A DNA stretch of 64,000 nt, taken from contig CANRLR010000003.1 of assembly GCA_947631505.1 (NCBI GenBank), positions 62,001 to 126,000 of the forward strand. Reading direction: 5' to 3'. The stretch is from an uncultured Lachnospiraceae bacterium. Lineage in GTDB: Bacteria; Bacillota; Clostridia; Lachnospirales; Lachnospiraceae. This document shows positions 1 to 64,000 of this stretch, in pieces. Below the pieces are notes generated by a model, which saw only the letters and a list, made by a program, of their open reading frames with translations, was not told the DNA's origin and made no database searches. A program made the translations under genes and the position numbers. The first letter of the stretch is position 1, and each line of letters begins with the position of its first letter.

Positions 1-422
1 ATACTTTGTGGGCGCATATCTTACCGCTTGTAGCATATCCGGTTGCATTGTTCCTTGTCAAGCAGTTCGTGGATCAGGTGCCGGATGCACTGATTGAAGC
101 AGCATATATTGATGGCGCGACCGATTTTAAGGTGTATATCAAGCTGATAATACCGATGATAAAACCGGCGATTGCCACAGCGACAATTTTGACGTTCCAG
201 CAGGTTTGGACGAATGTGGAAACTTCGAACTTCTTTGTAAATGAAGATAGTATGAAGACTCTGACATTTTATATGAACTCTATGATTAACGTAAATAATG
301 CTGTGTCCGGACAGGGTATGTCTGCAGCGGCAACGTTGATTCTGTTTGTACCAAACCTTGTATTGTTCATTTTCTGTCAGAACGGAGTAATGAACACAAT
401 GGCACATTCTGGTATCAAGTAA
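1..422 (+). CDS. Carbohydrate ABC transporter permease, MalG type (5' end missing)
   Basis: C-terminal part of an inner-membrane permease subunit of a sugar ABC importer. The reading frame is open from the first complete codon at base 3, so the gene starts upstream of the window. The diagnostic EAA loop that docks the ATPase is visible (EAAYIDGATDFKVYIKLIIP), preceded and followed by hydrophobic membrane segments. The placement of the EAA loop and the short C-terminal tail fit the MalG-like partner. It is followed after 32 bases by the NHL/Yip1 gene on the same strand and probably shares its transcript. A second complete MalF/MalG pair lies at 4.9-6.9 kb, so this permease either belongs to a preceding system or is a duplicate. 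The family call is firm; the substrate is inferred only from context. Confidence 0.9.
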   Translation, partial: TLWAHILPLVAYPVALFLVKQFVDQVPDALIEAAYIDGATDFKVYIKLIIPMIKPAIATATILTFQQVWTNVETSNFFVNEDSMKTLTFYMNSMINVNNAVSGQGMSAAATLILFVPNLVLFIFCQNGVMNTMAHSGIK

Positions 423-454
423 ACTATTGCAAAAAAGTGAAGGATAGAGGCATT

Positions 455-2524
455 ATGAAGAGAAAAAGAAAAATTTTAAGTCTGATAGCTGTACTTCTGT
501 TTGCAATCGGAATTACTTCAGAAGTCCGTACCGTAACCGTTTCAGCGGCATCTCCGTATAAGACATATACAATCGACGGATACGGACAGTATATGGTTGA
601 AACCCAGACAGCATATCTGGCAAAAAAGACAATTATTAAATTCGGGAGTGAATTCCTGAAAAATCCAAACGACATGGTCGTGAGAGATGATGGAACCATC
701 TATGTTGCGGACACGGGAAACAGCAGAGTGATTGTCGGTGACATAAATGGAAAGCTGACCCGTAAAATTGGTGAGGGCGTATTAAAGACACCAATGGGAA
801 TTTTTGTAACAGATAATAATCATGTATACGTGGCAGACCGTGGTGCAGAAGCTGTATTTGAATTTGATGAGAACGGCACTGTGCTAAATCAATATGGTAA
901 ACCGGATAATCCATTATATGGGGACGGCTTGAGCTTTCTTCCATTAAAAGTGGTGGTAAACGATGCCGGAATTATGTTTATTGTATGTGAGTCCAATACA
1001 AATGGTATTGTGGAGATTTCTCCTTCGGAGGGCGGAACATTTCTTGGTTACTTCGGTACAAACTATGCTTCCACCAGTTTACAGACAATTATATACCGTG
1101 CAATTCTGACAAAAGAGCAGAGAGCAAAAATGGTAAGTAATATTCCGTCTACCCCGGATAATCTGGCAATTGATGAAAAGGGATTGATATACACGGTAAC
1201 ACGTGGTGATGATGATACCAGTTTGAAACGTCTGAATATTGCTGGTGCCAATATGATTGCCAGTGGTAAGACACAGGGAGTTTATGATGAAGCACCGGCC
1301 GCTGTAGCAGTTGGAAATCATGATAATATTTATGTGGCTTCGCAGATGGGTTACATCTATGAGTATAATAACACGGGCGAGCCGCTCTATGTATTTGGCG
1401 GACAGGATGACGGTACGCAGCGTGAGGGTCTTTCAACATTGGTATCTTCCATTCAGGTAGATAAGAATGATAATATTTACGTGTTGGACGCAGACCGTTG
1501 TCAGATTCAGGTCTATGAGCCATCGGAGTTTACCCAAAAGCTCCATAACGCTCTGTATCTCTATTCCAAGGGTAGATATACAGAAAGCCGTGAACCGCTG
1601 ACAGAGGTTCTGAAAATGAACAGTATGTTTGATTATGCGAATAAGGCAATGGGACGTGCGTATTTTCAGGAAGAGAATTATGAGCAGGCATTAAAATATT
1701 CCCGTCTTGCCAAAGACAAAGAAGGATACTCCGATGCCTTCTGGGAAATGCGAAATGTATGGCTGAAAAACAATATTGTCATGGGACTGGGACTTATTGT
1801 CCTGCTATATATTATTTGCAAAGTAATTGGTATTTTAGACCGCAAGAAGGGTATTCTGAATGGACCGAGAAAAGTAAAAGAAAGAATCGGACAGAATAAA
1901 GTGATGTCGAATCTTGCATATGCGAAGTATTTTATGAAGCATCCGATTGACGGTTCCTATGGAATTGCCCGTGAGGGAAGAGCATCTTGGGCTTCCGCAT
2001 CCATTCTGCTTGTCATTTTCATGATTGAGTATATTGTGAATAAGTATTTATGTGGTTTCCTTGAGAAAACAGTTCGCGAGGGACGGTATGAAATTCCTTC
2101 GGATATCGGCAGCATTTTAGTTGTTATTGTGGCACTGACAGCATGTAACTATTTGGTATGTACCATTAATGAAGGAGAAGGAACCGTAAAGAAGATCTAT
2201 ACCTATTTCTGTTATAGTCTTCTTCCATATATTATATTTACTCCGGTAAATTTTGTCCTTTCCCATGTTCTGACATCAAATGAAGAGTTTATTATTACAT
2301 TATTGAATCTTTTGATTTATGTATGGGTACTTTTGCTGGCAGTTCTTGGAATGAAAGAAGTCAACAATTATACGGGCAAGGAAACATTTAAGATTATATG
2401 CCTGACATTATTTACCATTTTAATTGTAGCACTGTTAATTTTTATTATTTATGTACTGTGGGCACAGGTATTCGAGTTCATCAGTGCGGTATTCGGAGAG
2501 GTGGTGTATCGACTTGGTTACTAA
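455..2524 (+). CDS. Exported NHL-repeat / TPR / Yip1-like membrane protein
   Basis: Large membrane protein of about 689 residues. The N-terminus MKRKRKILS followed by a hydrophobic stretch is a signal peptide or anchor. The ATG at 455 is preferred over the GTG at 437 because it starts exactly at this signal and has AGAGG five bases upstream. Residues about 55-370 carry repeated NHL-like blades (for example VRDDGTIYVADTGNSRVIV and VTDNNHVYVADRGAEAVFE), which suggest an extracellular beta-propeller. A TPR-like pair of helices follows (about 375-430), then a membrane segment, and then a C-terminal multi-span region resembling Yip1 domains. It sits inside the sugar-transport operon, overlapping the next gene by 11 bases. 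The function is unknown; a surface sensor or scaffold for carbohydrate capture is only a guess from context. Confidence 0.75.
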   Translation: MKRKRKILSLIAVLLFAIGITSEVRTVTVSAASPYKTYTIDGYGQYMVETQTAYLAKKTIIKFGSEFLKNPNDMVVRDDGTIYVADTGNSRVIVGDINGKLTRKIGEGVLKTPMGIFVTDNNHVYVADRGAEAVFEFDENGTVLNQYGKPDNPLYGDGLSFLPLKVVVNDAGIMFIVCESNTNGIVEISPSEGGTFLGYFGTNYASTSLQTIIYRAILTKEQRAKMVSNIPSTPDNLAIDEKGLIYTVTRGDDDTSLKRLNIAGANMIASGKTQGVYDEAPAAVAVGNHDNIYVASQMGYIYEYNNTGEPLYVFGGQDDGTQREGLSTLVSSIQVDKNDNIYVLDADRCQIQVYEPSEFTQKLHNALYLYSKGRYTESREPLTEVLKMNSMFDYANKAMGRAYFQEENYEQALKYSRLAKDKEGYSDAFWEMRNVWLKNNIVMGLGLIVLLYIICKVIGILDRKKGILNGPRKVKERIGQNKVMSNLAYAKYFMKHPIDGSYGIAREGRASWASASILLVIFMIEYIVNKYLCGFLEKTVREGRYEIPSDIGSILVVIVALTACNYLVCTINEGEGTVKKIYTYFCYSLLPYIIFTPVNFVLSHVLTSNEEFIITLLNLLIYVWVLLLAVLGMKEVNNYTGKETFKIICLTLFTILIVALLIFIIYVLWAQVFEFISAVFGEVVYRLGY

Positions 2525-4877
2525 GCATTGGAAAAAGATTGTTGCACTGTTCCTTGCTGTTACCGTTGTCCTGGCTGGAGCACCGGGAACGATTGAAATG
2601 GCGTCGGCGGCTCCGGAAAATACAGAAGACGGAAATACAGCAGCGGGAGATGCGTCGGCCACCGGTGATTCTCAGGATGCCGGCAAAGACGAAGAGGAAC
2701 AGGAACAGCAGAATGTTGGAGAGGATGGCGAAGTCGTTCAGAGCGGTGCTGTTGGAAAACTAGATAAGTCCAAATGGATTACCAAAAAGGACTACCAGCT
2801 GGTGGCAGAAAGTGATACTTATAAAATGTATCTTTATGAGCCAAGACTTTCTATTCTGCTCGAGGATAAGGCAACAGGAAAAATTATTGAGTCAACGGTA
2901 AGTGATGAAAAGGATGATGGTAACAGTAATGCGGCATGGAATGGCTATATGAAATCGGGTGTCGTTGTAAATGCCATTGTCGGAAACAAAAATTCCTATC
3001 AGGCGGATTTGGTTGTTACAAAGAATACGCTGAAGGTTACGAAAAATGATAAAGGCTTCTCGGCAGAGATTTATTGGGAACCGTACAAATTTGGTTTTAC
3101 GGTAAATGTTTCTTTGGAAGGAAGCGATGTAGTCATCAATATTCCGGACGATTCGATTAAAGAGGACAAAGAAGGAACTTATATCAACTTTATCAGCCTG
3201 TTCCCAATGATGGGATACACATTTTTGGATGATGAAGAAGGGTATATGCTGATTCCGGATGGAAATGGAGCCCTGATCAATCTGGATAACAAGGAGGGCC
3301 GTTATACTACCGGTTTCTCTCAGATGATTTATGGCAGTGATGTTGGTTTTTCGGATAATGTAACAAAGAGCTATCTTTGGGATGATATTGACATGACACA
3401 GGAGTCAAATAAAGTATTAGCTCCTATTTTTGGAATGGCTCATACGAATGAGAAGACCGGATATATTGCTGTTGTGGAAAAGGGTCAGAACCGTGCCAGT
3501 GTTGAAGCCCATCCAAATGGTGTTATGGTAAATTACAACCGTTGTTTTGCAAAATTTTTACTTCGTGACCTGTATGTACAGCCATTGAACAACAGTAACT
3601 CCGGTACCACGATTCAGCCGGAAAAAGACCGTAATCATTCGGATATTCAGGTACGTTATATGTTGTTAGATAAATCCGATGCAAATTATTCTGCTATGGC
3701 AAATAAATATCGTGATTATCTTTTAAAGAATAATATGCTTTCGAAAAAGGACAGCAGTTACAAGACCCGGGTTGACTTCCTTGGTACGGACCGAGAGTCT
3801 TTCCTTCTTGGGACAAAGGCTGTAACGATGACGAAAACAGAAGATATCGAACGGATCTACAAAGAACTTCAGGATGCTGGTGTAAAGAGTGCACTGTCTG
3901 TTTATAAAGGATGGCAGGATGGCGGATTGTATAATGTACCGATTCGTGACTATGATGTTGACCGGCACATTGGCGGTAAATCCAAATTGAACGATCTGAT
4001 TCAGAGTGCAAAGGATAAGAATTACAAGATGTATCTTTACAATGACGCACTTCGTTTGAATCCGTCAGAGAATACTTTTAGTAATGAAATGATAAAAAAG
4101 GTAAATAAGAGAACTTATAATGAGGATATTTGGGCCGATGTCTATGATGAGTTCAATTTCCTTACTCCGGGAAAATCATCGAAGCATTTTAAGAATTTTG
4201 TTGAAGATGCAGCAGAGGATGGAGTGAATCAGGTCGCAGTAGCCGGAATCAGCAATAATATGTTCTCTTATAGTTATCAGGGTAATTACTACACGAGAGA
4301 TAGTGTGGCTGACACATATTCCAAATTGCTCAGTGAGGTAGATGCCAATACGGATATGGTATTAGAACAGCCATGTACTTACTTGTGGAATCATGCGGAC
4401 GCATTTCTTGACATGCCGCTCGGTTCTTCCGATTATATGTATGTAGATGAGGAAATTCCGTTTTTGTCCATGGTATTAAAAGGAATTGTTCCGATGTATT
4501 CGGAGTATGTAAACTTTGAGGCGAATAAACAGCAGTTTGTGCTTCAGATGGTAGAAGCCGGAGTATTCCCATCGTTCTATTTGACTGAAGAAGATTCTTC
4601 TGCCTTAATTTACACAAATTCAGCAGATAAGTACAGTACCAAATATACCACCTATAAAGACTCTATTATTCAATATGATAAAGAGTTTCGTGTACTGAGT
4701 GAAGTCATTGGGGATGCGAATATCGTGAACCATGAAAAACAGGCAGACGGTGTGGTAGTCGTAACTTATAATAATGGTGTAAAAATATACATCAACTATA
4801 CAGAGGAGTCTAAGACAGTCGATGGAGAGACTGTGGAAGGAATGTCCTACTCCTATAAGGCAGGTGAGGCTGAATGA
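2514..4877 (+). CDS. Exported DUF5696-like protein
   Basis: Secreted or surface protein of about 787 residues. The start is taken as TTG at 2514, just ahead of a clear signal peptide (lysines in KHWKK, then a hydrophobic core ending near MASAAPEN). A GGAGAGGTGG sequence lies about nine bases upstream, and the start overlaps the previous stop, so translation is probably coupled. An acidic Gln/Glu-rich linker (about residues 35-80) follows the signal. The remainder looks like one large globular region with many aromatic residues. I associate it with DUF5696, a family found beside sugar ABC transporters in Clostridia; this is recall without a search. The body could be a glycoside-hydrolase-like barrel, but I see no catalytic motif that I can name. 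The next gene starts inside its stop codon. Confidence 0.65.
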   Translation: MVTKHWKKIVALFLAVTVVLAGAPGTIEMASAAPENTEDGNTAAGDASATGDSQDAGKDEEEQEQQNVGEDGEVVQSGAVGKLDKSKWITKKDYQLVAESDTYKMYLYEPRLSILLEDKATGKIIESTVSDEKDDGNSNAAWNGYMKSGVVVNAIVGNKNSYQADLVVTKNTLKVTKNDKGFSAEIYWEPYKFGFTVNVSLEGSDVVINIPDDSIKEDKEGTYINFISLFPMMGYTFLDDEEGYMLIPDGNGALINLDNKEGRYTTGFSQMIYGSDVGFSDNVTKSYLWDDIDMTQESNKVLAPIFGMAHTNEKTGYIAVVEKGQNRASVEAHPNGVMVNYNRCFAKFLLRDLYVQPLNNSNSGTTIQPEKDRNHSDIQVRYMLLDKSDANYSAMANKYRDYLLKNNMLSKKDSSYKTRVDFLGTDRESFLLGTKAVTMTKTEDIERIYKELQDAGVKSALSVYKGWQDGGLYNVPIRDYDVDRHIGGKSKLNDLIQSAKDKNYKMYLYNDALRLNPSENTFSNEMIKKVNKRTYNEDIWADVYDEFNFLTPGKSSKHFKNFVEDAAEDGVNQVAVAGISNNMFSYSYQGNYYTRDSVADTYSKLLSEVDANTDMVLEQPCTYLWNHADAFLDMPLGSSDYMYVDEEIPFLSMVLKGIVPMYSEYVNFEANKQQFVLQMVEAGVFPSFYLTEEDSSALIYTNSADKYSTKYTTYKDSIIQYDKEFRVLSEVIGDANIVNHEKQADGVVVVTYNNGVKIYINYTEESKTVDGETVEGMSYSYKAGEAE

Positions 4878-5911
4878 GTAAAAAGAAAAAGTTGACAAAA
4901 GAACAAAAACAGTTATTAAAACAGATGAAACCGGGACGTCTTGCAAAACGGGATGCGAGAATGGGAATTCTCTTTATTTCACCTTGGATTGCCGGAGCAT
5001 TATTATTCCTGCTTTATCCGTTAGTTACCTCTTTTCAATATGCATTGAATAATGTGCGTATTACCCCAATGGGAATAGATTTTAATTTTGTAGGATATGG
5101 AAACTTTACGCAGATTCTGTTATCGGATGCGGATTTTCCGACCCAGCTGATTGATTATGTCGTATCGACCGTGATTTCTGTACCGATTATTGTGGTATTT
5201 GCGTTAATGATCGGTATTATGTTGAATCAGCCGATTAAGGGAAAAGGAGTTTTCCGACTGATTTTCTTCCTGCCGGTTATTATCGTAAGTGGACCGATTC
5301 TTGGTATGTTAAATGAGGAAGGTGCGGGAAGTATCACAGCTCTTGATACACAGGCAATTACAGCGGCAATAAAAGGAGTGCTGCCGACGGCACTGGCAAC
5401 ACCGATTTCAGAAATCTTTGAGAACATGATTACTATTTTATGGTACTCTGGTGTTCAGATTTTGATTTTCCTTTCTGCCCTGCAGAAAATTGATCCTTCG
5501 ATGTATGAGGCCGCAAAGATTGACGGCGGTTCCGGTTGGGAATGTTTCTGGAAAATTACCTTGCCGACGATTAAGCCGATGATTCTTTTGAATATTGTGT
5601 ATACGGTCGTATTTATTTCCAATAATGACCAGAATGCGATAATTGAACTGATAAAGAATGCTATGTTTTCAGGAACAAAGGAAAAAGGTTATGGATATGC
5701 CTCCGCGATGGCGTGGCTCTATTCCATTGTGGTACTGTTAATTGTCGGACTCTTTGCACTGTTGTTCTTTGCGAAAAAGGATGTTTATGAGAAACAGGTC
5801 AAGAAAGCGAAGAGACAGATGCGGAAAGACCAGCGTGAGATTAAGAAGATAAGAAGGAGGAGTGCAAGAAATGCGGCGAGACAACAAAGAAAAGAAAGCA
5901 AAGCAAAATAA
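4874..5911 (+). CDS. Sugar ABC transporter permease, MalF type
   Basis: Inner-membrane permease of 345 residues with six predicted membrane segments. The EAA loop EAAKIDGGSGWECFWKITLP lies near residue 213. Its ATG overlaps the stop of the DUF5696-like gene (ATGA), so the two are co-translated. The N-terminus is a positively charged cytoplasmic tail before the first span, which is usual for MalF-like subunits. An odd feature is the roughly 45-residue, extremely basic C-terminal tail (lysine/arginine-rich, ending ARQQRKESKAK), which is longer than a typical permease tail. It pairs with the MalG-type gene that follows and overlaps its 3' end. Confidence 0.92.
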   Translation: MSKKKKLTKEQKQLLKQMKPGRLAKRDARMGILFISPWIAGALLFLLYPLVTSFQYALNNVRITPMGIDFNFVGYGNFTQILLSDADFPTQLIDYVVSTVISVPIIVVFALMIGIMLNQPIKGKGVFRLIFFLPVIIVSGPILGMLNEEGAGSITALDTQAITAAIKGVLPTALATPISEIFENMITILWYSGVQILIFLSALQKIDPSMYEAAKIDGGSGWECFWKITLPTIKPMILLNIVYTVVFISNNDQNAIIELIKNAMFSGTKEKGYGYASAMAWLYSIVVLLIVGLFALLFFAKKDVYEKQVKKAKRQMRKDQREIKKIRRRSARNAARQQRKESKAK

Positions 5912-6878
5912 TTCTGCAAAAGCAATTGCTGCAGCGGGACCTAAATTTACAAAAGAGAAGTTTCGCAAATTTATGCTTGGTTCCAAAGAAAAGCAGGGTT
6001 TTATAAAGATTTTCTGTATTTACGCATTATTGATTTGTATTGGTTTTATTTACTTGAATCCAATCCTTCATATGCTTAGTACCAGTTTTATGGATTTGGA
6101 CGATCTGCTGGATTCTTCCATTAACTGGATTCCTAGTGCCTTTAATGTTTCAAATTATGCACAGGCGGCAAGCAGTATGGACTTTTGGGCTTCTCTCGGA
6201 AAGAGCGTAGTAGTTGCCGGAGTTCCTACTATTTGCAATTTGATTGCATGCTCCGTCATTGGTTATGGACTGGCAAGATTTGAATTTCCTTGCAAAAAGG
6301 CTGTGTTTGGGATTATTATTTTCACCTTTATTCTGCCAAGTCAGGTAACCATGATTCCGACCTATGTATTGTATTCCAATATGGGAATTTTGGGAACGAT
6401 TATTCCTTATGTACTGCCACCACTGCTTGGAATGGGAATTAATGCTCCGATTTTTATCCTTATTTTCTGGCAGTTCTTCCGTCAGGTTCCGAAGGTATTG
6501 ATTGAGGCAGCACAGATTGATGGTGCAGGATACTTCAAATCCTTTTTCCGGATTTCCCTGCCATCTGCTGCACCGGCATTTATTACGGTTGCCCTGTTTT
6601 CCTTTGTATGGTATTGGAATGAATCCTATCTGACAGAAATGTATGTGTCCGGTGTTATGAAGTCATCGGGCTGGACGACACTCGTTATTCAGCTGGATAA
6701 CTTTGCAAAAAATTATAGTACTTATGCCAATACAGCGGTAAGTGGTGCGACAAGCATCAATGAGGCGATTAATATGTCTGGTACAATGTTGAGTATTTTA
6801 CCGTTGATGTTAATGTACTTCGTACTGCAGAGATATTTTGTTGAAAGTATTGACCGGACGGGTATTACCGGAGAATAA
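5871..6878 (+). CDS. Carbohydrate ABC transporter permease, MalG type
   Basis: Second permease of the importer, about 335 residues with six predicted spans. The EAA loop EAAQIDGAGYFKSFFRISLP lies near residue 220. The ATG at 5871 is chosen because AAGGAGG ends ten bases upstream; an in-frame GTG at 5862 would leave no space for that site. It overlaps the end of the MalF-type gene by 41 bases. The N-terminal tail is long and basic, mirroring the basic C-terminus of its partner. About 118 bases separate it from the binding-protein gene, which may have its own promoter. No ATPase gene is present, as is common where a shared MsmK-type ATPase is encoded elsewhere. Confidence 0.92.
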   Translation: MRRDNKEKKAKQNNSAKAIAAAGPKFTKEKFRKFMLGSKEKQGFIKIFCIYALLICIGFIYLNPILHMLSTSFMDLDDLLDSSINWIPSAFNVSNYAQAASSMDFWASLGKSVVVAGVPTICNLIACSVIGYGLARFEFPCKKAVFGIIIFTFILPSQVTMIPTYVLYSNMGILGTIIPYVLPPLLGMGINAPIFILIFWQFFRQVPKVLIEAAQIDGAGYFKSFFRISLPSAAPAFITVALFSFVWYWNESYLTEMYVSGVMKSSGWTTLVIQLDNFAKNYSTYANTAVSGATSINEAINMSGTMLSILPLMLMYFVLQRYFVESIDRTGITGE

Positions 6879-6926
6879 TTCATACATTTTTTACAAAAAA
6901 CTATGGAACTTTCCGATAGGCTATGT

Positions 6927-6932
6927 TATAAT
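6927..6932 (+). promoter_or_regulatory. Possible -10 element before the binding-protein gene
   Basis: A TATAAT hexamer lies 65 bases before the ATG of the solute-binding lipoprotein. The matching -35 position (TGGAAC, 17 bases upstream) is poor, so this is at best a weak or activator-dependent sigma-A promoter. A short inverted repeat (GACCT ... AGGTC, about 6956-6979) lies between it and the ribosome binding site. Confidence 0.35.
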
Positions 6933-6996
6933 CTGACTATAAATGATAAAAAAACGACCTATGTTTTTATAGAAGGTCTATTAAAGGAGGAAAATC

Positions 6997-8568
6997 ATGA
7001 AGAAAAAATTAGTAGCGTTAATGCTTACTGTAACCATGGTATTTAGCATGACAGCATGTCAGAAGTCCAGTGGCGGCGGTGGTAACAGTGGCGAAATGTC
7101 TGTATCCGGCGAGACAGAAACGGTGGAAATTGACGGAATCAAATATTCAAAGGCAAAAGACCTGACAACGGATGATATTGAACTGACATATTTTCACTTT
7201 GATCAGGATGAGACAGTAAAAGCTCTGGCTGAACGTTTCATGAAGATTTATCCGAATATTAAGGTAAATCCGGTATATGAAAACGTAGCTACTTATAATG
7301 ACACTTTATTGTCATTAGTATCCAATGGTGAGTCACCAGACGTAATTATGTACTCCGATGCAGATTTTGCTCTGAGCAACAAATTGTTGGCTGATATCAC
7401 AAAGCTTTGGAATTCAGATCCGGAAACAAAAGAAATTGCATCCACGATTAATGATTGTGGAATCGGTATGTTTGGTACAACACACAGATTTGCTGTACCG
7501 GTTAAGTTTTTCCCGGGTATTATGTATGTTGACCATAATGTACTTAAAACGTTGAACATTGATATTCCATCCAGAAACTGGACATGGAAAGAAATGATTG
7601 ATTTGATTAAGAAAGCAACGGTTAAAGATGCTCCAGATGGTGGAATGTCCTATTTTGGATGTGGCTACTACAACAGACTTGATTCCTATTATGGAATTGC
7701 TGCTTCACAGGATATCAAAGGTGAGTTCGGATTTGATGGAACAGACTTTGATTTAAGTGTTTGGGCGATTGGTGAGCAGGAATTCGCCAGCTTGAAGCAG
7801 GGTGGTTATATTGCACCTGCAACACAGACAATTGAGATGGAAAACTGGAGTGGTGACTTTGAAGGCTGGTGTGGAACTACAGGTCGTGTAGCACTCTTTA
7901 CAGAAGCATTTTGGACCTTTCAGGGAAGCTGGAATACAGAAGCTTCAAAAGAGTTCAATCTTGACATTGTACCTTATGTTGTGCCTGCTGTCAGCAAGGA
8001 AGATGCATCGGCAGACCATCATACGATTGCAACAATTGACTTCGGTGGATTGACAACAGCTTGTAAATACCCTCGTGAAGCATATGAGCTTCTTAAGTTT
8101 ATGAGTTTTGGTAAAGACGGATGGAAGACAAGAATCCAGCTTTATAATGATGAGACAAAAGTAAATGCAACCGGACTGCCACTTAAGAATGATGTTATGC
8201 CTGCTCCGATCACAACAGATGAAGAGGTATGGAATTCATATACAGATATGTACTGCAAGGGCATGGATGATGAGCATGTTAAATACTGGAAAGAGTACTT
8301 CAAGAGCTGCCTGCAGCCAATTCCTTATGGTTGGACGAATATCGCAGGATATTGGAACTACTGTGATGAATACTTCAATAGTATCGGTATTCATGACAAA
8401 GTAGATGCTGGTACAAAGAAGGCCGCTGATTATGCAGATGAGGCTACAAAGAAAGCAAATTATTTTCATGCAAAGGCTATGATTGACTACTTTGGCTCAG
8501 AAGGATATAATGTATTATCGGATGAGGAAACTCAGAAGTATAATCAGATGGTGGAAGAGAATAAGTAA
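6997..8568 (+). CDS. Sugar ABC transporter solute-binding lipoprotein
   Basis: Membrane-anchored extracellular binding protein of 523 residues that should capture oligosaccharide for the adjacent permeases. A lipoprotein signal is clear: MKKKLVALML, a hydrophobic core, and lipobox SMTAC with the lipidated cysteine at residue 21, followed by a Ser/Gly-rich linker. The mature part has the layout of family 1 extracellular solute-binding proteins (DEALING with extended chains such as VKALAERFMKIYPNIKV near the N-terminus and many surface tryptophans). A perfect AAAGGAGG site lies eight bases before the ATG. A strong hairpin terminator follows the gene. Placement beside arabinan-degrading enzymes suggests arabino-oligosaccharides as ligand; this is inferred, not visible in the sequence. 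Confidence 0.93.
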   Translation: MKKKLVALMLTVTMVFSMTACQKSSGGGGNSGEMSVSGETETVEIDGIKYSKAKDLTTDDIELTYFHFDQDETVKALAERFMKIYPNIKVNPVYENVATYNDTLLSLVSNGESPDVIMYSDADFALSNKLLADITKLWNSDPETKEIASTINDCGIGMFGTTHRFAVPVKFFPGIMYVDHNVLKTLNIDIPSRNWTWKEMIDLIKKATVKDAPDGGMSYFGCGYYNRLDSYYGIAASQDIKGEFGFDGTDFDLSVWAIGEQEFASLKQGGYIAPATQTIEMENWSGDFEGWCGTTGRVALFTEAFWTFQGSWNTEASKEFNLDIVPYVVPAVSKEDASADHHTIATIDFGGLTTACKYPREAYELLKFMSFGKDGWKTRIQLYNDETKVNATGLPLKNDVMPAPITTDEEVWNSYTDMYCKGMDDEHVKYWKEYFKSCLQPIPYGWTNIAGYWNYCDEYFNSIGIHDKVDAGTKKAADYADEATKKANYFHAKAMIDYFGSEGYNVLSDEETQKYNQMVEENK

Positions 8569-8600
8569 TGATTTGTGTAAATATTTCGTGATACACAGGA

Positions 8601-8633
8601 AAAGGGGCAAGGCAATAGCCTTGCCCTTTTTTT
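8601..8633 (+). terminator. Rho-independent terminator after the binding-protein gene
   Basis: A nine-base-pair GC-rich stem, GGGCAAGGC / GCCTTGCCC, with an AATA loop is followed by seven T. It lies 32 bases after the stop of the binding-protein gene and before the GH43 gene. The transporter transcript should mostly end here, with partial readthrough into the glycosidase genes. Confidence 0.9.
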
Positions 8634-8657
8634 CTAGAAAGAATAAGGAAAGGATGT

Positions 8658-9626
8658 GTGACTTTTATGTCAGTATCAAATGAAATAAAATATAATGAAC
8701 CATGGATTTTACAACGTGCCGACCCATATGTATATTGTAAAGATGGCTGGTACTATTTTACTGCTTCGGTACCTGCTTATGATGGAATTGTACTCCGCCG
8801 TTCCAAAACATTGAATGGATTAGCGGAAGCGGAAGAAGTTGAGATCTGGCACAAACATGAAAGCGGTCCAATGAGTGAACATATTTGGGCACCGGAAATT
8901 CATTTTCTGTTCGGCAAATGGTATATTTATTTTGCAGGTGGAGAGAAAGAAGATATATGGAATATCCGTCCTTATGTATTGGAATGTCAGGGCATGGATC
9001 CAATCAATGATGAGTGGGTGGAAAAAGGTAAAATGGGACGAGCAGATGATGATATTTTCTCCTTTGAGGCATTTTCATTGGATGCCACTATTTTTGAAAA
9101 TGCAGGAAAATATTATTATGTCTGGGCAGAAAAGGTAAGTGTAGGCCCGCAGATCTCTAATTTGTATATTGCTGAAATGGAAAGTGCATATAAGCTGAAG
9201 ACCGTTCAGGTACTTCTTACTTCACCGGATTATGATTGGGAACGTCATGGATTCTGGGTAAACGAAGGGCCGGCTGTTATAAAGCGCAATGGGAAAATTT
9301 TCCTGACTTATTCGGCAAGCGAAACCGGAATTTATTATTGTATGGGTATGTTGACCGCAGATGAAAATTCAGATCTACTGGATCCATTGTCATGGAAAAA
9401 GGAGCGTTATCCGGTATTGCAGACCAATGAAGAATTGGAGATTTATGGTCCGGGACATAATTCCTTTACAGTAGATGAAGAGGGAAATGATATTATGGTT
9501 TATCATGCAAGAAAAGAAACGGAAATTGTCGGAGATCCTCTTTATAACCCAAATCGGCATGCGATGCTTATGAAGGTCCGCTGGGACGACGATGGACGTC
9601 CGGTATTTTCATATGGTGACGAATGA
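8658..9626 (+). CDS. Cytoplasmic glycoside hydrolase family 43 enzyme
   Basis: Five-bladed beta-propeller glycosidase of 322 residues without a signal peptide, so cytoplasmic. GH43 landmarks are visible: catalytic-base Asp in QRADPYVY near residue 22, WAPEIHF, the pKa-modulating Asp in FSLDATIF, the acid Glu in WVNEGPAV, and the late GPGHNSF and YHARK blocks. GH43 members cleave arabinofuranosyl or xylosyl linkages; with a GH51 enzyme next door, removal of arabinose from imported oligosaccharides is the likely job. The start is GTG at 8658, with AAGGA seven bases upstream; ATG at 8667 is possible. The length equals one bare catalytic domain. It is separated by only 21 bases from the GH51 gene. 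Confidence 0.88.
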   Translation: MTFMSVSNEIKYNEPWILQRADPYVYCKDGWYYFTASVPAYDGIVLRRSKTLNGLAEAEEVEIWHKHESGPMSEHIWAPEIHFLFGKWYIYFAGGEKEDIWNIRPYVLECQGMDPINDEWVEKGKMGRADDDIFSFEAFSLDATIFENAGKYYYVWAEKVSVGPQISNLYIAEMESAYKLKTVQVLLTSPDYDWERHGFWVNEGPAVIKRNGKIFLTYSASETGIYYCMGMLTADENSDLLDPLSWKKERYPVLQTNEELEIYGPGHNSFTVDEEGNDIMVYHARKETEIVGDPLYNPNRHAMLMKVRWDDDGRPVFSYGDE

Positions 9627-9647
9627 TAAATAGGAGGATATTTGGTT

Positions 9648-11153
9648 ATGGCAAAACTAATCATTAATGAAAATCATAAAATAGGCCGAATTGAACCGGA
9701 AGTGTATGGACATTTTTCGGAGCATTTAGGAAGATGTATTTATGAGGGAATTTATGTTGGTGAGAATTCGGATATTCCTAATGTGAATGGTATGCGTACA
9801 GATGTAGTTGAGGCATTAAAGGAACTGAATGTACCGGTGCTTCGATGGCCGGGTGGCTGTTTTGCGGACGAGTATCATTGGAAAGATGGGATTGGGTCAA
9901 AAGAGAAACGCAAGAAAATGGTAAACACTCATTGGGGAGGTGTTGTTGAAGATAACAGTTTCGGTACTCATGAGTTTATGGAGCTATGCCGTCAGATTGG
10001 CTGTAAGACATATATCAATGGCAATCTGGGAAGTGGAACGGTTCAGGAAATGTCGGAGTGGGTAGAATATATGACATTTTCCGGTATCTCTCCGATGGCA
10101 GACCTGCGGAAAGAAAATGGTCATGAAGAGCCTTGGACCGTTGATTTCTTTGGGGTCGGAAATGAAAACTGGGGCTGTGGCGGCAATATGACACCAGAAT
10201 ACTATGCGAATGAATATCGCCGATATCAGACCTATGTAAGAAATTATGATGCCAAGAAGCCGATAAAAAAGGTCTGCTGTGGTGCCAATGTAGATGATTA
10301 TTTCTGGACGGAAGGTGTTATGAAAACAGCTTTTTCCCATGCAGAGCAGTTCCATGGTTTTATGGATTATTTGTCTTTGCACTATTATGTTCATCCAGAG
10401 GGCTGGAAAGTTAAAGGAAGTGCAACAGATTTTAATGAAAATGTATGGTATAAGACTTTAAATAAGGCACTTTATATGGATGAATTGATTACCCGCCATG
10501 GTGCGATTATGGATGTGTATGATCCGGAGAAAAAAGTGGGGCTGTGTGTAGATGAATGGGGCTCTTGGTATACTTGTGAACCGGGAACCAATCCGGGATT
10601 TCTATATCAGCAGAATACGGTTCGTGATGCCTTGATTGCAGGAATTACGTTAAATATTTTCAATAAGCACTGTGACCGGGTGAAAATTGCAGCACTGGCA
10701 CAGATGGTAAATGTTCTGCAGGCGGTTCTTCTGACAGAGGGCGAGAAGATGATTAAAACGCCGACTTATCATGTTATGCATATGTACCGGCATCATCAGG
10801 GAGCAGAGCTGCTGGAGAGTGCTGTGACGGACGTAGAGGAAATTGGTGCAGAGGAATGGAAAGTGCCAAAGATTACAGAATCGGTATCGCTCGGAGCAGA
10901 TGGTGTCATTACCATTACACTGAATAATCTTTCCATCGAATCAGCAGAACAAGTTGAAATTCAACTGGCAGGACAAGGATATGAATTGGTGGAGGCAAAA
11001 ATTGTTACAAACAAAGATATGCATGCCATGAACACTTTTGAACAGCCGGAAGAAGTGGTAGAAGCAGATTTTACGGATTATAGCATGACAGAGCAAGGTC
11101 TGTCTGTTCGGATTCCAATGAATAGTGTTCTTGCCATTCGGTTACAGAAATAA
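9648..11153 (+). CDS. abfA: Alpha-L-arabinofuranosidase, GH51
   Basis: Intracellular exo-acting arabinofuranosidase of about 501 residues that releases L-arabinose from arabino-oligosaccharides. It has the full GH51 layout: an N-terminal (beta/alpha)8 barrel with the early block [16 protein letters not shown] and [13 protein letters not shown]. The acid/base Glu lies in GVGNENWG near residue 175 and the nucleophile Glu in CVDEWGSWY near residue 294. A C-terminal beta-sandwich follows. There is no signal peptide. The ATG at 9648 is ten bases after AGGAGG; an in-frame TTG six bases earlier is less well placed. The DUF6171 gene begins directly after its stop codon. The gene symbol follows the common usage for this family. 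Confidence 0.95.
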
Positions 11154-11396
11154 ATGGCTCGTGTATGTAAAAAGTGTCTTCTTCGTGAAATGGCGGAAGA
11201 AGATGCCAAACAGATTGAGAGATACCGGGAAGCAATTAAGAAGGCAGACCGGGCAGAGGAGCGGGAATATGAAAGAAGACTTGCTCTCTGTAAAGAATGT
11301 AACCGATTAAATGCAGGAACCTGCATGGCCTGTGGCTGTTATGTCGAGCTGCGGGCCGCGGCGAAAGCAGGGCATTGTCCGCATAAACGATGGTGA
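11154..11396 (+). CDS. Small Cys-rich DUF6171-like protein
   Basis: Protein of 80 residues whose ATG follows the GH51 stop codon with no gap, so it must be co-transcribed and probably translationally coupled. Paired cysteines at the start (CKKC), in the middle (CKEC) and near the end (CMACGCY, plus GHCPHKRW) suggest a zinc-binding fold. Between the first and second pairs is a charged helical stretch of about 35 residues rich in Glu, Arg and Lys. I associate it with DUF6171, a small family of Clostridia. No function is known to me. It may bind nucleic acid or protein, but nothing here links it mechanistically to arabinose metabolism. Confidence 0.75.
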   Translation: MARVCKKCLLREMAEEDAKQIERYREAIKKADRAEEREYERRLALCKECNRLNAGTCMACGCYVELRAAAKAGHCPHKRW

Positions 11397-11400
11397 GAGA

Positions 11401-11445
11401 AAAGGGGCAATATAAATCGAATCGATTTATATTGCCCCTTTTTGT
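11401..11445. terminator. Bidirectional terminator, 20 bp perfect stem
   Basis: A nearly perfect palindrome, in which 20 bases (AAAGGGGCAATATAAATCGA) and their exact complement are separated by one A. It is A-rich on the left and followed by TTTTT on the right, so it can terminate transcription in both directions. It separates the plus-strand GH51/DUF6171 unit from the convergent endo-arabinanase gene. Confidence 0.92.
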
Positions 11446-11468
11446 AACATGAACCTATTCTTTTCTTT

Positions 11469-13568
11469 CTATTTTACTTTTACTTTTGTTTTTACTTTGA
11501 TTTTCTTATATCTGGCGGTAATGGTTACCTTACCTTTTTTCTTTGCTTTTGCTTTTCCTGTTTTCTTCTTAATCGAGAGAACGGAAGACTTGGAAGATTT
11601 AAAGGTTACGGAAGATTTTTTAATTCCATAAGCTTTCACTTTGTAAGTGTAGGATTTTCCTTTCTTCAAAGTTGCTTTCTTCTTGGAAAATTTGAGGTAG
11701 GCTTTTTTTACTTTAATGGTTTTTGTAACATTTTTTACCGTGTTTCCAATTTTTACTGTTGCAGTAATTTTCGTGCTACCTTTTTTCTTAGCGGTTACTT
11801 TTCCTTTTGAGTTTACGGTGGCAACGGATGGTTTGGAAGATTTATATTTAACCGTATAGGCCTGTCCGGCAACGCCAATTAATTTCATCTGCGTTGTTTT
11901 TCCGGTGTTGCCGCCATAGTAAATCGTACTGTTCTTAGCACTCATCGAAACACCTTTTTTAACTCCCCAGATTGTCTGGTTATTCGTGCCGATAGCAGTA
12001 AAGGTCATAACCTTGCTGGAAGTCATTTCCGCAGTCTGCCGGAAGAATACACCACTGTAGGTCGTGTTCCCCAGCTTGATGCTCATATAGTAAGTGTTAT
12101 CCTTGGCAGTCCATGTTCCTGTTACATCACCGGATACGGTTCCGTTGGAGTGAAGGACTAAAGTTTTAGGTTTTTTCACCTGAGAACCATCATTGCCTGT
12201 GCCGTGGTTTACAAAGGCATATTCGCCGATAATATCATTTTTGGCATATCCGGTTGCGGAGATTTTGTCACCATTGTTTTCATATACTGCCGTTACCGGC
12301 CATCCGGCTTCGTTCAGGAACTGCTGATGGACACGAACTTGATGCAGTTCTCCATATTTTTCAAAACGGGTATGATAAATTAAATATCGCTGCCCGTCTT
12401 TCTCATCAATCAATGCAGAGTTATGTCCCGGAGCCATGTATCCACCGGACAGATATGGAAGAGTATAATTTCCCATTACTTTAATACCGATGTTATTATG
12501 ACTTACCGTACTTGAAGAAATGACGGCATTGCGTCCGGCAGCATCCGTATAGGGACCATCCGGGTTTTTGGAGCGGAAGAGCCGCATATTGTAGCCTCGT
12601 GTCTGAGTAAGACCTTCATAAGATACATATAAATAGTAATAGTCACTTGTTTTATCGTACAAGATATATGGTCCTTCGCCGGAGTTCCTATATCCGCCGG
12701 CAATCCGGGTTCCGAAATATTTGTCAACAACTAAGCCGTTTTTGGTAGAATTTTTACCCGGATAAATGGCTTTACCGGTTGCCGGGTCAATCTGTAAAAT
12801 GAAGATTCCACCGGACCAGGAGCCGTAGGTCATCCACAGTTTACCCTCTTTATCATAGAAAACAGTCGGGTCAATCGCATTTGGAGCATATGAATTGTTG
12901 AACTCACCCATTGCGGTAAACCAGTCATTGTTCAAGCCCTTTTCAATTGTTCCGGCATTCATTAATTCATCAATGTTTGTATTGGTATAGATCTTGTCGA
13001 TTTTACTGCCGTTATCCTTTTTACTCGTCTTTGTGAAACCGGAATAAACTAGTGTATCCACAAATTCATAGGGACCTTCGATGTTCTGGGAAACACCATA
13101 GGCAATGACAGAACGGATGGCGGTCGAAGTGGTACAGAAATAAATCATATAAGCACCTTTTGTACCATTTTTATTGACATAATCCGGATTCCAGAAAACA
13201 TCCGGAGCCCATACGCTGTGTCCGTTTCTTGAGTCAACGTCATTTTCCCCAGCCCATTTGAAAGCCTTACTTAAATTAGCAGACATATTTCCATAAAGTT
13301 TGTTATTGCTTACAGAAAAGATACCGTTCGAAAAGAGGGTCCAGTTCTGTAAGTCCGTAGATTTTGCAGCATCCGCATGGGAGCCGAATACATAGTAGGT
13401 ACCTTCTTTGGAAACCGCAATCGAAGGGTCATGAACAGAAACCCTGTTCAAAGATGTGGCAGCCTTGGAAGTTGTGGATGTATACACATTTCCAGGAGCC
13501 AGTACAGATGCTGCTGCCACTGCCATGGCGAGCACGCATGATGTTAGCTTCATAAAATTCTTTTTCAT
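11469..13568 (-). CDS. Secreted endo-arabinanase (GH43) with lysine-rich Ig-like tail
   Basis: Extracellular enzyme of 699 residues. The signal peptide is MKKNFMKLTS plus a hydrophobic core to about residue 35. The GH43 propeller spans about 40-400: catalytic base in VSVHDPSIAV, WAPDVFW, AIDPTVFYD, acid Glu in GEGPYILY, and APGHNSAL. This pattern matches endo-1,5-alpha-arabinanases of the AbnB type. A small beta-barrel domain like the C-terminal domain of those enzymes follows (about 420-520, ending IWGVKK). The last 170 residues are two Big_2-like Ig modules with extreme lysine content. There is no LPXTG anchor. A near-perfect ribosome site and a consensus promoter with an operator-like palindrome precede it. 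It likely starts arabinan breakdown outside the cell. Confidence 0.88.
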   Translation of the reverse strand: MKKNFMKLTSCVLAMAVAAASVLAPGNVYTSTTSKAATSLNRVSVHDPSIAVSKEGTYYVFGSHADAAKSTDLQNWTLFSNGIFSVSNNKLYGNMSANLSKAFKWAGENDVDSRNGHSVWAPDVFWNPDYVNKNGTKGAYMIYFCTTSTAIRSVIAYGVSQNIEGPYEFVDTLVYSGFTKTSKKDNGSKIDKIYTNTNIDELMNAGTIEKGLNNDWFTAMGEFNNSYAPNAIDPTVFYDKEGKLWMTYGSWSGGIFILQIDPATGKAIYPGKNSTKNGLVVDKYFGTRIAGGYRNSGEGPYILYDKTSDYYYLYVSYEGLTQTRGYNMRLFRSKNPDGPYTDAAGRNAVISSSTVSHNNIGIKVMGNYTLPYLSGGYMAPGHNSALIDEKDGQRYLIYHTRFEKYGELHQVRVHQQFLNEAGWPVTAVYENNGDKISATGYAKNDIIGEYAFVNHGTGNDGSQVKKPKTLVLHSNGTVSGDVTGTWTAKDNTYYMSIKLGNTTYSGVFFRQTAEMTSSKVMTFTAIGTNNQTIWGVKKGVSMSAKNSTIYYGGNTGKTTQMKLIGVAGQAYTVKYKSSKPSVATVNSKGKVTAKKKGSTKITATVKIGNTVKNVTKTIKVKKAYLKFSKKKATLKKGKSYTYKVKAYGIKKSSVTFKSSKSSVLSIKKKTGKAKAKKKGKVTITARYKKIKVKTKVKVK

Positions 13569-13607
13569 GAATTAACCTCCTTAATATTGCATATTTTAAT
13601 ATCTTCT

Positions 13608-13636
13608 ATTATAATTCAATATGTACATATTGTCAA
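13608..13636 (-). promoter_or_regulatory. Consensus sigma-A promoter of the endo-arabinanase gene
   Basis: Read on the minus strand, TTGACA (13636-13631), a 17-base spacer and TATAAT (13613-13608) match the consensus exactly. The spacer contains a palindrome (see next entry). About 35 bases further down lies AAGGAGG and the ATG at 13568. A promoter this good with an overlapping palindrome suggests control by repression. Confidence 0.88.
13617..13632. promoter_or_regulatory. Operator-like 16 bp perfect palindrome
   Basis: CAATATGTACATATTG is identical to its reverse complement. It fills the -35/-10 spacer of the endo-arabinanase promoter and overlaps the -35 box, so a bound protein would block RNA polymerase. 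TGTAC/GTACA half-sites are reminiscent of AraR-type operators. The identity of the repressor is inferred, and no regulator gene is present in this locus. Confidence 0.6.
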
Positions 13637-13690
13637 AAGAATAAGTGTGATAAAAAAATGGCAGAATAACGGATACGAAGGGGGAGCTAC

Positions 13691-15331
13691 ATGAAAACAG
13701 GAAACAGATTAACAAGCATTGCAGTCGGTGTTCTACTGGCTTTTTCATTAACTGCATGCAGCAGTGGGGATGCTGACAGTTCACTTGTGTTAAAGAGCGG
13801 GAATGGAAACACAGGAGAGGGAGAGGTGGCATTGGAAAAAAGTACCGGTGGTAATCCGATCGTGGGGAACTCTATTACAATGCCGGAAATTACTTATGGA
13901 GCAGATCCATCTGTGTTAGTGGATGGTGATACCGTGTATCTGTACATGGGGCATGATGAAGCTACCGATGAACAAGTTGACAGAAAGATTTACCAGATAA
14001 AGGAATATATTTGCTTTTCGACCAAGGATTTAAAAACATGGAAATCAGAAGGAACGGTCTTTAAAGTAAGTACCGAGGATGTGGAATGGGCACAGGATTC
14101 CTCTTCATCATGGGCCTCTCAGGTGGCAAAGCATAAAGATCCGAAAACGGGAAAGGACAAATATTATCTTTATTTCTGCAGCTGGGACAGAACTTCATTG
14201 GGCAAACAATCCATCGGTGCAGCAGTGGCAGACAGTCCCACAGGACCGTTTCAGGATATCGGCGAACCATTAGTGCCGGGAACGCTGACAGAGCCGCAGA
14301 ACAGTAATTGGGATGACATTGATCCTACCATATGGATCGAGACGGATGAAAGCGGAGAGGAACATCGTTATCTTGGCTGGGGGAATAGCAGGAATTATGT
14401 CTGTGAATTGGAGGAAGATATGATATCCGTAAAGGATCTGAACGGCGATGGTAAAATTACATACGGCACCTCGCCGGAACAAGGAGATGTGCTATTGCGG
14501 GAGGTAAATAACTTTACCGAAGCCCCGTGGTTCTACCGCAGGCAGGATGAAAATGGAAAATATTATGGAAAGTATTACCTGTTTTATGCCAGTGGCTGGC
14601 ATGAGAAAATGGCATATTCGACCACGGAGCATCTGCTGACCGGAGAGTATACTTTTGGAAATACCCTGATGCCGCCGACGGCCACTTCCAATACGAATCA
14701 TATGGCGGTCTTCGATTTCAAAGGAAAGACTTATTTTGTATATCACAACGGCTCTTTGCCGGGAGGGAACGGATACCGCCGTTCGGCCTGTATCACAGAA
14801 CTTCACTTTAAGGAGGATGGAAGTATTGAAACGATTCCGGAAACAGCGGCAGGCCTGTATGGAACAATTGCAGCGATAGAAACCAAGGATGAGGTACGGC
14901 TCTCTCATGCTAATTTTGTAAATGCCAGTGGAGATGGGCCATATCCATACAGCAAAATTAAAGTGGGGACAGATCTCAGCAAACAAGAGCAGGATGCCCA
15001 GTGGGTTCTTGTGGCAGGAAAGGCAGACGTGAAGAAAGATGCCTATGTATCCATTCAGTCAGAGAACAAACCAGGGCTTTACCTCACGGCAAATGAGGAT
15101 AACACAGTGACTTTGGCACAGGATGCAGATGCGGCGGAGGAAACAGCGAAAAAACAGACATTCCGTACGATAGAGGGGTTAGGAGACCGGGACGGGATTT
15201 CCTTTGAGAGTGTGTCAGAGCCGAGTATGTATTTAACGATAAAGGATGAGCTTCTCTGTCTGACAGATGGAGAATCCAAGGAAGAAGCTACGTTCTTTGT
15301 CAAGAAGTTCAAAAGCAGAAAGGAGCAATGA
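13691..15331 (+). CDS. GH43 lipoprotein with C-terminal AbfB-like module
   Basis: Cell-surface lipoprotein of 546 residues. Lipobox SLTAC places the lipidated cysteine at residue 23. The GH43 propeller covers about 65-400: base Asp in YGADPSVLV near residue 72, WDDIDPTIW, acid Glu in FTEAPWFYR, and the late TNTNHMAVFDF and VYHNGSLPGG blocks. The C-terminal 130 residues (from about DAQWVLVAGKADV) form an AbfB/CBM42-like beta-trefoil (SIQSENKPGLYLTAN), a module that binds arabinofuranose side chains in known enzymes. A GGGGGAG site precedes the ATG. It overlaps the following paralogue (ATG within the stop). Membrane anchoring suggests trimming of arabinan fragments close to the importer. Confidence 0.88.
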   Translation: MKTGNRLTSIAVGVLLAFSLTACSSGDADSSLVLKSGNGNTGEGEVALEKSTGGNPIVGNSITMPEITYGADPSVLVDGDTVYLYMGHDEATDEQVDRKIYQIKEYICFSTKDLKTWKSEGTVFKVSTEDVEWAQDSSSSWASQVAKHKDPKTGKDKYYLYFCSWDRTSLGKQSIGAAVADSPTGPFQDIGEPLVPGTLTEPQNSNWDDIDPTIWIETDESGEEHRYLGWGNSRNYVCELEEDMISVKDLNGDGKITYGTSPEQGDVLLREVNNFTEAPWFYRRQDENGKYYGKYYLFYASGWHEKMAYSTTEHLLTGEYTFGNTLMPPTATSNTNHMAVFDFKGKTYFVYHNGSLPGGNGYRRSACITELHFKEDGSIETIPETAAGLYGTIAAIETKDEVRLSHANFVNASGDGPYPYSKIKVGTDLSKQEQDAQWVLVAGKADVKKDAYVSIQSENKPGLYLTANEDNTVTLAQDADAAEETAKKQTFRTIEGLGDRDGISFESVSEPSMYLTIKDELLCLTDGESKEEATFFVKKFKSRKEQ

Positions 15332-15333
15332 AT

Positions 15334-17463
15334 ATGTGGACAAAAAAATTAGTGGCAGGTGTACTGGCACTCAGTCTGGCTCTGCCGGTTCTGTCTTTCG
15401 AGGGAAAGGCGGGAAAAGAAGTGAAGGCAGCTGCTACAGTAACCGAAATTCAAATGGAGAAAAGTACGGGGCACAATCCAATTGCTGGATTTGATGCTTC
15501 CGGTAAACTGACATATGGAGGTGATCCCTCTATACTGGTAGACGGGGATACGGTATATTTATATGTCGGCCATGACGTTTCTACAAATAGTGCCTATAAT
15601 ATTCCGGAATATCTCTGTTATTCGACGAAAGATTTAAAAACGTGGAAATATGAAGGTGTTGTTCTTAACATGAAAAATGTAAAATGGGGGACTTCGGATG
15701 CTGCATGGGCAGGTCAGGTGATGAAACATAACAATAGATATTATCTCTATTTCTGCTCCTGGGATAAAACCGACGGAGGTAAACAGTCCATTGGTGTGGC
15801 TGTGGCAGACAAGGCAACGGGACCGTTCGTGGATATTGGAAAGCCTATTGTAAAAGGTTCTGCAACAACGAATGAAACGAGTGCATGGAATGACATTGAT
15901 CCGACGGCATGGATTGAAACCGATGAAAAAGGAGCAGAGCATCGTTACCTTGCATGGGGAAATGGCAAATATTTTGTTTGTGAATTGAACGATGATATGG
16001 TTTCTGTAAAAGATGTGAATGGTGATGGTAAAATAACATTTGGAAAAGAGAAGGATGGAAAATCATCCAAAAATGCAGATATTATAGAAAAAACGATTAC
16101 GGGACTTTTCTATACGGAGGCTCCCTGGCTGTATCGCCGTACAGATGCGAATGGCAGATACTATGGCAAATATTATTTGTTCTATGCCTATGGTTTTCGG
16201 GAGCAGATGGCATATGCGACCACGGATAATCTGCTGGATGGGAAACTGACAGCAGGAAAGGTATTGATGCCGCCAACGGCAACTTCGGATACCAATCACA
16301 TGGCAGTGTTTGATTTCAAAGGAAAAACCTATTTTATATATCATAATGGTATGTTGCCGGGAGGAAGCGGTCATCGTCGTGTGGCGAGTATTACAGAACT
16401 GCATTTTAATAAAGATGGCAGTATTCAGGAAATTCCGGAAACGACTGCCGGAGTGAATGGAAAAATTTCTACAATTTATACCAATTCGGGTGCAAAGCTC
16501 GGACATGAAAATTATGTCAATGCGGGAAGCAATGGATATTATCCGTATAAATCCGTAAAAGCAGCACCGGGAATGGGAAAAGATGCCGCCGATTTCCAGT
16601 GGGTAATGACGCCGGGAAAAGCAGATGCAAAGAAAGGCTCTTATGTATCTATTCAATCAGAAAATAAACCGGGCTTATATCTGACGGCAAATTCTACGTC
16701 TAAAAAAATTACTTTGGCACAGGATGATACGGGGACGGCTGCAATGGCGAAAAAGCAGACCTTCCGTACCGTACAGGGACTTTCGGATGCGAAAGGAGTG
16801 TCTTTTGAGAGTGTAGCATATCCGGGGTATTTTATGACGATCGTAAACGGAGCACTGAAATTGACAAAGGGTGCAGATAAAGTTGCCGCTACGTTCTATA
16901 TGGGAATTGATGCCGGAGACAGCTCCCTTCGCTCCATAGCAGCGACAATAAAAAAGGGCCAGTTTCTGCAGGGCAGTAAGCTGAATACAAAAAATGTGAC
17001 CGTAAAAGCCTTTTATGCGAACGGAAAGACAAAGAAAATAACGAATTTCACCAGCAATGCGAAAAAAGTAAGCACCAAAAAGACGGGAGCAAAAACGATT
17101 ACGGTTACTTATAAAGAGGGGAATGTGACAAAATCTACCACGGTTCCGGTAACTATTATTGTAAAACCTTCTAAGGTCAAAAAATTCAAAGTAAAAGTAT
17201 CGGTCAGAAAGAATAAGGTAACGCTCAAAATGAGCTGGAAGAAGGCAAAAGGCCAAAGATATGAAATAAGTTACGGCAAGACGAAAAAGAAGCACAAAAA
17301 ACTGGGAACAAAGAAGCAGAGTGTAAAAAAGGCGGCTTATAAAAGGTCTGTGAAAACGTTAAAGAAAGGACGGACTTATTATATGAGCATTCGTTCCTAT
17401 TCCACAGTGAACGGAGTAAAAAAATACAGTAAATATACAACAGTAAAAGTAAAAATCAAATAA
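15334..17463 (+). CDS. Secreted GH43-AbfB enzyme with lysine-rich Ig/FnIII tail
   Basis: Paralogue of the preceding gene, about 709 residues. The ATG at 15334 has AAGGAG eight bases upstream; the ATG at 15328, inside the previous stop, is too close. A standard signal peptide (MWTKKLVAGVLALSLALPV ... EVKAAA) replaces the lipobox. The GH43 landmarks are YGGDPSILV, WNDIDPTAW, acid Glu in YTEAPWLYR and TSDTNHMAVFDF. An AbfB-like trefoil follows (about 410-535, SIQSENKPGLYLTAN). It differs from its neighbour by a further 175 residues: a Big-like module and a FnIII-like module rich in lysine, ending VKVKIK. The identical order of domains indicates tandem duplication followed by a different way of staying at the surface. 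Confidence 0.88.
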   Translation: MWTKKLVAGVLALSLALPVLSFEGKAGKEVKAAATVTEIQMEKSTGHNPIAGFDASGKLTYGGDPSILVDGDTVYLYVGHDVSTNSAYNIPEYLCYSTKDLKTWKYEGVVLNMKNVKWGTSDAAWAGQVMKHNNRYYLYFCSWDKTDGGKQSIGVAVADKATGPFVDIGKPIVKGSATTNETSAWNDIDPTAWIETDEKGAEHRYLAWGNGKYFVCELNDDMVSVKDVNGDGKITFGKEKDGKSSKNADIIEKTITGLFYTEAPWLYRRTDANGRYYGKYYLFYAYGFREQMAYATTDNLLDGKLTAGKVLMPPTATSDTNHMAVFDFKGKTYFIYHNGMLPGGSGHRRVASITELHFNKDGSIQEIPETTAGVNGKISTIYTNSGAKLGHENYVNAGSNGYYPYKSVKAAPGMGKDAADFQWVMTPGKADAKKGSYVSIQSENKPGLYLTANSTSKKITLAQDDTGTAAMAKKQTFRTVQGLSDAKGVSFESVAYPGYFMTIVNGALKLTKGADKVAATFYMGIDAGDSSLRSIAATIKKGQFLQGSKLNTKNVTVKAFYANGKTKKITNFTSNAKKVSTKKTGAKTITVTYKEGNVTKSTTVPVTIIVKPSKVKKFKVKVSVRKNKVTLKMSWKKAKGQRYEISYGKTKKKHKKLGTKKQSVKKAAYKRSVKTLKKGRTYYMSIRSYSTVNGVKKYSKYTTVKVKIK

Positions 17464-17475
17464 CCTTTTTTCCTC

Positions 17476-17518
17476 GCCAAAAAGTGTCATAATCCGTAGA
17501 TTATGGCACTTTTTAGGC
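17476..17518. terminator. Hairpin terminator after the GH43-AbfB pair
   Basis: An inverted repeat, GCCAAAAAGTGTCATAATC against GATTATGGCACTTTTTAGGC with loop CGTA, lies 13 bases after the stop. The A-run and T-run sit in the stem arms, so it can act in either direction. Confidence 0.8.
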
Positions 17519-17576
17519 AAAAATGTGGTAAAAGTTTACAATATATGTAAATTGGACATATTTTTCTTCGACACTA

Positions 17577-17605
17577 TTGACAAAGGAAAATGAAAATGCT
17601 AAAAT
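17577..17605 (+). promoter_or_regulatory. Strong sigma-A promoter of the LamG gene
   Basis: TTGACA (17577-17582), a 17-base spacer and TAAAAT (17600-17605). Just upstream is an inverted repeat TTTACAatataTGTAAA (about 17535-17551) that could be a regulator site. The gene starts 40 bases further on with AAGGAGG. Confidence 0.88.
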
Positions 17606-17645
17606 TACCTCATAAATCTTTTAAAATAAAAAGGAGGAAACAAAA

Positions 17646-18563
17646 ATGATGAAAAGATTTTTATGTGGCGTTATGGCTACAGCTTTAGTTGTTGCTTCTG
17701 TAGGTGTTGCTTCAACAGATGCTGATGCTGCTACAAAAGTGCCGAAGGCTAAATATACCTTCAACATGAACAAAAAGAGCAAAAAAGTAGTTGCAGTTGC
17801 TCGTAAAGGTGAGAACAGTAACTATGCTGTAGACACTAAGAAAAAGGGTTATGAAGGTGGTTCTTTGCCGAAAGCAAAAAACGCTAAAAAAGTAAAACTG
17901 AAATATAAGAAAGGTAAAAAAGGTAAAGCTCTTTACCTTGACAGAAAATCTTCTTATGGTGCTCAGTTAAAAGGCGTTAAACTGGGAAGCAAGTCCTGGA
18001 CTGTTTCTTTCTGGGTTAAACCGGATAACAGTGTAACAGACTATATGGCTATGTTCTTTACAGGAAGCGATATTACAAATGTTAAAAAGAGTAAATGGGT
18101 TTCCATTACAAAAGCTTCTTGGTTAGATGGCGGACATACACCGACTATTTGGTCACATAACGCTTCTCTTGACAAGGCTAATGATGATCAGCACTTCCCA
18201 TGGTTCTCTTATCAGAATGATGCAGGAGAGTGGATGGGTGCAAAGAATGATGCCAAAGCTATGGCTATCAACAAAGGTAAATGGACTTATGTTACATTAG
18301 TTGTTGATACAAAAGACACTTGTGAGTATGGTACAGCTGGTGAAAAGGGTTATGTAAAATCCTACCATGCATGGTGCTATGTAAATGGTGCACTCTATGG
18401 TAACGGTACAGTTGCAAAGAAGTCCATGTCTAACAAGAATCTGTTCTTCTTGGGAATTAATGCATGGGATACACCATTCAAGGGATACTTTGATGAAGTA
18501 CAGCTTTGGAACAAAGCTCTGACAGCTAAACAGGTTAAGAAATTGTACAAATCAAAAAAATAA
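17646..18563 (+). CDS. Secreted LamG (concanavalin A-like) domain protein
   Basis: Secreted protein of 305 residues. The signal peptide runs from MMKRFLCGVM to about DADAATK. Residues about 95-300 match a LamG/LamGL sandwich: KALYLDRKSSYGAQL, SKSWTVSFWVKPD, WTYVTLVVD, and the terminal block GYFDEVQLWNKALTAKQVK, which is typical of such domains. The segment between signal and domain is rich in lysine. There is no catalytic motif, so a carbohydrate-binding or wall-associated role is more likely than hydrolysis. A consensus promoter and AAGGAGG suggest high expression. Together with its terminator it forms a single-gene unit beside the arabinan enzymes; a role in holding substrate is only inferred. 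Confidence 0.82.
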   Translation: MMKRFLCGVMATALVVASVGVASTDADAATKVPKAKYTFNMNKKSKKVVAVARKGENSNYAVDTKKKGYEGGSLPKAKNAKKVKLKYKKGKKGKALYLDRKSSYGAQLKGVKLGSKSWTVSFWVKPDNSVTDYMAMFFTGSDITNVKKSKWVSITKASWLDGGHTPTIWSHNASLDKANDDQHFPWFSYQNDAGEWMGAKNDAKAMAINKGKWTYVTLVVDTKDTCEYGTAGEKGYVKSYHAWCYVNGALYGNGTVAKKSMSNKNLFFLGINAWDTPFKGYFDEVQLWNKALTAKQVKKLYKSKK

Positions 18564-18580
18564 TAATTTTTTAGAAGTAC

Positions 18581-18614
18581 GAAAAAGAGCTCCTGGCAGC
18601 AGGAGTTCTTTTTC
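18581..18614 (+). terminator. Terminator after the LamG gene
   Basis: The 15-base arms GAAAAAGAGCTCCTG and CAGGAGTTCTTTTTC surround a four-base loop, with the T-run inside the right arm. Confidence 0.88.
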
Positions 18615-18620
18615 ATTGTA

Positions 18621-18678
18621 TAGGAAAGTTCGGCATTTGCGGAGCTGGAGCGTCGGTATTTCACGACGCTTTTTTTAG
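18621..18678 (+). repeat. Intergenic repeat family A, copy 1 (terminator-like)
   Basis: About 57 bases, TAGGAAAGTTCGGCATTTGC ... GGAGCTGGAGCGTCG, followed by ATTTCACGACGC and T7. The AGCGTCG/CGACGCT stem with its T-run looks like an intrinsic terminator, placed directly after another terminator. A near-identical copy lies at 20111 and a variant at 54184. Confidence 0.85.
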
Positions 18679-18697
18679 AATTCTTTAGAATTCTCTA

Positions 18698-18726
18698 TTG
18701 ACTTTCTTTTGTGGAAAATATATAAT
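18698..18726 (+). promoter_or_regulatory. Strong sigma-A promoter of the secreted protein gene at 18.8 kb
   Basis: TTGACT (18698-18703), a 17-base spacer and a perfect TATAAT (18721-18726). The leader is about 100 bases long and contains two AAGGAGG-like sites (18770-18780 and about 18815). Confidence 0.88.
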
Positions 18727-18831
18727 GTATACAAATATGTTTCTACCCTATTTGTGCAAAATGAACGTAAAGGAGGGGAGAGCATATTGTGAATCTTACA
18801 TTATTAAATTCAAAAAGGAGGACGATAAGAA

Positions 18832-20028
18832 ATGTTTAAAAAGATTCTAGCAGTTGCTATGGCAACGGCAATGGTTTTTTCTGTAGCACAGGTTGCTCCG
18901 GCTAATACGGCAACAGTGGATGCAGCAATGATTACAACAAAAGAGGGAGCGATTATTGGTAAGGAAGACCGGACATCTGCATTCTGGGAAGATGTAACAA
19001 ATGGATTGAAATTAGATGATGGCCAGACACTTACAGCTGAGTTTGAGAATCATGGTGATGATAGCGAAAATTATTTTAACTATTCTTTTGCTTTTATGAC
19101 TCATGAGGATATGTCAAACGGTACTCCACAGAGAGATGATGGAACATATAAAGAGTGGGCGATTGTCCGTGCCGATAATTATGCAGTAGGCGGAGATTGG
19201 ACAGGCAAGGTAAATATGTCCTATGACGAGAAGGAAATTGCATTTACCTCTGATGTAAACTGGGATACATGGAAAGCTATTGTTAAAGATTCTAATGTTG
19301 TAGTTACGATGAGCCGTGTCAAGAATCTTGTAAGTATCAAAGAAGTTATTACTAACATTGCTGATCCTACCCAAAAAATTACAACAACAACAACAGTTAG
19401 TGTTGGTAAGGCAAAAGGTGATGAAACTTATAATGATCAAGTTTATGTAGCTTTTACAATTGATCATGCATACTTGAAATTTAAAAAGTATGAAGTGGCA
19501 AAAACAGTAGGTGACGTGCAGATTCCGGAGCCTGATCAGAAACAAGAAACAGGGAAAAAGAAAACCCAGACTTTGATGGAGTCTTCTGCTACTACATCTA
19601 AAGTTACAGGTGAACTTATGGTTGCTCCAGGAAAAGTAACAGTAAAAGCCGGAAGCAAAACATTCAATGGTACCATTAAAGGAAAAACGTTTACTGTAAA
19701 ACTTTCTGGTGTAAAAGCTGGTACAAAACTTACCCTTACCATTGAGAAAGAGGGTTACCTTACTCTTACAAAGACTTTGACAGCAAAGGGAACCTTGAAA
19801 CTTTCTAAAGTAAAGGCTAAGAAGAATAAAAAGAAAATTACTGGTACAGTTTCTCAGAAGAAAGCAACTGTAAAAATTAAAATCGGAAAGAAAAAATACA
19901 AAAAAGCAAAAGTAAGTGGAAAGAAATTTACTTTGAAATGTGCAAAACTGAAAAAAGGTACAAAAGTAAAAATTAAAGTTACAAAGAAAAATTACAAAAC
20001 TTTGACGAAGACTTACAAAGTAAAATAA
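18832..20028 (+). CDS. Secreted protein with beta-rich N-terminal domain and lysine-rich repeats
   Basis: Secreted protein of 398 residues. The signal peptide is MFKKILAVAMATAM ... ATVDAA. Residues about 35-225 form a beta-rich domain with many Asp and aromatic residues (DDGQTLTAEFENHGDD, NYFNYSFAFMTHEDM, WTGKVNMSYDEKE, VYVAFTIDHAYLKFKKYEV), which has the look of a carbohydrate-binding sandwich, though I cannot name the family. After a hinge (PEPDQKQETGKK) come two Ig-like units of about 75 residues, the second almost entirely Lys, Thr and Val, ending KTLTKTYKVK. The same type of tail occurs in the two arabinanases nearby. Its promoter is near consensus. It is probably an abundant extracellular glycan-binding protein, inferred from composition and context only. 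Confidence 0.7.
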   Translation: MFKKILAVAMATAMVFSVAQVAPANTATVDAAMITTKEGAIIGKEDRTSAFWEDVTNGLKLDDGQTLTAEFENHGDDSENYFNYSFAFMTHEDMSNGTPQRDDGTYKEWAIVRADNYAVGGDWTGKVNMSYDEKEIAFTSDVNWDTWKAIVKDSNVVVTMSRVKNLVSIKEVITNIADPTQKITTTTTVSVGKAKGDETYNDQVYVAFTIDHAYLKFKKYEVAKTVGDVQIPEPDQKQETGKKKTQTLMESSATTSKVTGELMVAPGKVTVKAGSKTFNGTIKGKTFTVKLSGVKAGTKLTLTIEKEGYLTLTKTLTAKGTLKLSKVKAKKNKKKITGTVSQKKATVKIKIGKKKYKKAKVSGKKFTLKCAKLKKGTKVKIKVTKKNYKTLTKTYKVK

Positions 20029-20046
20029 TTTCATTGCCTTACATGG

Positions 20047-20075
20047 AAAAGAGCCCTCTGACAGAGGGCTCTTTT
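20047..20075. terminator. Terminator after the 18.8 kb gene
   Basis: AAAAGAGCCCTC and GAGGGCTCTTTT form a 12-base perfect stem around TGACA, 18 bases after the stop. Confidence 0.9.
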
Positions 20076-20079
20076 CTGA

Positions 20080-20105
20080 GTGCGCCTAGCGGCGCACGTT
20101 TTTTA
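20080..20105 (+). terminator. Second tandem terminator
   Basis: GTGCGCC / GGCGCAC stem with TAGC loop followed by GTTTTTTATTT, immediately after the first terminator. Together with the following repeat hairpin this makes three terminator-like hairpins in a row. Confidence 0.8.
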
Positions 20106-20110
20106 TTTAA

Positions 20111-20166
20111 TAGGAAAGTCCGGCATTTGCGGAGCTGGAGCGTCGGATTTTCACGACGCTTTTTAT
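20111..20166 (+). repeat. Intergenic repeat family A, copy 2
   Basis: Differs from copy 1 at only a few positions (TTC to TCC, GTATTTC to GATTTTC). It has the same AGCGTCG/CGACGCT hairpin and T-run, again directly behind terminators and just downstream of the convergent aroE gene. Confidence 0.85.
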
Positions 20167-20203
20167 AGAGGTAGAAACATAATGGGTGAGAGCGGTTCCG
20201 TGT

Positions 20204-20956
20204 TTAAATCATTTCACGGTAAATACGGTCAATCTCACTCTCGTCAATTTTTGTATCTAAAAAAATCTCAACGGCATATTTGGCCTGTGCAACAAGCATT
20301 TCTAACCCGGTCACACCAATTTTACCGAGCTCTCTTGCCTGAGCGACTAATTTCGTTGTGAGAGGATTATAGATTACATCCAATACAGCTTCACATTTCG
20401 GAAAATGTGTCAAGTCGACCGGAGAAGCCTCTACTTTTGGGAACATTCCGACCGGACTGGTATTGATAATAATTTCAGCATCCTTATGTTTTTCAAAGCA
20501 TTCCTCATAGGAAATGACCCCTTCTGTTAAAAGGATGTCGACTACGATCATTTCTGATGCTTCTAATTTTCGGACGGCAGCTTTAATTGCCTGTGCAGCA
20601 CCGCCATTTCCGAGAACAACAACTTTTTTTCCTTTTATGACAATGTTGTTTTTATTTACCATATAGATAAATCCCGGCATATCTGTATTGTAGCCGTATA
20701 ATTTACCGTTCCGGTTCACAATGGTATTTACAGCACCAATCGCACGGGCACTGTCATCCATAGATGCTAAATAGGGAATTACATCCCGTTTGTATGGAAT
20801 TGTGACATTGATGGATCGGAATTCCTTTTTGTCCATAAAATCTTTAAATTCTTCTTTCGTAAGAGGGCAGAGGTCATAAGTATAATCTGCCAGCTTTTCA
20901 TGTATTTCTTTTGAAAAACTATGACCTAGCTTTTCACCGATTAATCCGTAATCCAT
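20204..20956 (-). CDS. aroE: Shikimate dehydrogenase
   Basis: Cytoplasmic NADP-dependent enzyme of 250 residues reducing 3-dehydroshikimate to shikimate in aromatic amino acid synthesis. Visible motifs are the substrate loop GEKLGHSFS at the N-terminus, NVTIPYK with its catalytic lysine near residue 56, GAVNTI, GYNTD with the catalytic Asp, the dinucleotide loop LGNGGAAQA near residue 115, NTSPVGM and DVIYNP. The protein is slightly shorter than the usual 270-290 residues because the nucleotide-binding half is compact. AGGAGG lies seven bases before the ATG. It is alone on the minus strand, divergent from the spoIIIA operon. Confidence 0.93.
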   Translation of the reverse strand: MDYGLIGEKLGHSFSKEIHEKLADYTYDLCPLTKEEFKDFMDKKEFRSINVTIPYKRDVIPYLASMDDSARAIGAVNTIVNRNGKLYGYNTDMPGFIYMVNKNNIVIKGKKVVVLGNGGAAQAIKAAVRKLEASEMIVVDILLTEGVISYEECFEKHKDAEIIINTSPVGMFPKVEASPVDLTHFPKCEAVLDVIYNPLTTKLVAQARELGKIGVTGLEMLVAQAKYAVEIFLDTKIDESEIDRIYREMI

Positions 20957-21027
20957 AAGTACCTCCTATATAATATCCTGTTTTTTGATTCGTTCAAAGT
21001 ATAGCATAAAATGTTATCCCATTCAAG

Positions 21028-21055
21028 GAATAAAACAAAGGGACAGGCATATATT
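21028..21055 (+). promoter_or_regulatory. Possible sigma-E promoter of the spoIIIA operon
   Basis: GAATAAA (21028-21034), 13 bases, then CATATATT (21048-21055) resembles the sigma-E pattern (ATA-type -35, CATA-type -10). In Bacillus subtilis spoIIIA is driven by sigma-E in the mother cell. The assignment here is by eye and family knowledge. Confidence 0.45.
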
Positions 21056-21098
21056 GTAACAGTAGGAGATGTGGTTCTCTGCGATAAATCAATGAGAA

Positions 21099-22028
21099 AT
21101 GGGGATTAGGATGATAAAAGATGAGATTATGCAGATATTGCCGAAACGGCTGCAGGAGATTCTTGAGGGGGAGCTGTCCGATTGGAATCAGCTGCAGGAG
21201 ATAAGGCTTCGCATGGAAGGGCCTATGGCATTATGTATCAGAGGCATGAAAAGACTCCCCAATCAGAATGGACAGGTCGTCAGCAGAAAAGAGTTCCGGG
21301 AGGTATTAGAATATATAAGCCGATATTCTCTCTATGCCTTTGAAGAGGAGATAAGGAGAGGTTTTCTTACCATTCCCGGAGGACATCGAATCGGTCTGGC
21401 CGGACAGGTCGTTGCGGAAAACGGAAAAGTAAAAACAATGAAGTATATTTCGTTCTTAAATATTCGGATTGCCCATGAAATAAAAGGCTGTGCCAATCCG
21501 GTTCTGCCCTATCTGTTTGAAAAAGGAGAATTTCTTTCTACGCTGATTGCCTCTCCGCCGGGAGCGGGAAAAACAACGATGCTGCGTGATATTATCCGTC
21601 AAGTGGCAAGCGGCGGGAAAATGTTTACTGAGAAAACGGTGTCGGTGATTGATGAGCGCTCAGAGATTGCCGGCTCCTATATGGGAAAACCGACAAAGGA
21701 TGTCGGAATTCACTGTGATGTGCTGGATGCCTGTGGAAAGGCAGAGGGAATCGGTATGATGATTCGTTCCATGGCGCCGGAAATCGTTGCGGTCGATGAA
21801 ATCGGTACAGAAGAGGATTTTGAAGTGCTGCAGATGGCACTTACAACAGGCTGTGCATTACTTGCTACGATTCATGGCAGTTCAATCCGGCAATTAAAAG
21901 AAAAGCCATATTTACATAAAATGTTTGCCGAGAGAATGTTCCAGCGGATTATTTTTTTAGAGAAGAATGGTATTCCGGGACAGATACAAAAAATCTATGA
22001 TGCGAAAGGACAGGTGCTATGTGGCTAA
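21099..22028 (+). CDS. spoIIIAA: Stage III sporulation protein AA (ATPase)
   Basis: Mother-cell ATPase of about 309 residues that powers or assembles the SpoIIIA-SpoIIQ feeding channel during engulfment. Walker A is SPPGAGKTTMLRD near residue 150. Walker B is VAVDEIGTEEDFE near residue 235. An arginine-rich ASCE-type core follows the family of secretion ATPases. An ATG at 21111 (MIKDEIMQ) is an alternative start; neither site has a strong Shine-Dalgarno sequence. First gene of an eight-gene operon, overlapping spoIIIAB by ten bases. Confidence 0.95.
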   Translation: MGIRMIKDEIMQILPKRLQEILEGELSDWNQLQEIRLRMEGPMALCIRGMKRLPNQNGQVVSRKEFREVLEYISRYSLYAFEEEIRRGFLTIPGGHRIGLAGQVVAENGKVKTMKYISFLNIRIAHEIKGCANPVLPYLFEKGEFLSTLIASPPGAGKTTMLRDIIRQVASGGKMFTEKTVSVIDERSEIAGSYMGKPTKDVGIHCDVLDACGKAEGIGMMIRSMAPEIVAVDEIGTEEDFEVLQMALTTGCALLATIHGSSIRQLKEKPYLHKMFAERMFQRIIFLEKNGIPGQIQKIYDAKGQVLCG

Positions 22029-22537
22029 AATGGCTTGGTGGTGGATTTGTAGTGATCGGGTGCAGTGGACTTGGTATCTGGTATCGGATGCTTTTTCTTG
22101 CCCATTTTAAGATTTTGCGCGAAATGGAAAGAGGAATGATGATTTTAAAAGGTGAGATTTCCTATGGGAGAACACCATTGCCACAGGCCTTTGAGCAAAT
22201 GGCAGGACGGACGACCGGAACGGTTTCCGGATTTTTCAAGACAATAGCAGATTTACTGGAAGAGGGAAAAACAGATTACGAAACTTTGTGGAGAGAGACG
22301 ATCAATCAATTTTTTACAGAGCGTGAAATGAGAGATGATGACAAAAGGGAACTGATGAATTTGGGAAAGACGATAGGATATTTGGATGCCGCCATGCAGA
22401 TCAAATCGCTGGAACTTTATCAGAACCGCCTGCATATCAGTATTCAAAGGCTGGAGCAGGAAAAGGAAAAATATATGAAGCTATATCCGATGCTCGGGAC
22501 AATGTGTGGTGCCATACTCTGTATTATCATGCTGTAA
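22019..22537 (+). CDS. spoIIIAB: Stage III sporulation protein AB
   Basis: Protein of 172 residues with an N-terminal membrane anchor (VVIGCSGLGIWYRMLFL), a helical domain with the typical EMERGMMILKGEISYGRTPLP segment, and a C-terminal hydrophobic helix. It resembles the GspF-type platform of secretion systems and works in the mother-cell membrane of the forespore channel. It overlaps spoIIIAA, and its stop is close to the spoIIIAC start. Confidence 0.93.
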   Translation: MWLKWLGGGFVVIGCSGLGIWYRMLFLAHFKILREMERGMMILKGEISYGRTPLPQAFEQMAGRTTGTVSGFFKTIADLLEEGKTDYETLWRETINQFFTEREMRDDDKRELMNLGKTIGYLDAAMQIKSLELYQNRLHISIQRLEQEKEKYMKLYPMLGTMCGAILCIIML

Positions 22538-22557
22538 TGGATGTGAGAGGAAGAACA

Positions 22558-22752
22558 ATGGAAATAACGATTATTTTTAAAATTGCATTAGTTGGTATAC
22601 TGGTGACGATATTAAATCAGATCTTGAAACAATCGGGACGGGATGAACAGGCATTTATTGTCAGTCTGGCAGGACTGATTCTTGTGTTATTCTGGGTGAT
22701 TCCCTACATATCGGAATTGTTTGAAACGGTGCAGGATTTGTTTTCTTTTTAA
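22558..22752 (+). CDS. spoIIIAC: Stage III sporulation protein AC
   Basis: Small membrane protein of 64 residues with two transmembrane helices separated by the conserved loop LKQSGRDEQA. The ATG at 22558 gives the usual family length and has AGAGG nine bases upstream; earlier in-frame ATGs at 22504 and 22537 would add an atypical N-terminus. Component of the SpoIIIA channel. Confidence 0.93.
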   Translation: MEITIIFKIALVGILVTILNQILKQSGRDEQAFIVSLAGLILVLFWVIPYISELFETVQDLFSF

Positions 22753-22791
22753 ATCCGGGCATATCGGAAGAAAGGTCAGAAAGGAAATGCG

Positions 22792-23172
22792 ATGCTAAAA
22801 ATTGTTTTGATCAGTATCGCCGCTATGTTTCTTGCGATGGTGGCGGGAGCTCATAAAAAGGAATATGCTTTTTTGATTGTACTATGTGCGGCTCTTTTAA
22901 TTTTTTCTTATGGAATCAGCCGGATACAATTGATTGCGGACCAGATAGAACAGTTTGAACAAGCGGTAAATTTACCCGGTGAATATATTGCCATTCTTTT
23001 GAAAATGGTAGGAATTGCTTATTTAAGCCAGTTTGCCGTCAGCCTTTGTAAAGATGCGGGGCAAGGGGCGATAGCGGGACAGGTCAGTTTTGCCGGAAAA
23101 ATCAGTATGCTCTTAGTGAGCCTTCCCATTTTGGAAGGGCTTGTAAAAACGATAGGGGAAATATTATCATGA
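22792..23172 (+). CDS. spoIIIAD: Stage III sporulation protein AD
   Basis: Membrane protein of 126 residues with four predicted helices; the family blocks KMVGIAYLSQFAVSLCKDAG and GKISMLLVSLPILEGL are visible. It is homologous in part to SpoIIIAC and forms part of the same channel complex. A gap of 39 bases with AGAAAGG precedes it. Its stop overlaps the spoIIIAE start. Confidence 0.93.
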   Translation: MLKIVLISIAAMFLAMVAGAHKKEYAFLIVLCAALLIFSYGISRIQLIADQIEQFEQAVNLPGEYIAILLKMVGIAYLSQFAVSLCKDAGQGAIAGQVSFAGKISMLLVSLPILEGLVKTIGEILS

Positions 23173-24302
23173 AAAGGCTCAGAGGAATTTTTCTTTTTTT
23201 CTTTTTCCTGACTTTTGTGTTCGGAACAGACAGCAGGGCGGCTGCAAAAGAGAACTTGGATTGGAAAGACAGTATATCATTAGAAGAGGCAGAAGATGTA
23301 TTTGGAGATCTGCAGGAGGGCGGGGGAGATTTTTCTCTTGTCCAGTACGTGGAAGATGTACAGAACGGAAAAATAGATTTTTCGTTCTCGGAACTGGCAG
23401 AGCAGGGAATCAATCACATTGTTTCCCAGTTCGAACAGCAAAAAGGTGTATTATTCCGAATCATTGCTCTCGGTGTTCTGGCAGGTATTTTTATGAATTT
23501 TTCAGATACCGTTGGGGAAAAAAGCTTGGGGGAAACGGGGTTCTACATCACTTATACGCTTTTGTTCACGACAATTGCCACAAGTTTTTATATGGCTTTT
23601 ACTGTGGCAAAGGAATCCATGGATCATCTGCTTGTTTTTATGAAGGTACTGATTCCCTCTTTTTCTCTGTCTTTATGTCTGGATGGTGGGACAGGCACAT
23701 CCATTGCTTTTTATGAAACGATGCTGATCGTAATTTCCCTGATTGAAATGGTGATGGCATATGTTTTTCTGCCGGGAGTGCAGGTGTATTTTCTCTTGAG
23801 TATGATGAACCAGCTGGCGGATAATCATTTTTCGAAAATAACTGCTTTGGTCCGAAGTTTCCTGCGCTCAGGAATTCGTGTTCTCTTTGGTGTTCTGATT
23901 GGATATCAGGGAATTCAGGGATTATTATTACCTGTTATGGATAAGGTGAAGAATAATACCATGCTAAAGACGGCGAAAGGCATTCCCATGGTGGGAAACA
24001 CAATGGAAAGTGTAGCAGATACATTGTTCGGAAGTGGGATGTTGATTAAGAGTGCCGTAGGAGTCGGGGGTCTGGTATGTATTTTGCTTTTATGCTTTTA
24101 TCCGATTTTAAAGCTCCTTGTATTTGCTTTTATGTATAAAATCGGGGGGGCTTTTGTACAGCCGGTGAGCGACAAAAGGATAGTGTCTGCATTGGAGGCA
24201 GCAGCAGAAAGCGGAAAGCTGTTGCTCGGATATGTTTTTGCCGGAGCCTTGATGTTCTTACTGTCAATTACCATTATTTTAGTAAGTACCAATGTTGTCT
24301 AG
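23169..24302 (+). CDS. spoIIIAE: Stage III sporulation protein AE
   Basis: Polytopic membrane protein of 377 residues with an N-terminal signal-like segment, an exposed region (about 25-90), and about seven membrane helices. Recognised from its position and from conserved blocks such as FSLSLCLDGGTG and SVGVGGLVCILL-like segments near the C-terminus. In the family it is the largest channel membrane component. It starts within the spoIIIAD stop (ATGA) and is followed after 12 bases by spoIIIAF with a GGGAGGGG site. Confidence 0.93.
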   Translation: MKRLRGIFLFFFFLTFVFGTDSRAAAKENLDWKDSISLEEAEDVFGDLQEGGGDFSLVQYVEDVQNGKIDFSFSELAEQGINHIVSQFEQQKGVLFRIIALGVLAGIFMNFSDTVGEKSLGETGFYITYTLLFTTIATSFYMAFTVAKESMDHLLVFMKVLIPSFSLSLCLDGGTGTSIAFYETMLIVISLIEMVMAYVFLPGVQVYFLLSMMNQLADNHFSKITALVRSFLRSGIRVLFGVLIGYQGIQGLLLPVMDKVKNNTMLKTAKGIPMVGNTMESVADTLFGSGMLIKSAVGVGGLVCILLLCFYPILKLLVFAFMYKIGGAFVQPVSDKRIVSALEAAAESGKLLLGYVFAGALMFLLSITIILVSTNVV

Positions 24303-24314
24303 GGAGGGGCGGAT

Positions 24315-24638
24315 ATGACAGAATTATTATCTATGGTTCAGCGGGTCACTGTTTTTTTGCTGATTGCATCTCTTGTTACGAACTTATTCGGCGGAACAGA
24401 GTATCGGAAATATTTCAGTTATGCGGCCGGTCTGATCGTGATAGCGCTTGTATTGACACCGGTTATTTCTTTGCTGAAAAAGGACTGGAACATGGAAAAC
24501 TGGATTCATGAAAGAGTGGTGACAAGGGAAGTGGAAGAAAAGGAAGAGGAAATGAGACTTCTGGGAGAAATGTGGTCAAGCTATCAGCATAAGTCAGAGG
24601 AGGAGAATTCCGATGGAAGAGTTAAAGAAAATAATTAA
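24315..24638 (+). CDS. spoIIIAF: Stage III sporulation protein AF
   Basis: Protein of 107 residues with two N-terminal membrane helices (VTVFLLIASLVTNLF and AAGLIVIALVLTPVISLL) and a charged tail. It is about half the length of the Bacillus subtilis protein; the soluble ring-building domain of SpoIIIAF seems largely missing, as in other Clostridia with short versions. It overlaps spoIIIAG by 26 bases. Confidence 0.85.
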   Translation: MTELLSMVQRVTVFLLIASLVTNLFGGTEYRKYFSYAAGLIVIALVLTPVISLLKKDWNMENWIHERVVTREVEEKEEEMRLLGEMWSSYQHKSEEENSDGRVKENN

Positions 24639-25137
24639 AAAAGCGGGGCCGATGAAATTGGGCGTCGTTGTTCTTTGTGGTGTCCTGCTGCTGTTTTTAT
24701 CTTATGGGAGTATCGGGGAGAAGGAAGGGGAGGATGCGGGTGTGTCAGAAACAGGAACAGCACCAATGGCAGTGAATCAGACAGAAATGGAGCAGTATAA
24801 GCTGAAACGGGAGCAGGAGTTAAAGGAGCTGCTGCAAAAGGTCTATGGGGTCGGTAAGGCAGAGGTGATGCTGACCTTAAAAGGCTCCAATGAAAAGGTG
24901 ACCTTAAAGGACAGTACCTATAAAGGAGAGGATACGGAAGAGGAAACGGTTCTGATTGAAGACAGTGACAGGAATTCTTCCCCCTATATTCTGCAGGAGA
25001 AGGAACCGGAAGTGGAAGGGGTCGTTATTGTTTGTGAAGGAGGTGAGGATGCAGCAATAAAAAGAGAAATAACCGAAGCAGTTCGTGCATTATTTCAGAT
25101 TGAGAGTCATAAAATTAAAATATTAAAGTGTGCCTGA
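24613..25137 (+). CDS. spoIIIAG: Stage III sporulation protein AG
   Basis: Protein of 174 residues with one N-terminal membrane helix (KLGVVVLCGVLLLFLSY) and a soluble domain. Family features are the ELKELLQKVYGVGKAEVMLTL segment of the ring-building fold and a beta-rich insertion. In known systems SpoIIIAG forms a large ring in the intermembrane space. An excellent GGAGGAG site lies upstream inside spoIIIAF. It overlaps the region of the spoIIIAH start. Confidence 0.92.
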   Translation: MEELKKIIKKAGPMKLGVVVLCGVLLLFLSYGSIGEKEGEDAGVSETGTAPMAVNQTEMEQYKLKREQELKELLQKVYGVGKAEVMLTLKGSNEKVTLKDSTYKGEDTEEETVLIEDSDRNSSPYILQEKEPEVEGVVIVCEGGEDAAIKREITEAVRALFQIESHKIKILKCA

Positions 25138-25154
25138 CAGGAGGTAAAAAAGGA

Positions 25155-25793
25155 GTGAAAAATTTATTGCGTAAAAATCAAATTGTGATTACGGCATTAG
25201 TGGCCTTGGTGGCGATTGCCGGTTACTTGAGCATGACAGATTCCAAAGAACTCAAGATGACAGGAACGAATGAATCAGTAGCAGACGAAGAGGTGGCAGA
25301 TATTTCCGATGAGGACATTGTGCTGGATGGAGGGGACAGTGCCAGCGGTGCAACGGTTTCGGCTGTTACTGGCAGCAATGAGGTCTCCTCGAAGGAAAAT
25401 GCCGGTGAGGCCGTTATGGTAAGCAATAATGTGGGCAAAAGCTACTTTGAAGAAGCGAAGCTTTCCAGAGAACAGACAAGGGCAAAGAACAAAGAGACGT
25501 TGACGGATCTGGTGAACAATAAAAATGTGACGGATTCCCAAAAGGAAAAAGCAATGAATGAAATTATGAAAATGACTACAATCAGTGAAAAGGAAACAGC
25601 GGCAGAAAATCTTTTGGCAGCCAAAGGCTTTACCGAGGCTGTAGTCACTATTTTAGAAGATGGAGTAGATGTCGTAGTGAATGCGGAAAAATTGACCGAA
25701 CAGCAGATCGCACAGATTGAGGATGTGGTCAAAAGAAAGACCGAATGCAGTGCGGATAAAATTGTTATTTCTCCTGTTGGCAAAAACAAATAA
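25155..25793 (+). CDS. spoIIIAH: Stage III sporulation protein AH
   Basis: Protein of about 212 residues that bridges to the forespore protein SpoIIQ in known systems. It has an N-terminal membrane helix (IVITALVALVAIAGYLSM), a low-complexity Asp/Ser-rich linker (about 40-100), and the conserved SpoIIIAH domain (about 110-210: MNEIMKMTTISEKETAAENL and VVVNAEKLTEQQIAQIED). GTG at 25155 is preferred since GGAGG lies 11 bases upstream and it starts just before the anchor; GTG at 25128 is possible. The promoter of the next gene lies in its last codons. Confidence 0.93.
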   Translation: MKNLLRKNQIVITALVALVAIAGYLSMTDSKELKMTGTNESVADEEVADISDEDIVLDGGDSASGATVSAVTGSNEVSSKENAGEAVMVSNNVGKSYFEEAKLSREQTRAKNKETLTDLVNNKNVTDSQKEKAMNEIMKMTTISEKETAAENLLAAKGFTEAVVTILEDGVDVVVNAEKLTEQQIAQIEDVVKRKTECSADKIVISPVGKNK

Positions 25794-25805
25794 ATCTGCT
25801 ATAAT
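25777..25805 (+). promoter_or_regulatory. Sigma-A promoter of asp23, inside the end of spoIIIAH
   Basis: TTGGCA (25777-25782), 17 bases, then TATAAT (25800-25805). It would uncouple the vegetative asp23-nusB-xse-isoprenoid genes from the sporulation operon upstream. Confidence 0.82.
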
Positions 25806-25864
25806 AGAACATAATAATGGTATGACAAGGCACAAAGGTCATAGATATAGGAGGTACCAAAGTC

Positions 25865-26221
25865 ATGACAGAAAAGAATGCTGGCATTGGAGAAGTTCAG
25901 ATCGCGAATGAAGTAGTATCTAGTATTGCGGGTATTTCAGCTGCTGAGGTGGAAGGTGTAGATTCCATGGCAGGTGGTTTTACAAATGAGCTGGCAGGCA
26001 AGTTTGGTGTAAAGAATTTGTCAAAAGGTGTTAAAGTGGAAATGGCAGATGAATTTGTTACGGTAGATTTAGCTCTTCATATGAAATATGGATATAATAT
26101 TCCAAGGACCTGTACTCAGGTTCAGGAGAAAGTAGCACAGGCAATAAATTCCATGACCGGATTGACGGTAAAGAGTGTAAATGTCCGTATTGCTGGTGTA
26201 AGTTTAGAACGGGAGCAGTAA
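25865..26221 (+). CDS. Asp23/Gls24 family envelope stress protein
   Basis: Protein of 118 residues of the Asp23 family, small membrane-associated proteins linked to envelope homeostasis. Recognised from the N-terminal IANEVVSSIAGISAAEVEGV, the central LSKGVKVEM and the end NVRIAGVSLE. AGGAGG lies before the ATG (ATAGGAGGTACCAAAGTC). This gene precedes nusB in many Clostridia. It is the first gene of a long co-oriented run to argR. Confidence 0.93.
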   Translation: MTEKNAGIGEVQIANEVVSSIAGISAAEVEGVDSMAGGFTNELAGKFGVKNLSKGVKVEMADEFVTVDLALHMKYGYNIPRTCTQVQEKVAQAINSMTGLTVKSVNVRIAGVSLEREQ

Positions 26222-26245
26222 TCCGGTACGGAAATGAGGATAAGT

Positions 26246-26644
26246 ATGACACGACATGAAATGAGAGAGTGTATGTTCTGTCTGTTGTTCCAAAACGATT
26301 TTTATGCCACAGATGAATTCGGTGAGCAGCGGGATAATTTTCTTGGCGAAAAGAAAATAACAGACAAAGAACGTGAGGAGATATTGGCAAAACTGGAGCA
26401 GTTAATTGCCTGTCTGCCTCATATTGATGAGAAGATTTCAAAGTATTCCAAAGGATGGAAAATTGAACGTATTGCAAAAGCAGAATTAGCTATTTTACGG
26501 CTTGCTTCTTATGAAGCCCTCTATGATGATGCGGTACCGGTAGGGGTAGCAGTGAATGAAGCAGTAGAATTGGCAAAGCAATATGGAGAAGACAACGGCC
26601 CTTCTTTTGTGAACGGAATTTTAGGAAAGATTGTCAATGAATAG
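26246..26644 (+). CDS. nusB: Transcription antitermination factor NusB
   Basis: All-helical RNA-binding protein of about 132 residues that acts with NusE on boxA antitermination of rRNA operons. The N-terminus MTRHEMRECMFCLLFQ matches the usual start, so the ATG at 26246 (GAGG six bases upstream) is preferred over 26234. Other family blocks are WKIERIAKAELAILRLASYE and VAVNEAVELAKQYG, followed by FVNGILGKI. It overlaps xseA by eight bases. Confidence 0.94.
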   Translation: MTRHEMRECMFCLLFQNDFYATDEFGEQRDNFLGEKKITDKEREEILAKLEQLIACLPHIDEKISKYSKGWKIERIAKAELAILRLASYEALYDDAVPVGVAVNEAVELAKQYGEDNGPSFVNGILGKIVNE

Positions 26645-27848
26645 AGGAAAAATTTTTTCCGTTTCTTCCGTCAATCAATATATCAAGAATATGTTTTCGA
26701 GAGAATATGCCCTGTCGGTTGTATTTGTGAGAGGAGAGATTTCAAATTGCAAATACCATAGTTCCGGGCATATTTATTTTTCTATCAAGGATGAAAACTC
26801 CCAGCTTGTCTGTGTTATGTTCCGCGGAGACCGGAGCGGGCTTGATTTTAAGATGGAGAACGGACAGGAAGTTATTGTGGGCGGTTCCATCAGTGTTTAC
26901 GAAAGAGATGGAAAATATCAGTTATACGCCAAAAAAATTGTATTGGCTGGCGATGGATTATTGTCAGAAAGATACGAACAATTAAAGAAGAAGTTACAGG
27001 ATGCCGGATATTTTGATAAGGATTGCAAATTACCGATTCCGGTTTATGCGAGGAGAGTAGGGATTGTTACAGCAAAGACCGGGGCAGCCATACAGGATAT
27101 TATTCATATCGCCGCCAGACGAAATCCCTATGTACAGCTGGTTCTATATCCTGCCAAAGTGCAGGGAGAGGGAGCAGCACAGACCATTGCAAAGGGAATC
27201 CGGTGTCTGGCGGACGAATCGGTTGATGTAATTATTGTCGGAAGAGGCGGCGGTTCGATGGAAGATCTGTGGGCATTTAATGAAGAAATCGTGGCAGAGG
27301 CGATTTTTCATTGTCCGATTCCGGTTATTTCTGCGGTTGGCCATGAAACCGACTTTACCATTGCAGATTTTGTGGCAGATCTGCGGGCACCTACACCATC
27401 GGCGGCAGCAGAACTTGCTGTTTTTGATGTTCGGCAGATAATAGAAACGCTATCGGATTATAAAGACAGACTGGCAAGAAGTATGCTGCAGAGAACAGAA
27501 GGCTGGCGGGAACGGCTGTTTTATTCGGAAAAACAGTTAAAGGGCTTAAATCCCGCAAATCAGCTGCGGGAAAAAAGGCAGCGGCTTATCGATCTGGAAG
27601 AAAAACTGATTCTTTATGCAGAGCGGTCCCTTTCCGATACACGACAGCAGCTGGCTCTGCTTGCCGGCAGATTAGATGGTGTCAGTCCGCTGAAACGGCT
27701 GTCTTCCGGTTATGCTTATGTAGCGGACGGAGACCATCGGCTGGTGGATTCGGTGAATAAGATTCAAGAGGGAGACAAGCTTTTTCTGACATTTGCGGAT
27801 GGAATCGTGGAAAGTACGGCAGATTGTGTGAAGAAAAGGGAGTCATAA
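26637..27848 (+). CDS. xseA: Exodeoxyribonuclease VII large subunit
   Basis: Large subunit of about 403 residues of the nuclease that degrades single-stranded DNA to oligonucleotides. It has an N-terminal OB fold (residues about 20-100, FVRGEISNCKYHSSGHIYFS), then the catalytic domain with IVTAKTGAAIQDIIH, VDVIIVGRGGGSMEDLWAFN and VGHETDFTIADFVADLRAPT. A coiled-coil and a C-terminal beta segment follow (RLSSGYAYV). The ATG at 26637 lies inside nusB; a TTG two codons earlier is less likely. Confidence 0.95.
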   Translation: MNRGKIFSVSSVNQYIKNMFSREYALSVVFVRGEISNCKYHSSGHIYFSIKDENSQLVCVMFRGDRSGLDFKMENGQEVIVGGSISVYERDGKYQLYAKKIVLAGDGLLSERYEQLKKKLQDAGYFDKDCKLPIPVYARRVGIVTAKTGAAIQDIIHIAARRNPYVQLVLYPAKVQGEGAAQTIAKGIRCLADESVDVIIVGRGGGSMEDLWAFNEEIVAEAIFHCPIPVISAVGHETDFTIADFVADLRAPTPSAAAELAVFDVRQIIETLSDYKDRLARSMLQRTEGWRERLFYSEKQLKGLNPANQLREKRQRLIDLEEKLILYAERSLSDTRQQLALLAGRLDGVSPLKRLSSGYAYVADGDHRLVDSVNKIQEGDKLFLTFADGIVESTADCVKKRES

Positions 27849-27877
27849 CAGGCGGTGCTGCAGAGTGGAGGCAAACA

Positions 27878-28069
27878 ATGGATTTAGAAGAAATTATGGA
27901 TAAACTGGAAGATACCGTTTACAAAATGGAGAATGAAAAGCTGACATTGGAAGAATCCTATCAATGCTTTTCTGAAGGAATGAAATATATCAAAGAAGGC
28001 AATCAGGCCATTGACAAGGTAGAGAAGAAGATTCAGATTTTAATGGAAAGTGATGAGGAAGATGAATAA
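27878..28069 (+). CDS. xseB: Exodeoxyribonuclease VII small subunit
   Basis: Protein of 63 residues with the two-helix hairpin of XseB (IMDKLEDTVYKMENEKLTLE, SYQCFSEGMKYIKEG). The ATG at 27878 is seven bases after GGAGG and gives the normal family length. The tail is acidic. It overlaps the ispA start. Confidence 0.93.
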   Translation: MDLEEIMDKLEDTVYKMENEKLTLEESYQCFSEGMKYIKEGNQAIDKVEKKIQILMESDEEDE

Positions 28070-28961
28070 AGAAGTATTAATCGATAAGGTTCGGGATATC
28101 GAGCAGGGATTACAGGCGTATATGTCAAAAGAAGAAGGGTATCCGAAAACGGTTCTTGAGGCGATGAATTACAGTTTACTGGCAGGAGGAAAAAGGCTTC
28201 GTCCTCTTTTTATGCGGGAAACATATCAGATGTTCGGAGGGGAGGATGAAGAAGCAATCCGCCCTTTTATGGCAGCGTTGGAAATGATTCACACCTATTC
28301 TCTTGTTCATGACGATTTGCCTGCTATGGACAATGATGATTACCGCCGCGGCAAACTTACGACTCATAAAAAATATGGGGAGGATATGGGAATTCTAACT
28401 GGCGATGCACTTTTAAATGCTGCTTATGAAACAGCATTCCGCGCTTTTGACAGTAACACCCCGAAAGAGCAGATCGGAAAGGCTCTGCAGATATTAGGGC
28501 ATAAAGCGGGAATCTATGGAATGGTAGGTGGACAAGTCGTTGATGTGGAGAACAATGGACGCTTTGTGGATGAAGAGACACTGCTGTTTGTATATAAAAA
28601 CAAGACCTCTGCTCTCATTGAATCTGCCCTGATGGTTGGTGCAGTTCTTGCCGGTGCGAATGAAAAGCAGGTTGAGAAAATAGAAGAGGTGGGAACATCC
28701 ATAGGGATTGCATTTCAGATACAGGATGATATACTGGATGTTACCGGTCAGGAAGAGGTAATCGGAAAGCCGGTACATAGTGATGAGAAAAATGATAAAT
28801 CGACCTATGTGGCAATTTATGGATTAGCACAAGCGGAACAAAAGGTAAGGGAGTATACAAACAGGGGATTGCAGATATTGAAAGAACTGGAAGTCAAAGC
28901 AGAAGTTTCCAGAGACTTTTTGATGGAATTAATGGAATCCCTTGTTGGAAGAGAAAAATAA
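28062..28961 (+). CDS. ispA: Polyprenyl (geranyl/farnesyl) diphosphate synthase
   Basis: Trans-isoprenyl diphosphate synthase of about 299 residues that condenses isopentenyl diphosphate with allylic primers to make farnesyl diphosphate. First Asp-rich motif DDLPAMDND near residue 85, with GKLTTHKKYGEDMGILTGDA after it; second Asp-rich motif FQIQDDILDVTG near residue 225; KSTYVAIYG near the end. The start is uncertain: GTG 28050, ATG 28053 or ATG 28062; the last fits the family N-terminus. It is followed by dxs, so it forms an isoprenoid pair. Confidence 0.93.
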   Translation: MNKEVLIDKVRDIEQGLQAYMSKEEGYPKTVLEAMNYSLLAGGKRLRPLFMRETYQMFGGEDEEAIRPFMAALEMIHTYSLVHDDLPAMDNDDYRRGKLTTHKKYGEDMGILTGDALLNAAYETAFRAFDSNTPKEQIGKALQILGHKAGIYGMVGGQVVDVENNGRFVDEETLLFVYKNKTSALIESALMVGAVLAGANEKQVEKIEEVGTSIGIAFQIQDDILDVTGQEEVIGKPVHSDEKNDKSTYVAIYGLAQAEQKVREYTNRGLQILKELEVKAEVSRDFLMELMESLVGREK

Positions 28962-28972
28962 GGGGTACGGTC

Positions 28973-30841
28973 GTGAGTAAATTATTAAATCAGATTGTGA
29001 AAGAAAATGATATCAAAAACATTGACCCGGAGGATTATCGGGATTTAGCAAAGGAAATAAGAATAAAACTAGTACGGAGCATCAGCCGGACGGGTGGACA
29101 TTTAGCTTCCAATCTCGGCGCTGTCGAGTTGACGATGGCTCTTCATCTCTGTTTGGATTTTCCGACGGATAAGCTGGTCTGGGATGTTGGACATCAGTCC
29201 TATGTGCATAAAATTCTTACGGGAAGAGGAGACGTCTTTGGTACACTCCGGTGTATGGGGGGATTAAGCGGGTTTCCAAAAGTGAAAGAGAATCCGGCAG
29301 ATACTTTTGATACCGGTCATAGTTCGACATCCATCTCGGTGGCATTGGGACTTGCCAAAGCAAGGGATTTGAAAGGTACGGATGAGAACATTTTTGCTGT
29401 TATCGGAGATGGTGCATTGTCCGGCGGCATGGCATTTGAGGCACTGAATAATGCGGCGGCCCTAAAATCCAATCTGGTCATTGTTTTAAATGATAATAAA
29501 ATGTCGATTGCTCCCAATGTGGGGGGAATGTCAAATTATCTCGGTAAAATTCGTGCTAACAGCAAATACCGGAATTTGAAAGCAAATGTGGAAAATGCAC
29601 TGGATAAAATACCGAATCTGGGACGGCCTTTGTCCAGTAAGGTAAAAAGGGCAAAGGATTCTCTGAAACGTCTCTTTATTCCGGGAATGCTTTTTGAAGA
29701 TATGGGGCTTATTTACATTGGACCGGTCGATGGGCATAATATAAAAGAAATGATGACGGCATTTCAAACGGCAATGACAGTGAAAGACCAGCCGGTTCTT
29801 GTTCATGTTCTGACGAAGAAAGGAAAGGGGTACAAGCCGGCCGAGAAGAATCCATCGATTTTTCATGGAGTGGGTGAATTTAATGTAAAAAAGGGTGTGC
29901 CATTAGCAGAGCCGGAACTGACCTATACAAAAATATTCGGTCAGTGGATGTGTGAAGTAGGAAAGAAAAGAGAGGAGCTGGTGTCTGTCTGTGCAGCTAT
30001 GCCGGATGGTACAGGACTTACCGAATTTGCTGAACAATTTCCGGAGCGCTTTTTTGATGTTGGCATTGCAGAAGAGCATGCGGTAACTTTTGCAGCGGGA
30101 CTTGCGTCCGGTGGCCTGCGTCCGGTCGTATCTTTGTATTCCACCTTTATGCAGCGTGCCTATGATCAGGTTCTGCATGATGTCTGTATAGGAAATCTTC
30201 CGGTGATTTTTACGCTGGACCGCAGCGGAATTGTCGGCAGAGATGGGGAAACCCATCAGGGTATTTTTGACATTGCCTATTTGTCTTCTATGCCGAATAT
30301 GACGATTCTGTCACCGATGGATGGAGCAGAGCTTGTGGATTCCCTGAATTATGCACTGCAGAAAAAGGAAGGACCGGTTGCCATTCGTTATCCGAGAGGC
30401 AGTGCTTTCCTATATCAAAGGAAAGAGCGTGAGCCGTTTCAGGAAGGGAAAGCGGAGATTTTGCAGGAGGGAAGAGAGGTTCTGATTTTGGCGGTGGGCA
30501 ATATGGTGGAAAAAGCGTGTCAGGCAGCACGATTGCTGGATGAGAAGAAGATAAGACCGACAATTGTCAATATGCGGTTCGTGAAACCATGGGATAAGAA
30601 TCTGGTGGAACGGCTGGCAAAAAGGCATTGTTTGGTGGTGACAATGGAGGACCATGTTTACAGTGGAGGTTTTTCGGAAAAGGTACAGGCATTTTTACAG
30701 ACGAGGATGAAGAGTAAAATTTCCTGTCTTGCCATTTGTCTCCCGGATTCCTTTATCGAACACGGAGCACCCGAGGAACTCTATGAAAAATATGGAATGG
30801 ATGCCGCTTCGGTGGCAGGAGCAATCAGTGAGGAGTTATAA
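28973..30841 (+). CDS. dxs: 1-deoxy-D-xylulose-5-phosphate synthase
   Basis: Thiamine-diphosphate enzyme of 622 residues making DXP from pyruvate and glyceraldehyde 3-phosphate, the first step of the MEP pathway. Thiamine-binding motif GDGALSGGMAFEALNNA near residue 145, HLASNLGAVELT near the start, GHSSTSIS, and the transketolase pyrimidine domain with IAEEHAVTFAAGLA near residue 365 and DRSGIVGRDGETHQG. The C-terminal domain follows. GTG start with AAGGGG upstream. Normal family length. tlyA starts two bases after the stop. Confidence 0.96.
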   Translation: MSKLLNQIVKENDIKNIDPEDYRDLAKEIRIKLVRSISRTGGHLASNLGAVELTMALHLCLDFPTDKLVWDVGHQSYVHKILTGRGDVFGTLRCMGGLSGFPKVKENPADTFDTGHSSTSISVALGLAKARDLKGTDENIFAVIGDGALSGGMAFEALNNAAALKSNLVIVLNDNKMSIAPNVGGMSNYLGKIRANSKYRNLKANVENALDKIPNLGRPLSSKVKRAKDSLKRLFIPGMLFEDMGLIYIGPVDGHNIKEMMTAFQTAMTVKDQPVLVHVLTKKGKGYKPAEKNPSIFHGVGEFNVKKGVPLAEPELTYTKIFGQWMCEVGKKREELVSVCAAMPDGTGLTEFAEQFPERFFDVGIAEEHAVTFAAGLASGGLRPVVSLYSTFMQRAYDQVLHDVCIGNLPVIFTLDRSGIVGRDGETHQGIFDIAYLSSMPNMTILSPMDGAELVDSLNYALQKKEGPVAIRYPRGSAFLYQRKEREPFQEGKAEILQEGREVLILAVGNMVEKACQAARLLDEKKIRPTIVNMRFVKPWDKNLVERLAKRHCLVVTMEDHVYSGGFSEKVQAFLQTRMKSKISCLAICLPDSFIEHGAPEELYEKYGMDAASVAGAISEEL

Positions 30842-30843
30842 TA

Positions 30844-31662
30844 GTGAAAGAACAAAAAGAGCGATTGGATGTACTCCTTGTGAAACGGGGATTGGCAGAG
30901 TCCAGAGAAAAAGCAAAAGCAGTCATAATGGCGGGAGAAGTGTTTGTCGGCAATCAGCGGGAGGATAAGGCAGGACAGACGTTCCCGGTGTCTGCCGATA
31001 TTGAAGTCCGCGGAAAAAAAATGAAATATGTAAGCCGTGGCGGTTACAAACTGGAGCGTGCCATGGAATCTTTTCCGATTGATCTGAGCGGAAAAATCTG
31101 CATGGATGTGGGAGCTTCGACAGGAGGATTTACGGATTGTATGCTGCAGAACGGAGCTGCTTATGTCTATGCGATCGATGTGGGGACGAACCAGCTGGCA
31201 TGGAAACTGCGTCAGGATGACCGGGTAAAATGTATGGAGAAGACCAATATCCGGTATGTGACACCTGAGCATATCGGAGAGGCAGTGGATTTTGTATCCA
31301 TCGATGTGGCATTTATTTCTCTGACGAAAGTTCTTACTCCGGTCAAGGCCCTGATGAAAGAAAAAGCACAGATGGTCTGCCTGATTAAACCTCAGTTTGA
31401 GGCGGGAAGAGAAAAAGTCGGCAAAAAGGGGGTCGTCCGGGACAAAGGGGTTCATGAAGAAGTAATTGAAATGGTGACAAATCATGCATTGGGACTGGGC
31501 TTCCATATATTAGGGCTTGACCATTCACCGATTCGCGGCCCAGAGGGGAATATTGAATATCTTCTCTATCTGGAAGCAGATGACAGGGAGCCATCTCTGA
31601 TATCGGAAGAGATGCGGCAGCAGATTCATGAACTGGTAGAGCAGGCACACAAGAATTTATAG
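30844..31662 (+). CDS. tlyA: TlyA family rRNA methyltransferase / putative hemolysin
   Basis: Protein of 272 residues with an N-terminal S4 RNA-binding domain (RLDVLLVKRGLAESREKAK) and an FtsJ-like SAM methyltransferase domain (about 65-270). SAM motif MDVGASTGGFTDCML lies near residue 85, and the K-D-K-type residues include KYVSRGGYKLERA. TlyA proteins methylate 16S/23S rRNA ribose in some bacteria. It uses a GTG start. It is placed between dxs and nadK, as usual in Clostridia. Confidence 0.93.
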   Translation: MKEQKERLDVLLVKRGLAESREKAKAVIMAGEVFVGNQREDKAGQTFPVSADIEVRGKKMKYVSRGGYKLERAMESFPIDLSGKICMDVGASTGGFTDCMLQNGAAYVYAIDVGTNQLAWKLRQDDRVKCMEKTNIRYVTPEHIGEAVDFVSIDVAFISLTKVLTPVKALMKEKAQMVCLIKPQFEAGREKVGKKGVVRDKGVHEEVIEMVTNHALGLGFHILGLDHSPIRGPEGNIEYLLYLEADDREPSLISEEMRQQIHELVEQAHKNL

Positions 31663-31676
31663 AAAGGCTGGTTGTT

Positions 31677-32507
31677 GTGGAAAATTTCTATATCATATCC
31701 GATGCGGAAAAAGATGTTGGCTATGAAACGGCGGAAGAAATAAAAAGATATTTGGAAAATCATAAAAAATGTGCTACAATAGTAGGCGATTCATCGCAAA
31801 TTCCCGAAGATGCATTCGTGGAACTGGCGATTGTTCTCGGTGGTGACGGTTCGGTACTACAGGCAGCAAAACGGTTTGCCGGTAAAAATATTCCGATTCT
31901 CGGTGTCAATTTTGGCACCTTGGGATTTCTTACGGAAGTGGAAAAACCGAAAATCAAAGCAGCATTGGACTGTGTTCTTTCCGGGCAGTATGAAATTGAA
32001 AAGCGAATGGCGATTACCGGTCAGGTCCAGAAAAAAGCAGTGGGTGAAGCAATCAGTCTTGCCATTAATGAATTTATTATCGGAAAACAAGATTTTGGAC
32101 ATATGATGACTGCGAAGGTCTATGTTGATGACTCTTTAGTCGATACTTATGTGGCAGATGCTGTGTTAGTATCAACGCCAACAGGCTCTACTGCCTATAA
32201 TCTGTCTGCTTCCGGTCCGGTGCTCGTACCGGGGATGGAAGCCTTGATCATAACACCGGTATGTCCTCATTCCCTGAATCAGAGAAGTATTGTGGTGTCT
32301 TCTGAGGCAAAAATACGGATTGAAGTCGGTAAGACGAAGGAGAATTACAAGGATGAAGCGGCAATCCGGGGAGATGGCCAGATGTTATGGACGGTTTCTA
32401 CCGGAGATGTGATCCGGATTGAAAAAGCAGAGGCGACCTTCGACATGGTTCGATTGGGCGATGTGAGCTTTTTTGATAAAATGCGAAGCAAATTGAATCG
32501 AAATTAG
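31677..32507 (+). CDS. nadK: NAD kinase
   Basis: Cytoplasmic enzyme of 276 residues phosphorylating NAD to NADP. The GGDGS motif (VLGGDGSVLQAAKRF) lies near residue 55, followed by GVNFGTLGFLTEV. The NE/D motif is LAINEFIIG and the conserved late block is STPTGSTAYNLSASGPVL. GTG start; the Shine-Dalgarno site is AAAGG. Standard length. Confidence 0.94.
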   Translation: MENFYIISDAEKDVGYETAEEIKRYLENHKKCATIVGDSSQIPEDAFVELAIVLGGDGSVLQAAKRFAGKNIPILGVNFGTLGFLTEVEKPKIKAALDCVLSGQYEIEKRMAITGQVQKKAVGEAISLAINEFIIGKQDFGHMMTAKVYVDDSLVDTYVADAVLVSTPTGSTAYNLSASGPVLVPGMEALIITPVCPHSLNQRSIVVSSEAKIRIEVGKTKENYKDEAAIRGDGQMLWTVSTGDVIRIEKAEATFDMVRLGDVSFFDKMRSKLNRN

Positions 32508-32521
32508 GAGCGGAGGATATT

Positions 32522-32980
32522 GTGAAACGCACAAGGCAGAATAAAATACTGGAATTGATTCAACAGTATGAAATTGAAACTCAGGAAGAGCTGGCAAAGA
32601 AGCTGTTAGACAGTGGACTTCAGGTAACGCAGGCAACAATCAGCCGGGATATTAAAGAACTGGCTCTTACAAAAGTGACAGGACAGAGTGGACGGCCGAA
32701 GTATGCATCCATGGATCATGGAGGAAACTCATCGCCGGTGTATTCTGACCGGTATGCCAGAGTATTACAGGATGGTATGGTGTCAATGACGCAGGCAGAT
32801 AATCTGGTAGTTGTCAAAACCGTCAGCGGAATGGCAATGGCAGTGGCAGCAGCAATTGATGCACTGGAGATTGAAGAAATTGCCGGCTGTATTGCCGGGG
32901 ATGATACGATTATGTGTGCTGTCAAGACGGCATCTCTGGTTCCGGGGGTCATGGAAAAAATCAGGAAGCTGAAAAGATGA
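32522..32980 (+). CDS. argR: Arginine repressor ArgR/AhrC
   Basis: Regulator of 152 residues that senses arginine and controls its synthesis and breakdown. N-terminal winged helix with TQATISRDIKELAL, C-terminal oligomerisation and arginine-binding domain with GMAMAVAAAIDAL and the signature IAGCIAGDDTIMCAVK. GTG start after GGAGGATATT. In many Clostridia recN follows argR; here a yebC-family gene follows instead. Confidence 0.95.
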   Translation: MKRTRQNKILELIQQYEIETQEELAKKLLDSGLQVTQATISRDIKELALTKVTGQSGRPKYASMDHGGNSSPVYSDRYARVLQDGMVSMTQADNLVVVKTVSGMAMAVAAAIDALEIEEIAGCIAGDDTIMCAVKTASLVPGVMEKIRKLKR

Positions 32981-32996
32981 AATGGAGGATTAGAAA

Positions 32997-33731
32997 ATGT
33001 CAGGACATTCAAAATTTGCAAACATTAAACACAAAAAAGAGAAAAATGATGCGAAGAGAGGGAAAATTTTTACAGTAATCGGGCGGGAAATTGCGGTCGC
33101 CGTAAAAGAGGGCGGTGCGGATCCGAATAACAACAGTAAGCTGCGTGATGTGATTGCCAAAGCAAAGGCAAACAATATGCCAAATGATACGATTGAACGC
33201 GGCATAAAAAAAGCGGCCGGTGATGTAGATGCTGTAAATTATGTAAGCTGCCAGTATGAGGGATATGGTCCGAATGGAACAGCGATTATTGTAGAGGCAT
33301 TGACGGATAATAAAAACCGTACGGCATCGAATGTGCGGAATGCTTTTACAAAGGGAAACGGAAATGTGGGAACAACAGGATGTGTATCCTATATGTTTGA
33401 CCAGAAAGGGCAGATTATTGTAGATAAAGAAGAATATGAAACCGATGCAGATGACTTCATGATGTTAGCACTGGATGCCGGAGCAGAAGATTTTAATGAA
33501 GAAGAGGACAGTTATGAAATTCTTACGGCACCGGAGGATTTTAGTTCTGTCCGGGAAGAATTAGAAAAAGCAGGTGTTCCGATGATACAGGCAGAAATCA
33601 CGATGCTGCCTCAGAATTATGTGCAGCTTACGTCTGACGAAGACAAAAAAATGTTCCAGCGCATTATGGACCTTCTCGACGAAGACGACGATGTACAAAA
33701 CGTATATCACAACGTAGACGATATAGACTAA
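32997..33731 (+). CDS. YebC/PmpR family protein
   Basis: Protein of 244 residues of the YebC family, known as transcription regulators or translation factors that help ribosomes at proline stretches. N-terminal signature [20 protein letters not shown], then [39 protein letters not shown] and the acidic C-terminus. ATG eight bases after GGAGG. Full family length. The gene ends just before the 146 bp tandem array. Confidence 0.95.
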
Positions 33732-33738
33732 GCGGTGC

Positions 33739-34202
33739 ATAAGAACATCGCAAGTCCCTCATGCAAGCATGCTTGCAAATGAGAGGCTTGCGATGTTCTT
33801 ATATATCGTTGTCAAACGATTATCGAACGTGAGCTGCGAAGCAGCGGGAAGTCACAAAGTGACGAAAACGTTCGATAGCACCGCGAGGGAAGAAGAAAAG
33901 TCCCTCATGCAAGCATGCTTGCAAATGAGAGGCTTGCGATGTTCTTATATATCGTTGTCAAACGATTATCGAACGTGAGCTGCGAAGCAGCGGGAAGTCA
34001 CAAAGTGACGAAAACGTTCGATAGCACCGCGAGGGAAGAAGAAAAGTCCCTCATGCAAGCATGCTTGCAAATGAGAGGCTTGCGATGTTCTTATATATCG
34101 TTGTCAAACGATTATCGAACGTGAGCTGCAAAGCAGCGGGAAGTCACAAAGTGACGAAAACGTTCGATAGCACCGCGAGGGAATATCGTTGTCAAACGAT
34201 TG
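33739..34202. repeat. Tandem array of 146 bp hairpin-rich repeats (three units)
   Basis: Three near-identical units begin at 33755, 33901 and 34047 (TCCCTCATGCAAGCATGC). Each contains a palindrome (TGCAAGCATGCTTGCA) inside a CTCAT/ATGAG stem, a hairpin ATCGTTgtcaAACGAT, and an outer stem TATCGAACGT/ACGTTCGATA enclosing two small hairpins (GCTGC/GCAGC and GTCAC/GTGAC). Only the first unit has a long left arm, AAGAACATCGCAAG (33741-33754), which pairs with CTTGCGATGTTCTT. The third unit has GCTGCAAAGCAGC instead of GCTGCGAAGCAGC and is followed by an extra copy of the ATCGTT hairpin. Apparent 69-codon frames in the units are a by-product. Confidence 0.93.
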
Positions 34203-34261
34203 TATATTTTCTATTGATTCATCCATACTAAACAAAAAGAAAAAATTTAGGAGTGGAGCGT

Positions 34262-35050
34262 GTGAAATGGGTCATTCGAATTGCTGTAATCATATTCAGT
34301 ATAGCGGGGTTAATTTATAAAATGCCGGTAATTCCTGCCGCTTCGGGCGACAAAGATAAAAGCAATATCCGTTATGTGGCACTGGGGGACAGTATTGCAC
34401 ATGGATATGGATTAAGCAACCCCGAAGAGGACTGTTATGTTGGTCAGATAACAGCATATTTAAAAAATCACTATGATTATGTTTTTTCTGCTAATTTAGG
34501 AAAAGACGGACTTCGCAGTGATGAATTATTAGAATGGCTGACGGATGAAAAAAATGAAAATTATAAGAAATGTACGGCGACATTGAAAAATGCAGATGTT
34601 GTTACCATTTCCATCGGCTCGAATGATTTACTTCATTTAATTCACTTAGGTCCGGGAATGGTACAGGAGATTCAGCAGGAAAAAGCTTTGTTTCAGAAAG
34701 CCTGTGATGATTTTGCCTTTATTTTTCCTCAAATTATTCAGGCGGTAAAACGGATTTCACCAAAGGCAAAGATCTACGTCGGCAATGTTTACAATCCCTG
34801 CCATGGTCTGGCTTTATTTGAGGCGGTAGAAGGTGTGGCGGAGGAATATATCGGCCGGCTGAACAAAGTATTTCAGGAGTCCAAGGATTATGAAGTCATT
34901 GATATAAAAAAGGCTTTTTTAGAAAGTGACAGAAAATTAATTAATATGGCGATTAATTTGGAGCGGGTCGATCCGCATCCAAATGCAGATGGTCATTCTT
35001 TGATCGGAACGCTGATGATAGAAAAAATGATAGAAAACGGCGTGTATTAA
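34262..35050 (+). CDS. SGNH/GDSL-type lipase or esterase, exported
   Basis: Hydrolase of about 262 residues with an N-terminal membrane anchor or signal (KWVIRIAVIIFSIAGLIY). The SGNH blocks are visible: block I ALGDSIAHGYGL near residue 40 with the nucleophile Ser, block III SIGSNDLLHL, and block V VDPHPNADGH with Asp and His. The start is GTG at 34262, nine bases after AGGAG; the GTG at 34253 overlaps that site. The substrate is unknown; related proteins deacylate lipids or cell-surface glycans. It begins just after the repeat array. Confidence 0.85.
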   Translation: MKWVIRIAVIIFSIAGLIYKMPVIPAASGDKDKSNIRYVALGDSIAHGYGLSNPEEDCYVGQITAYLKNHYDYVFSANLGKDGLRSDELLEWLTDEKNENYKKCTATLKNADVVTISIGSNDLLHLIHLGPGMVQEIQQEKALFQKACDDFAFIFPQIIQAVKRISPKAKIYVGNVYNPCHGLALFEAVEGVAEEYIGRLNKVFQESKDYEVIDIKKAFLESDRKLINMAINLERVDPHPNADGHSLIGTLMIEKMIENGVY

Positions 35051-35062
35051 CGGAGGATTGCA

Positions 35063-35722
35063 ATGAAGATAAAAGGAGCGATTTTTGATTTGGATGGAAC
35101 CTTATTGGATTCTACATGGTTGTGGCATCAGATTGACATTGATTTTTTAGGAAGCAGGGGATTTGAAGTTCCGCCGGATTATGTCGAGATTATTACACCG
35201 ATGGAATTTCGCGAAGTGGCACTGTACACCATTGAACGGTTCCATCTGCCGGAAGAACCGGAGGCCATCATGGCGGAATGGAATCAGATGGCGAAGGATG
35301 CCTATACGAACCAGATTCAGATGAAAACCGGTACAAAGGAAGTGCTGGAGGAACTGAAGAAAAATGGTGTCAGAATGGTAGTTGCCACTTCTAATATATC
35401 GGATTTATTTATTCCTTGTTTGAAACGAAATGGAATCTATGAATATTTTGATGCCTTTACGGAATGCAGTGAGGTGGGGAAGAGTAAAAAGTTCCCGGAT
35501 GTATACATAGAAGCAGCGGAAAAAATTCATTGCAAGCCGGAAGAATGTGTTGTATTTGAAGATATTGTAGAGGCGTTGGAAACTGCGAAGGGATGCGGAT
35601 TTACTACGATTTGTGCAAGGGATGCGGCGTGGCAGTATGATGAAGATGCATTGAAGGAAGCAGCAGATTTTCAGATTCAACAAATTTCGGATGCTCTGTC
35701 CTTGCTAAATCAGTGGAAATAA
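35063..35722 (+). CDS. HAD superfamily phosphatase, beta-phosphoglucomutase-like
   Basis: Protein of 219 residues of the HAD family with a helical cap. Motif I DLDGTLLDS at the N-terminus, motif II ATSN near residue 112, the lysine GKSKKFPD, and motif IV VVFEDIVEALETAK. It is 12 bases after the SGNH gene and probably in its operon. It hydrolyses or isomerises a small phosphorylated metabolite, which cannot be predicted. Confidence 0.9.
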   Translation: MKIKGAIFDLDGTLLDSTWLWHQIDIDFLGSRGFEVPPDYVEIITPMEFREVALYTIERFHLPEEPEAIMAEWNQMAKDAYTNQIQMKTGTKEVLEELKKNGVRMVVATSNISDLFIPCLKRNGIYEYFDAFTECSEVGKSKKFPDVYIEAAEKIHCKPEECVVFEDIVEALETAKGCGFTTICARDAAWQYDEDALKEAADFQIQQISDALSLLNQWK

Positions 35723-35739
35723 GGTACAATAACTCTATA

Positions 35740-35935
35740 TGATGATGTCAGGGTCAAAAGGTCAACATTGCACGTGCTTGCACGAAAGCAATGTTTGACC
35801 TTATTGACCCACCAAACATGAGAAAGTAGCCGTTTCCTACGGAAACGCGCGGATTTCGAATGTTTGCAGGATTGCGGGAATTGCGAAGCAATGGAGCAAT
35901 CCGTGGACATCAGTTGGGGTCACAGTTTGAAAAAA
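35740..35935 (+). repeat. Intergenic structured repeat family B, long copy
   Basis: Starts with GATGATGTCAGGGTCAAAAG and contains hairpins around GCACGTGCTTGCACG, CGTTTCCTACGGAAACG and GGATTGC ... GCAATCC, as well as GGTCAACATTG/CAATGTTTGACC, and ends ACATCAGTTGGGGTCAC. Its first 55 bases recur at 54128, and its ends recur in reduced form at 48676 (reverse strand). It fills the gap between the HAD gene and the AMP-ligase gene. Confidence 0.8.
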
Positions 35936-35956
35936 CCAAGATGGAGGACGTAAGCA

Positions 35957-37591
35957 ATGCCGATTACGGAGTTACTAGAAAGAAATGCCAGACAGTATCC
36001 AAATGAGGTGAGTCTGGTGGAGATTAATCCTGATATACAAGAGAAAAGAAGAGTGACATGGAGAGATTATGAGCTGATCGAATCCAGTCCGCTCTGTCAT
36101 TATCGAAGAGAGATTACGTGGCATGTGTTTGACGAGAAGGCAAATCGTTTTGCCCAGCTTTTATTGAGCAGAGGGATCCGCAAGGGAGATAAGGTGGCTA
36201 TCCTTTTGATGAACTGCTTGGAATGGCTGCCGATTTACTTTGGAATTTTAAAGACAGGAGCGTTGGCTGTTCCCTTGAATTTCCGGTATGCACCGGATGA
36301 GATTGAGTATTGTCTGAACCTTGCGGAGGTAGATGTACTCGTATTCGGGCCGGAATTTATCGGCCGTGTAGAGGAAATTGCCGATCGTATCAGCCAAAAC
36401 CGTCTGCTTTTTTATGTAGGAGGAGATTGTCCTTCCTTTGCGGAGGATTATGACAAATTAACAGCAAATTGTGCCAGTCTGGCACCGGGAATACCATTAA
36501 CGGATGAAGATGATGCAGCAATCTATTTTTCATCGGGAACCACTGGTTTTCCCAAAGCAATCTTACATAATCACGAGAGTTTAATGCACTCCTGCAAAGT
36601 AGAGCAAAAACATCACGGACAGACAAAAGAGGATATATTTTTATGCATTCCGCCTCTCTATCATACCGGTGCCAAGATGCACTGGTTCGGCAGCTTGATA
36701 AGTGCCGGTAAAGCGGTATTGTTAAAGGGAGTGAGTCCTCACACGATTTTGGAGACCGTGTCGAATGAAAAATGTACGATTGTCTGGCTGCTGGTGCCTT
36801 GGGCACAGGATATATTACTGGAGCTGGACAGTGGGAAATTAAAACTTGAAGATTATCATTTAGAGCAATGGAGATTGATGCATATTGGGGCACAGCCGGT
36901 TCCCCAAAGTCTGATTCGCAGATGGAAAGAATATTTTCCGAAGCATCAGTACGATACAAACTATGGACTCAGTGAGTCGATTGGACCGGGCTGCGTTCAT
37001 CTTGGCGTAGAAAACATTCATAAAGTGGGCGCAATTGGTGTTGCCGGATATGGATGGGAAACGAAAATTATTGATTCGGAGGGCAATGAAGTACCACAGG
37101 GCGAAGTGGGAGAATTGGCAGTAAAAGGCCCGGGAGTCATGACCTGTTATTACAATGACAAGGAAGCAACCGATGAAGTTCTACATGGTGACTGGCTCTA
37201 TACCGGAGATATGGCGGAGATGGATGAAGATGGCTTTATTTATCTGGTAGACCGCAAGAAGGATGTCATTATCAGCGGTGGGGAGAATATTTATCCGGTA
37301 CAGATTGAAAATTTCCTGAGTAAGCATGATGCCATAAAGGATGTGGCTGTTATCGGCTTGCAGGATGACAGACTTGGTGAAATCGCAGCGGCAATTATTG
37401 AGTTAAAGCCGGACATGCTCTGTACGGAAGAAGAAATCGAAACTTTCTGTAAGGCACTGCCAAGGTATAAGCGTCCGCGCAAGATATTTTTTGCGGATGT
37501 TCCGAGAAACCCTACAGGCAAGATCGAAAAGCCGAAATTGCGAAAAATGTATCAGAGTGAGAACTTGGTAGACGCCCAGAACAGGGGATAA
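35957..37591 (+). CDS. Acyl-CoA synthetase-like AMP-forming ligase
   Basis: Class I adenylate-forming enzyme of 544 residues. P-loop SSGTTGFPKA near residue 190, the aromatic/ATP motif NYGLSE near residue 338, YTGDMAEMDEDGFIYLVDR with the hinge Asp, and the C-terminal catalytic Lys in NPTGKIEKPKL. It would activate a carboxylic acid as acyl-AMP and usually pass it to CoA. Compared with the common layout it has an extra N-terminal stretch (about 25-60, with VTWRDYELIES and CHYRREITWH). Substrate unknown; fatty or aromatic acids are possible. GGAGG precedes the ATG. It is followed by gpmI after 40 bases. Confidence 0.88.
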   Translation: MPITELLERNARQYPNEVSLVEINPDIQEKRRVTWRDYELIESSPLCHYRREITWHVFDEKANRFAQLLLSRGIRKGDKVAILLMNCLEWLPIYFGILKTGALAVPLNFRYAPDEIEYCLNLAEVDVLVFGPEFIGRVEEIADRISQNRLLFYVGGDCPSFAEDYDKLTANCASLAPGIPLTDEDDAAIYFSSGTTGFPKAILHNHESLMHSCKVEQKHHGQTKEDIFLCIPPLYHTGAKMHWFGSLISAGKAVLLKGVSPHTILETVSNEKCTIVWLLVPWAQDILLELDSGKLKLEDYHLEQWRLMHIGAQPVPQSLIRRWKEYFPKHQYDTNYGLSESIGPGCVHLGVENIHKVGAIGVAGYGWETKIIDSEGNEVPQGEVGELAVKGPGVMTCYYNDKEATDEVLHGDWLYTGDMAEMDEDGFIYLVDRKKDVIISGGENIYPVQIENFLSKHDAIKDVAVIGLQDDRLGEIAAAIIELKPDMLCTEEEIETFCKALPRYKRPRKIFFADVPRNPTGKIEKPKLRKMYQSENLVDAQNRG

Positions 37592-37631
37592 CAGAGAGTA
37601 TATTTTATTGTATAGGAAAGGAGCTCAGAAA

Positions 37632-39176
37632 ATGAGTAAGAAACCAACAGTTTTGATGATTTTAGATGGATATGGATTAAATGATAAGACCGAGGGAAAT
37701 GCTGTTGCACAGGCAAAGACGCCGGTTATGGATAATTTGATGAAGACTTGTCCTTTTGTAAAAGGAAATGCCAGTGGTATGGCCGTTGGCCTTCCCGATG
37801 GACAAATGGGAAATTCGGAAGTAGGACATCTGAATATGGGTGCCGGGCGCATTGTCTATCAGGAACTCACAAGAATTACAAAGGAGATTGAAGAGGGAGT
37901 ATTTTTTGAAAATGAAGCATTGATGCAGGCAATGGACAATTGTAAGAAAAATCATTCGGATCTGCACTTATTCGGTCTTTTATCCGATGGAGGTGTCCAT
38001 AGTCATAATACGCATATGTATGCACTGCTTGAAATGGCAAAAAGAAACGGAATTGAGAATGTATATCTTCATGCATTTCTGGATGGCCGTGATACTCCGC
38101 CTGCTTCCGGCAAGGATTTTGTCAAAGAAGCAATGGATAAGATGGAAGAGATCAGCGTAGGAGAAGTTGCTACTGTCATGGGACGTTATTATGTGATGGA
38201 CCGTGATAACCGCTGGGATCGTGTAGAACTGGCTTATAATGCTCTTGTTCTTGGTGAGGGAGAGACGGCAGAGTGCGGACTGTGTGCGGTTCAGAATTCT
38301 TATGACAAAGAGGAAACGGATGAATTTGTAAAACCGACCGTTATAGTAAAAGACGGTAAACCAGTGGCAACGGTAAAAGAAAAGGATTCGGTTATTTTCT
38401 ATAATTTCCGGCCAGACCGTGCAAGGGAGATTACCCGTGCGTTCTGTGACGATAAGTTTGAAGGATTTGAGAGAAAGAAAGGTTTCTTCCCAACGACCTT
38501 TGTTGTATTTACAGAGTATGATGTAACGATTCCAAATAAAATTGTTGCGTTCCACAAAGTAGAGATTACAAATACTTTTGGTGAATTTTTAGCAAAGAAC
38601 GGTTTGAAACAGCTCCGCACCGCAGAGACCGAGAAATACGCCCATGTAACCTTTTTCTTTAACGGTGGTATTGAAGAGCCAAATGAAGGAGAAGAACGGC
38701 TGCTCGTGAAATCCCCAAAGGTCGCTACCTATGATCTGCAGCCGGAAATGAGTGCGTACAAAGTATGTGACGGATTGGTCGATGCAATCAAATCGGATCA
38801 ATATGATGTCATTATAATTAACTTTGCGAATCCGGATATGGTTGGTCATACCGGTATTGAAGCAGCTGCGATTCAGGCAGTGGAAGCAGTAGACGAGTGT
38901 GTTGGCAGAGCGGTTGCTGCCATTCAGGAAGTAGACGGACAGATGTTTATCTGTGCAGACCATGGTAATGCGGAGCAGTTAGTGGATTATGAAACAGGAA
39001 ATCCGTTTACCGCCCATACGATTAATCCGGTGCCGTTTATTCTTGTAAATTATGATGAGAATTATACGTTGAGAGAAGGTGGCTGTCTGGCAGATATTGC
39101 ACCTACTCTTATTGAAATGATGGGAATGACACAGCCGGAGGAGATGACAGGAAAATCCCTGCTGATTAAAAAATAA
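37632..39176 (+). CDS. gpmI: 2,3-bisphosphoglycerate-independent phosphoglycerate mutase
   Basis: Glycolytic enzyme of about 514 residues interconverting 3- and 2-phosphoglycerate using Mn. The phosphotransfer Ser lies in GNSEVGHLNMGAGR near residue 63; metal ligands include LDGYGL at the start, the region NFANPDMVGHTG and ADHGNAEQ near residues 400-450; FLDGRDTPP and RYYVMDRDNRWDR bind the substrate. The ATG at 37632 is nine bases after AAAGGAG; the earlier in-frame start at 37608 would precede that site. A strong terminator follows. Confidence 0.95.
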   Translation: MSKKPTVLMILDGYGLNDKTEGNAVAQAKTPVMDNLMKTCPFVKGNASGMAVGLPDGQMGNSEVGHLNMGAGRIVYQELTRITKEIEEGVFFENEALMQAMDNCKKNHSDLHLFGLLSDGGVHSHNTHMYALLEMAKRNGIENVYLHAFLDGRDTPPASGKDFVKEAMDKMEEISVGEVATVMGRYYVMDRDNRWDRVELAYNALVLGEGETAECGLCAVQNSYDKEETDEFVKPTVIVKDGKPVATVKEKDSVIFYNFRPDRAREITRAFCDDKFEGFERKKGFFPTTFVVFTEYDVTIPNKIVAFHKVEITNTFGEFLAKNGLKQLRTAETEKYAHVTFFFNGGIEEPNEGEERLLVKSPKVATYDLQPEMSAYKVCDGLVDAIKSDQYDVIIINFANPDMVGHTGIEAAAIQAVEAVDECVGRAVAAIQEVDGQMFICADHGNAEQLVDYETGNPFTAHTINPVPFILVNYDENYTLREGGCLADIAPTLIEMMGMTQPEEMTGKSLLIKK

Positions 39177-39193
39177 AAGAATCCGTAAACGGT

Positions 39194-39239
39194 AAAAAGA
39201 CCTCTGAGATGGTATAATTTCCACTCAGAGGTCTTTTTT
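39194..39239. terminator. Bidirectional terminator between gpmI and the DUF4097 gene
   Basis: AAAAAGACCTCTGAG and CTCAGAGGTCTTTTTT form a 15-base-pair stem around a 15-base loop. It ends both the plus-strand gpmI transcript and the convergent PadR operon. Confidence 0.92.
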
Positions 39240-39257
39240 AAATCGGTAAGGAATAAC

Positions 39258-40127
39258 TTACGGATAATAAACGGTTATATCGCCGCTTACGGTTTCAAGA
39301 TTGTATTTGGCAGCTCCATTTCCGCATACATAAGTATCATCTTCCTGATTGGCTGCAAACGTATTTTTGAGATTTCCGGATACGGTATCCAGCTCTAATG
39401 TAAATTGAGAGGAATAAGGAATCTGCAGGGACAAATCGCCAGAGACACCATCATAGTTTATTTTCTCTGGTGTCTGGGAGGAGCGGACCGTATAGTTTCC
39501 AGATACGGATTCCATATCTAATTCCTGAAATTCTCCCGAAAGGTCATAATCGCCACTAACGGTTTCTAAATTACATTCCTTTGTAACGTGGATATCGTTC
39601 ATTCTTACATTCCCGGATACGGTATCAAAATCAAAGTTCCTGGAATGTAGACCGTCTACGTTGATATCGCAGCTTGCCGCATCAACAGAAACGTTCTGAA
39701 GATTTTCACAAAGAGAAGACGGGATACGAATGGATAAGTTTTTGTTTTTTGCTTTACTATTGATGAAGAAAAAGCCGCTCCTTCTGTATTGTATAATTAA
39801 AGTACCATTTTCAAAAAAGTAATGCATCTGCTCTCTTTTAGAGAGATTCCCGGAAGATGTTTCTTCCAGTTCAATGGTCTGTCCGTTATAAGGTGTAATA
39901 TTGACTTCGCCATCTACCCAGTTTACTTCAATCTCATTTAATGAATCTGCGATAAGGGAAGCATTTCCCTCCTTATAGCGGTCAGAATTTGTGTATTCTC
40001 CTATTCCGAAGAAAGGAAGGGAGGAGAATCCTCCTTTTTCAATTCCCCATAATAGAATGGAGAAAAATGTAAGAATCAAAAGAGAAGAAATAATAATGCG
40101 AATCACGGCACTTGTTTTATTTTTCAT
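39258..40127 (-). CDS. Membrane-anchored DUF4097-like beta-strand repeat protein
   Basis: Protein of about 289 residues with one N-terminal membrane segment (VIRIIISSLLILTFFSILLWG) and an extracellular right-handed beta-type domain. The repeated motif xxVSGDxxL/V occurs at least seven times (FDTVSGNVRM, LETVSGDYDL, MESVSGNYTV, YDGVSGDLSL, LDTVSGNLKN, LETVSGDITV), typical of DUF4097. ATG at 40127 has GAGG eight bases upstream; a GTG three codons earlier abuts that site. It is the last gene of a PadR-HAAS-DUF4097 operon, a layout common in Firmicutes; the function is unknown, perhaps envelope stress. Confidence 0.87.
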   Translation of the reverse strand: MKNKTSAVIRIIISSLLILTFFSILLWGIEKGGFSSLPFFGIGEYTNSDRYKEGNASLIADSLNEIEVNWVDGEVNITPYNGQTIELEETSSGNLSKREQMHYFFENGTLIIQYRRSGFFFINSKAKNKNLSIRIPSSLCENLQNVSVDAASCDINVDGLHSRNFDFDTVSGNVRMNDIHVTKECNLETVSGDYDLSGEFQELDMESVSGNYTVRSSQTPEKINYDGVSGDLSLQIPYSSQFTLELDTVSGNLKNTFAANQEDDTYVCGNGAAKYNLETVSGDITVYYP

Positions 40128-40137
40128 ATTTGACACC

Positions 40138-40884
40138 TCACTTTCTCAAATCAGTAATTGCTTTTATTAAGGAGTTCGCAGCGGAACCCATGAGGAAAAT
40201 CACCCATGTGATGTACCATGCCCCGGTTGCAAAACTGACGATAAAGTAAAGGGCCGTGGTCAGACTCCAGACCATCGAGTAGATTGATTTGGAAGCAGTT
40301 CGGGAATTATCCTTTTCCTTTTTCCATTCTTTAAATTCTTCTACCATGGAACCATCGGTCTTCGGTGGATGTGGTTTGGTATAACTATTGTAAACGAGAA
40401 GTGCAGTGGCAACAGCAATAAAAACAAACAATCCAGCGGCACCAAGATTTTCGTTTATCGGCAGCATTTCTGTAAGAATCGGCGGAATCACGCAGAGAAT
40501 ATACAGCATGACAGAAATGGAGGTAAGCACTGCTTTCTTCTTTTTCCATTCCGCATATTCCTGCTCATATTTTGTAATCGCAGGAGAGGTGTAATGTGTG
40601 CTGTTTTCGGATTCTTTTTGATTTTGATTGTTATAATCAGCATTGGCAAAATTATTTTTTCCGCTGGTACCGGAACCGCTATATTCATTTAACAGTTCCC
40701 GGATATCTCCGATACTGGCAATGGCAAGGCTGAAAGCCGCTTCCTCGGACTTTCCCTGCTCCAGTAAGTCATGATATTTGTCAATTAAATTCAGTACGAT
40801 TTCTTCTTTTAATTCCTTAGTGGACTCATCTATTGGAATACCTTCAAATAGATAATCCATATGAGTTCGTAATCTTTCTTCCAT
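40138..40884 (-). CDS. HAAS-domain membrane protein (PadR partner)
   Basis: Protein of 248 residues. The N-terminal helical domain (EERLRTHMDYLFEGIPID ... ELKEEIVLNLIDKYHDLLEQG, then EEAAFSLAIASIGDIREL) is the HAAS/permease-prefix type fold that is encoded next to PadR regulators. A polar linker and four membrane segments in two pairs (about 120-165 and 205-240) follow. Two bases separate it from the DUF4097 gene and 14 from padR. It probably senses or carries membrane signals for the operon; no direct evidence. Confidence 0.8.
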   Translation of the reverse strand: MEERLRTHMDYLFEGIPIDESTKELKEEIVLNLIDKYHDLLEQGKSEEAAFSLAIASIGDIRELLNEYSGSGTSGKNNFANADYNNQNQKESENSTHYTSPAITKYEQEYAEWKKKKAVLTSISVMLYILCVIPPILTEMLPINENLGAAGLFVFIAVATALLVYNSYTKPHPPKTDGSMVEEFKEWKKEKDNSRTASKSIYSMVWSLTTALYFIVSFATGAWYITWVIFLMGSAANSLIKAITDLRK

Positions 40885-40898
40885 AATAAATCCCCTTT

Positions 40899-41228
40899 CT
40901 AATCACCTTGAATCAATAAGTCAATTAATTTTTTTGAAGTATCCCATTCTGCTTTGCGGCTCCGGTATGCCTGCCGCCCTTCTGATGTAATTGTGTAGTA
41001 CCGTCGTCTGGCACCGGTATTTTCATTGCCCCAGTAGGACTGTATATATCCGGCCTGTTCAAGCCTGCGAAAAGCAGAATATAAGGTTGCTTCTTTTAAT
41101 TCATATTCTTGTTTGGTCTTTTCCTGAATCGTTTTATTGATCTGATAGCCATAACTGTCTGCGATTGTCAGCTGTGCAAGAATGATTGTTTCCGTGTGTC
41201 CGCGAATTAAATCGGATGCAATCGACAT
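40899..41228 (-). CDS. PadR family transcriptional regulator
   Basis: Winged-helix repressor of 109 residues. Family blocks are LIRGHTETIILAQLTIADSY, GYQINKTI, ELKEATLYSAFRRLEQAGYI (recognition helix) and ARRRYYTITSEGRQAY. The ATG at 41228 is nine bases after AAAGGAGG; the in-frame codon at 41273 lies ahead of that site. First gene of the minus-strand operon, which it is likely to autoregulate. Just upstream begins the invertible repeat element. Confidence 0.93.
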   Translation of the reverse strand: MSIASDLIRGHTETIILAQLTIADSYGYQINKTIQEKTKQEYELKEATLYSAFRRLEQAGYIQSYWGNENTGARRRYYTITSEGRQAYRSRKAEWDTSKKLIDLLIQGD

Positions 41229-41349
41229 AGAAAAGTCCTCCTTTCCGTTCTGTTGTGTATAACATAGACTCAAGTATTATGCATTTCTAAATATATTAAA
41301 ACACAACATACCTCGCCTGTCAAGGTATATTTAACTTTTGTGAATGTCA

Positions 41350-41526
41350 GGCTTTGTAATTGCAAAGTATTTCACGCAGAACAAAACATTCGAACAGCCG
41401 CTCCCGCTTAATCAATTACGTAGCACTAAGGGTGCACCGACTACGCGCACCTCTTAGTGACGCAATTGAAATACTGTTCTCATTGTTTTGTTCTGCGTGA
41501 AATACGGAGAATTAGGAAAGTGCCGA
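41350..41526. mobile_element. MITE-like element with invertible core, copy 1
   Basis: A core of 137 bases (41368-41504) is bounded by perfect 21-base inverted repeats beginning TATTTCACGCAGAACAAAAC. The inside is itself partly palindromic (CAATTACGTAGCACTAAG against CTTAGTGACGCAATTG). The outer flanks (GGCTTTGTAATTGCAAAG on the left, GAATTAGGAAAGTGCCGA on the right) are shared in the same orientation with copy 2, whereas the core is inverted relative to copy 2. There is no coding capacity. Confidence 0.88.
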
Positions 41527-41849
41527 TAAGGAAATAATGATTGACGTTACCTGACTTGTCTGTTACCATAGTAATATATTTACAGCAAATTTCTAATCCG
41601 CTAAAGGATTCTGACAAAATGCTACTCCATGCGATAAACACAGGTGTTATCTGCATGAATAAAGATATTGACCTGTCTTACTTCTTTCCCTATAACATGC
41701 TTGATTTTGTGAAACGTGGCGTGGAATCCAGCTGGAGTTTCAGTGAGCCAGCAATGGAGGCACTGGTACAATTTGTACCCTGCTTTAAAAGTTTTCAGCT
41801 TTCCGCGGACAAAAACGGTAAATATAAAAGACAGAAAGGAACATATTGC

Positions 41850-42872
41850 ATGAATACGGATATCACAAAACAAATGGAAATGGTACTTTACCGCACAGAG
41901 GATGATTCTGTAACAGTAAGTGCTTTAATTAAGGATGAAAGCATCTGGATTACACAAAAAGCAATGGCTGAATTATTTGGTATTGATAAATCCGGCATCA
42001 GCAGACATCTTACAAAAATTTTTGAAACAGGCGAATTAAAAGAAGAAGTGGTTGTTGCAAAAATTGCAACAACCACTCAGCATGGTGCAATGCAGGGTAA
42101 AACACAGATAAATTCTACCAATTATTATAATCTGGATGCAATTATTTCCGTAGGATACAGAGTAAATTCCATTCAGGCGACGTAGTTCCGTATCTGGGCA
42201 ACCGGAGTATTAAAGGAATATATGATTAAAGGTTTTGCAATGGATGATGAACGCTTAAAGCAGGGCAAGACAGCTTTCGGTAAGGACTACTTCCGTGAAT
42301 TGCTGGAACGAGTCCGTTCCATCCGAGCCAGCGAACGCAGAATATGGCAACAGATTACAGATATTTTTGCAGAATGCAGTATTGATTATGATAAAAATTC
42401 TGATATTACTTACCGCTTCTATGTCACTGTACAAAATAAGTTTCATTATGCCATTACAGGAAGGACAGCGGCTGAGATTGTTTATACTCAGGCAGACCAT
42501 ACAAAAGAGAACATGGGCTTGACCACATGGAAGAATGCTCCTGATGGACGAATCTTAAAATCAGACACATCAATTGCCAAAAATTATCTTGACGAAAAGT
42601 AAATCCGTCAACTGGAGCGTGCTGTCACCGGTTATTTCGACTATATTGAAGATTTGATTGAACGAGAGAATGCTTTTACAATGGAAGAATTTTCACAGAG
42701 TATCAATGCATTTCTTGAATTTAGAAGGTACGATATTCTAAAGGATAATGGAAAAATTTCACATAAACAGGCGACTGAGAAAGCACATCAGGAATATGAT
42801 ATTTTCAATAAGACACAGCCGATTGAATCTGATTTTGATAAGGTGGTAAAGGAATTGTCGAAATCAAAGTAG
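41850..42872 (+). pseudogene. RhuM-like protein gene with two in-frame stop codons
   Basis: One continuous frame encodes a protein of the RhuM (virulence protein, Fic/KilA-associated) type: TVSALIKDESIWITQKAMAE, LFGIDKSGISRHLTKIFETG, TNYYNLDAIISVGYRVNS, WATGVLKEYMIKGFAMDDER, then FYVTVQNKFHYAITG and TAAEIVYTQADHTKENMGLT. TAG at 42183-42185 (in SIQAT-stop-FRIWATG, probably once CAG) and TAA at 42600-42602 (in LDEK-stop-IRQLE, probably once GAA) break it into three pieces in the same frame with no frameshift. AAAGGAA lies ten bases before the ATG. An in-frame open stretch upstream (from 41541) has no recognisable family. RhuM proteins are frequent on mobile DNA. Confidence 0.85.
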
Positions 42873-43098
42873 CGTATAGAAATATGACAGCTTGAACGAT
42901 GAAACATTTTCCAGAAATTGTATTGAAAATCTTATTCTTTAATAATTTGTGGATAATATCCATTATACTAATTCCCACAAAATAAGGGAATTAATTTCTC
43001 ACTTGAAATATATTATTAACTATATTAAACTCAATTCAATAAATAACAAATTTGCAGAACTGGATGAAAAGAAAAAATATGGAGTTGATGGAGGAAAT

Positions 43099-43534
43099 AT
43101 GTGCGATTTTTGTAAAATAATTGAGAAAGAATGATGCATTCGTTGTATATGAAACAGATAAGAATATTGCTTTTTTAGATTATGAACCAATAAATGAAGT
43201 GCATGTTTTAATTGTACCTAAAATACATACGGATTCTAATGTAAACATACCAAATGATTTTTTGATGGACATGAACGAAATTATAAGAAAAATGGTCTGC
43301 GTATATCAGAAAGTATATAATGCAGAAGGATATAGCATAATGCAGAATGGAGGAAGCTGCTGTGACTACGGACATTTTCATATGCATGTATTTTCAAGAT
43401 TTGATAATGATGGATTTGGTTGGATTGAATCTGAAAAACCTTCAGATTATTCTGAGAAAATAGCTGAAAAACTTCGCAGGGCATCACTGAGGAAAGATAT
43501 AGATTTGTGGAGGGCTAAAGTTTGGAATATATAG
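43099..43534 (+). pseudogene. HIT family hydrolase gene with an early frameshift
   Basis: The first frame begins MCDFCKIIEKE after a good GGAGGAAAT site and stops at TGA. A second frame continues with NDAFVVYETDKNIAFLDYEP, NEVHVLIVPKIHTD and the histidine-triad motif YGHFHMHVFSR. Together they make one normal HIT protein of about 145 residues, a nucleotide phosphoramide hydrolase or transferase. The shift lies in GAGAAAGAATGATGC near 43130 and would be repaired by two extra A, so a loss of two bases from an A-rich run is likely. The rest of the gene is intact, so the break looks recent. Confidence 0.8.
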
Positions 43535-43935
43535 AAAATTGTTTAACATATCAAGAATATGTTTCCCTAAGGAGTTCCGTTGGTTGGAACAATTTTTCTG
43601 AAGAACAGGTTTGTAAATCGCTGAGCAGGAGTTTATATAATGTAAAGGTTACTGTTGCTAACAGAACGATTGCAATTGACAGAATGCTTGGAGATGGGTT
43701 ATACTATTTGATATTTGATATTGTTGTACAGCCTGAATTTCAAGGAAATGGGATCGGAAATAAGATAATTGATATTCTTTTACAATATGTTGATGATAAT
43801 ACCCCAATCAGCGGAAGGTCAAGTGTGCAATTGATTGCAGAACCGGGAAAGGAAGCATTTTATATGAAAAAGGGATTTAAACTTATTCCGCATGAATCTT
43901 GTGGTTCGGGAATGAGAAAGATAATCCGTAAATAG
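43522..43935 (+). CDS. GNAT family N-acetyltransferase
   Basis: Protein of 137 residues with the acetyl-CoA binding core: YLIFDIVVQPEFQGNGIGNK (motif A, R/Q-x-x-G-x-G/A) near residue 80 and the C-terminal YMKKGFKLIP block. Starts with TTG nine bases after GGAGG, overlapping the end of the HIT remnant. It appears intact. The substrate is unknown. AT-rich like the rest of the island. Confidence 0.85.
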   Translation: MEYIENCLTYQEYVSLRSSVGWNNFSEEQVCKSLSRSLYNVKVTVANRTIAIDRMLGDGLYYLIFDIVVQPEFQGNGIGNKIIDILLQYVDDNTPISGRSSVQLIAEPGKEAFYMKKGFKLIPHESCGSGMRKIIRK

Positions 43936-44004
43936 ATTAAGAAGTTCTCTCTTGTCAAACTGAAAATGAAATATAAGAATAAGAATTTGGAGGATGAATT
44001 TGAA

Positions 44005-44409
44005 ATGAGTAAGTTTAGCGAAAAAGGATATTTTGTTAAAGAAAATGCACCTATATATTTAACATTGGATATGGATAGAACTGCTAAATGGTTTGAAGAT
44101 ACATTAGGTTGGTACAGTAACATTGTAGAGCGTGATGCCGAAGGAAAAGGATGCTATGGGGTGGTTTTTGATATGTTACCAGAAGTAGAATTAGTGCATT
44201 TAGCACCATTTACTGGTATGCAGATGTTTTGTGGAACACCAGAGCCACGCTTAATTTCATTTATGCAGGTAAAGGGAATAGAAAGAATGTATGAATATAT
44301 AACTGCAAACGGTTGGGATAAGATCACCGAGGTTGTTACGCAACCCTGGGGAGGAAAAACTTGCAGTTTGACAACTATTGATGGTTACATCATTAATATT
44401 TTCGAATAA
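44005..44409 (+). CDS. VOC (glyoxalase/bleomycin-resistance fold) protein
   Basis: Protein of about 134 residues with one glyoxalase-type module: PIYLTLDMDRTAKWFEDTLG at the start, CYGVVFDMLPEVELVHLAPF in the middle and the end GGKTCSLTTIDGYIINIFE with the usual terminal Glu. The ATG at 44005 has GGAGG 11 bases upstream; an ATG at 43966 lacks any ribosome site. Such proteins are metal-dependent lyases, isomerases or antibiotic binders; a precise role cannot be given. Confidence 0.8.
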   Translation: MSKFSEKGYFVKENAPIYLTLDMDRTAKWFEDTLGWYSNIVERDAEGKGCYGVVFDMLPEVELVHLAPFTGMQMFCGTPEPRLISFMQVKGIERMYEYITANGWDKITEVVTQPWGGKTCSLTTIDGYIINIFE

Positions 44410-44492
44410 AGAAAATGCCAGTCTGTGGATGAAAACAGTTCCGATTTCCTTTGGGATTTCTCCTATTAGTGAGACAATAATTATTTTTTTAC

Positions 44493-44544
44493 ACAAACCA
44501 GCTTATCCGTGGTACAATGGAACCACAGATAAGCTGGTTGTTTG
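44493..44544 (+). terminator. Long inverted repeat, terminator-like
   Basis: ACAAACCAGCTTATCCGTGGT against ACCACAGATAAGCTGGTTG with a short loop, followed by TTTGTTTT. It lies between the VOC gene and the FnIII remnant. It may be a terminator or a remnant of a mobile repeat. Confidence 0.55.
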
Positions 44545-44562
44545 TTTTGAAAGGAGAATCTT

Positions 44563-44963
44563 ATGAAAACAGATATCCGGTATAAAAGAAACACCATTAG
44601 CAACAAAGAGACCACTATCAACAGGGAAACCATCATCTACAACCGGATTTTCCGGCACAAAAAGGAAAGTTGCACCACAGAAACCTGGCAAAGTTACTGG
44701 TTTGAAGGTAAAAAATAAAAAGAAGAAAAAGATGATTGTTTCATGGAACTGGAAAACAAGCGTAGCCGGATTTCAGATACAATATGCTCAGAACAAAAAA
44801 GAAAAAAAGTAAGATGGTTGGCAAGTGGACTTCTAAAAAAACAATTACTAAACTAAAAAAAGGCAAGACATACTATGTGCGTGTCAGAGCTTATAAGAAA
44901 TTATCAGGGAAAAAGATATATGGAAAATGGAGTAAGATTAAAAAGATAAAAATCAGAAAGTAG
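44563..44963 (+). pseudogene. Remnant of a secreted lysine-rich FnIII-domain protein
   Basis: AAAGGAG and ATG at 44563 start a frame that goes nowhere, but two other frames encode pieces of one protein. A Pro/Ser/Thr linker is followed by PGKVTGLKVKNKKKKKMIVS and WNWKTSVAGFQIQYAQNKK, then, after a shift within an A-run near 44805, SKMVGKWTSKKTITKLKKGK and TYYVRVRAYKKLSGKKIYG, ending KIKIRK at TAG 44961. This is a FnIII module like the tail of the secreted GH43 at 15.3 kb. At least two shifts and a missing upstream part show it is decayed. Confidence 0.72.
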
Positions 44964-44991
44964 TACCGATTAATTGGGAATAAATAGTGGT

Positions 44992-45042
44992 AATAAAGAG
45001 GGCAGTGCGGGTTTGTTGTGTATTGTCCTCTTTATTGGTTTT
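44992..45042 (+). terminator. Terminator after the FnIII remnant
   Basis: AATAAAGAGGGCA and TGTCCTCTTTATT form a stem around a 19-base loop, followed by GGTTTTATG. The remaining stretch from 45043 to 45274 contains only short frames without recognisable products. Confidence 0.65.
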
Positions 45043-45274
45043 ATGATTTTTGTATAGATGTGCCGATTTTACTTTATTTATTTTTGCTATCTTGTCCTAT
45101 AAATATCCTTTAGAAAGAGAACCACAAGTTGAATAAATCTTGCTGTTCCTTGTCATCAGACAATTATGTCCCCTTTCATTTTTGCAACAGCTGATGATAT
45201 CATTTTCTTCAATCTAATCAAAAACAGTCTTCCGAGAAGCATTTGTAAGATAAAAAAACTGAAATGAGAAAGAT

Positions 45275-45452
45275 GGCTTGTAATTGCACAGTATTTCACG
45301 CAGAAACAAAACAATGAGAACAGTAGTTCAATTACGTCACTAAGAGGTGTGCGTGGTTGGCACACCCTTAGTGCTACGTAATTGATTAAGCGAGAGCGGC
45401 TGCTCGAATGTTTTGTTTCTGCGTGAAATAGGGGAAATTAGAAAAGAGCCGA
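45275..45452. mobile_element. MITE-like element with invertible core, copy 2
   Basis: Core 45292-45430 (139 bases) with perfect 22-base terminal inverted repeats (TATTTCACGCAGAAACAAAA ...). The inner sequence (starting CAATGAGAACAGTAGTTCAA) is the reverse complement of the core of copy 1 with few mismatches, while the flanks (GGCTTGTAATTGCACAG and GAAATTAGAAAAGAGCCGA) are in the same direction as in copy 1. The two copies bracket 3.7 kb of accessory DNA. Confidence 0.88.
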
Positions 45453-45551
45453 ATACCTTTCTTGCCCAAAAATCAAAATATTGTATCGGAATCGGCATAT
45501 CTGTGGTATAATGGGCAGTAGTCATACTGCCCGGAAAGGAGATAGAGCGTT

Positions 45552-46253
45552 ATGATTTATATTACAGGGGACACGCATGGGGATTTCCGGCGCATATTTG
45601 ACTTCTGTATGAGATTTGAAACATCCGCAGATGACATTATGATTATACTTGGGGATGCAGGTATCAATTTCAGCGGTGGTTTTAAGGATCAGGCAAAGAA
45701 AGATTACATAGCAGTAATGCCGATAACGCTGTTCTGCATACATGGAAACCATGAACAGAGACCATTTACCATTCCTTCATATGAGGAAACAGAGTGGCAT
45801 GGCGGCAGAGTCTATGTGGAAAAAGAATATCCAAACATACTGTTTGCAAAAGATGGGGAAATCTTTGACCTGAATGGATTAAAGACGGTTACCATCGGAG
45901 GTGCATACAGTATAGATAAAGCGATTCGTCTTGCATACGGATGGGGCTGGTGGGAGGACGAACAACCTTCGGAAGAAATCAAGCAGTATGTAGAGCAGCA
46001 ACTTACGGATAATAACTGGAAGGTAGATGTTGTCCTAAGTCATACCACACCACTAAAGTATGAGCCAGTGGAGGTGTTCCTGTCAGGAATAGACCAGAGC
46101 CGGGTGGACAAGTCCACGGAGGAATGGCTGGATGGGATTGAGGACAGGCTGGAGTATAAGAAATGGTACTGTGGGCATTATCATACAGAAAAGAGGATTG
46201 ATAAGCTGGAGATAATGTTTGAGAACTTTGGCGAGTTTTCAGACCTTCTTTGA
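45552..46253 (+). CDS. Metallophosphoesterase
   Basis: Calcineurin-like phosphoesterase of 233 residues. Metal-binding motifs are all present: GDTHGD at residues 6-11, GDAGIN near 35, GNHEQRP near 66, VLSHTTP near 162 and GHYHTEKR near 207. Related genes are frequent on phages and accessory islands. AAAGGAGATAGAGCGTT precedes the ATG. It is likely a cytoplasmic phosphatase or nuclease; the substrate is unknown. It lies immediately outside the second repeat element. Confidence 0.9.
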   Translation: MIYITGDTHGDFRRIFDFCMRFETSADDIMIILGDAGINFSGGFKDQAKKDYIAVMPITLFCIHGNHEQRPFTIPSYEETEWHGGRVYVEKEYPNILFAKDGEIFDLNGLKTVTIGGAYSIDKAIRLAYGWGWWEDEQPSEEIKQYVEQQLTDNNWKVDVVLSHTTPLKYEPVEVFLSGIDQSRVDKSTEEWLDGIEDRLEYKKWYCGHYHTEKRIDKLEIMFENFGEFSDLL

Positions 46254-46303
46254 TAAGCGGCTGAAATCAGATTACAGCGAAATTTATTCAAGTCAATACG
46301 TGT

Positions 46304-46333
46304 TTGACAGCTGCCTTTTCTTTATGATAATAT
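46304..46333 (+). promoter_or_regulatory. Sigma-A promoter before the DUF4304-like pseudogene
   Basis: TTGACA (46304-46309) followed after 16 bases by GATAAT or after 18 bases by TAATAT. Confidence 0.6.
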
Positions 46334-46373
46334 GGATAACAAAATATGTTTGATATCTTGAGAAGGTGGTTCC

Positions 46374-46966
46374 GTGTTTGGCATAGGGAATAAGAAAAAG
46401 CAATTTGATGCAAAGGAGCGGGTGAATCGGATTGAGGAAATTGTGTGGGAAGAATTAAAGTTATATGGTTTTCAAAAATATGGACGAACCCTGCATCGTT
46501 TTGTATCAGAAGATATCGTATTCCCGAATGTGAGGAGAGAACTTTTTCAATCTCAGAAAAACGAAAAAAATATTATTCAGAATATGAGTGTACAATGCGT
46601 TCCCGATTAGGATATATAAAAGGAAAAAAAGAAGCATGGTATTCTTTAAAAAGAAATCCCCAAAGAGTGGGGAAGAAAATCCGGAAAGAAATTTTAATGG
46701 AGGTAATTCCTGTTTTTGAGCTGTTGAATAGTCGGGAAGCAATATTGAAGCACCGGAGAGAGTTTCCTCTATTTGATACCACAGGGCATTTGATCTTATT
46801 GGAAGAATCATTGATATACGGTCATTTGGGCTGTATTTCTCAGGCAAGAGAACGGTTCTGTGAGTATTATCAAATGGTAAAGAGGGAAGCGGATGAGGAG
46901 GTAATTCCAAATGGACATCTGCAATATTTGGAAGATATGCGGCATACTCTGGGATTTGATAAGTGA
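46374..46966 (+). pseudogene. DUF4304-like protein gene with internal deletion and frameshift
   Basis: The first frame starts at GTG 46374 after AGAAGGTGG and gives FDAKERVNRIEEIVWEELKL, YGFQKYGRTLHRFVSEDI, then loses sense. From about 46518 another frame carries the remainder: RIPECEERTFSISEKRKKYY, SEYECTMRSRLGYIKGKKEA and about 120 further residues to TGA at 46966. The two halves fit the two ends of a DUF4304-type protein, but the middle strand region (usually about 25-30 residues) is missing at the junction, so a deletion that also shifted the frame is likely. The family name is from memory of the general pattern. Confidence 0.65.
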
Positions 46967-47000
46967 TTCAAGTGATGTGTAACAAAGGAGGGAATGTAAC

Positions 47001-48329
47001 ATGAAAACAAAGGTGAACGGCAATTTACGGAACAGGAAGGTGCTCTCAATGTTCTGCTTTCTAGCTATGATGCTATTATTGACAGCATGTCAGGGAGAGG
47101 ACGATGAAATTGCGGACAATACCACATGGGAATCCATTTTGGAAATTCAGGAGAGGCTTCCCTATGACACAACTTCGGAAAAGGTATCCAATCCTTTTTC
47201 ACCGTATCAGACGGTCGAGGGGAAATTATATTTGCTTGCGGATGACGGTCTGTGTTCCTTTTCTGAGGATAACGATGAAAAAAAGGTTATAAAAAAGGGA
47301 GTAAAGCAATTTTTTGTATGGGGAGACAGAATATATTATGCCAAAAAATCAGACGAATCATTGCCCTTTTATGAGTTCTATTCCTGTGACCGGGAGGGAA
47401 AGGCTGAGAAACGGATTGCCAGCCATATTTTCTCGTTCGGGGTAAGTGAACAGGAAAATATGCTCTACTATTTTGGGAAAATGGGAAAGGACAGTGTTCG
47501 GAAGCTGAATTTTGCGACGGGGGAAACTACTTCGGTATTGGAAAAAGGACTGCTGAATGATTGGGAAGAAACAAAAGATGTACGATTCTGTTTCCGTCAC
47601 AACAAAGTTTATTTTGCAGATGGTTCTCCCTCCATTACGGAAGTGGATTTGTCAACGGGAGAGGAAAATTATATTACCAACGAGAAATATCATGCTCCCA
47701 ACATAAGGGAAGTATATGTAAAAGGCAGCTGCCTGTACTATGCAGTAGATGATATTTATTGTTTTTCCAATCGTGGAAACCAGACGGGGGTATGGAAGCG
47801 GGATTTAGGAACGGGAGAAATCAGTAACATTTCTTCTCAAAAAGCAGCTTATTTTTATTCGGTTAATGATATGGTCAGCTGGCAGAGTTTAGAAAAGGAA
47901 AGTTTTGTCCGGCAGTTCAGGCGGGGTGACAAAAACGATTCCAGAGAACGGAGTGCAGAAGAAGACAGATACATTGAAAAAATCACATCAGAGTTTGGCA
48001 TTTCCGGTCTGGGTGGTGCCTGTGTGTTAGAGGGAGAAGATACCCATGATGGCTTTTTGGGAGATGGGGAGACAAGAATACGGATTCAGTTATCGGACGA
48101 AAAAGCACAAGAAATCGAACGCAAATTAGTACAATCCGGGAATTGGACTCCCTGTCCAATGAAAGAAGATGATGACGAGAGTTTTTTTCAGGACCAGAGG
48201 ATTCAAATTAAAAATGGTTATTACCGAATTATAGATGCAAATGGGGGAAATGACTACAGCTTAAATTATTCGGTCATGGTTTTGGATGCTGACAACAATC
48301 AGTTGTATTATTACCGGCAGGATACTTAA
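47001..48329 (+). CDS. Lipoprotein with beta-propeller-like repeats
   Basis: Surface lipoprotein of 442 residues with lipobox LLTAC (cysteine at residue 30). Residues about 60-290 show repeated strands of the pattern GKLYLLADDGLCSFS, GDRIYYAKKSDE, ENMLYYFGKM, NKVYFADGSP and SCLYYAVDDIYCFS, as in DUF5050-type six-bladed propellers. The C-terminal 100 residues form a separate domain. AAAGGAGG precedes the ATG. No function can be assigned; perhaps a binding or sensing protein at the membrane surface. Confidence 0.7.
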   Translation: MKTKVNGNLRNRKVLSMFCFLAMMLLLTACQGEDDEIADNTTWESILEIQERLPYDTTSEKVSNPFSPYQTVEGKLYLLADDGLCSFSEDNDEKKVIKKGVKQFFVWGDRIYYAKKSDESLPFYEFYSCDREGKAEKRIASHIFSFGVSEQENMLYYFGKMGKDSVRKLNFATGETTSVLEKGLLNDWEETKDVRFCFRHNKVYFADGSPSITEVDLSTGEENYITNEKYHAPNIREVYVKGSCLYYAVDDIYCFSNRGNQTGVWKRDLGTGEISNISSQKAAYFYSVNDMVSWQSLEKESFVRQFRRGDKNDSRERSAEEDRYIEKITSEFGISGLGGACVLEGEDTHDGFLGDGETRIRIQLSDEKAQEIERKLVQSGNWTPCPMKEDDDESFFQDQRIQIKNGYYRIIDANGGNDYSLNYSVMVLDADNNQLYYYRQDT

Positions 48330-48348
48330 AAGGAGAGGAGCAGAAGTT

Positions 48349-48639
48349 CTACCTTGAAATGGTTGGGAGGGAAGAGAGATTGTTTCCCTCGTCTCCGTCG
48401 GGAATTGCTTTCAGATATTCTGTGTCTTTGCGGTGGGCAATTCCAACGCCCCGGATTTGTCCATCTCTGGCAAGGGCAACCCCCTCACTCCGGCTTACGA
48501 TTCGGTCATCGGATAATTGATATCCCTCGATGCGGCCGTGTTCTTTTACAAGTCCGGTAATTTCTACCGCATCGGAATGGGGGGTGGGAATATCATCAAG
48601 TGCCATTTTTGGCAATTCTTTTCGCAGATCATGATTCAT
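48349..48639 (-). CDS. DUF3892-like small protein
   Basis: Protein of 96 residues with the DUF3892-type core: DAVEITGLVKEHGRIEGYQL followed by SDDRIVSRSEGVALARDGQI and GVGIAHRKDTEYLKAIPDG. The family is common in Firmicutes and of unknown function. The AGGAGG site is unusually far (about 16 bases) from the ATG. It lies convergent to the lipoprotein gene, with 20 bases between the stops. Confidence 0.8.
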   Translation of the reverse strand: MNHDLRKELPKMALDDIPTPHSDAVEITGLVKEHGRIEGYQLSDDRIVSRSEGVALARDGQIRGVGIAHRKDTEYLKAIPDGDEGNNLSSLPTISR

Positions 48640-48675
48640 GGTTATCTTCTGTTCCTCCTTTCTTTTTTTGATTAC

Positions 48676-48717
48676 ACATCAGTTGGGGGCAAAATACCTT
48701 TTGACCCTGACATCATC
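48676..48717 (-). repeat. Intergenic palindromic repeat family B, short copy
   Basis: On the minus strand the sequence reads GATGATGTCAGGGTCAAAAG then GTATTTTGCCCCCAACTGATGT. The GGG(T)CAAAA/TTTTGCCC hairpin is shared exactly with the copy at 52391, and the outer ends with the long copy at 35740. Confidence 0.8.
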
Positions 48718-48838
48718 ATATGCATAGTATGGATAAAAGAAGAAAAAAATATGCGTTGTAACGGCAGACATTTTTCTTGACAAACAAGATATAAAAAATA
48801 AAAAAGTCACAATAAATGATTTAGAAAGGAAAACATCA

Positions 48839-49729
48839 ATGACAGGGAGTGAAGAAAAAATTGTAATGCGAGTGTCGAAAAACAGCATTATTGTAAATGT
48901 GTTATTATCGGTACTCAAGCTGGTTACCGGAATTCTGGGACATTCCAGTGCCATGATTTCGGATGCAGTACATTCGGCTTCGGATGTGTTCAGTACGATT
49001 GTTGTTATAATTGGAGTAAAAATTTCCAATCGGGAATCTGATCAGAACCACCAGTATGGGCATGAGCGTCTGGAAAGCGTAGCCTCTCTGCTGTTAGCTC
49101 TGACACTGGCCGTTACCGGTGTGGGAATCGGTTATAATGGATTGCAGACAATTATAGCAGGAGCGGAGGGACAGGGATTAGTAGTGCCGACGCTGCTTCC
49201 TCTAATCGCTGCCATTTTATCCATTGGCGTGAAAGAGGGAATGTACTGGTATACGATTCGTGCTGCTCATCAGGTCAATTCCGGTGCTTTAAAGGCGGAT
49301 GCCTGGCATCACCGCTCGGATGCCCTTTCTTCTGTTGGAAGCTTTATTGGTATTTTGGGAGCAAAAATGGGATATCCAATTCTGGATTCCATTGCCAGTG
49401 TAATTATTTGTGCATTCATTTTAAAGGCGGCTTTTGATATTTTCCGGGACGCGGTCGGGAAGATGACGGATGAGGCATGTGATGACAGAACGGCAGAGGC
49501 AATTAAAAGTGTCGCTAAAAGACAGCAGGGTGTCATTGCGTTGGATGATATAAAAACAAGGCTTTTTGGAAATAAGATTTATGTGGATATTGAAATTAGT
49601 GTGGATGGGGAAATGAAATTGAAGGATGCCCATGAAATCGCAGAAAAGGTTCATGATCAGGTGGAGAAAAATTTTCCGGATGTAAAACACTGTATGGTTC
49701 ATGTGAATCCATTTGGTCAGGAACACTGA
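48839..49729 (+). CDS. Cation diffusion facilitator family metal transporter
   Basis: Inner-membrane metal/proton antiporter of 296 residues (Zn, Fe, Mn or Co efflux). Six membrane segments; metal site residues appear in SDAVHSASD near residue 43 and ADAWHHRSDAL near residue 155. The cytoplasmic C-terminal domain follows (IDVEISVDGEMKLKDAHEIA pattern, and VKHCMVHVNPF). AGAAAGGAAAAC precedes the ATG. Confidence 0.93.
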   Translation: MTGSEEKIVMRVSKNSIIVNVLLSVLKLVTGILGHSSAMISDAVHSASDVFSTIVVIIGVKISNRESDQNHQYGHERLESVASLLLALTLAVTGVGIGYNGLQTIIAGAEGQGLVVPTLLPLIAAILSIGVKEGMYWYTIRAAHQVNSGALKADAWHHRSDALSSVGSFIGILGAKMGYPILDSIASVIICAFILKAAFDIFRDAVGKMTDEACDDRTAEAIKSVAKRQQGVIALDDIKTRLFGNKIYVDIEISVDGEMKLKDAHEIAEKVHDQVEKNFPDVKHCMVHVNPFGQEH

Positions 49730-49826
49730 ATCTTCACAATTTAGGTGTAGCATAGTTATCTATATATTGATTCCGTTAAGAAATTGGAATGTTATGTATA
49801 AAACACTTCGGAATGGAGGGATTACT

Positions 49827-50237
49827 ATGATGGAGAGATTTCGACGGTTCATGTATGGCAGATATGGAACCGATGCTTTGAATACGGGGCTTTTTGTTCT
49901 GTATATTGTGATTGTGATAGGGGAAATGCTGTTGCGGAACACAAGGGCCGGAATGGTGCTTATGCTGATAAGCTATGCGGTCATTGTGCTCTATTTTTTT
50001 CGGTGCTTTTCCAAAAATATTCCAAGACGGTATGCGGAAAATCAGAAATTTTTGAGATTGTGGAATCCGGTAAAAAATTACTTTAAGTATTTGAAACTTT
50101 GTGTAACCGAACGGAAGGGAACAAAAAAATTGTTCCGTTGCCCAAAATGCCATCAGACGATCCGGGTGCCAAAGGGCAGAGGGAAAATTGCGATTACCTG
50201 TCCGAAATGCCGGTTTGAATTTATTCGGAAAACATGA
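49827..50237 (+). CDS. Small membrane protein with C-terminal zinc ribbon
   Basis: Protein of about 137 residues: a basic N-terminus (MMERFRRFMYGRYGTD), two membrane helices (about 17-65), a basic region, and a rubredoxin-like zinc ribbon with CPKC near residue 108 and CPKC near residue 127. The start at 49827 has GGAGGG six bases upstream. Encoded upstream of DUF5685 and DnaJ-type genes on the same strand, so probably in one functional unit. No specific role is known to me. Confidence 0.8.
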   Translation: MMERFRRFMYGRYGTDALNTGLFVLYIVIVIGEMLLRNTRAGMVLMLISYAVIVLYFFRCFSKNIPRRYAENQKFLRLWNPVKNYFKYLKLCVTERKGTKKLFRCPKCHQTIRVPKGRGKIAITCPKCRFEFIRKT

Positions 50238-50266
50238 AAAGAAATCATAAGAAGTGAGGGAAAGAA

Positions 50267-51088
50267 ATGTTTGGTTATGTCATGGCAAATAAGCCGGAAT
50301 TGAAAATGCGGGAATTTGCCAGATACAAGGGTTTTTATTGTGGATTATGCAGACGGCTCCGCAAGCATTACGGTCCGTTGGGACAAATGACCTTAACTTA
50401 TGATATGACATTTCTGATTCTATTATTATCCTCACTCTATGAGCCAAAGACAGAGGAGAGAAAAAAACGCTGTATCATACATCCGGCTAAGAAGCAGTAT
50501 ATGCTCTATAATGAAATTTCCGATTATGCAGCGGATATGAATATTTTACTGACGGAAGAGCATTTTAAAGATGACTGGAAAGACGAAAAAAAGCTCACCG
50601 GTTATATCGGAATGAGAGCATTTGCCGGGAAGAAGAAAAAGATTGAAAAACGCTACCCGCGGCAGGCGGAAATAATTCAGAAATCGTTAGCTGAATTAGC
50701 AAAACGGGAACGGGAAAACTGTCAGGACATAGATGCAGTGGCACGGCCATTTGGAGAATTAATGGCAGAACTTTTTGTGTGGAAAGAAGATGCTTTTCAA
50801 AAGATTCTCCGCTCCTTTGGATTTTATCTTGGGAAATTTATTTATATTATGGATGCCTGTATGGATATCGAGAAGGATAAGAAAAAGGGCTGTTATAATC
50901 CGTTTCTGGCCGACTATGGAAAAGCCGGCTATAAGGAGCGGGTGCAGAACATATTAGAGGGAACATTAAAAATGGCAATTACCGAATTTGAGAAACTTCC
51001 TTTAGAACAGGATTTGCCGATTCTTCGTAATATTCTTTACGAAGGTGTATTTACCAATTACGAAAGGAAACAAAAACATGATGAGTGA
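50267..51088 (+). CDS. DUF5685-like protein
   Basis: Protein of 273 residues with the start MFGYVMANKPELKMREFARY and GFYCGLCRRLRKHYGPLGQM, which I recognise as DUF5685. Three or more cysteines (YCGLC, KKRCIIHP, DACMD, KKGCYNPF) suggest an Fe/S or metal site, and DACMDIEKDKKKGCYNP resembles the active region of all-helical isoprenoid-synthase-like folds (Asp-rich). Function unknown. Overlaps the DnaJ-type gene. Confidence 0.78.
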   Translation: MFGYVMANKPELKMREFARYKGFYCGLCRRLRKHYGPLGQMTLTYDMTFLILLLSSLYEPKTEERKKRCIIHPAKKQYMLYNEISDYAADMNILLTEEHFKDDWKDEKKLTGYIGMRAFAGKKKKIEKRYPRQAEIIQKSLAELAKRERENCQDIDAVARPFGELMAELFVWKEDAFQKILRSFGFYLGKFIYIMDACMDIEKDKKKGCYNPFLADYGKAGYKERVQNILEGTLKMAITEFEKLPLEQDLPILRNILYEGVFTNYERKQKHDE

Positions 51089-51743
51089 CCCATATAGTAT
51101 ATTAGGAATAACGAAAGGAGCGACAGACCGGGAGGTAAAAAAAGCATACCGTGAAATGAGCCGGAAGTATCATCCGGATTCCTATTCGGATGAGGAGCAG
51201 AAAAAGTGGGCGGAGGAGAAATTCCGTCAGGTTCAGGAAGCTTATAACCAGATCGTAGATGAGCGTTCCGGAAAAAACCGGCAAAGCTATGGTGGCTTTC
51301 ATGGAAGCAGTCAAAATTATTCGGAAGAAGACCAGCATCTTATGGCGGCAATGAATTATATCAATGCCAGAAGATTTAATGAGGCAATTCATGTGCTGAA
51401 TGGAATGGAGACAAGAGGTGCGAGATGGTACTATTTCAGTTCTTATGCGAATCTGGGGCTGGGAAATAATGTAGTTGCGATGGATTATGCAAAGAGAGCG
51501 GTCGAAATGGAACCGGAGAATCCGGAATACCAGCAGTATTACCAGAGATTACAGCAGGGCGGAGGTTTCTCTTCCTATGGCAGCCCCTTTGGCGGGGGTT
51601 ATGGAGGCGGCTATGGAGGTTATGGCGGCTATGGAAGATATAGCAGCGGGGATACTTGCGGTACCGGAAATATTTGTTGTGACCTATGGTGTGCGGATAC
51701 CTTATGCGAATGCATGGGAGGGGATTTGTGCGGATGTTGCTAG
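51078..51743 (+). CDS. J-domain protein with TPR-like, Gly-rich and Cys-rich parts
   Basis: Protein of 221 residues. The J domain (residues about 3-65) contains the HPD tripeptide in SRKYHPDSYSD, so it should stimulate an Hsp70. Residues about 90-165 form a TPR-like helical region (MNYINARRFNEAIHVLNGME, AMDYAKRAVEMEPENPEYQQ). A Gly/Tyr-rich segment (repeats of GGYGG) follows, and the last 30 residues contain nine cysteines (CGTGNICCDLWCADTLCEC, CGCC). Not a normal DnaJ: the zinc-finger and client domains are replaced. Starts at ATG 51078 inside the DUF5685 gene. Confidence 0.82.
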   Translation: MMSDPYSILGITKGATDREVKKAYREMSRKYHPDSYSDEEQKKWAEEKFRQVQEAYNQIVDERSGKNRQSYGGFHGSSQNYSEEDQHLMAAMNYINARRFNEAIHVLNGMETRGARWYYFSSYANLGLGNNVVAMDYAKRAVEMEPENPEYQQYYQRLQQGGGFSSYGSPFGGGYGGGYGGYGGYGRYSSGDTCGTGNICCDLWCADTLCECMGGDLCGCC

Positions 51744-52288
51744 GAAAAACAAAGAAAATGGCAATGCTCGGAATCATGGCGGCTCTGAGCACCGTTCTGG
51801 CAGTGCTGGGAACGGTTATTTCGGTAAATACGGTATTTTTTACGGCAGCGGCAGCTTTTCTGGCAGGAATTGCCGTAGTACAGTATGGATTGGGGCTGGG
51901 CGTCATATTTTTTTTGGTATGCAGTACCTTGGATTTTTTAGTAAATCCCAATTCCTTCCATATATTATTATATATTGTGTTTGCCGGATATCTTGTGGTG
52001 TCAGAGGGAAGTTATAAGTGGTTAAAAAAATGGGATGGCAGAGTAAAGGAGTGGATACATAGGGGCATTCGCTTTGTTGTTTTTTCCTTTCTCTATGTAC
52101 CGGTGATGATTTTTCTGCCGGGACTTTTTGTGGCAGAAACGGCATTGGAACAGTGGATGGAGGCAGATTGGTTCTTCCCTGTGCTCCTGACAGCAGGTAT
52201 TCCTTTTTGGATTCTGTTTGATATCTCATATTTCATCGTAAAAAAAGAGGTGATTAAAATCTTGCGGACAGTAAATGGTGGTAACTGA
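51734..52288 (+). CDS. Multi-span membrane protein of unknown function
   Basis: Protein of about 184 residues with five or six membrane helices (LGIMAALSTVLAVLGTVISV at the start, then LAGIAVVQYGLGLGVIFFLV and others). ATG at 51734 is nine bases after GGGAGGGGA and overlaps the DnaJ-type stop. The general layout resembles small substrate-binding membrane subunits of ECF importers or uncharacterised integral membrane proteins; I cannot decide. Last gene of the zinc-ribbon/DUF5685/DnaJ cluster. Confidence 0.65.
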   Translation: MLLGKTKKMAMLGIMAALSTVLAVLGTVISVNTVFFTAAAAFLAGIAVVQYGLGLGVIFFLVCSTLDFLVNPNSFHILLYIVFAGYLVVSEGSYKWLKKWDGRVKEWIHRGIRFVVFSFLYVPVMIFLPGLFVAETALEQWMEADWFFPVLLTAGIPFWILFDISYFIVKKEVIKILRTVNGGN

Positions 52289-52318
52289 TAGTTTGACACA
52301 TGGTTTTCATTGCTACGA

Positions 52319-52348
52319 TTGACATTTTACCTTGTTAAGCATTATACT
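52319..52348 (+). promoter_or_regulatory. Sigma-A promoter of fabH
   Basis: TTGACA (52319-52324), 18 bases, TATACT (52343-52348). A palindromic repeat lies between it and the gene. Confidence 0.75.
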
Positions 52349-52390
52349 TGAATATGTTATTATTTTTACATATAACGATATTATGATTTT

Positions 52391-52413
52391 GGGGTCAAAA
52401 GGTATTTTGCCCC
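52391..52413. repeat. Palindromic repeat core in the fabH leader
   Basis: GGGGTCAAAAGGTATTTTGC followed by CCC, identical in its 22-base core to the repeat at 48676. In the fabH transcript it would form a hairpin about 25 bases before the ribosome site. Confidence 0.75.
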
Positions 52414-52436
52414 GGCAAAGTATATGGAGGCTGGAA

Positions 52437-53408
52437 ATGGCAATTCGAATTGTAGGTACTGGTAGTTATCTTCCGAAGAAGGTAGCAGATAATCACTTTC
52501 TTTCAACGATTGTTGATACGGATGATGAGTGGATCAGACAGCGTACTGGAATTAAGGAAAGACATTTATCCAATGGAAAAGAAGGAACTACATATATGGC
52601 GACTCATGCGGCAGAATCCGCATTGGAAAATGCAGGCATGAGTGCGGATGAATTAGATATGATTATTGTAGCAACGGTATCGGCCGATACTTATGTACCA
52701 AGTACATCATGTTCCGTGCAGGGGGCGATCGGGGCGATCCGTGCTACTTGTTTTGACATTAATGCAGCGTGCTCCGGTTTTCTGTTTGCATTAAATACGG
52801 CATATGCTTATATTGAAATGGGAATGGCAAGAACGGTGCTGATTGCCGGTTCGGAAACCTTGTCGAGAGAAGTTGACTGGTCAGACCGGAGTTCCTGTAT
52901 TCTATTTGGAGATGGAGCAGGCGCGGCAATTATTCGCAAAGAAGAGGGAGATGGCGGTCTGCTTGCCAGCATTACCGGTTCGGATGGAAGTCAGGGCGAT
53001 GTATTGACCTGTAAAGGACGTGGGATACAAAATCCATTCCATCAGTCCAAACGGAAAAAGGATTATCTGCGGATGGAAGGGCAGGCGGTCTTCCGTTTTG
53101 CGGTGACTATGGTACCCCGGTGCATTAAGCAGATTTTAAAGAAAACCGATCTGAGTGCCGATGATATAAAATATTTTATACTGCATCAGGCAAATGTCAG
53201 AATTTTGGAGCTGATTGCAAAGAGACTGAACGTAGATATTGACAAATTCCCGATGAATCTTGACCGTTACGGTAATACATCTTCAGCGAGTATTCCGATA
53301 TTACTGGATGAACTGAATCGTAACCACTTATTGGAGCGTGGCGACAAGATTATTTTATCCGGCTTTGGCGGTGGATTGACATGGGGCGCTGTTTTACTTG
53401 AGTGGTAA
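52437..53408 (+). CDS. fabH: Beta-ketoacyl-ACP synthase III
   Basis: Initiating condensing enzyme of type II fatty acid synthesis, about 323 residues. The catalytic Cys lies in NAACSGFLFAL near residue 112, His in LHQANVRI near residue 248 and Asn in YGNTSSASIP near residue 278. The ACP-binding and CoA-binding loops (DEWIRQRTGI) are present. The ATG at 52437 has GGAGG six bases upstream. Unlike most Clostridia, no other fab gene is adjacent; it overlaps the nucleosidase gene region at its 3' side by only 17 bases of spacing. Confidence 0.95.
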   Translation: MAIRIVGTGSYLPKKVADNHFLSTIVDTDDEWIRQRTGIKERHLSNGKEGTTYMATHAAESALENAGMSADELDMIIVATVSADTYVPSTSCSVQGAIGAIRATCFDINAACSGFLFALNTAYAYIEMGMARTVLIAGSETLSREVDWSDRSSCILFGDGAGAAIIRKEEGDGGLLASITGSDGSQGDVLTCKGRGIQNPFHQSKRKKDYLRMEGQAVFRFAVTMVPRCIKQILKKTDLSADDIKYFILHQANVRILELIAKRLNVDIDKFPMNLDRYGNTSSASIPILLDELNRNHLLERGDKIILSGFGGGLTWGAVLLEW

Positions 53409-53425
53409 ACGGAAAGGACAAAAAG

Positions 53426-54130
53426 ATGAAAAAAATATTGTTACAGGGAGCTATGGATATTGAAACGGATTACTTTGTAGAACAGGTAAAAAACCTTCCG
53501 GATTATGAGTATTACAAGGAAAACGGATTTGAGTTTCATATGGCAACAGCTGGCTCGAAGAGATATATTGTCAGTACGACCGGAATGGGAACCGTGAAGG
53601 CAGCTATGGCAACGACCTTTGCACTGGAAAGATTTCACCCGACATTGGTTGTCAATCAGGGAACGGCAGGAGCTCAGGCAAGGGATTTGAGTGTTGGCGA
53701 TGTCATTCTTGTCGAAGCAGCCGTTAATATTAATCAGATGTCAATGCCGAAGAAGGAGTTAGGAGAGGGCAGTGATCCGTTTTCATGGGAAAAAGGTTCC
53801 CAGACTGTTTATTATGAGGCAGATCGGGCACTTATGGAATTGTACTCCAAAATGGAGTATACCTCCGGCAGAATGAGAAAAGGGAAAGTGGCTACCGGTG
53901 ATATTTTCAGCAGGGAGACCGACCGGATCATCTGGCTGGAAGAGAATTATGGAACTTGTGCTGAGGATATGGAAACAGCAGCCGTTTTTGAAGTATGTGA
54001 GGCATTTGGTACACCATGTACCGCACTCCGTATTATTTCAAATAATGAATTGAAGGATGCGGAATTTAATGAGGAAACGGCACGGTTATTGCAGGAATAT
54101 ATTTGGAAAATTACATATGAATTTTTATGA
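53426..54130 (+). CDS. MTA/SAH nucleosidase-like phosphorylase-superfamily enzyme
   Basis: Protein of about 234 residues of the PNP/MTAN fold. Visible features: GMGTVKAAMATTFALERFHP, NQGTAGAQARDLSVGDVILV (phosphate-loop region) and the ribose-binding CAEDMETAAVFEVCEAFG with the catalytic Glu. The start is ATG 53426 after AAAGGACAAAAAG. In bona fide MTA/SAH nucleosidases a catalytic Asp follows in the motif RVISD; here the sequence is LRIISNNE, with Asn. An oxopurine substrate is therefore possible. Annotated by family only. Confidence 0.82.
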   Translation: MKKILLQGAMDIETDYFVEQVKNLPDYEYYKENGFEFHMATAGSKRYIVSTTGMGTVKAAMATTFALERFHPTLVVNQGTAGAQARDLSVGDVILVEAAVNINQMSMPKKELGEGSDPFSWEKGSQTVYYEADRALMELYSKMEYTSGRMRKGKVATGDIFSRETDRIIWLEENYGTCAEDMETAAVFEVCEAFGTPCTALRIISNNELKDAEFNEETARLLQEYIWKITYEFL

Positions 54131-54253
54131 TGTCAGGGTCAGAAGGTCAATATTACACGTGCTTGCACGAAAGCAATGTTTGCATCGGCATTTGCGGAGC
54201 GAAGTTTGCCTTTGGCAAACTTCAAGAGCGTCGGTATTTCACGACGCTTTTTT
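54128..54253 (+). repeat. Composite repeat: family B start fused to family A (copy 3)
   Basis: 54128-54181 matches the beginning of the long family B repeat (ATGATGTCAGGGTCAGAAGG and ACACGTGCTTGCACGAAAGC). It passes directly into family A (54184-54253, CGGCATTTGCGGAGC ... AGAGCGTCGGTATTTCACGA). Compared with copies 1 and 2, family A here carries an inserted hairpin (GAAGTTTGCCTTTGGCAAAC, 54201-54225). It ends in a CGACGC T-run and can act as terminator after the nucleosidase gene. Confidence 0.8.
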
Positions 54254-54276
54254 TATAAAAGTGGAATAAAATCGTT

Positions 54277-54314
54277 CCCCCTTGCATAAATATGTAGTGC
54301 AAAGGGGGTTTTTT
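54277..54314 (+). terminator. Terminator-like hairpin overlapping the SpoIID-like ribosome site
   Basis: CCCCCTTGCA pairs with TGCAAAGGGGG, followed by six T and, two bases later, the TTG start codon. The right arm contains the only Shine-Dalgarno sequence (AAAGGGGG), so the hairpin could hide it or stop transcription before the gene. Confidence 0.7.
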
Positions 54315-54315
54315 A

Positions 54316-56091
54316 TTGAGACGGACAGGCAGAGTAATTTTTATTTTCGTACTTCTTCTCTCCAGTATGGCCGGATTATGGTTGTTTCAGTCCTGGCGGG
54401 AAGCAAAAAAAATGGAAACAATGCAGCAATTTCAGAATGTATATATTACGTCGTCGAGCGGGACGGCTATTTCTGCTGTGTGCGGGGGTGAAAAGAAAAC
54501 ATGGGAATCCGTTTCAGAAGTGGATGTGGAGGGGATTGCGGATGTAGAACTGGTGGAAGGGAAGGTCGTAAAAATTACAAAAAAACCGGAGACGATTACC
54601 GGAAAAATATTAAAGATAACGGAACAATCCATAACATTGGAGGAATACGGAGAGATAACACTGCATCGGGATTTTGTTATTTATCATCGGGACAAATCGG
54701 GACAGATTTATACCGGGAATCAATCGGAACTGACAGTGGGAAGTGCCAGTGTGTCATTTGTGGCAGCAGGAACGGAATTGTGCGCGGCGGTAATGGAAGA
54801 CGAAGAATTGGAAAATATCCGTGTGCTTCTTAAAAATAATGCGGGTACTTCTTATGATATGGACAAGGTCACGATTACGGCAGACACGGATTATACAGTC
54901 AGACAGAAAGAAAATACCGTTGTACATAAAAAAGGTGAGAAAATTACATTTTCCAAAGAAGAGATCAATGAGCCGGTTGTAATTTCAACAGGCAGAAAGG
55001 GAAAGTTACAAATTGAGGGACTGAAACGGCAGCAGGGAGTGCCGTGGTACCGGGGAGAATTGGAATTGACGGCAGGAGGGAAAGGAATTCATGTTATAAA
55101 TGAGCTTCCGCTGGAAGAATATTTGTATAGTGTAGTGCCAAGTGAGATGCCGGCAGAATACAGCCCGGAAGCGTTGAAGGCACAGGCAGTATGTGCGCGG
55201 ACCTATGCGGTGCAGCAGATGAAGAACCAGCGTTTGGCAAAGGAGGGAGCACATGTGGATGACAGTGTTTCCTTTCAGGTCTACAATAATCTTCAGGAGG
55301 ATTCACGAGCGGTTCAGGCAGTTCAGGCAACGAAAAATCAAGTAGTGACCCATGAAGATCAAGTAGTAACTACTTATTTTTTCTCGGCATCCTGTGGAAG
55401 CACTTCGGGTATGAAAGATGTCTGGTTTACGAAAAAGGATGTGTCCTATCTGCCGGCACAGATTCAGACAATACCCCAGAGCAAGCGGGACTTATCAAAA
55501 GAAGAAGATTTCCTATCTTTTATGAAAGAGTCTGTTCAGACGGTGGACAACACCTCCCCTTGGTATCGCTGGGAAACTACGATTGCTGCAAAGGATTTAA
55601 AAAAGTCCATTGAGAAAAATATAGCGAACCGCTACGGAGTGAATAAGACACAGATCCAGACAAAGAGCAAAGATAATATCTGGCAGAGCAGGCCGGTGGA
55701 GACGGTGGGAGATATTAAGAACATAACGGTGAAGCAAAGAGGTACCGGAGGGGTGGTTTCTGTTATAGAGATAGAAGGAACGCAGAATACGGTGCAGGTA
55801 TATACCGAATATAATATCCGTCTATTGTTAGCGGGAACAAAAACAGTATATAAAAGACAGGACAAACAAGAGGTGACAGGATTATCTTTATTGCCGAGCG
55901 GATTTTTTTATATGGAAAAAAAGGGGGATTCTTATGTGTTCCATGGCGGCGGTTATGGCCATGGTGTGGGGATGAGCCAAAATGGTGCCAATACAATGGC
56001 AAAACAGGGAAAGACTTATCTGGAAATCCTTACTTTTTATTTTCCCGAAACAAAGGTACAACAGAGGCAGCTCCTTTCAGGGAAGAGATAA
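54316..56091 (+). CDS. SpoIID/LytB-domain protein
   Basis: Protein of 591 residues with an N-terminal membrane anchor (VIFIFVLLLSSMAGLWLF) and a long beta-rich region (about 30-230). The C-terminal SpoIID/LytB domain (about 255-580) has LEEYLYSVVPSEMPAEYSPE with the catalytic Glu, LKAQAVCARTYA, the FSASCGSTSG block and the end GGYGHGVGMSQNGANTMAKQ. SpoIID is a lytic transglycosylase active on denuded glycan during engulfment. This protein is longer than SpoIID itself. The start is TTG at 54316. Its last 62 bases overlap the convergent yihY gene. Confidence 0.88.
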   Translation: MRRTGRVIFIFVLLLSSMAGLWLFQSWREAKKMETMQQFQNVYITSSSGTAISAVCGGEKKTWESVSEVDVEGIADVELVEGKVVKITKKPETITGKILKITEQSITLEEYGEITLHRDFVIYHRDKSGQIYTGNQSELTVGSASVSFVAAGTELCAAVMEDEELENIRVLLKNNAGTSYDMDKVTITADTDYTVRQKENTVVHKKGEKITFSKEEINEPVVISTGRKGKLQIEGLKRQQGVPWYRGELELTAGGKGIHVINELPLEEYLYSVVPSEMPAEYSPEALKAQAVCARTYAVQQMKNQRLAKEGAHVDDSVSFQVYNNLQEDSRAVQAVQATKNQVVTHEDQVVTTYFFSASCGSTSGMKDVWFTKKDVSYLPAQIQTIPQSKRDLSKEEDFLSFMKESVQTVDNTSPWYRWETTIAAKDLKKSIEKNIANRYGVNKTQIQTKSKDNIWQSRPVETVGDIKNITVKQRGTGGVVSVIEIEGTQNTVQVYTEYNIRLLLAGTKTVYKRQDKQEVTGLSLLPSGFFYMEKKGDSYVFHGGGYGHGVGMSQNGANTMAKQGKTYLEILTFYFPETKVQQRQLLSGKR

Positions 56092-56902
56092 GATTTAATT
56101 TTTTGTGTACCGCCAAATACTGGTTTAGCATAGCCCCCAAAAAAATGATGATAATACAAAGATATACCCACAGCATGAGAAGCACGATATTGGTCAGACT
56201 TCCGTAGGCAGAAGAAAAGGCACTTCGGTAATCGACATATAAAGAGTATAAATAAGAGAAAGCGATCCACAAAAAGGCAGAAAGTATGGCGCCGGGAATT
56301 TCCCGACGGAAAGTGGATTTTCGTTCCGGTACAAAACGGTACAGGCAGGTAAAATAGCATACAAAGACAATAAAAGCAGCTACAGAACGCAGTAAAAACG
56401 TGAGCATTGTCAGATTTGCCATAATCGGAAAGTGGGAATTGACAAGCGTTACGATCCGGTTTCCGTAGACAAGAACAATCAGGCTGAGAATAATCATTAC
56501 CGTAAATACAATTGTATAAAAGACAGAGAGGAGCCGGCGCAGCAATATATTTTTTTTCTTTGCCACCTCGTAAATTTCATTGAGTTCTATCGCGATTCCG
56601 TAAAAACCTTTGGAGCCCGCCCATAAAGTTGTGATTACCGTAATGGAAAGCAGGGTGCCGGAAGCGGATTCAAAGGTTTCATGAAGCCAGCCGCTTACCA
56701 TACTGTCTAATCCGTTTGGAATAATCCGGTCCATGGTATTTAAAATAATGTCCTCTGTGAGAGGGGTATAGTGAAGAAGTGTAATTAAAAACATCATAAA
56801 GGGAAAAAAGGATACCAAAATAAAAAAGGCAACCTGAGCGGCATGAATGGATACCCGATTTTCATCAAATTTTTTTATAAACCAGTAAATAATATTGTTC
56901 AT
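56030..56902 (-). CDS. YihY/BrkB family membrane protein
   Basis: Membrane protein of 290 residues with six predicted helices and the family block ILVSFFPFMMFLITLLHYTP at the start, then LWAGSKGFYGIAIELNEIYE, and LLMLWVYLCIIIIFLGAMLN near the end. The family is often called virulence factor BrkB or ribonuclease BN, but its true function is unresolved; an export role is suspected. AGAGAGGGAACAAT precedes the ATG. It is convergent with and overlaps the SpoIID-like gene. Confidence 0.9.
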   Translation of the reverse strand: MNNIIYWFIKKFDENRVSIHAAQVAFFILVSFFPFMMFLITLLHYTPLTEDIILNTMDRIIPNGLDSMVSGWLHETFESASGTLLSITVITTLWAGSKGFYGIAIELNEIYEVAKKKNILLRRLLSVFYTIVFTVMIILSLIVLVYGNRIVTLVNSHFPIMANLTMLTFLLRSVAAFIVFVCYFTCLYRFVPERKSTFRREIPGAILSAFLWIAFSYLYSLYVDYRSAFSSAYGSLTNIVLLMLWVYLCIIIIFLGAMLNQYLAVHKKLNLISSLKGAASVVPLFRENKK

Positions 56903-56933
56903 ATTGTTCCCTCTCTAAATTTTTCTCGAAATC

Positions 56934-56962
56934 AAGACAGATTCAATTCCATATGTTATAAT
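56934..56962 (+). promoter_or_regulatory. Probable promoter of the aquaporin-family gene
   Basis: AAGACA (56934-56939), 17 bases, TATAAT (56957-56962). A second TATAAT at 56984 lacks a -35 box. Both lie before AGGAGG at about 56996. Confidence 0.6.
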
Positions 56963-57009
56963 ATTTTATGTAGCTGAAACTATTATAATACACATAGGAG
57001 GATTTGTGA

Positions 57010-57727
57010 ATGAAATACTTAGCAGAATTTGTAGGTAGTCTTGTCTTCTTGCTGGGGGGGGTATGCTTATATGTGTAATGTTTCCCTGAAGAAGACGCTC
57101 GTATCCACGCTGAATTACATTGAACTGGTATTTGCGTGGAGTCTGGCAGTGGGGTTCGGTCTGGCAGTGGCGGTCGTTATGGGAGGACCGGCGTATCTGA
57201 ATCCGGGAGCAGTATTGGGAAACTTAATTTGGAACGGTCTGCCTGTTTCCGAGGCAGCGTTGTATCTGTTAATGGAATTTCTGGCGGCAGGAGCAGCTGT
57301 TCTGATTTGCGGAATCTTTTTCTGGGATTCATTTAAGGCATCAGGGGATGCGCCAAAGAGAGGTATTTTTTCTGCTTATCCGGTGGAAAAGAATATTCCT
57401 CTTAATTTTACACAGGAGGTATTGGCAACCTTTTTGTTCCTGTTTCTTGTGCTGCTCTGCATTACCGGATGTGCCAGTGCTCTTGTGATCGGAGCGGTTG
57501 GATTTGGAGCGGTTGCCCTGTTGTCTCTCAGTTTGAACAGTACCGGATTCAGCATGAATGCCATGCGGTCGGTATTTAGCAGTATTTGGTTTGCTATTCT
57601 GCCGATTCCAAATAAAAATGGGGAAAAGGTGGATTGGAGCTATCAGATTATTGTCAATTTGTTCGGTTCTTCCCTTGGTGGTATTTTAGCGGTTATCGCT
57701 GTGGCCTGTATCCAGAAAGCATTGTAA
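57010..57727 (+). pseudogene. Aquaporin/glycerol facilitator family gene, frame broken at a G8 tract
   Basis: ATG 57010 after AGGAGGATTTGTGA gives MKYLAEFVGSLVFLLGG, then the frame stops at TAA 57076. From the G-run (57054-57061, eight G) the next frame continues YAYMCNVSLKKTLVSTLNYI through the whole MIP fold. Recognisable parts are LNPGAVLG (first NPA position), the central linker, and GFSMNAMR (second NPA position) followed by AILPIPNKNGEKVDWSYQII. With seven G the gene would be intact at about 238 residues. It may be a pseudogene, a phase-variable gene in the off state, or a sequencing error in a homopolymer. Everything after the tract is intact, which speaks against long decay. The NPA motifs are unusual (NPG and NAM). 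Confidence 0.82.
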
Positions 57728-57745
57728 ATTTATGCAGACTGGGAC

Positions 57746-57775
57746 TTGACAGTTCCCTGTCCTTTGTGCTACAGT
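57746..57775 (+). promoter_or_regulatory. Sigma-A promoter of the pheST T-box transcript
   Basis: TTGACA (57746-57751), 18 bases, TACAGT (57770-57775). Transcription would start near 57782, giving a leader of about 390 bases. Confidence 0.75.
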
Positions 57776-57781
57776 AGGTGT

Positions 57782-58087
57782 ACATAAAAGTGAAAGGCAA
57801 AGATGGTGCGGACTTTTTGTCCACAGATTACTATTTCCCATCAGAGAGACGGAATCATCGGCTGTAAGTTCTGTCAGGTTCAGATAGTAGTTGAATTTCT
57901 CACCGGAGTTCTGCTTTTGAAAAGAGTACACATAACCTATTGGCGTGTTCTTTATTAGAGAGCAGCGAGTGATACCCGTTACTGTATTCATTGAGAGCCT
58001 GTTGGGAATTTCTACAGGAATCAGGGTGGTACCGCGGAAGAAGAATTCGTCCCCTGCATATATGACTATATGCAGGGGTTTTTTTAT
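57782..58087 (+). ncRNA. T-box riboswitch (phenylalanine) upstream of pheST
   Basis: The T-box signature AGGGTGGTACCGCG (58023-58036) lies before a terminator hairpin CCCCTGCATATA/TATATGCAGGGG (58051-58078) with seven or more T. Upstream a long stem I region is followed by GAATTTCTC, where TTC (57897-57899) is a plausible specifier for phenylalanine. Uncharged tRNA-Phe would stabilise the antiterminator and allow expression of pheS and pheT. The T-box and terminator are certain; the exact specifier is inferred. Confidence 0.93.
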
Positions 58088-58174
58088 TCAGTGCCAAAAT
58101 TTATCTCCTACAGGAATGTGAATTGAGAGTAGGATTGTGAGAAGAATGAAAGCACCATAGAATGGAGGAAAATC

Positions 58175-59194
58175 ATGAAAGAAAAATTGAGTCAGATCAT
58201 GGATAGTGCATTGGAACAGATTGAAAAATCCGGCGGGCTGGATAAGTTAAATGATATCCGTGTGGCATTTTTAGGAAAGAAAGGAGAGCTTACCAGTGTC
58301 CTGAAAGCGATGAAGGATGTCGCTCCAGAGGACAGACCGAAGGTCGGTCAGATGGTAAATGAAGCAAGAGCCAAAATCGAAGCGAAATTAGAGGAAAAAA
58401 AGACGGCGTTCGAGAAAGCATTGCGGGAAGAAAAAATGAAAGCGGAAGTCATTGATGTCACACTGCCGGGCAGAAAAATGGAAATGGGACACCGCCATCC
58501 CAATACGATTACGTTAGAAGAAGTAGAAAAAATCTTTATCGGCATGGGATATGAGGTTGTAGAGGGACCGGAAGTGGAATATGATTATTATAACTTTGAG
58601 GCATTGAATATTCCAGCAAATCATCCGGCGAAGGACGAACAGGATACGTTCTATATTAATGATAAAATTCTTCTCCGTACCCAGACATCATCCGTGCAGG
58701 TACATGAAATGGAAAAAGGTAAGCTTCCGATCCGTATGATTTCACCGGGAAGAGTTTTCCGAAGTGATGATGTGGATGCCACGCATTCCCCGTCGTTTCA
58801 TCAGATCGAAGGACTGGTTATTGATAAGAATGTTACCTTTGCTGATTTGAAAGGAACGTTGGAGCAGTTTGCAAAGCAGCTGTTCGGAGAGGAGACGAGA
58901 GTAAAATTCCGTCCGCATCATTTCCCGTTCACAGAGCCGAGTGCGGAGATGGATGTAACCTGTTTTAAATGCGGAGGGAAAGGATGCCGGTTCTGTAAAG
59001 GTGAGGGCTGGATTGAGATTCTTGGCTGTGGTATGGTTCATCCCCATGTATTTGAGATGAGTGGAATTGATCCGGAAGAATATAAGGGATTTGCTTTTGG
59101 TGTTGGTTTGGAGCGTATTGCATTGTTGAAATATGAAATTGATGATATGCGTCTTTTATATGAAAATGATAAACGTTTCTTAGACCAGTTCTAA
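58175..59194 (+). CDS. pheS: Phenylalanyl-tRNA synthetase alpha subunit
   Basis: Catalytic subunit of 339 residues of the alpha2-beta2 enzyme. An N-terminal coiled-coil (about 1-90) precedes the class II core: motif 1 near residue 115 (HPNTITLEEVEKIFIGMG), motif 2 PGRVFRSDDVDATHSPSFHQ near residue 190, then motif 3 GFAFGVGLERIALLKYEIDD near residue 310. GGAGG precedes the ATG. Controlled by the T-box upstream. Confidence 0.97.
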   Translation: MKEKLSQIMDSALEQIEKSGGLDKLNDIRVAFLGKKGELTSVLKAMKDVAPEDRPKVGQMVNEARAKIEAKLEEKKTAFEKALREEKMKAEVIDVTLPGRKMEMGHRHPNTITLEEVEKIFIGMGYEVVEGPEVEYDYYNFEALNIPANHPAKDEQDTFYINDKILLRTQTSSVQVHEMEKGKLPIRMISPGRVFRSDDVDATHSPSFHQIEGLVIDKNVTFADLKGTLEQFAKQLFGEETRVKFRPHHFPFTEPSAEMDVTCFKCGGKGCRFCKGEGWIEILGCGMVHPHVFEMSGIDPEEYKGFAFGVGLERIALLKYEIDDMRLLYENDKRFLDQF

Positions 59195-59236
59195 GAAGTT
59201 CTATAGGATGATGAAGAGGAAAGTGAGGAAGATGAG

Positions 59237-61675
59237 ATGAATACACCATTATCATGGATTAAAGCTTACGTGCCGGAGCTAGACTGCACGGAGCAGGAAT
59301 ATATGGACGCAATGACGATGTCTGGAACAAAAGTAGAGGGATATGAGAAATTTGACGCAGATTTAGATAAAATCATTGTTGGTAAAATTGAGAAAATAGA
59401 AAAGCATCCGGATGCGGATAAATTGGTCGTATGTCAGGTTGCCATTGATGAAGCGGGAACAACGACACAGATCGTAACCGGGGCTTCCAATGTAAAAGAG
59501 GGACAGAAGGTTCCTGTCGTATTGGCTGGCGGACGTGTGGCTGGCGGCCATGATGGCAAAAAAGTAGAGGGTGGTATTAAAATTAAAAAGGGAAAACTTC
59601 GCGGCGTGGAAAGCAACGGTATGATGTGTTCGATTGAAGAACTTGGCTCTTCTACCGATTTTTATCCCGATGCACCGGAGGACGGTATCTATATTCTGAG
59701 TGACAATCCGTCATATCAAGATGCACCGGTAGGAAGTGATGCAATCGCACTGTTGGGATTTCATGATGCTAATTTTGAGTATGAGGTAACATCGAACCGT
59801 GTGGATTGTTTCGGAGTTATCGGTATTGCCAGAGAGGCAGCCGCGACCTTTCGCAAACCATTTGTCCCACCGGTCATGAAAGAGGTGGGGAATAGTGAAA
59901 AGACAGAGGACTATATTTCAGTAGATGTTCAGGCAGCAGATCTGTGTTCCCGTTATGTGGCAAGAGTCGTTAAAAATATTAAACTTGCACCGTCGCCGGA
60001 GTGGATGCAGAGAAGACTGGCTGCCAGTGGAATCCGTCCGATTAATAACATTGTAGATATTACAAATTATGTAATGGAAGAGTATGGACAGCCGATGCAC
60101 GCATATGATCTGGATACGATTGCCGGGAAAAAGATTGTAGTGAAACGTGCGGAGGATGGAGAAAAGTTCCAGACACTGGATGGTCAGGAGAGAGAATTGG
60201 ATTCTTCGGTCCTTATGATCTGTGACGCTGAGAAATCCGTAGGAATTGCCGGAATAATGGGTGGTGAGAATTCTAAAATCACGGATGATGTAAAGACAAT
60301 GCTTTTTGAGGCGGCCTGCTTTGACGGAACCAATATTCGTCTGTCCGGTAAAAAAGTAGGAATGAGAACGGATGCTCAGGCAAAATTTGAAAAGGGACTG
60401 GACCCTAATAATACAATGGAAGCGATGAATCGTGCCTGTCAGTTAATCGAAGAACTGGGAGCCGGTGAAGTGGTTGGCGGCTGTGTGGATGTGTATCCGG
60501 AGAAAAAGGAACCGATTGCGGTTTCTTATGATGTGGATAAAATTAATGCTCTTCTTGGTATCCATGTATCGGAGGACGAAATGTGTGAATACTGGAGCAT
60601 GGTAGATCTGGTACCAGATCAAGATAAGAAATGTGTGCTCATTCCTACATGGCGGCAGGATGTTCTCCGTTTGGCTGACTTGGCGGAGGAAGTGGCACGT
60701 TTCTATGGTTATGATAAGATTCCGACTACACTGCCGAGCGGAGAGGCAACACAGGGTGGCATATCGTATCAGACAACGATTCAGAATATTGCCAGAAATG
60801 TGATAGAACAATTTGGTTTCTCTGAAGGTATGACCTATTCATTTGAGAGTCCGAAAGTATTTGATAAATTATTGATACCGGAGAAGGATGAACTTCGGAA
60901 CGCTATTGAAATTGCGAATCCGCTCGGGGTTGATTATAGTATTATGAGAACCTCTCCGTTAAATGGTATGCTCACTTCACTGGCAACGAACTATAGTCAC
61001 CGTAACAAAGATGTAAGACTGTATGAACTTGCCAATGTTTATCTTCCAAAAGCATTGCCATTGACCGAGCTGCCGGAAGAGAGAATGAAGCTCTGCCTCG
61101 GTATGTACGGAGCAGGTGATTTCTTTGACATGAAGGGATGTGCAGAAGCAGTTTTTGAAAAGCTTGGCATCAAAGAAGTGGTAACGTATGAGCCAAAAGA
61201 GGATACGCCATTTCTTCATCCGGGACGGAAAGCGGATATAACGATTGGGGAAACACCGGCCGGCTATTTAGGAGAAGTGCATCCGGAGGTCGCAGATAAT
61301 TACAATTTGGGAACAAAGACCTATGTAGCAGTTCTGGATGTAGAAGTACTTGCGAAAAAGGCTGACTTTGATGTAAAATATAAGGGAGTTGCTAAATTCC
61401 CTGCTGTGACGCGGGATATCTCGCTTGTTATGAAAAAGGATGTTCTGGCAGGACAGGTCGAAGAGGTTATTCGTAAGAACGGCGGGAAATTATTGGAAGC
61501 ATATCACCTCTTTGATATTTACGAGGGGGATAATATTGGCGCGGATGAAAAATCCTTGGCATATTCTATCCGATTCCGTGCTAAAGACCGTACCTTGGAA
61601 GACAAGGACGTTACGACAGTCATGGATAAAATTCTTAAAAAGTTGGAATCCTTAGGAGTAGCACTTAGACAGTAG
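59237..61675 (+). CDS. pheT: Phenylalanyl-tRNA synthetase beta subunit
   Basis: Subunit of 812 residues with EMAP-like tRNA-binding domain (about 40-150), B3/B4 editing domain (about 210-390), B5 domain (about 410-475), core and the C-terminal anticodon-binding FDX-ACB domain (about 715-812: KFPAVTRDISLVMKKDV). The length is typical. The ATG follows GTGAGGAAGATGAG. It is co-transcribed with pheS, 42 bases apart. The VanZ gene follows at once. Confidence 0.96.
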   Translation: MNTPLSWIKAYVPELDCTEQEYMDAMTMSGTKVEGYEKFDADLDKIIVGKIEKIEKHPDADKLVVCQVAIDEAGTTTQIVTGASNVKEGQKVPVVLAGGRVAGGHDGKKVEGGIKIKKGKLRGVESNGMMCSIEELGSSTDFYPDAPEDGIYILSDNPSYQDAPVGSDAIALLGFHDANFEYEVTSNRVDCFGVIGIAREAAATFRKPFVPPVMKEVGNSEKTEDYISVDVQAADLCSRYVARVVKNIKLAPSPEWMQRRLAASGIRPINNIVDITNYVMEEYGQPMHAYDLDTIAGKKIVVKRAEDGEKFQTLDGQERELDSSVLMICDAEKSVGIAGIMGGENSKITDDVKTMLFEAACFDGTNIRLSGKKVGMRTDAQAKFEKGLDPNNTMEAMNRACQLIEELGAGEVVGGCVDVYPEKKEPIAVSYDVDKINALLGIHVSEDEMCEYWSMVDLVPDQDKKCVLIPTWRQDVLRLADLAEEVARFYGYDKIPTTLPSGEATQGGISYQTTIQNIARNVIEQFGFSEGMTYSFESPKVFDKLLIPEKDELRNAIEIANPLGVDYSIMRTSPLNGMLTSLATNYSHRNKDVRLYELANVYLPKALPLTELPEERMKLCLGMYGAGDFFDMKGCAEAVFEKLGIKEVVTYEPKEDTPFLHPGRKADITIGETPAGYLGEVHPEVADNYNLGTKTYVAVLDVEVLAKKADFDVKYKGVAKFPAVTRDISLVMKKDVLAGQVEEVIRKNGGKLLEAYHLFDIYEGDNIGADEKSLAYSIRFRAKDRTLEDKDVTTVMDKILKKLESLGVALRQ

Positions 61676-61686
61676 GAGTGATAGGG

Positions 61687-62172
61687 TTGAAGAAACTGAT
61701 TAGCAATGTCTTGGCGGTATGTTTTATCTGTTATATGATTTTGCTTGTGTATTTTTTGTTTTTTAGTGAGGAGTATGGACGTACTGAGCCGTACTCCTCC
61801 TATCAATACAATTTACATCTTTTTCATGAATTAAAGAGATACTTTTCCTATCGGAACCGGATTGGTGATATGTATTTCCTGATTAATGTCGTCGGAAATG
61901 TTGTTGCCTTTATGCCGTTTGGTTTTCTTGTCCCGGTACTGTACCGGGAGCAGAGGAAAGATGTAGTCTATCAGGGACATTTTTTCAGGAGTTTTCTGTT
62001 CGTATCCATGCTTGGTCTTCTTATGAGCCTTGCGGTGGAGACGGTACAGCTTGTAACAAAAGTCGGATGCTTTGATGTGGATGACTTATTTTTAAATACG
62101 GTCGGTGTAATGCTTGGTTACATGATATACTTTATATGCAAGAAACTGATTGGCACCTTTGGCAGGAAATAG
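61687..62172 (+). CDS. VanZ family membrane protein
   Basis: Membrane protein of about 161 residues with four helices. Family blocks: INVVGNVVAFMPFGFLVP near residue 75 and SLAVETVQLVTKVGCFDVDDLFLNTVGVMLG (split: VETVQLVTKVGCFDVDD, then LFLNTVGVMLG) near residue 115. VanZ-type proteins confer low-level teicoplanin resistance in one plasmid system, but chromosomal ones are mostly of unknown function. The start is TTG at 61687, nine bases after AGGAG; GTG at 61678 overlaps that site. Confidence 0.88.
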   Translation: MKKLISNVLAVCFICYMILLVYFLFFSEEYGRTEPYSSYQYNLHLFHELKRYFSYRNRIGDMYFLINVVGNVVAFMPFGFLVPVLYREQRKDVVYQGHFFRSFLFVSMLGLLMSLAVETVQLVTKVGCFDVDDLFLNTVGVMLGYMIYFICKKLIGTFGRK

Positions 62173-62195
62173 TTGTACAAAAGGGGGAATGTTCG

Positions 62196-62531
62196 GTGCA
62201 GGTTCGATTTGGTAGTCGTAAGAGAATACAATTTACAGATAAGAAGCATCCCATGCTGGGAATTATCTCTACTATGATTGCGATTGCTGCGTGGATATTA
62301 ATGGGAGTTCTTTTTTATCTGTCCAGTACGGAGAAGGGAACTTCCGGTATTATTATAGGTTTTGTAGGGATTTTAGTGCTGATTGCCAGTGCAATTGGAT
62401 TTCTTATAGCGATTCGCTGTTATAAGAAGGAAGATATATATATGACAACTCCAATGACAGGTGCCATTTTGAATGGCTTTTTAGTTGTGCTGTGCCTTCT
62501 GCTATATGTGCTGGGGACGGTATCGTATTAG
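62196..62531 (+). CDS. Small membrane protein, DUF6142-like
   Basis: Protein of about 111 residues with a short basic N-terminus (VRFGSRKRIQFTDKKHP) and three membrane helices separated by short polar loops. GTG at 62196 is nine bases after AAGGGGG. I link it to DUF6142 from its length and the conserved FTDKKHPMLG-like start. No function known. Its stop codon overlaps the stop of the convergent AP2-like gene by four bases. Confidence 0.7.
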   Translation: MQVRFGSRKRIQFTDKKHPMLGIISTMIAIAAWILMGVLFYLSSTEKGTSGIIIGFVGILVLIASAIGFLIAIRCYKKEDIYMTTPMTGAILNGFLVVLCLLLYVLGTVSY

Positions 62532-63322
62532 TTCCGGGCAGGCAGATCCATAATCTTTTGAGAAATGCGGATATCCTTATAAAGAGTCCGGTACTCTTTG
62601 GTATTGAACTCTTCAATAAAATTAACCGGATACTCCTTTTCATATCCTTTTGTAATTAAGATAGAAGCGGCTTTGTTATAGGCAATGGCTGCTTCTATTT
62701 CAGTTTGGTAACGGCCCACAATATAATCTCCGTTGATATGGATTTTTGTTTCATAATATTGCTGGCTGTTCTTCTCTTTTTTTTGCACACCGTGAAAACG
62801 ATTAATAATCTCAATATTTTCGTAGCGGAAATCTTTATTGTTACCATTGACAAAGCGGTAGTCCCGGTCTGCTACGGCAAAATTCTTAATCCCATAGCGG
62901 GAAAGGATATTCACCTGCATACCATAATCTGCAACAAATAAGTGACCGCCGCGGCGGCTTATAGTTCGGGTAGAATAATAGAATAAATCATCAATATCAA
63001 AAGTTAAGTAGTCATCTATACTGAAATAGTAATGAAAAAAACGTTTTTCCAGATAGATCGGAGTTTTTATATACATGCCGTTATCCCGAAAATTGACGAG
63101 ACTTACCCATTTGGAAAATGAGAGCAGGTCTCTTTGTTTCCTGTAATCTTCCAAAGACAACTCATTTTTACGAAGAAGGGAGTCCGCAATCTGATAGGCC
63201 TTGGAGGCTTTCTGTTCGGTAGGGAAGCTGCCAAGACTGATGTGTTTGCCGGAATACGTAATGGAACTGCGGTAATAAATAGTTCCGTCTTTTTTTCTTG
63301 CCTTATAAACGCCGGGTAGCAT
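62528..63322 (-). CDS. AP2-like DNA-binding protein with decayed HNH-type core
   Basis: Protein of 264 residues. Residues about 3-48 (GVYKARKKDGTIYYRSSITY, SGKHISLGSFPTEQKASKAY) and about 178-225 (GVQKKEKNSQQYYETKIHIN, GDYIVGRYQTEIEAAIAYNK) are two AP2/ERF-like modules, a fold used by homing endonucleases to bind DNA. Between them, ADRDYRFVNGNNKDFRYENI followed by EIINRF resembles an HNH module (normally H-x-x-G-N-x-x-D-N-R-x-x-N-L), but the catalytic histidines are absent. A middle region (about 65-140) is unfamiliar. AGGAGGGAGGATTTCC precedes the ATG. It is most simply a domesticated, non-cutting DNA-binding protein; the role is unknown. Confidence 0.72.
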   Translation of the reverse strand: MLPGVYKARKKDGTIYYRSSITYSGKHISLGSFPTEQKASKAYQIADSLLRKNELSLEDYRKQRDLLSFSKWVSLVNFRDNGMYIKTPIYLEKRFFHYYFSIDDYLTFDIDDLFYYSTRTISRRGGHLFVADYGMQVNILSRYGIKNFAVADRDYRFVNGNNKDFRYENIEIINRFHGVQKKEKNSQQYYETKIHINGDYIVGRYQTEIEAAIAYNKAASILITKGYEKEYPVNFIEEFNTKEYRTLYKDIRISQKIMDLPARN

Positions 63323-63492
63323 GGAAATCCTCCCTCCTTTTTCACAGCTTTATTGTTAATGAGAATACATGATTTGAATCGAATTGTCAATATTTGATTA
63401 AAAACTTGAAATAAAATCGTAACATTTATGTAATAAATTACACAAAATTGCATATACTTTCATTAAGAGTATGGGAAAGGAAGGTTGAATTT

Positions 63493-64000
63493 TTGAAAGT
63501 ATATTGCAAAAAAGGAATCTATTTTGTCTATTTTTTATTCGTGGCCTCTTTGGCTGTTGGCTGGAAACCGGAGCCGGCGGTAAACCGGTTATTTCTTCTC
63601 GCCAAAAGCACGAACGAGGATGTGCAGTCCATGTGTGTCATGAATGAAAATAAACCGTTGTTTGAACAGGGTGTGGCAGAATCTGCGGAAGAGGACCGGC
63701 AGGTAAATGAACAAAATTCTGAATCTGTCCGTCGTCGGGTAAAAGCGGTAATAAAGAAAGATACTTTTTCAAAAGTGAGAAAAAATGATTCTACGAAAAA
63801 GACAAAAGAAGTATTTCATGCCAGTGATAAAAGCAGAGAGATATTAGAACGAATTGTAGAGGCAGAAGCCGGAGATCAGGATGTCAGGGGAAGACGGCTG
63901 GTTGCCAATGTCATATTGAATCGTGTCCGTTCCAAAAAATTTCCCAATACAGTAAAAGGAGTCGTCTTTGCACACCGGCAGTTCTCACCGGTTTCCAATG
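63493..64000 (+). CDS. SleB-type cell wall hydrolase (3' end outside the window)
   Basis: The frame is open from TTG 63493 to the window edge (about 169 residues). It starts with a membrane segment (GIYFVYFLFVASLAVGW), followed by a polar linker rich in Lys/Glu, and then the start of a Hydrolase_2/SleB domain: ILERIVEAEAGDQDVRGRRL, VANVILNRVRSKKFPNTVKG and VVFAHRQFSPVSN. The catalytic Glu is in EAEAGD. SleB proteins lyse the spore cortex during germination, and relatives act on vegetative wall. AAAGGAAGG precedes the start. The C-terminal half of the domain is not in the window. Confidence 0.88.
   Translation, partial: MKVYCKKGIYFVYFLFVASLAVGWKPEPAVNRLFLLAKSTNEDVQSMCVMNENKPLFEQGVAESAEEDRQVNEQNSESVRRRVKAVIKKDTFSKVRKNDSTKKTKEVFHASDKSREILERIVEAEAGDQDVRGRRLVANVILNRVRSKKFPNTVKGVVFAHRQFSPVSN

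Follow-up and report, generated by a model that had tools for sequence, protein, structure and literature searches.

The window analysed here, a 64,000-nucleotide stretch of an uncultured Lachnospiraceae genome, carries two repeat elements, copy 1 (41350-41526) and copy 2 (45275-45452), each with a core bounded by inner inverted repeats and by two flanks, A and B (Table 1). The A-type flank was defined as GTAATTGC..AGTATTTC. The first-pass annotation had described the flanks of the two copies as matching directly around a reversed core, and this layout was confirmed through direct reading and a repeat search. The flanks matched in direct orientation, and the interiors gave an inverted match of 113 nt at 92% (41380-41492 vs 45305-45417). 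Similarly, the core model R2, built without the subfamily of copies 1 and 2, matched the copy 1 core on the plus strand (41393-41476, 54.0 bits) and the copy 2 core on the minus strand (45402-45321, 55.7 bits). Single-strand DNA folding of the two window elements, both of them long, imperfect hairpins, gave z-scores of -8.58 and -9.73, with 0/200 shuffles equally stable, and a genome search found 19 near-full copies of the unit in the 2.74-Mb genome, these two included. The window hairpins are therefore not due to chance. An identical one-base deletion is present in both arms of copy 1, and also in locus L002.

Table 1 Features of the two repeat elements and their surroundings in the window.
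Feature	Position	Strand	Remark
A-type flank of copy 1 (GGCTTTGTAATTGCAAA)	41350..41366	+	here on the side of arm 1; more degraded than in most copies
Left inner inverted repeat, copy 1	41367..41388	+	22 nt, 100% complementary to right repeat
Copy 1 core (arm 1 - loop - arm 2)	41389..41483	+	inverted relative to its own flanks
Right inner inverted repeat, copy 1	41484..41505	+	22 nt, 100% complementary to left repeat
B-type flank of copy 1	41506..41526	+	reverse complement of IS-end sequence (CGGCACTTTCCTAATTCTCC)
Likely ISLre2-type transposase C-terminus remnant (FREAFVR-stop)	45230..45253	+	beyond copy 2's A flank; likeness by eye
A-type flank of copy 2	45275..45291	+	shorter than in other copies
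Left inner inverted repeat, copy 2	45292..45313	+	22 nt, 100% complementary to right repeat
Copy 2 core	45314..45408	-	canonical orientation relative to its own flanks
Right inner inverted repeat, copy 2	45409..45430	+	22 nt, 100% complementary to left repeat
B-type flank of copy 2	45431..45452	+	reverse complement of IS-end sequence

The genome search returned 40 rows, representing matches on both strands at 21 places, from which the partial copies C1:205272 and C46:3671 were excluded. Core orientation was scored from the match to both flank types, using flank consensuses that we picked after viewing the copies; for 2000 random flank pairs, the central 99% of scores fell within ±14. In 17/19 copies of this subfamily (type 1) the order was B flank, core, A flank (scores +24 to +68). 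The order was A-core-B in the other two, L001 (copy 1) and L008 (C13:62028-62200), with scores of -22 and -54. It is therefore copy 1 that is the odd one, and copy 2 is canonical. L001 and L008 have no rare core variant in common and their nearest relatives differ, which is modest evidence that they were inverted in separate events. In the same genome two tandem copies of another subfamily (type 2), C9:60363 and C9:59980, were also inverted, probably in one event, and the inversions in this genome probably number three separate cases. Among all 71 scored copies, a cut-off of 14 gave 37 canonical, 4 inverted and 30 unclassifiable copies; four hits (G013:C166, G002:C21, G013:C40 and G013:C290) were left out of the scoring. 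Two G016 copies (C121 and C52) were considered as extra inversions, but their scores of -2 and -12 lie inside the random range and they were not counted. All 4 clear inversions were in one genome, with 0/17 among the classifiable copies of other same-genus genomes, and their confinement could reflect a strain-specific cause, at numbers too small to tell. In another genus of the family, core orientation was kept in 8/8 orthologous comparisons.

The flanks resemble the 3' terminus of an insertion sequence (IS) of the ISLre2 type, the family of the UPF0236 transposase (PF06782), and their ends are shared with an autonomous IS of this family. As in ISLre2-family MITEs, the IS end GTTTGTGTCAAGT...CGTTGGCA lies at flank B, the unit is multicopy and non-coding, and likely remnants of the transposase C-terminus lie by flank A in several copies. 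Unlike such MITEs, the core hairpin is also found in other genera, where it has different stems and lacks these ends. The FREAFVR-stop ending near copy 2 is also that of the L201 frame, which matches a UPF0236 protein query, and ends resembling it were found by eye beside other copies. Transposase-like frames, also identified by eye, follow the B end in about 6/12 loci examined, with only L124 confirmed as UPF0236. At L200 a transposase C-terminus, the A flank, the hairpin and a B flank with a degraded tip stand in a row. The parent UPF0236 transposase was not found in the hairpin's own genome, where only two short fragments were detected, both adjoining hairpin copies. Inspection by eye revealed no direct target-site duplication around the 19 copies, and there was none in the single filled/empty pair compared for the wider family. 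At L069 the B end adjoins a frame that we presume from its motifs to be IS30-like (helix-turn-helix domains were all that Pfam matched there); an IS30 transposase as the mover was rejected, because in about 6/12 B-end loci examined the neighbouring frames resemble the UPF0236 transposase instead.

The core family was present in 17/39 same-genus genomes and 22/397 genomes of the family, own genome included. Over 29 cores, 95.4% of 667 cells were paired between the arms, and 115 cells had changed on both sides against 8 on one side; 0/500 shuffles were as high in pairing and covariation. Pair types beyond the first were not above shuffles in these 29 cores (54/500 as high). The core pairs contain few G-U steps, which suggests Watson-Crick copying at the DNA level. 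Rfam covariance models matched nothing at 41000-46000. Hairpins at eight further loci were likewise unmatched, the eight Rfam hits obtained there all falling at L047:1162-1365, off the hairpin. The exact core pattern was found in no stretch of the genome-contig and viral-contig collections, from which near copies of the window's genome were possibly excluded. Equally, the wider core pattern was absent from the viral contigs and no plasmid match was obtained; the B end alone matched one unannotated phage-labelled record. The hairpin family as a whole appears to be undescribed: no earlier description was recognised among the matches listed from open-licence PubMed Central papers, although one may exist.

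In other genomes the hairpin copies often have self-complementary stems of their own. The mean match of an outer arm to its own partner arm was 0.80 in G016 copies (23 of 35 hits used) and 0.85 in 9 G244 copies, against 0.53 and 0.58, respectively, to the arms of other copies, and the best partner was the own arm in 20/23 and 9/9. Within 2/7 G244/G434 pairs the outer arms matched poorly (0.53-0.62), and stem change was marked in only 3/7. One locus holds a clean 183-bp hairpin insertion in G244 and is an empty site in G434, which indicates that the hairpin family is mobile. Inverted target duplication or a pre-existing palindrome as the source of the unique stems was not borne out at this one tested locus, as neither arm is present in the empty site. 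Two single stems, out of many, were also compared with phages as possible captured sequence, a weak test in which the best E was about 7.

REP elements are GTAG- and CGTC-tagged palindromes associated with RAYT transposases, as described in PMC3733652. Like them, the present hairpins are dispersed palindromes with conserved unpaired bases, and some cores show GTAG ahead of the inner stem, with CGTC in the complementary arm. In contrast, their 84-position core with outer stems is far longer than 20-40 bp and the stems vary between copies. The tetramer before the inner stem is GTAG or a related one, for instance GCAG/GCAA. A Y1 (PF01797) transposase was found in 3/17 hairpin-bearing genomes of the genus (G002, G014, G025) and in 7/22 others, and was absent from G000 and G016. 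A RAYT system as the mover was rejected, since Y1 is present in few carrier genomes and the elements are not short GTAG-tagged palindromes.

We consider it probable that the window elements are mobile hairpins derived from a 3' piece of an IS, with the core inverted by template switching during replication, a cause that we infer. The unit would be a mobile hairpin without coding capacity, about 150-225 bp in length, consisting of flank B, an inner repeat, a bulged core hairpin, a second repeat and flank A. In this genome it would be a multiplied 3' subterminal piece of an ISLre2-type IS that has lost its transposase. During replication of the hairpin the polymerase may switch template between the two arms, and each switch would copy one arm onto the other, such that the arms stay matched while their sequence drifts. 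One switch in each arm would turn the spacer (the core) around, and copy 1 would be such a case. Both arm homogenisation and spacer inversion, the marks of a template-switch substrate, are found here. In published work (PMC8604942; PMC8794818), switching of the template between inverted repeats makes their arms alike and turns spacers around, and the matched arms, concerted arm changes and whole-spacer inversion seen here agree with those accounts. Cases described in PMC8604942, however, are few-base spacers in yeast genes, with 2 to 5 bp changed by inversion, whereas here a 95-bp structured core is turned around in a mobile bacterial element. Arm-to-arm recombination would leave the same trace as template switching. 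Also counting against the proposal are the orientation kept in 8/8 orthologous comparisons, the confinement of clear inversions to one genome, the poor arm match and limited stem change in some G244/G434 pairs, and pair types no more numerous than in shuffles.

The first-pass annotation was supported in its proposal that the core had been inverted across its inverted repeats, for which plain transposition of the whole unit is insufficient. Its further suggestion that the core may be a small regulatory switch was not supported, and we infer that the hairpin has no regulatory role. In invertons and invertible promoters, a segment is inverted between inverted repeats. The present elements resemble these in that perfect inverted repeats bound an intergenic unit that occurs in both orientations relative to its flanks, here between copies only (2/19 of type 1), and the restriction of all clear inversions to one genome would also suit a phase switch turned by a site-specific recombinase. 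Nevertheless, we regard such a switch as quite improbable. None of 22 sigma-70-like promoter matches, the only promoter type searched, starts inside 41350-41526 or 45275-45452. A linked recombinase, which the annotation had proposed to look for, was not apparent: no recombinase family was matched by Pfam among 20 window proteins, three of which matched nothing. The repeats that bound inverted cores share little sequence between type 1 and type 2 (GTATTTCACGCAGAACAAAACA; CATTTCATGATAAAAGTTTG), making one recombinase with a fixed common site unlikely. Inversions were a minority of the classifiable copies (4/41), and in another genus of the family the 8/8 orthologous comparisons showed an unchanged orientation.

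Homologous recombination, of RecA type or by single-strand annealing, between the 22-bp arms or between dispersed copies could also flip or replace the core. It would be allowed by the large number of dispersed copies and by 22-nt arms without mismatches, and the same end product would be expected; we nevertheless judge it unlikely, as arms of 22 bp are short for RecA-type exchange, all 19 copies pair an A flank with a B flank as far as readable, with no A-A or B-B ends from exchange between copies seen, and recombination by itself leaves the matched arms of copy-specific stems unexplained. An old inversion that was later multiplied as the inverted element transposed would need fewer events, and the inverted type-2 pair, being tandem, fits it. 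It is nonetheless very improbable, given the differing nearest relatives of L001 and L008 (a matter of few differences), their lack of a common rare core variant, and L001 ends that are among the most degraded. An assembly artefact, in which the repeat was joined in the wrong orientation, is least credible and very improbable: a 19-copy repeat in a 49-contig assembly invites such errors, but usual final assembly k-mers are longer than the 22-nt arms, the L001 combination of core variants is unique (at least 3 differences from every other copy), and the type-2 pair is inverted too. A further, rather doubtful possibility is an undescribed mobile class whose conserved, bulged core is recognised as folded single-stranded DNA or RNA. 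Its outer stem would be renewed at each insertion or by rapid arm copying, giving locus-specific stem sequence, and inverted cores would be by-products of arm copying.

These elements caution that a segment reversed between inverted repeats is not automatically a regulatory switch, and they raise the question of which enzyme moves a hairpin whose stem varies from site to site. A scattered hairpin family that has a constant core, and stems that differ between copies while their arms match, is a natural record of inverted-repeat evolution in bacteria: many loci in each genome allow both arm copying and spacer inversion to be counted.

Direct reading and a repeat search recovered both hairpin elements of the window where the first-pass annotation had placed them. 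Its observation of oppositely oriented cores was confirmed: between the two copies the outer flanks align in direct orientation and the interiors in inverted orientation (113 nt, 92%), and the core inversion is real. Folding z scores were -8.58 for copy 1 and -9.73 for copy 2, with none of 200 dinucleotide shuffles as stable. On the 3' side of copy 1, a RhuM-like gene is split over three separate frames and therefore looks broken; its first piece falls slightly below the Pfam cut-off.

Coordinates of the hairpin elements and associated features (window positions unless a contig is named)
Feature	Position	Remark
Copy 1	41350-41526	type 1
Copy 1 inverted repeats	41367-41388 / 41484-41505	22 nt, perfect
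Copy 2	45275-45452	type 1
Copy 2 inverted repeats	45292-45313 / 45409-45430	22 nt, perfect
PadR-type regulator, protein without Pfam match, DUF4097 protein, consecutive	39258-41273	minus strand, adjoining copy 1
RhuM-like gene (PF13310)	41541-42872	3' of copy 1
FREAFVR-stop, apparent transposase C-terminal remnant	45230-45253	beside copy 2
Inverted-core tandem pair, second subfamily (type 2)	own genome C9:59980, C9:60363 (fetched locus L012:756-1353 = G000:C9:59930-60525)	adjoins type-1 copy
Three tandem hairpins (L359)	G147:C59:125141-125554	164-bp spacing

Searching the 49 contigs of the own genome gave 40 rows, the both-strand matches of 21 places, from which 19 near-full copies were kept and two partial places excluded. 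When copies are oriented by their core, the arm-1 side carries flank B (GTTGGCAC..TAATTTCCCGTATTTC) and the opposite side flank A (GTAGGCACATCTGTAATTGCACAGTATTTC) in 17 of the 19, and this order is reversed in copy 1 (L001) and in L008 (C13:62028). A two-flank score, its consensuses picked after the copies had been seen, was +24 to +68 for the 17 copies and -22 and -54 for the L001/L008 pair (for 2000 random flank pairs the central 99% range was within +-14). The reversal, previously described only as relative, can therefore be assigned: copy 2 is canonical (B-core-A) and copy 1 inverted (A-core-B). Because L001 and L008 have no rare core variant in common and their nearest relatives differ, albeit by few differences, their sequences suggest two inversion events.

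Scoring of 52 other copies from the genus (cut-off 14) gave 20 canonical, two inverted and 30 unclassifiable for want of readable flanks; the two inverted copies are the type-2 tandem pair at C9:59980 and C9:60363. All four clear inversions lie in the own genome, where inversion probably occurred about three times; in other genomes none of 17 classifiable copies is inverted. Core orientation was also kept in eight of eight orthologous comparisons, seven between G244 and G434, from another genus of Lachnospiraceae, and the eighth with G445.

Close copies of the type-1 core were found in one of 397 family genomes, the own; a same-genus search with the type-1 element matched eight of 39 genomes, those other than the own via the ends or at ~71%. 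The core architecture is widespread, and 29 cores could be aligned. Arm 1 has two bulges, GCGCTC.CGCT and one of 2 nt; the loop is near AAAATAC, and arm 2 lacks the large bulge. RNAalifold gave 26 pairs, 17 with double changes. In the main stem of 23 pairs, 95.4% of the 667 cells are paired, against 28.6-47.4% with the partner slid, and changes affect both sides in 115 cells and one side in 8. The observed pairing or covariation score was attained by none of 500 shuffles; further pair types were not unusual (54 of 500 as high). A first model, containing three type-1 rows, matched 17 of 39 same-genus genomes (E up to 1e-5), with 26 matches in the own genome and 35 in G016, and 22 of 397 family genomes under stricter filters (E up to 1e-6), the own included in both counts. 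A second model of 26 cores, excluding the type-1 subfamily, scored copies 1 and 2 at 54.0 and 55.7 bits, respectively, and had no other match in the window. No Rfam family matched at the hairpins searched. Some hairpins of genomes G013 and G014 (L055, L056, L064, L068) hold a ~50 bp extra stretch (GTTCTACGTTCCACTTCGGTCCGCGCA...) in the arm-1 bulge region.

The outer stems vary from copy to copy yet match themselves, as seen in 23 of the 35 G016 matches and nine G244 copies. Mean arm identity was 0.80 within and 0.53 between copies in G016 (between-copy maximum 0.89), and 0.85 and 0.58 in G244 (between-copy maximum 0.79); the best partner was the own arm in 20/23 and 9/9 cases. Over seven G244/G434 orthologous pairs, identity was 95.2% in cores (578/607), 91.6% in flanks (3866/4221), 76% in inner stems (133/174) and 69% in outer stems (358/516); since the flanks are largely coding, stem change faster than neutral DNA is not proven by these figures. 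The change is uneven, being marked in three of the seven pairs, and arms are poorly matched (0.53-0.62) in two.

The genome collection contains at least 120 stretches with the B end GTTTGTGTCAAGTNNNCGTTGGCA. Labels among the matches listed (80 rows) were Lachnospiraceae; Roseburia, Acetatifactor and Lacrimispora, which we take to be genera of that family; and the broader Clostridia, Eubacteriales, Eubacterium, Clostridium and Bacillota. A transposase-like frame, judged by eye, adjoins the B end on its C-terminal side at ~6 of 12 loci examined; the sole frame tested, at L124, is UPF0236 (PF06782), presumably of the ISLre2 family. Beyond flank A, several copies continue into apparent decayed transposase C-terminal codons, and the own genome retains only two short UPF0236 fragments, each beside a hairpin copy. 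In L200, from a same-genus genome, the transposase C-terminus is still followed by A, hairpin and B, the B tip being degraded. The hairpin unit therefore resembles a 3'-end portion of an ISLre2-type element whose transposase has been lost here. A near-palindromic 29-mer, GTTTGTGTCAAGTNNNCGTTGGCACAAAC, stands by itself in L065, L069, L102 and L103, as though nothing but the two IS-end tips remained.

At a single locus, a 183-bp insertion including a hairpin separates two conserved G244 genes (murB- and rapZ-like, by eye), and the G434 site is contiguous and empty, with neither hairpin arm present. This filled/empty pair has no target duplication. Several further relatives have short gaps at the site and G435 a longer one. 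Among the 17 genomes of the genus that bear hairpins, only three have a Y1 transposase. In G147, some hairpins lie within another repeat with ends like TTCGTCAATTTGCACA.

Published work describes template switching between inverted-repeat arms as homogenising the arms and inverting the spacer (PMC8604942), and template switching in hairpins as producing multi-base compensatory changes (PMC8794818). Both signatures, matched arms and an inverted core, are seen here, and we infer that template switching between the arms would have homogenised them and inverted the core. A similar trace would also be expected from arm-to-arm recombination. A dedicated switch inverting the core fits poorly, because no sigma-70-like site starts inside either window element, no recombinase family matched among 20 window proteins scanned, and inverted type-1 and type-2 cores are bounded by repeats with little sequence in common; the small regulatory switch raised in the first-pass annotation is not supported. 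The larger result is a mobile hairpin family, apparently undescribed, whose core is conserved and whose stems match within copies but differ between them.
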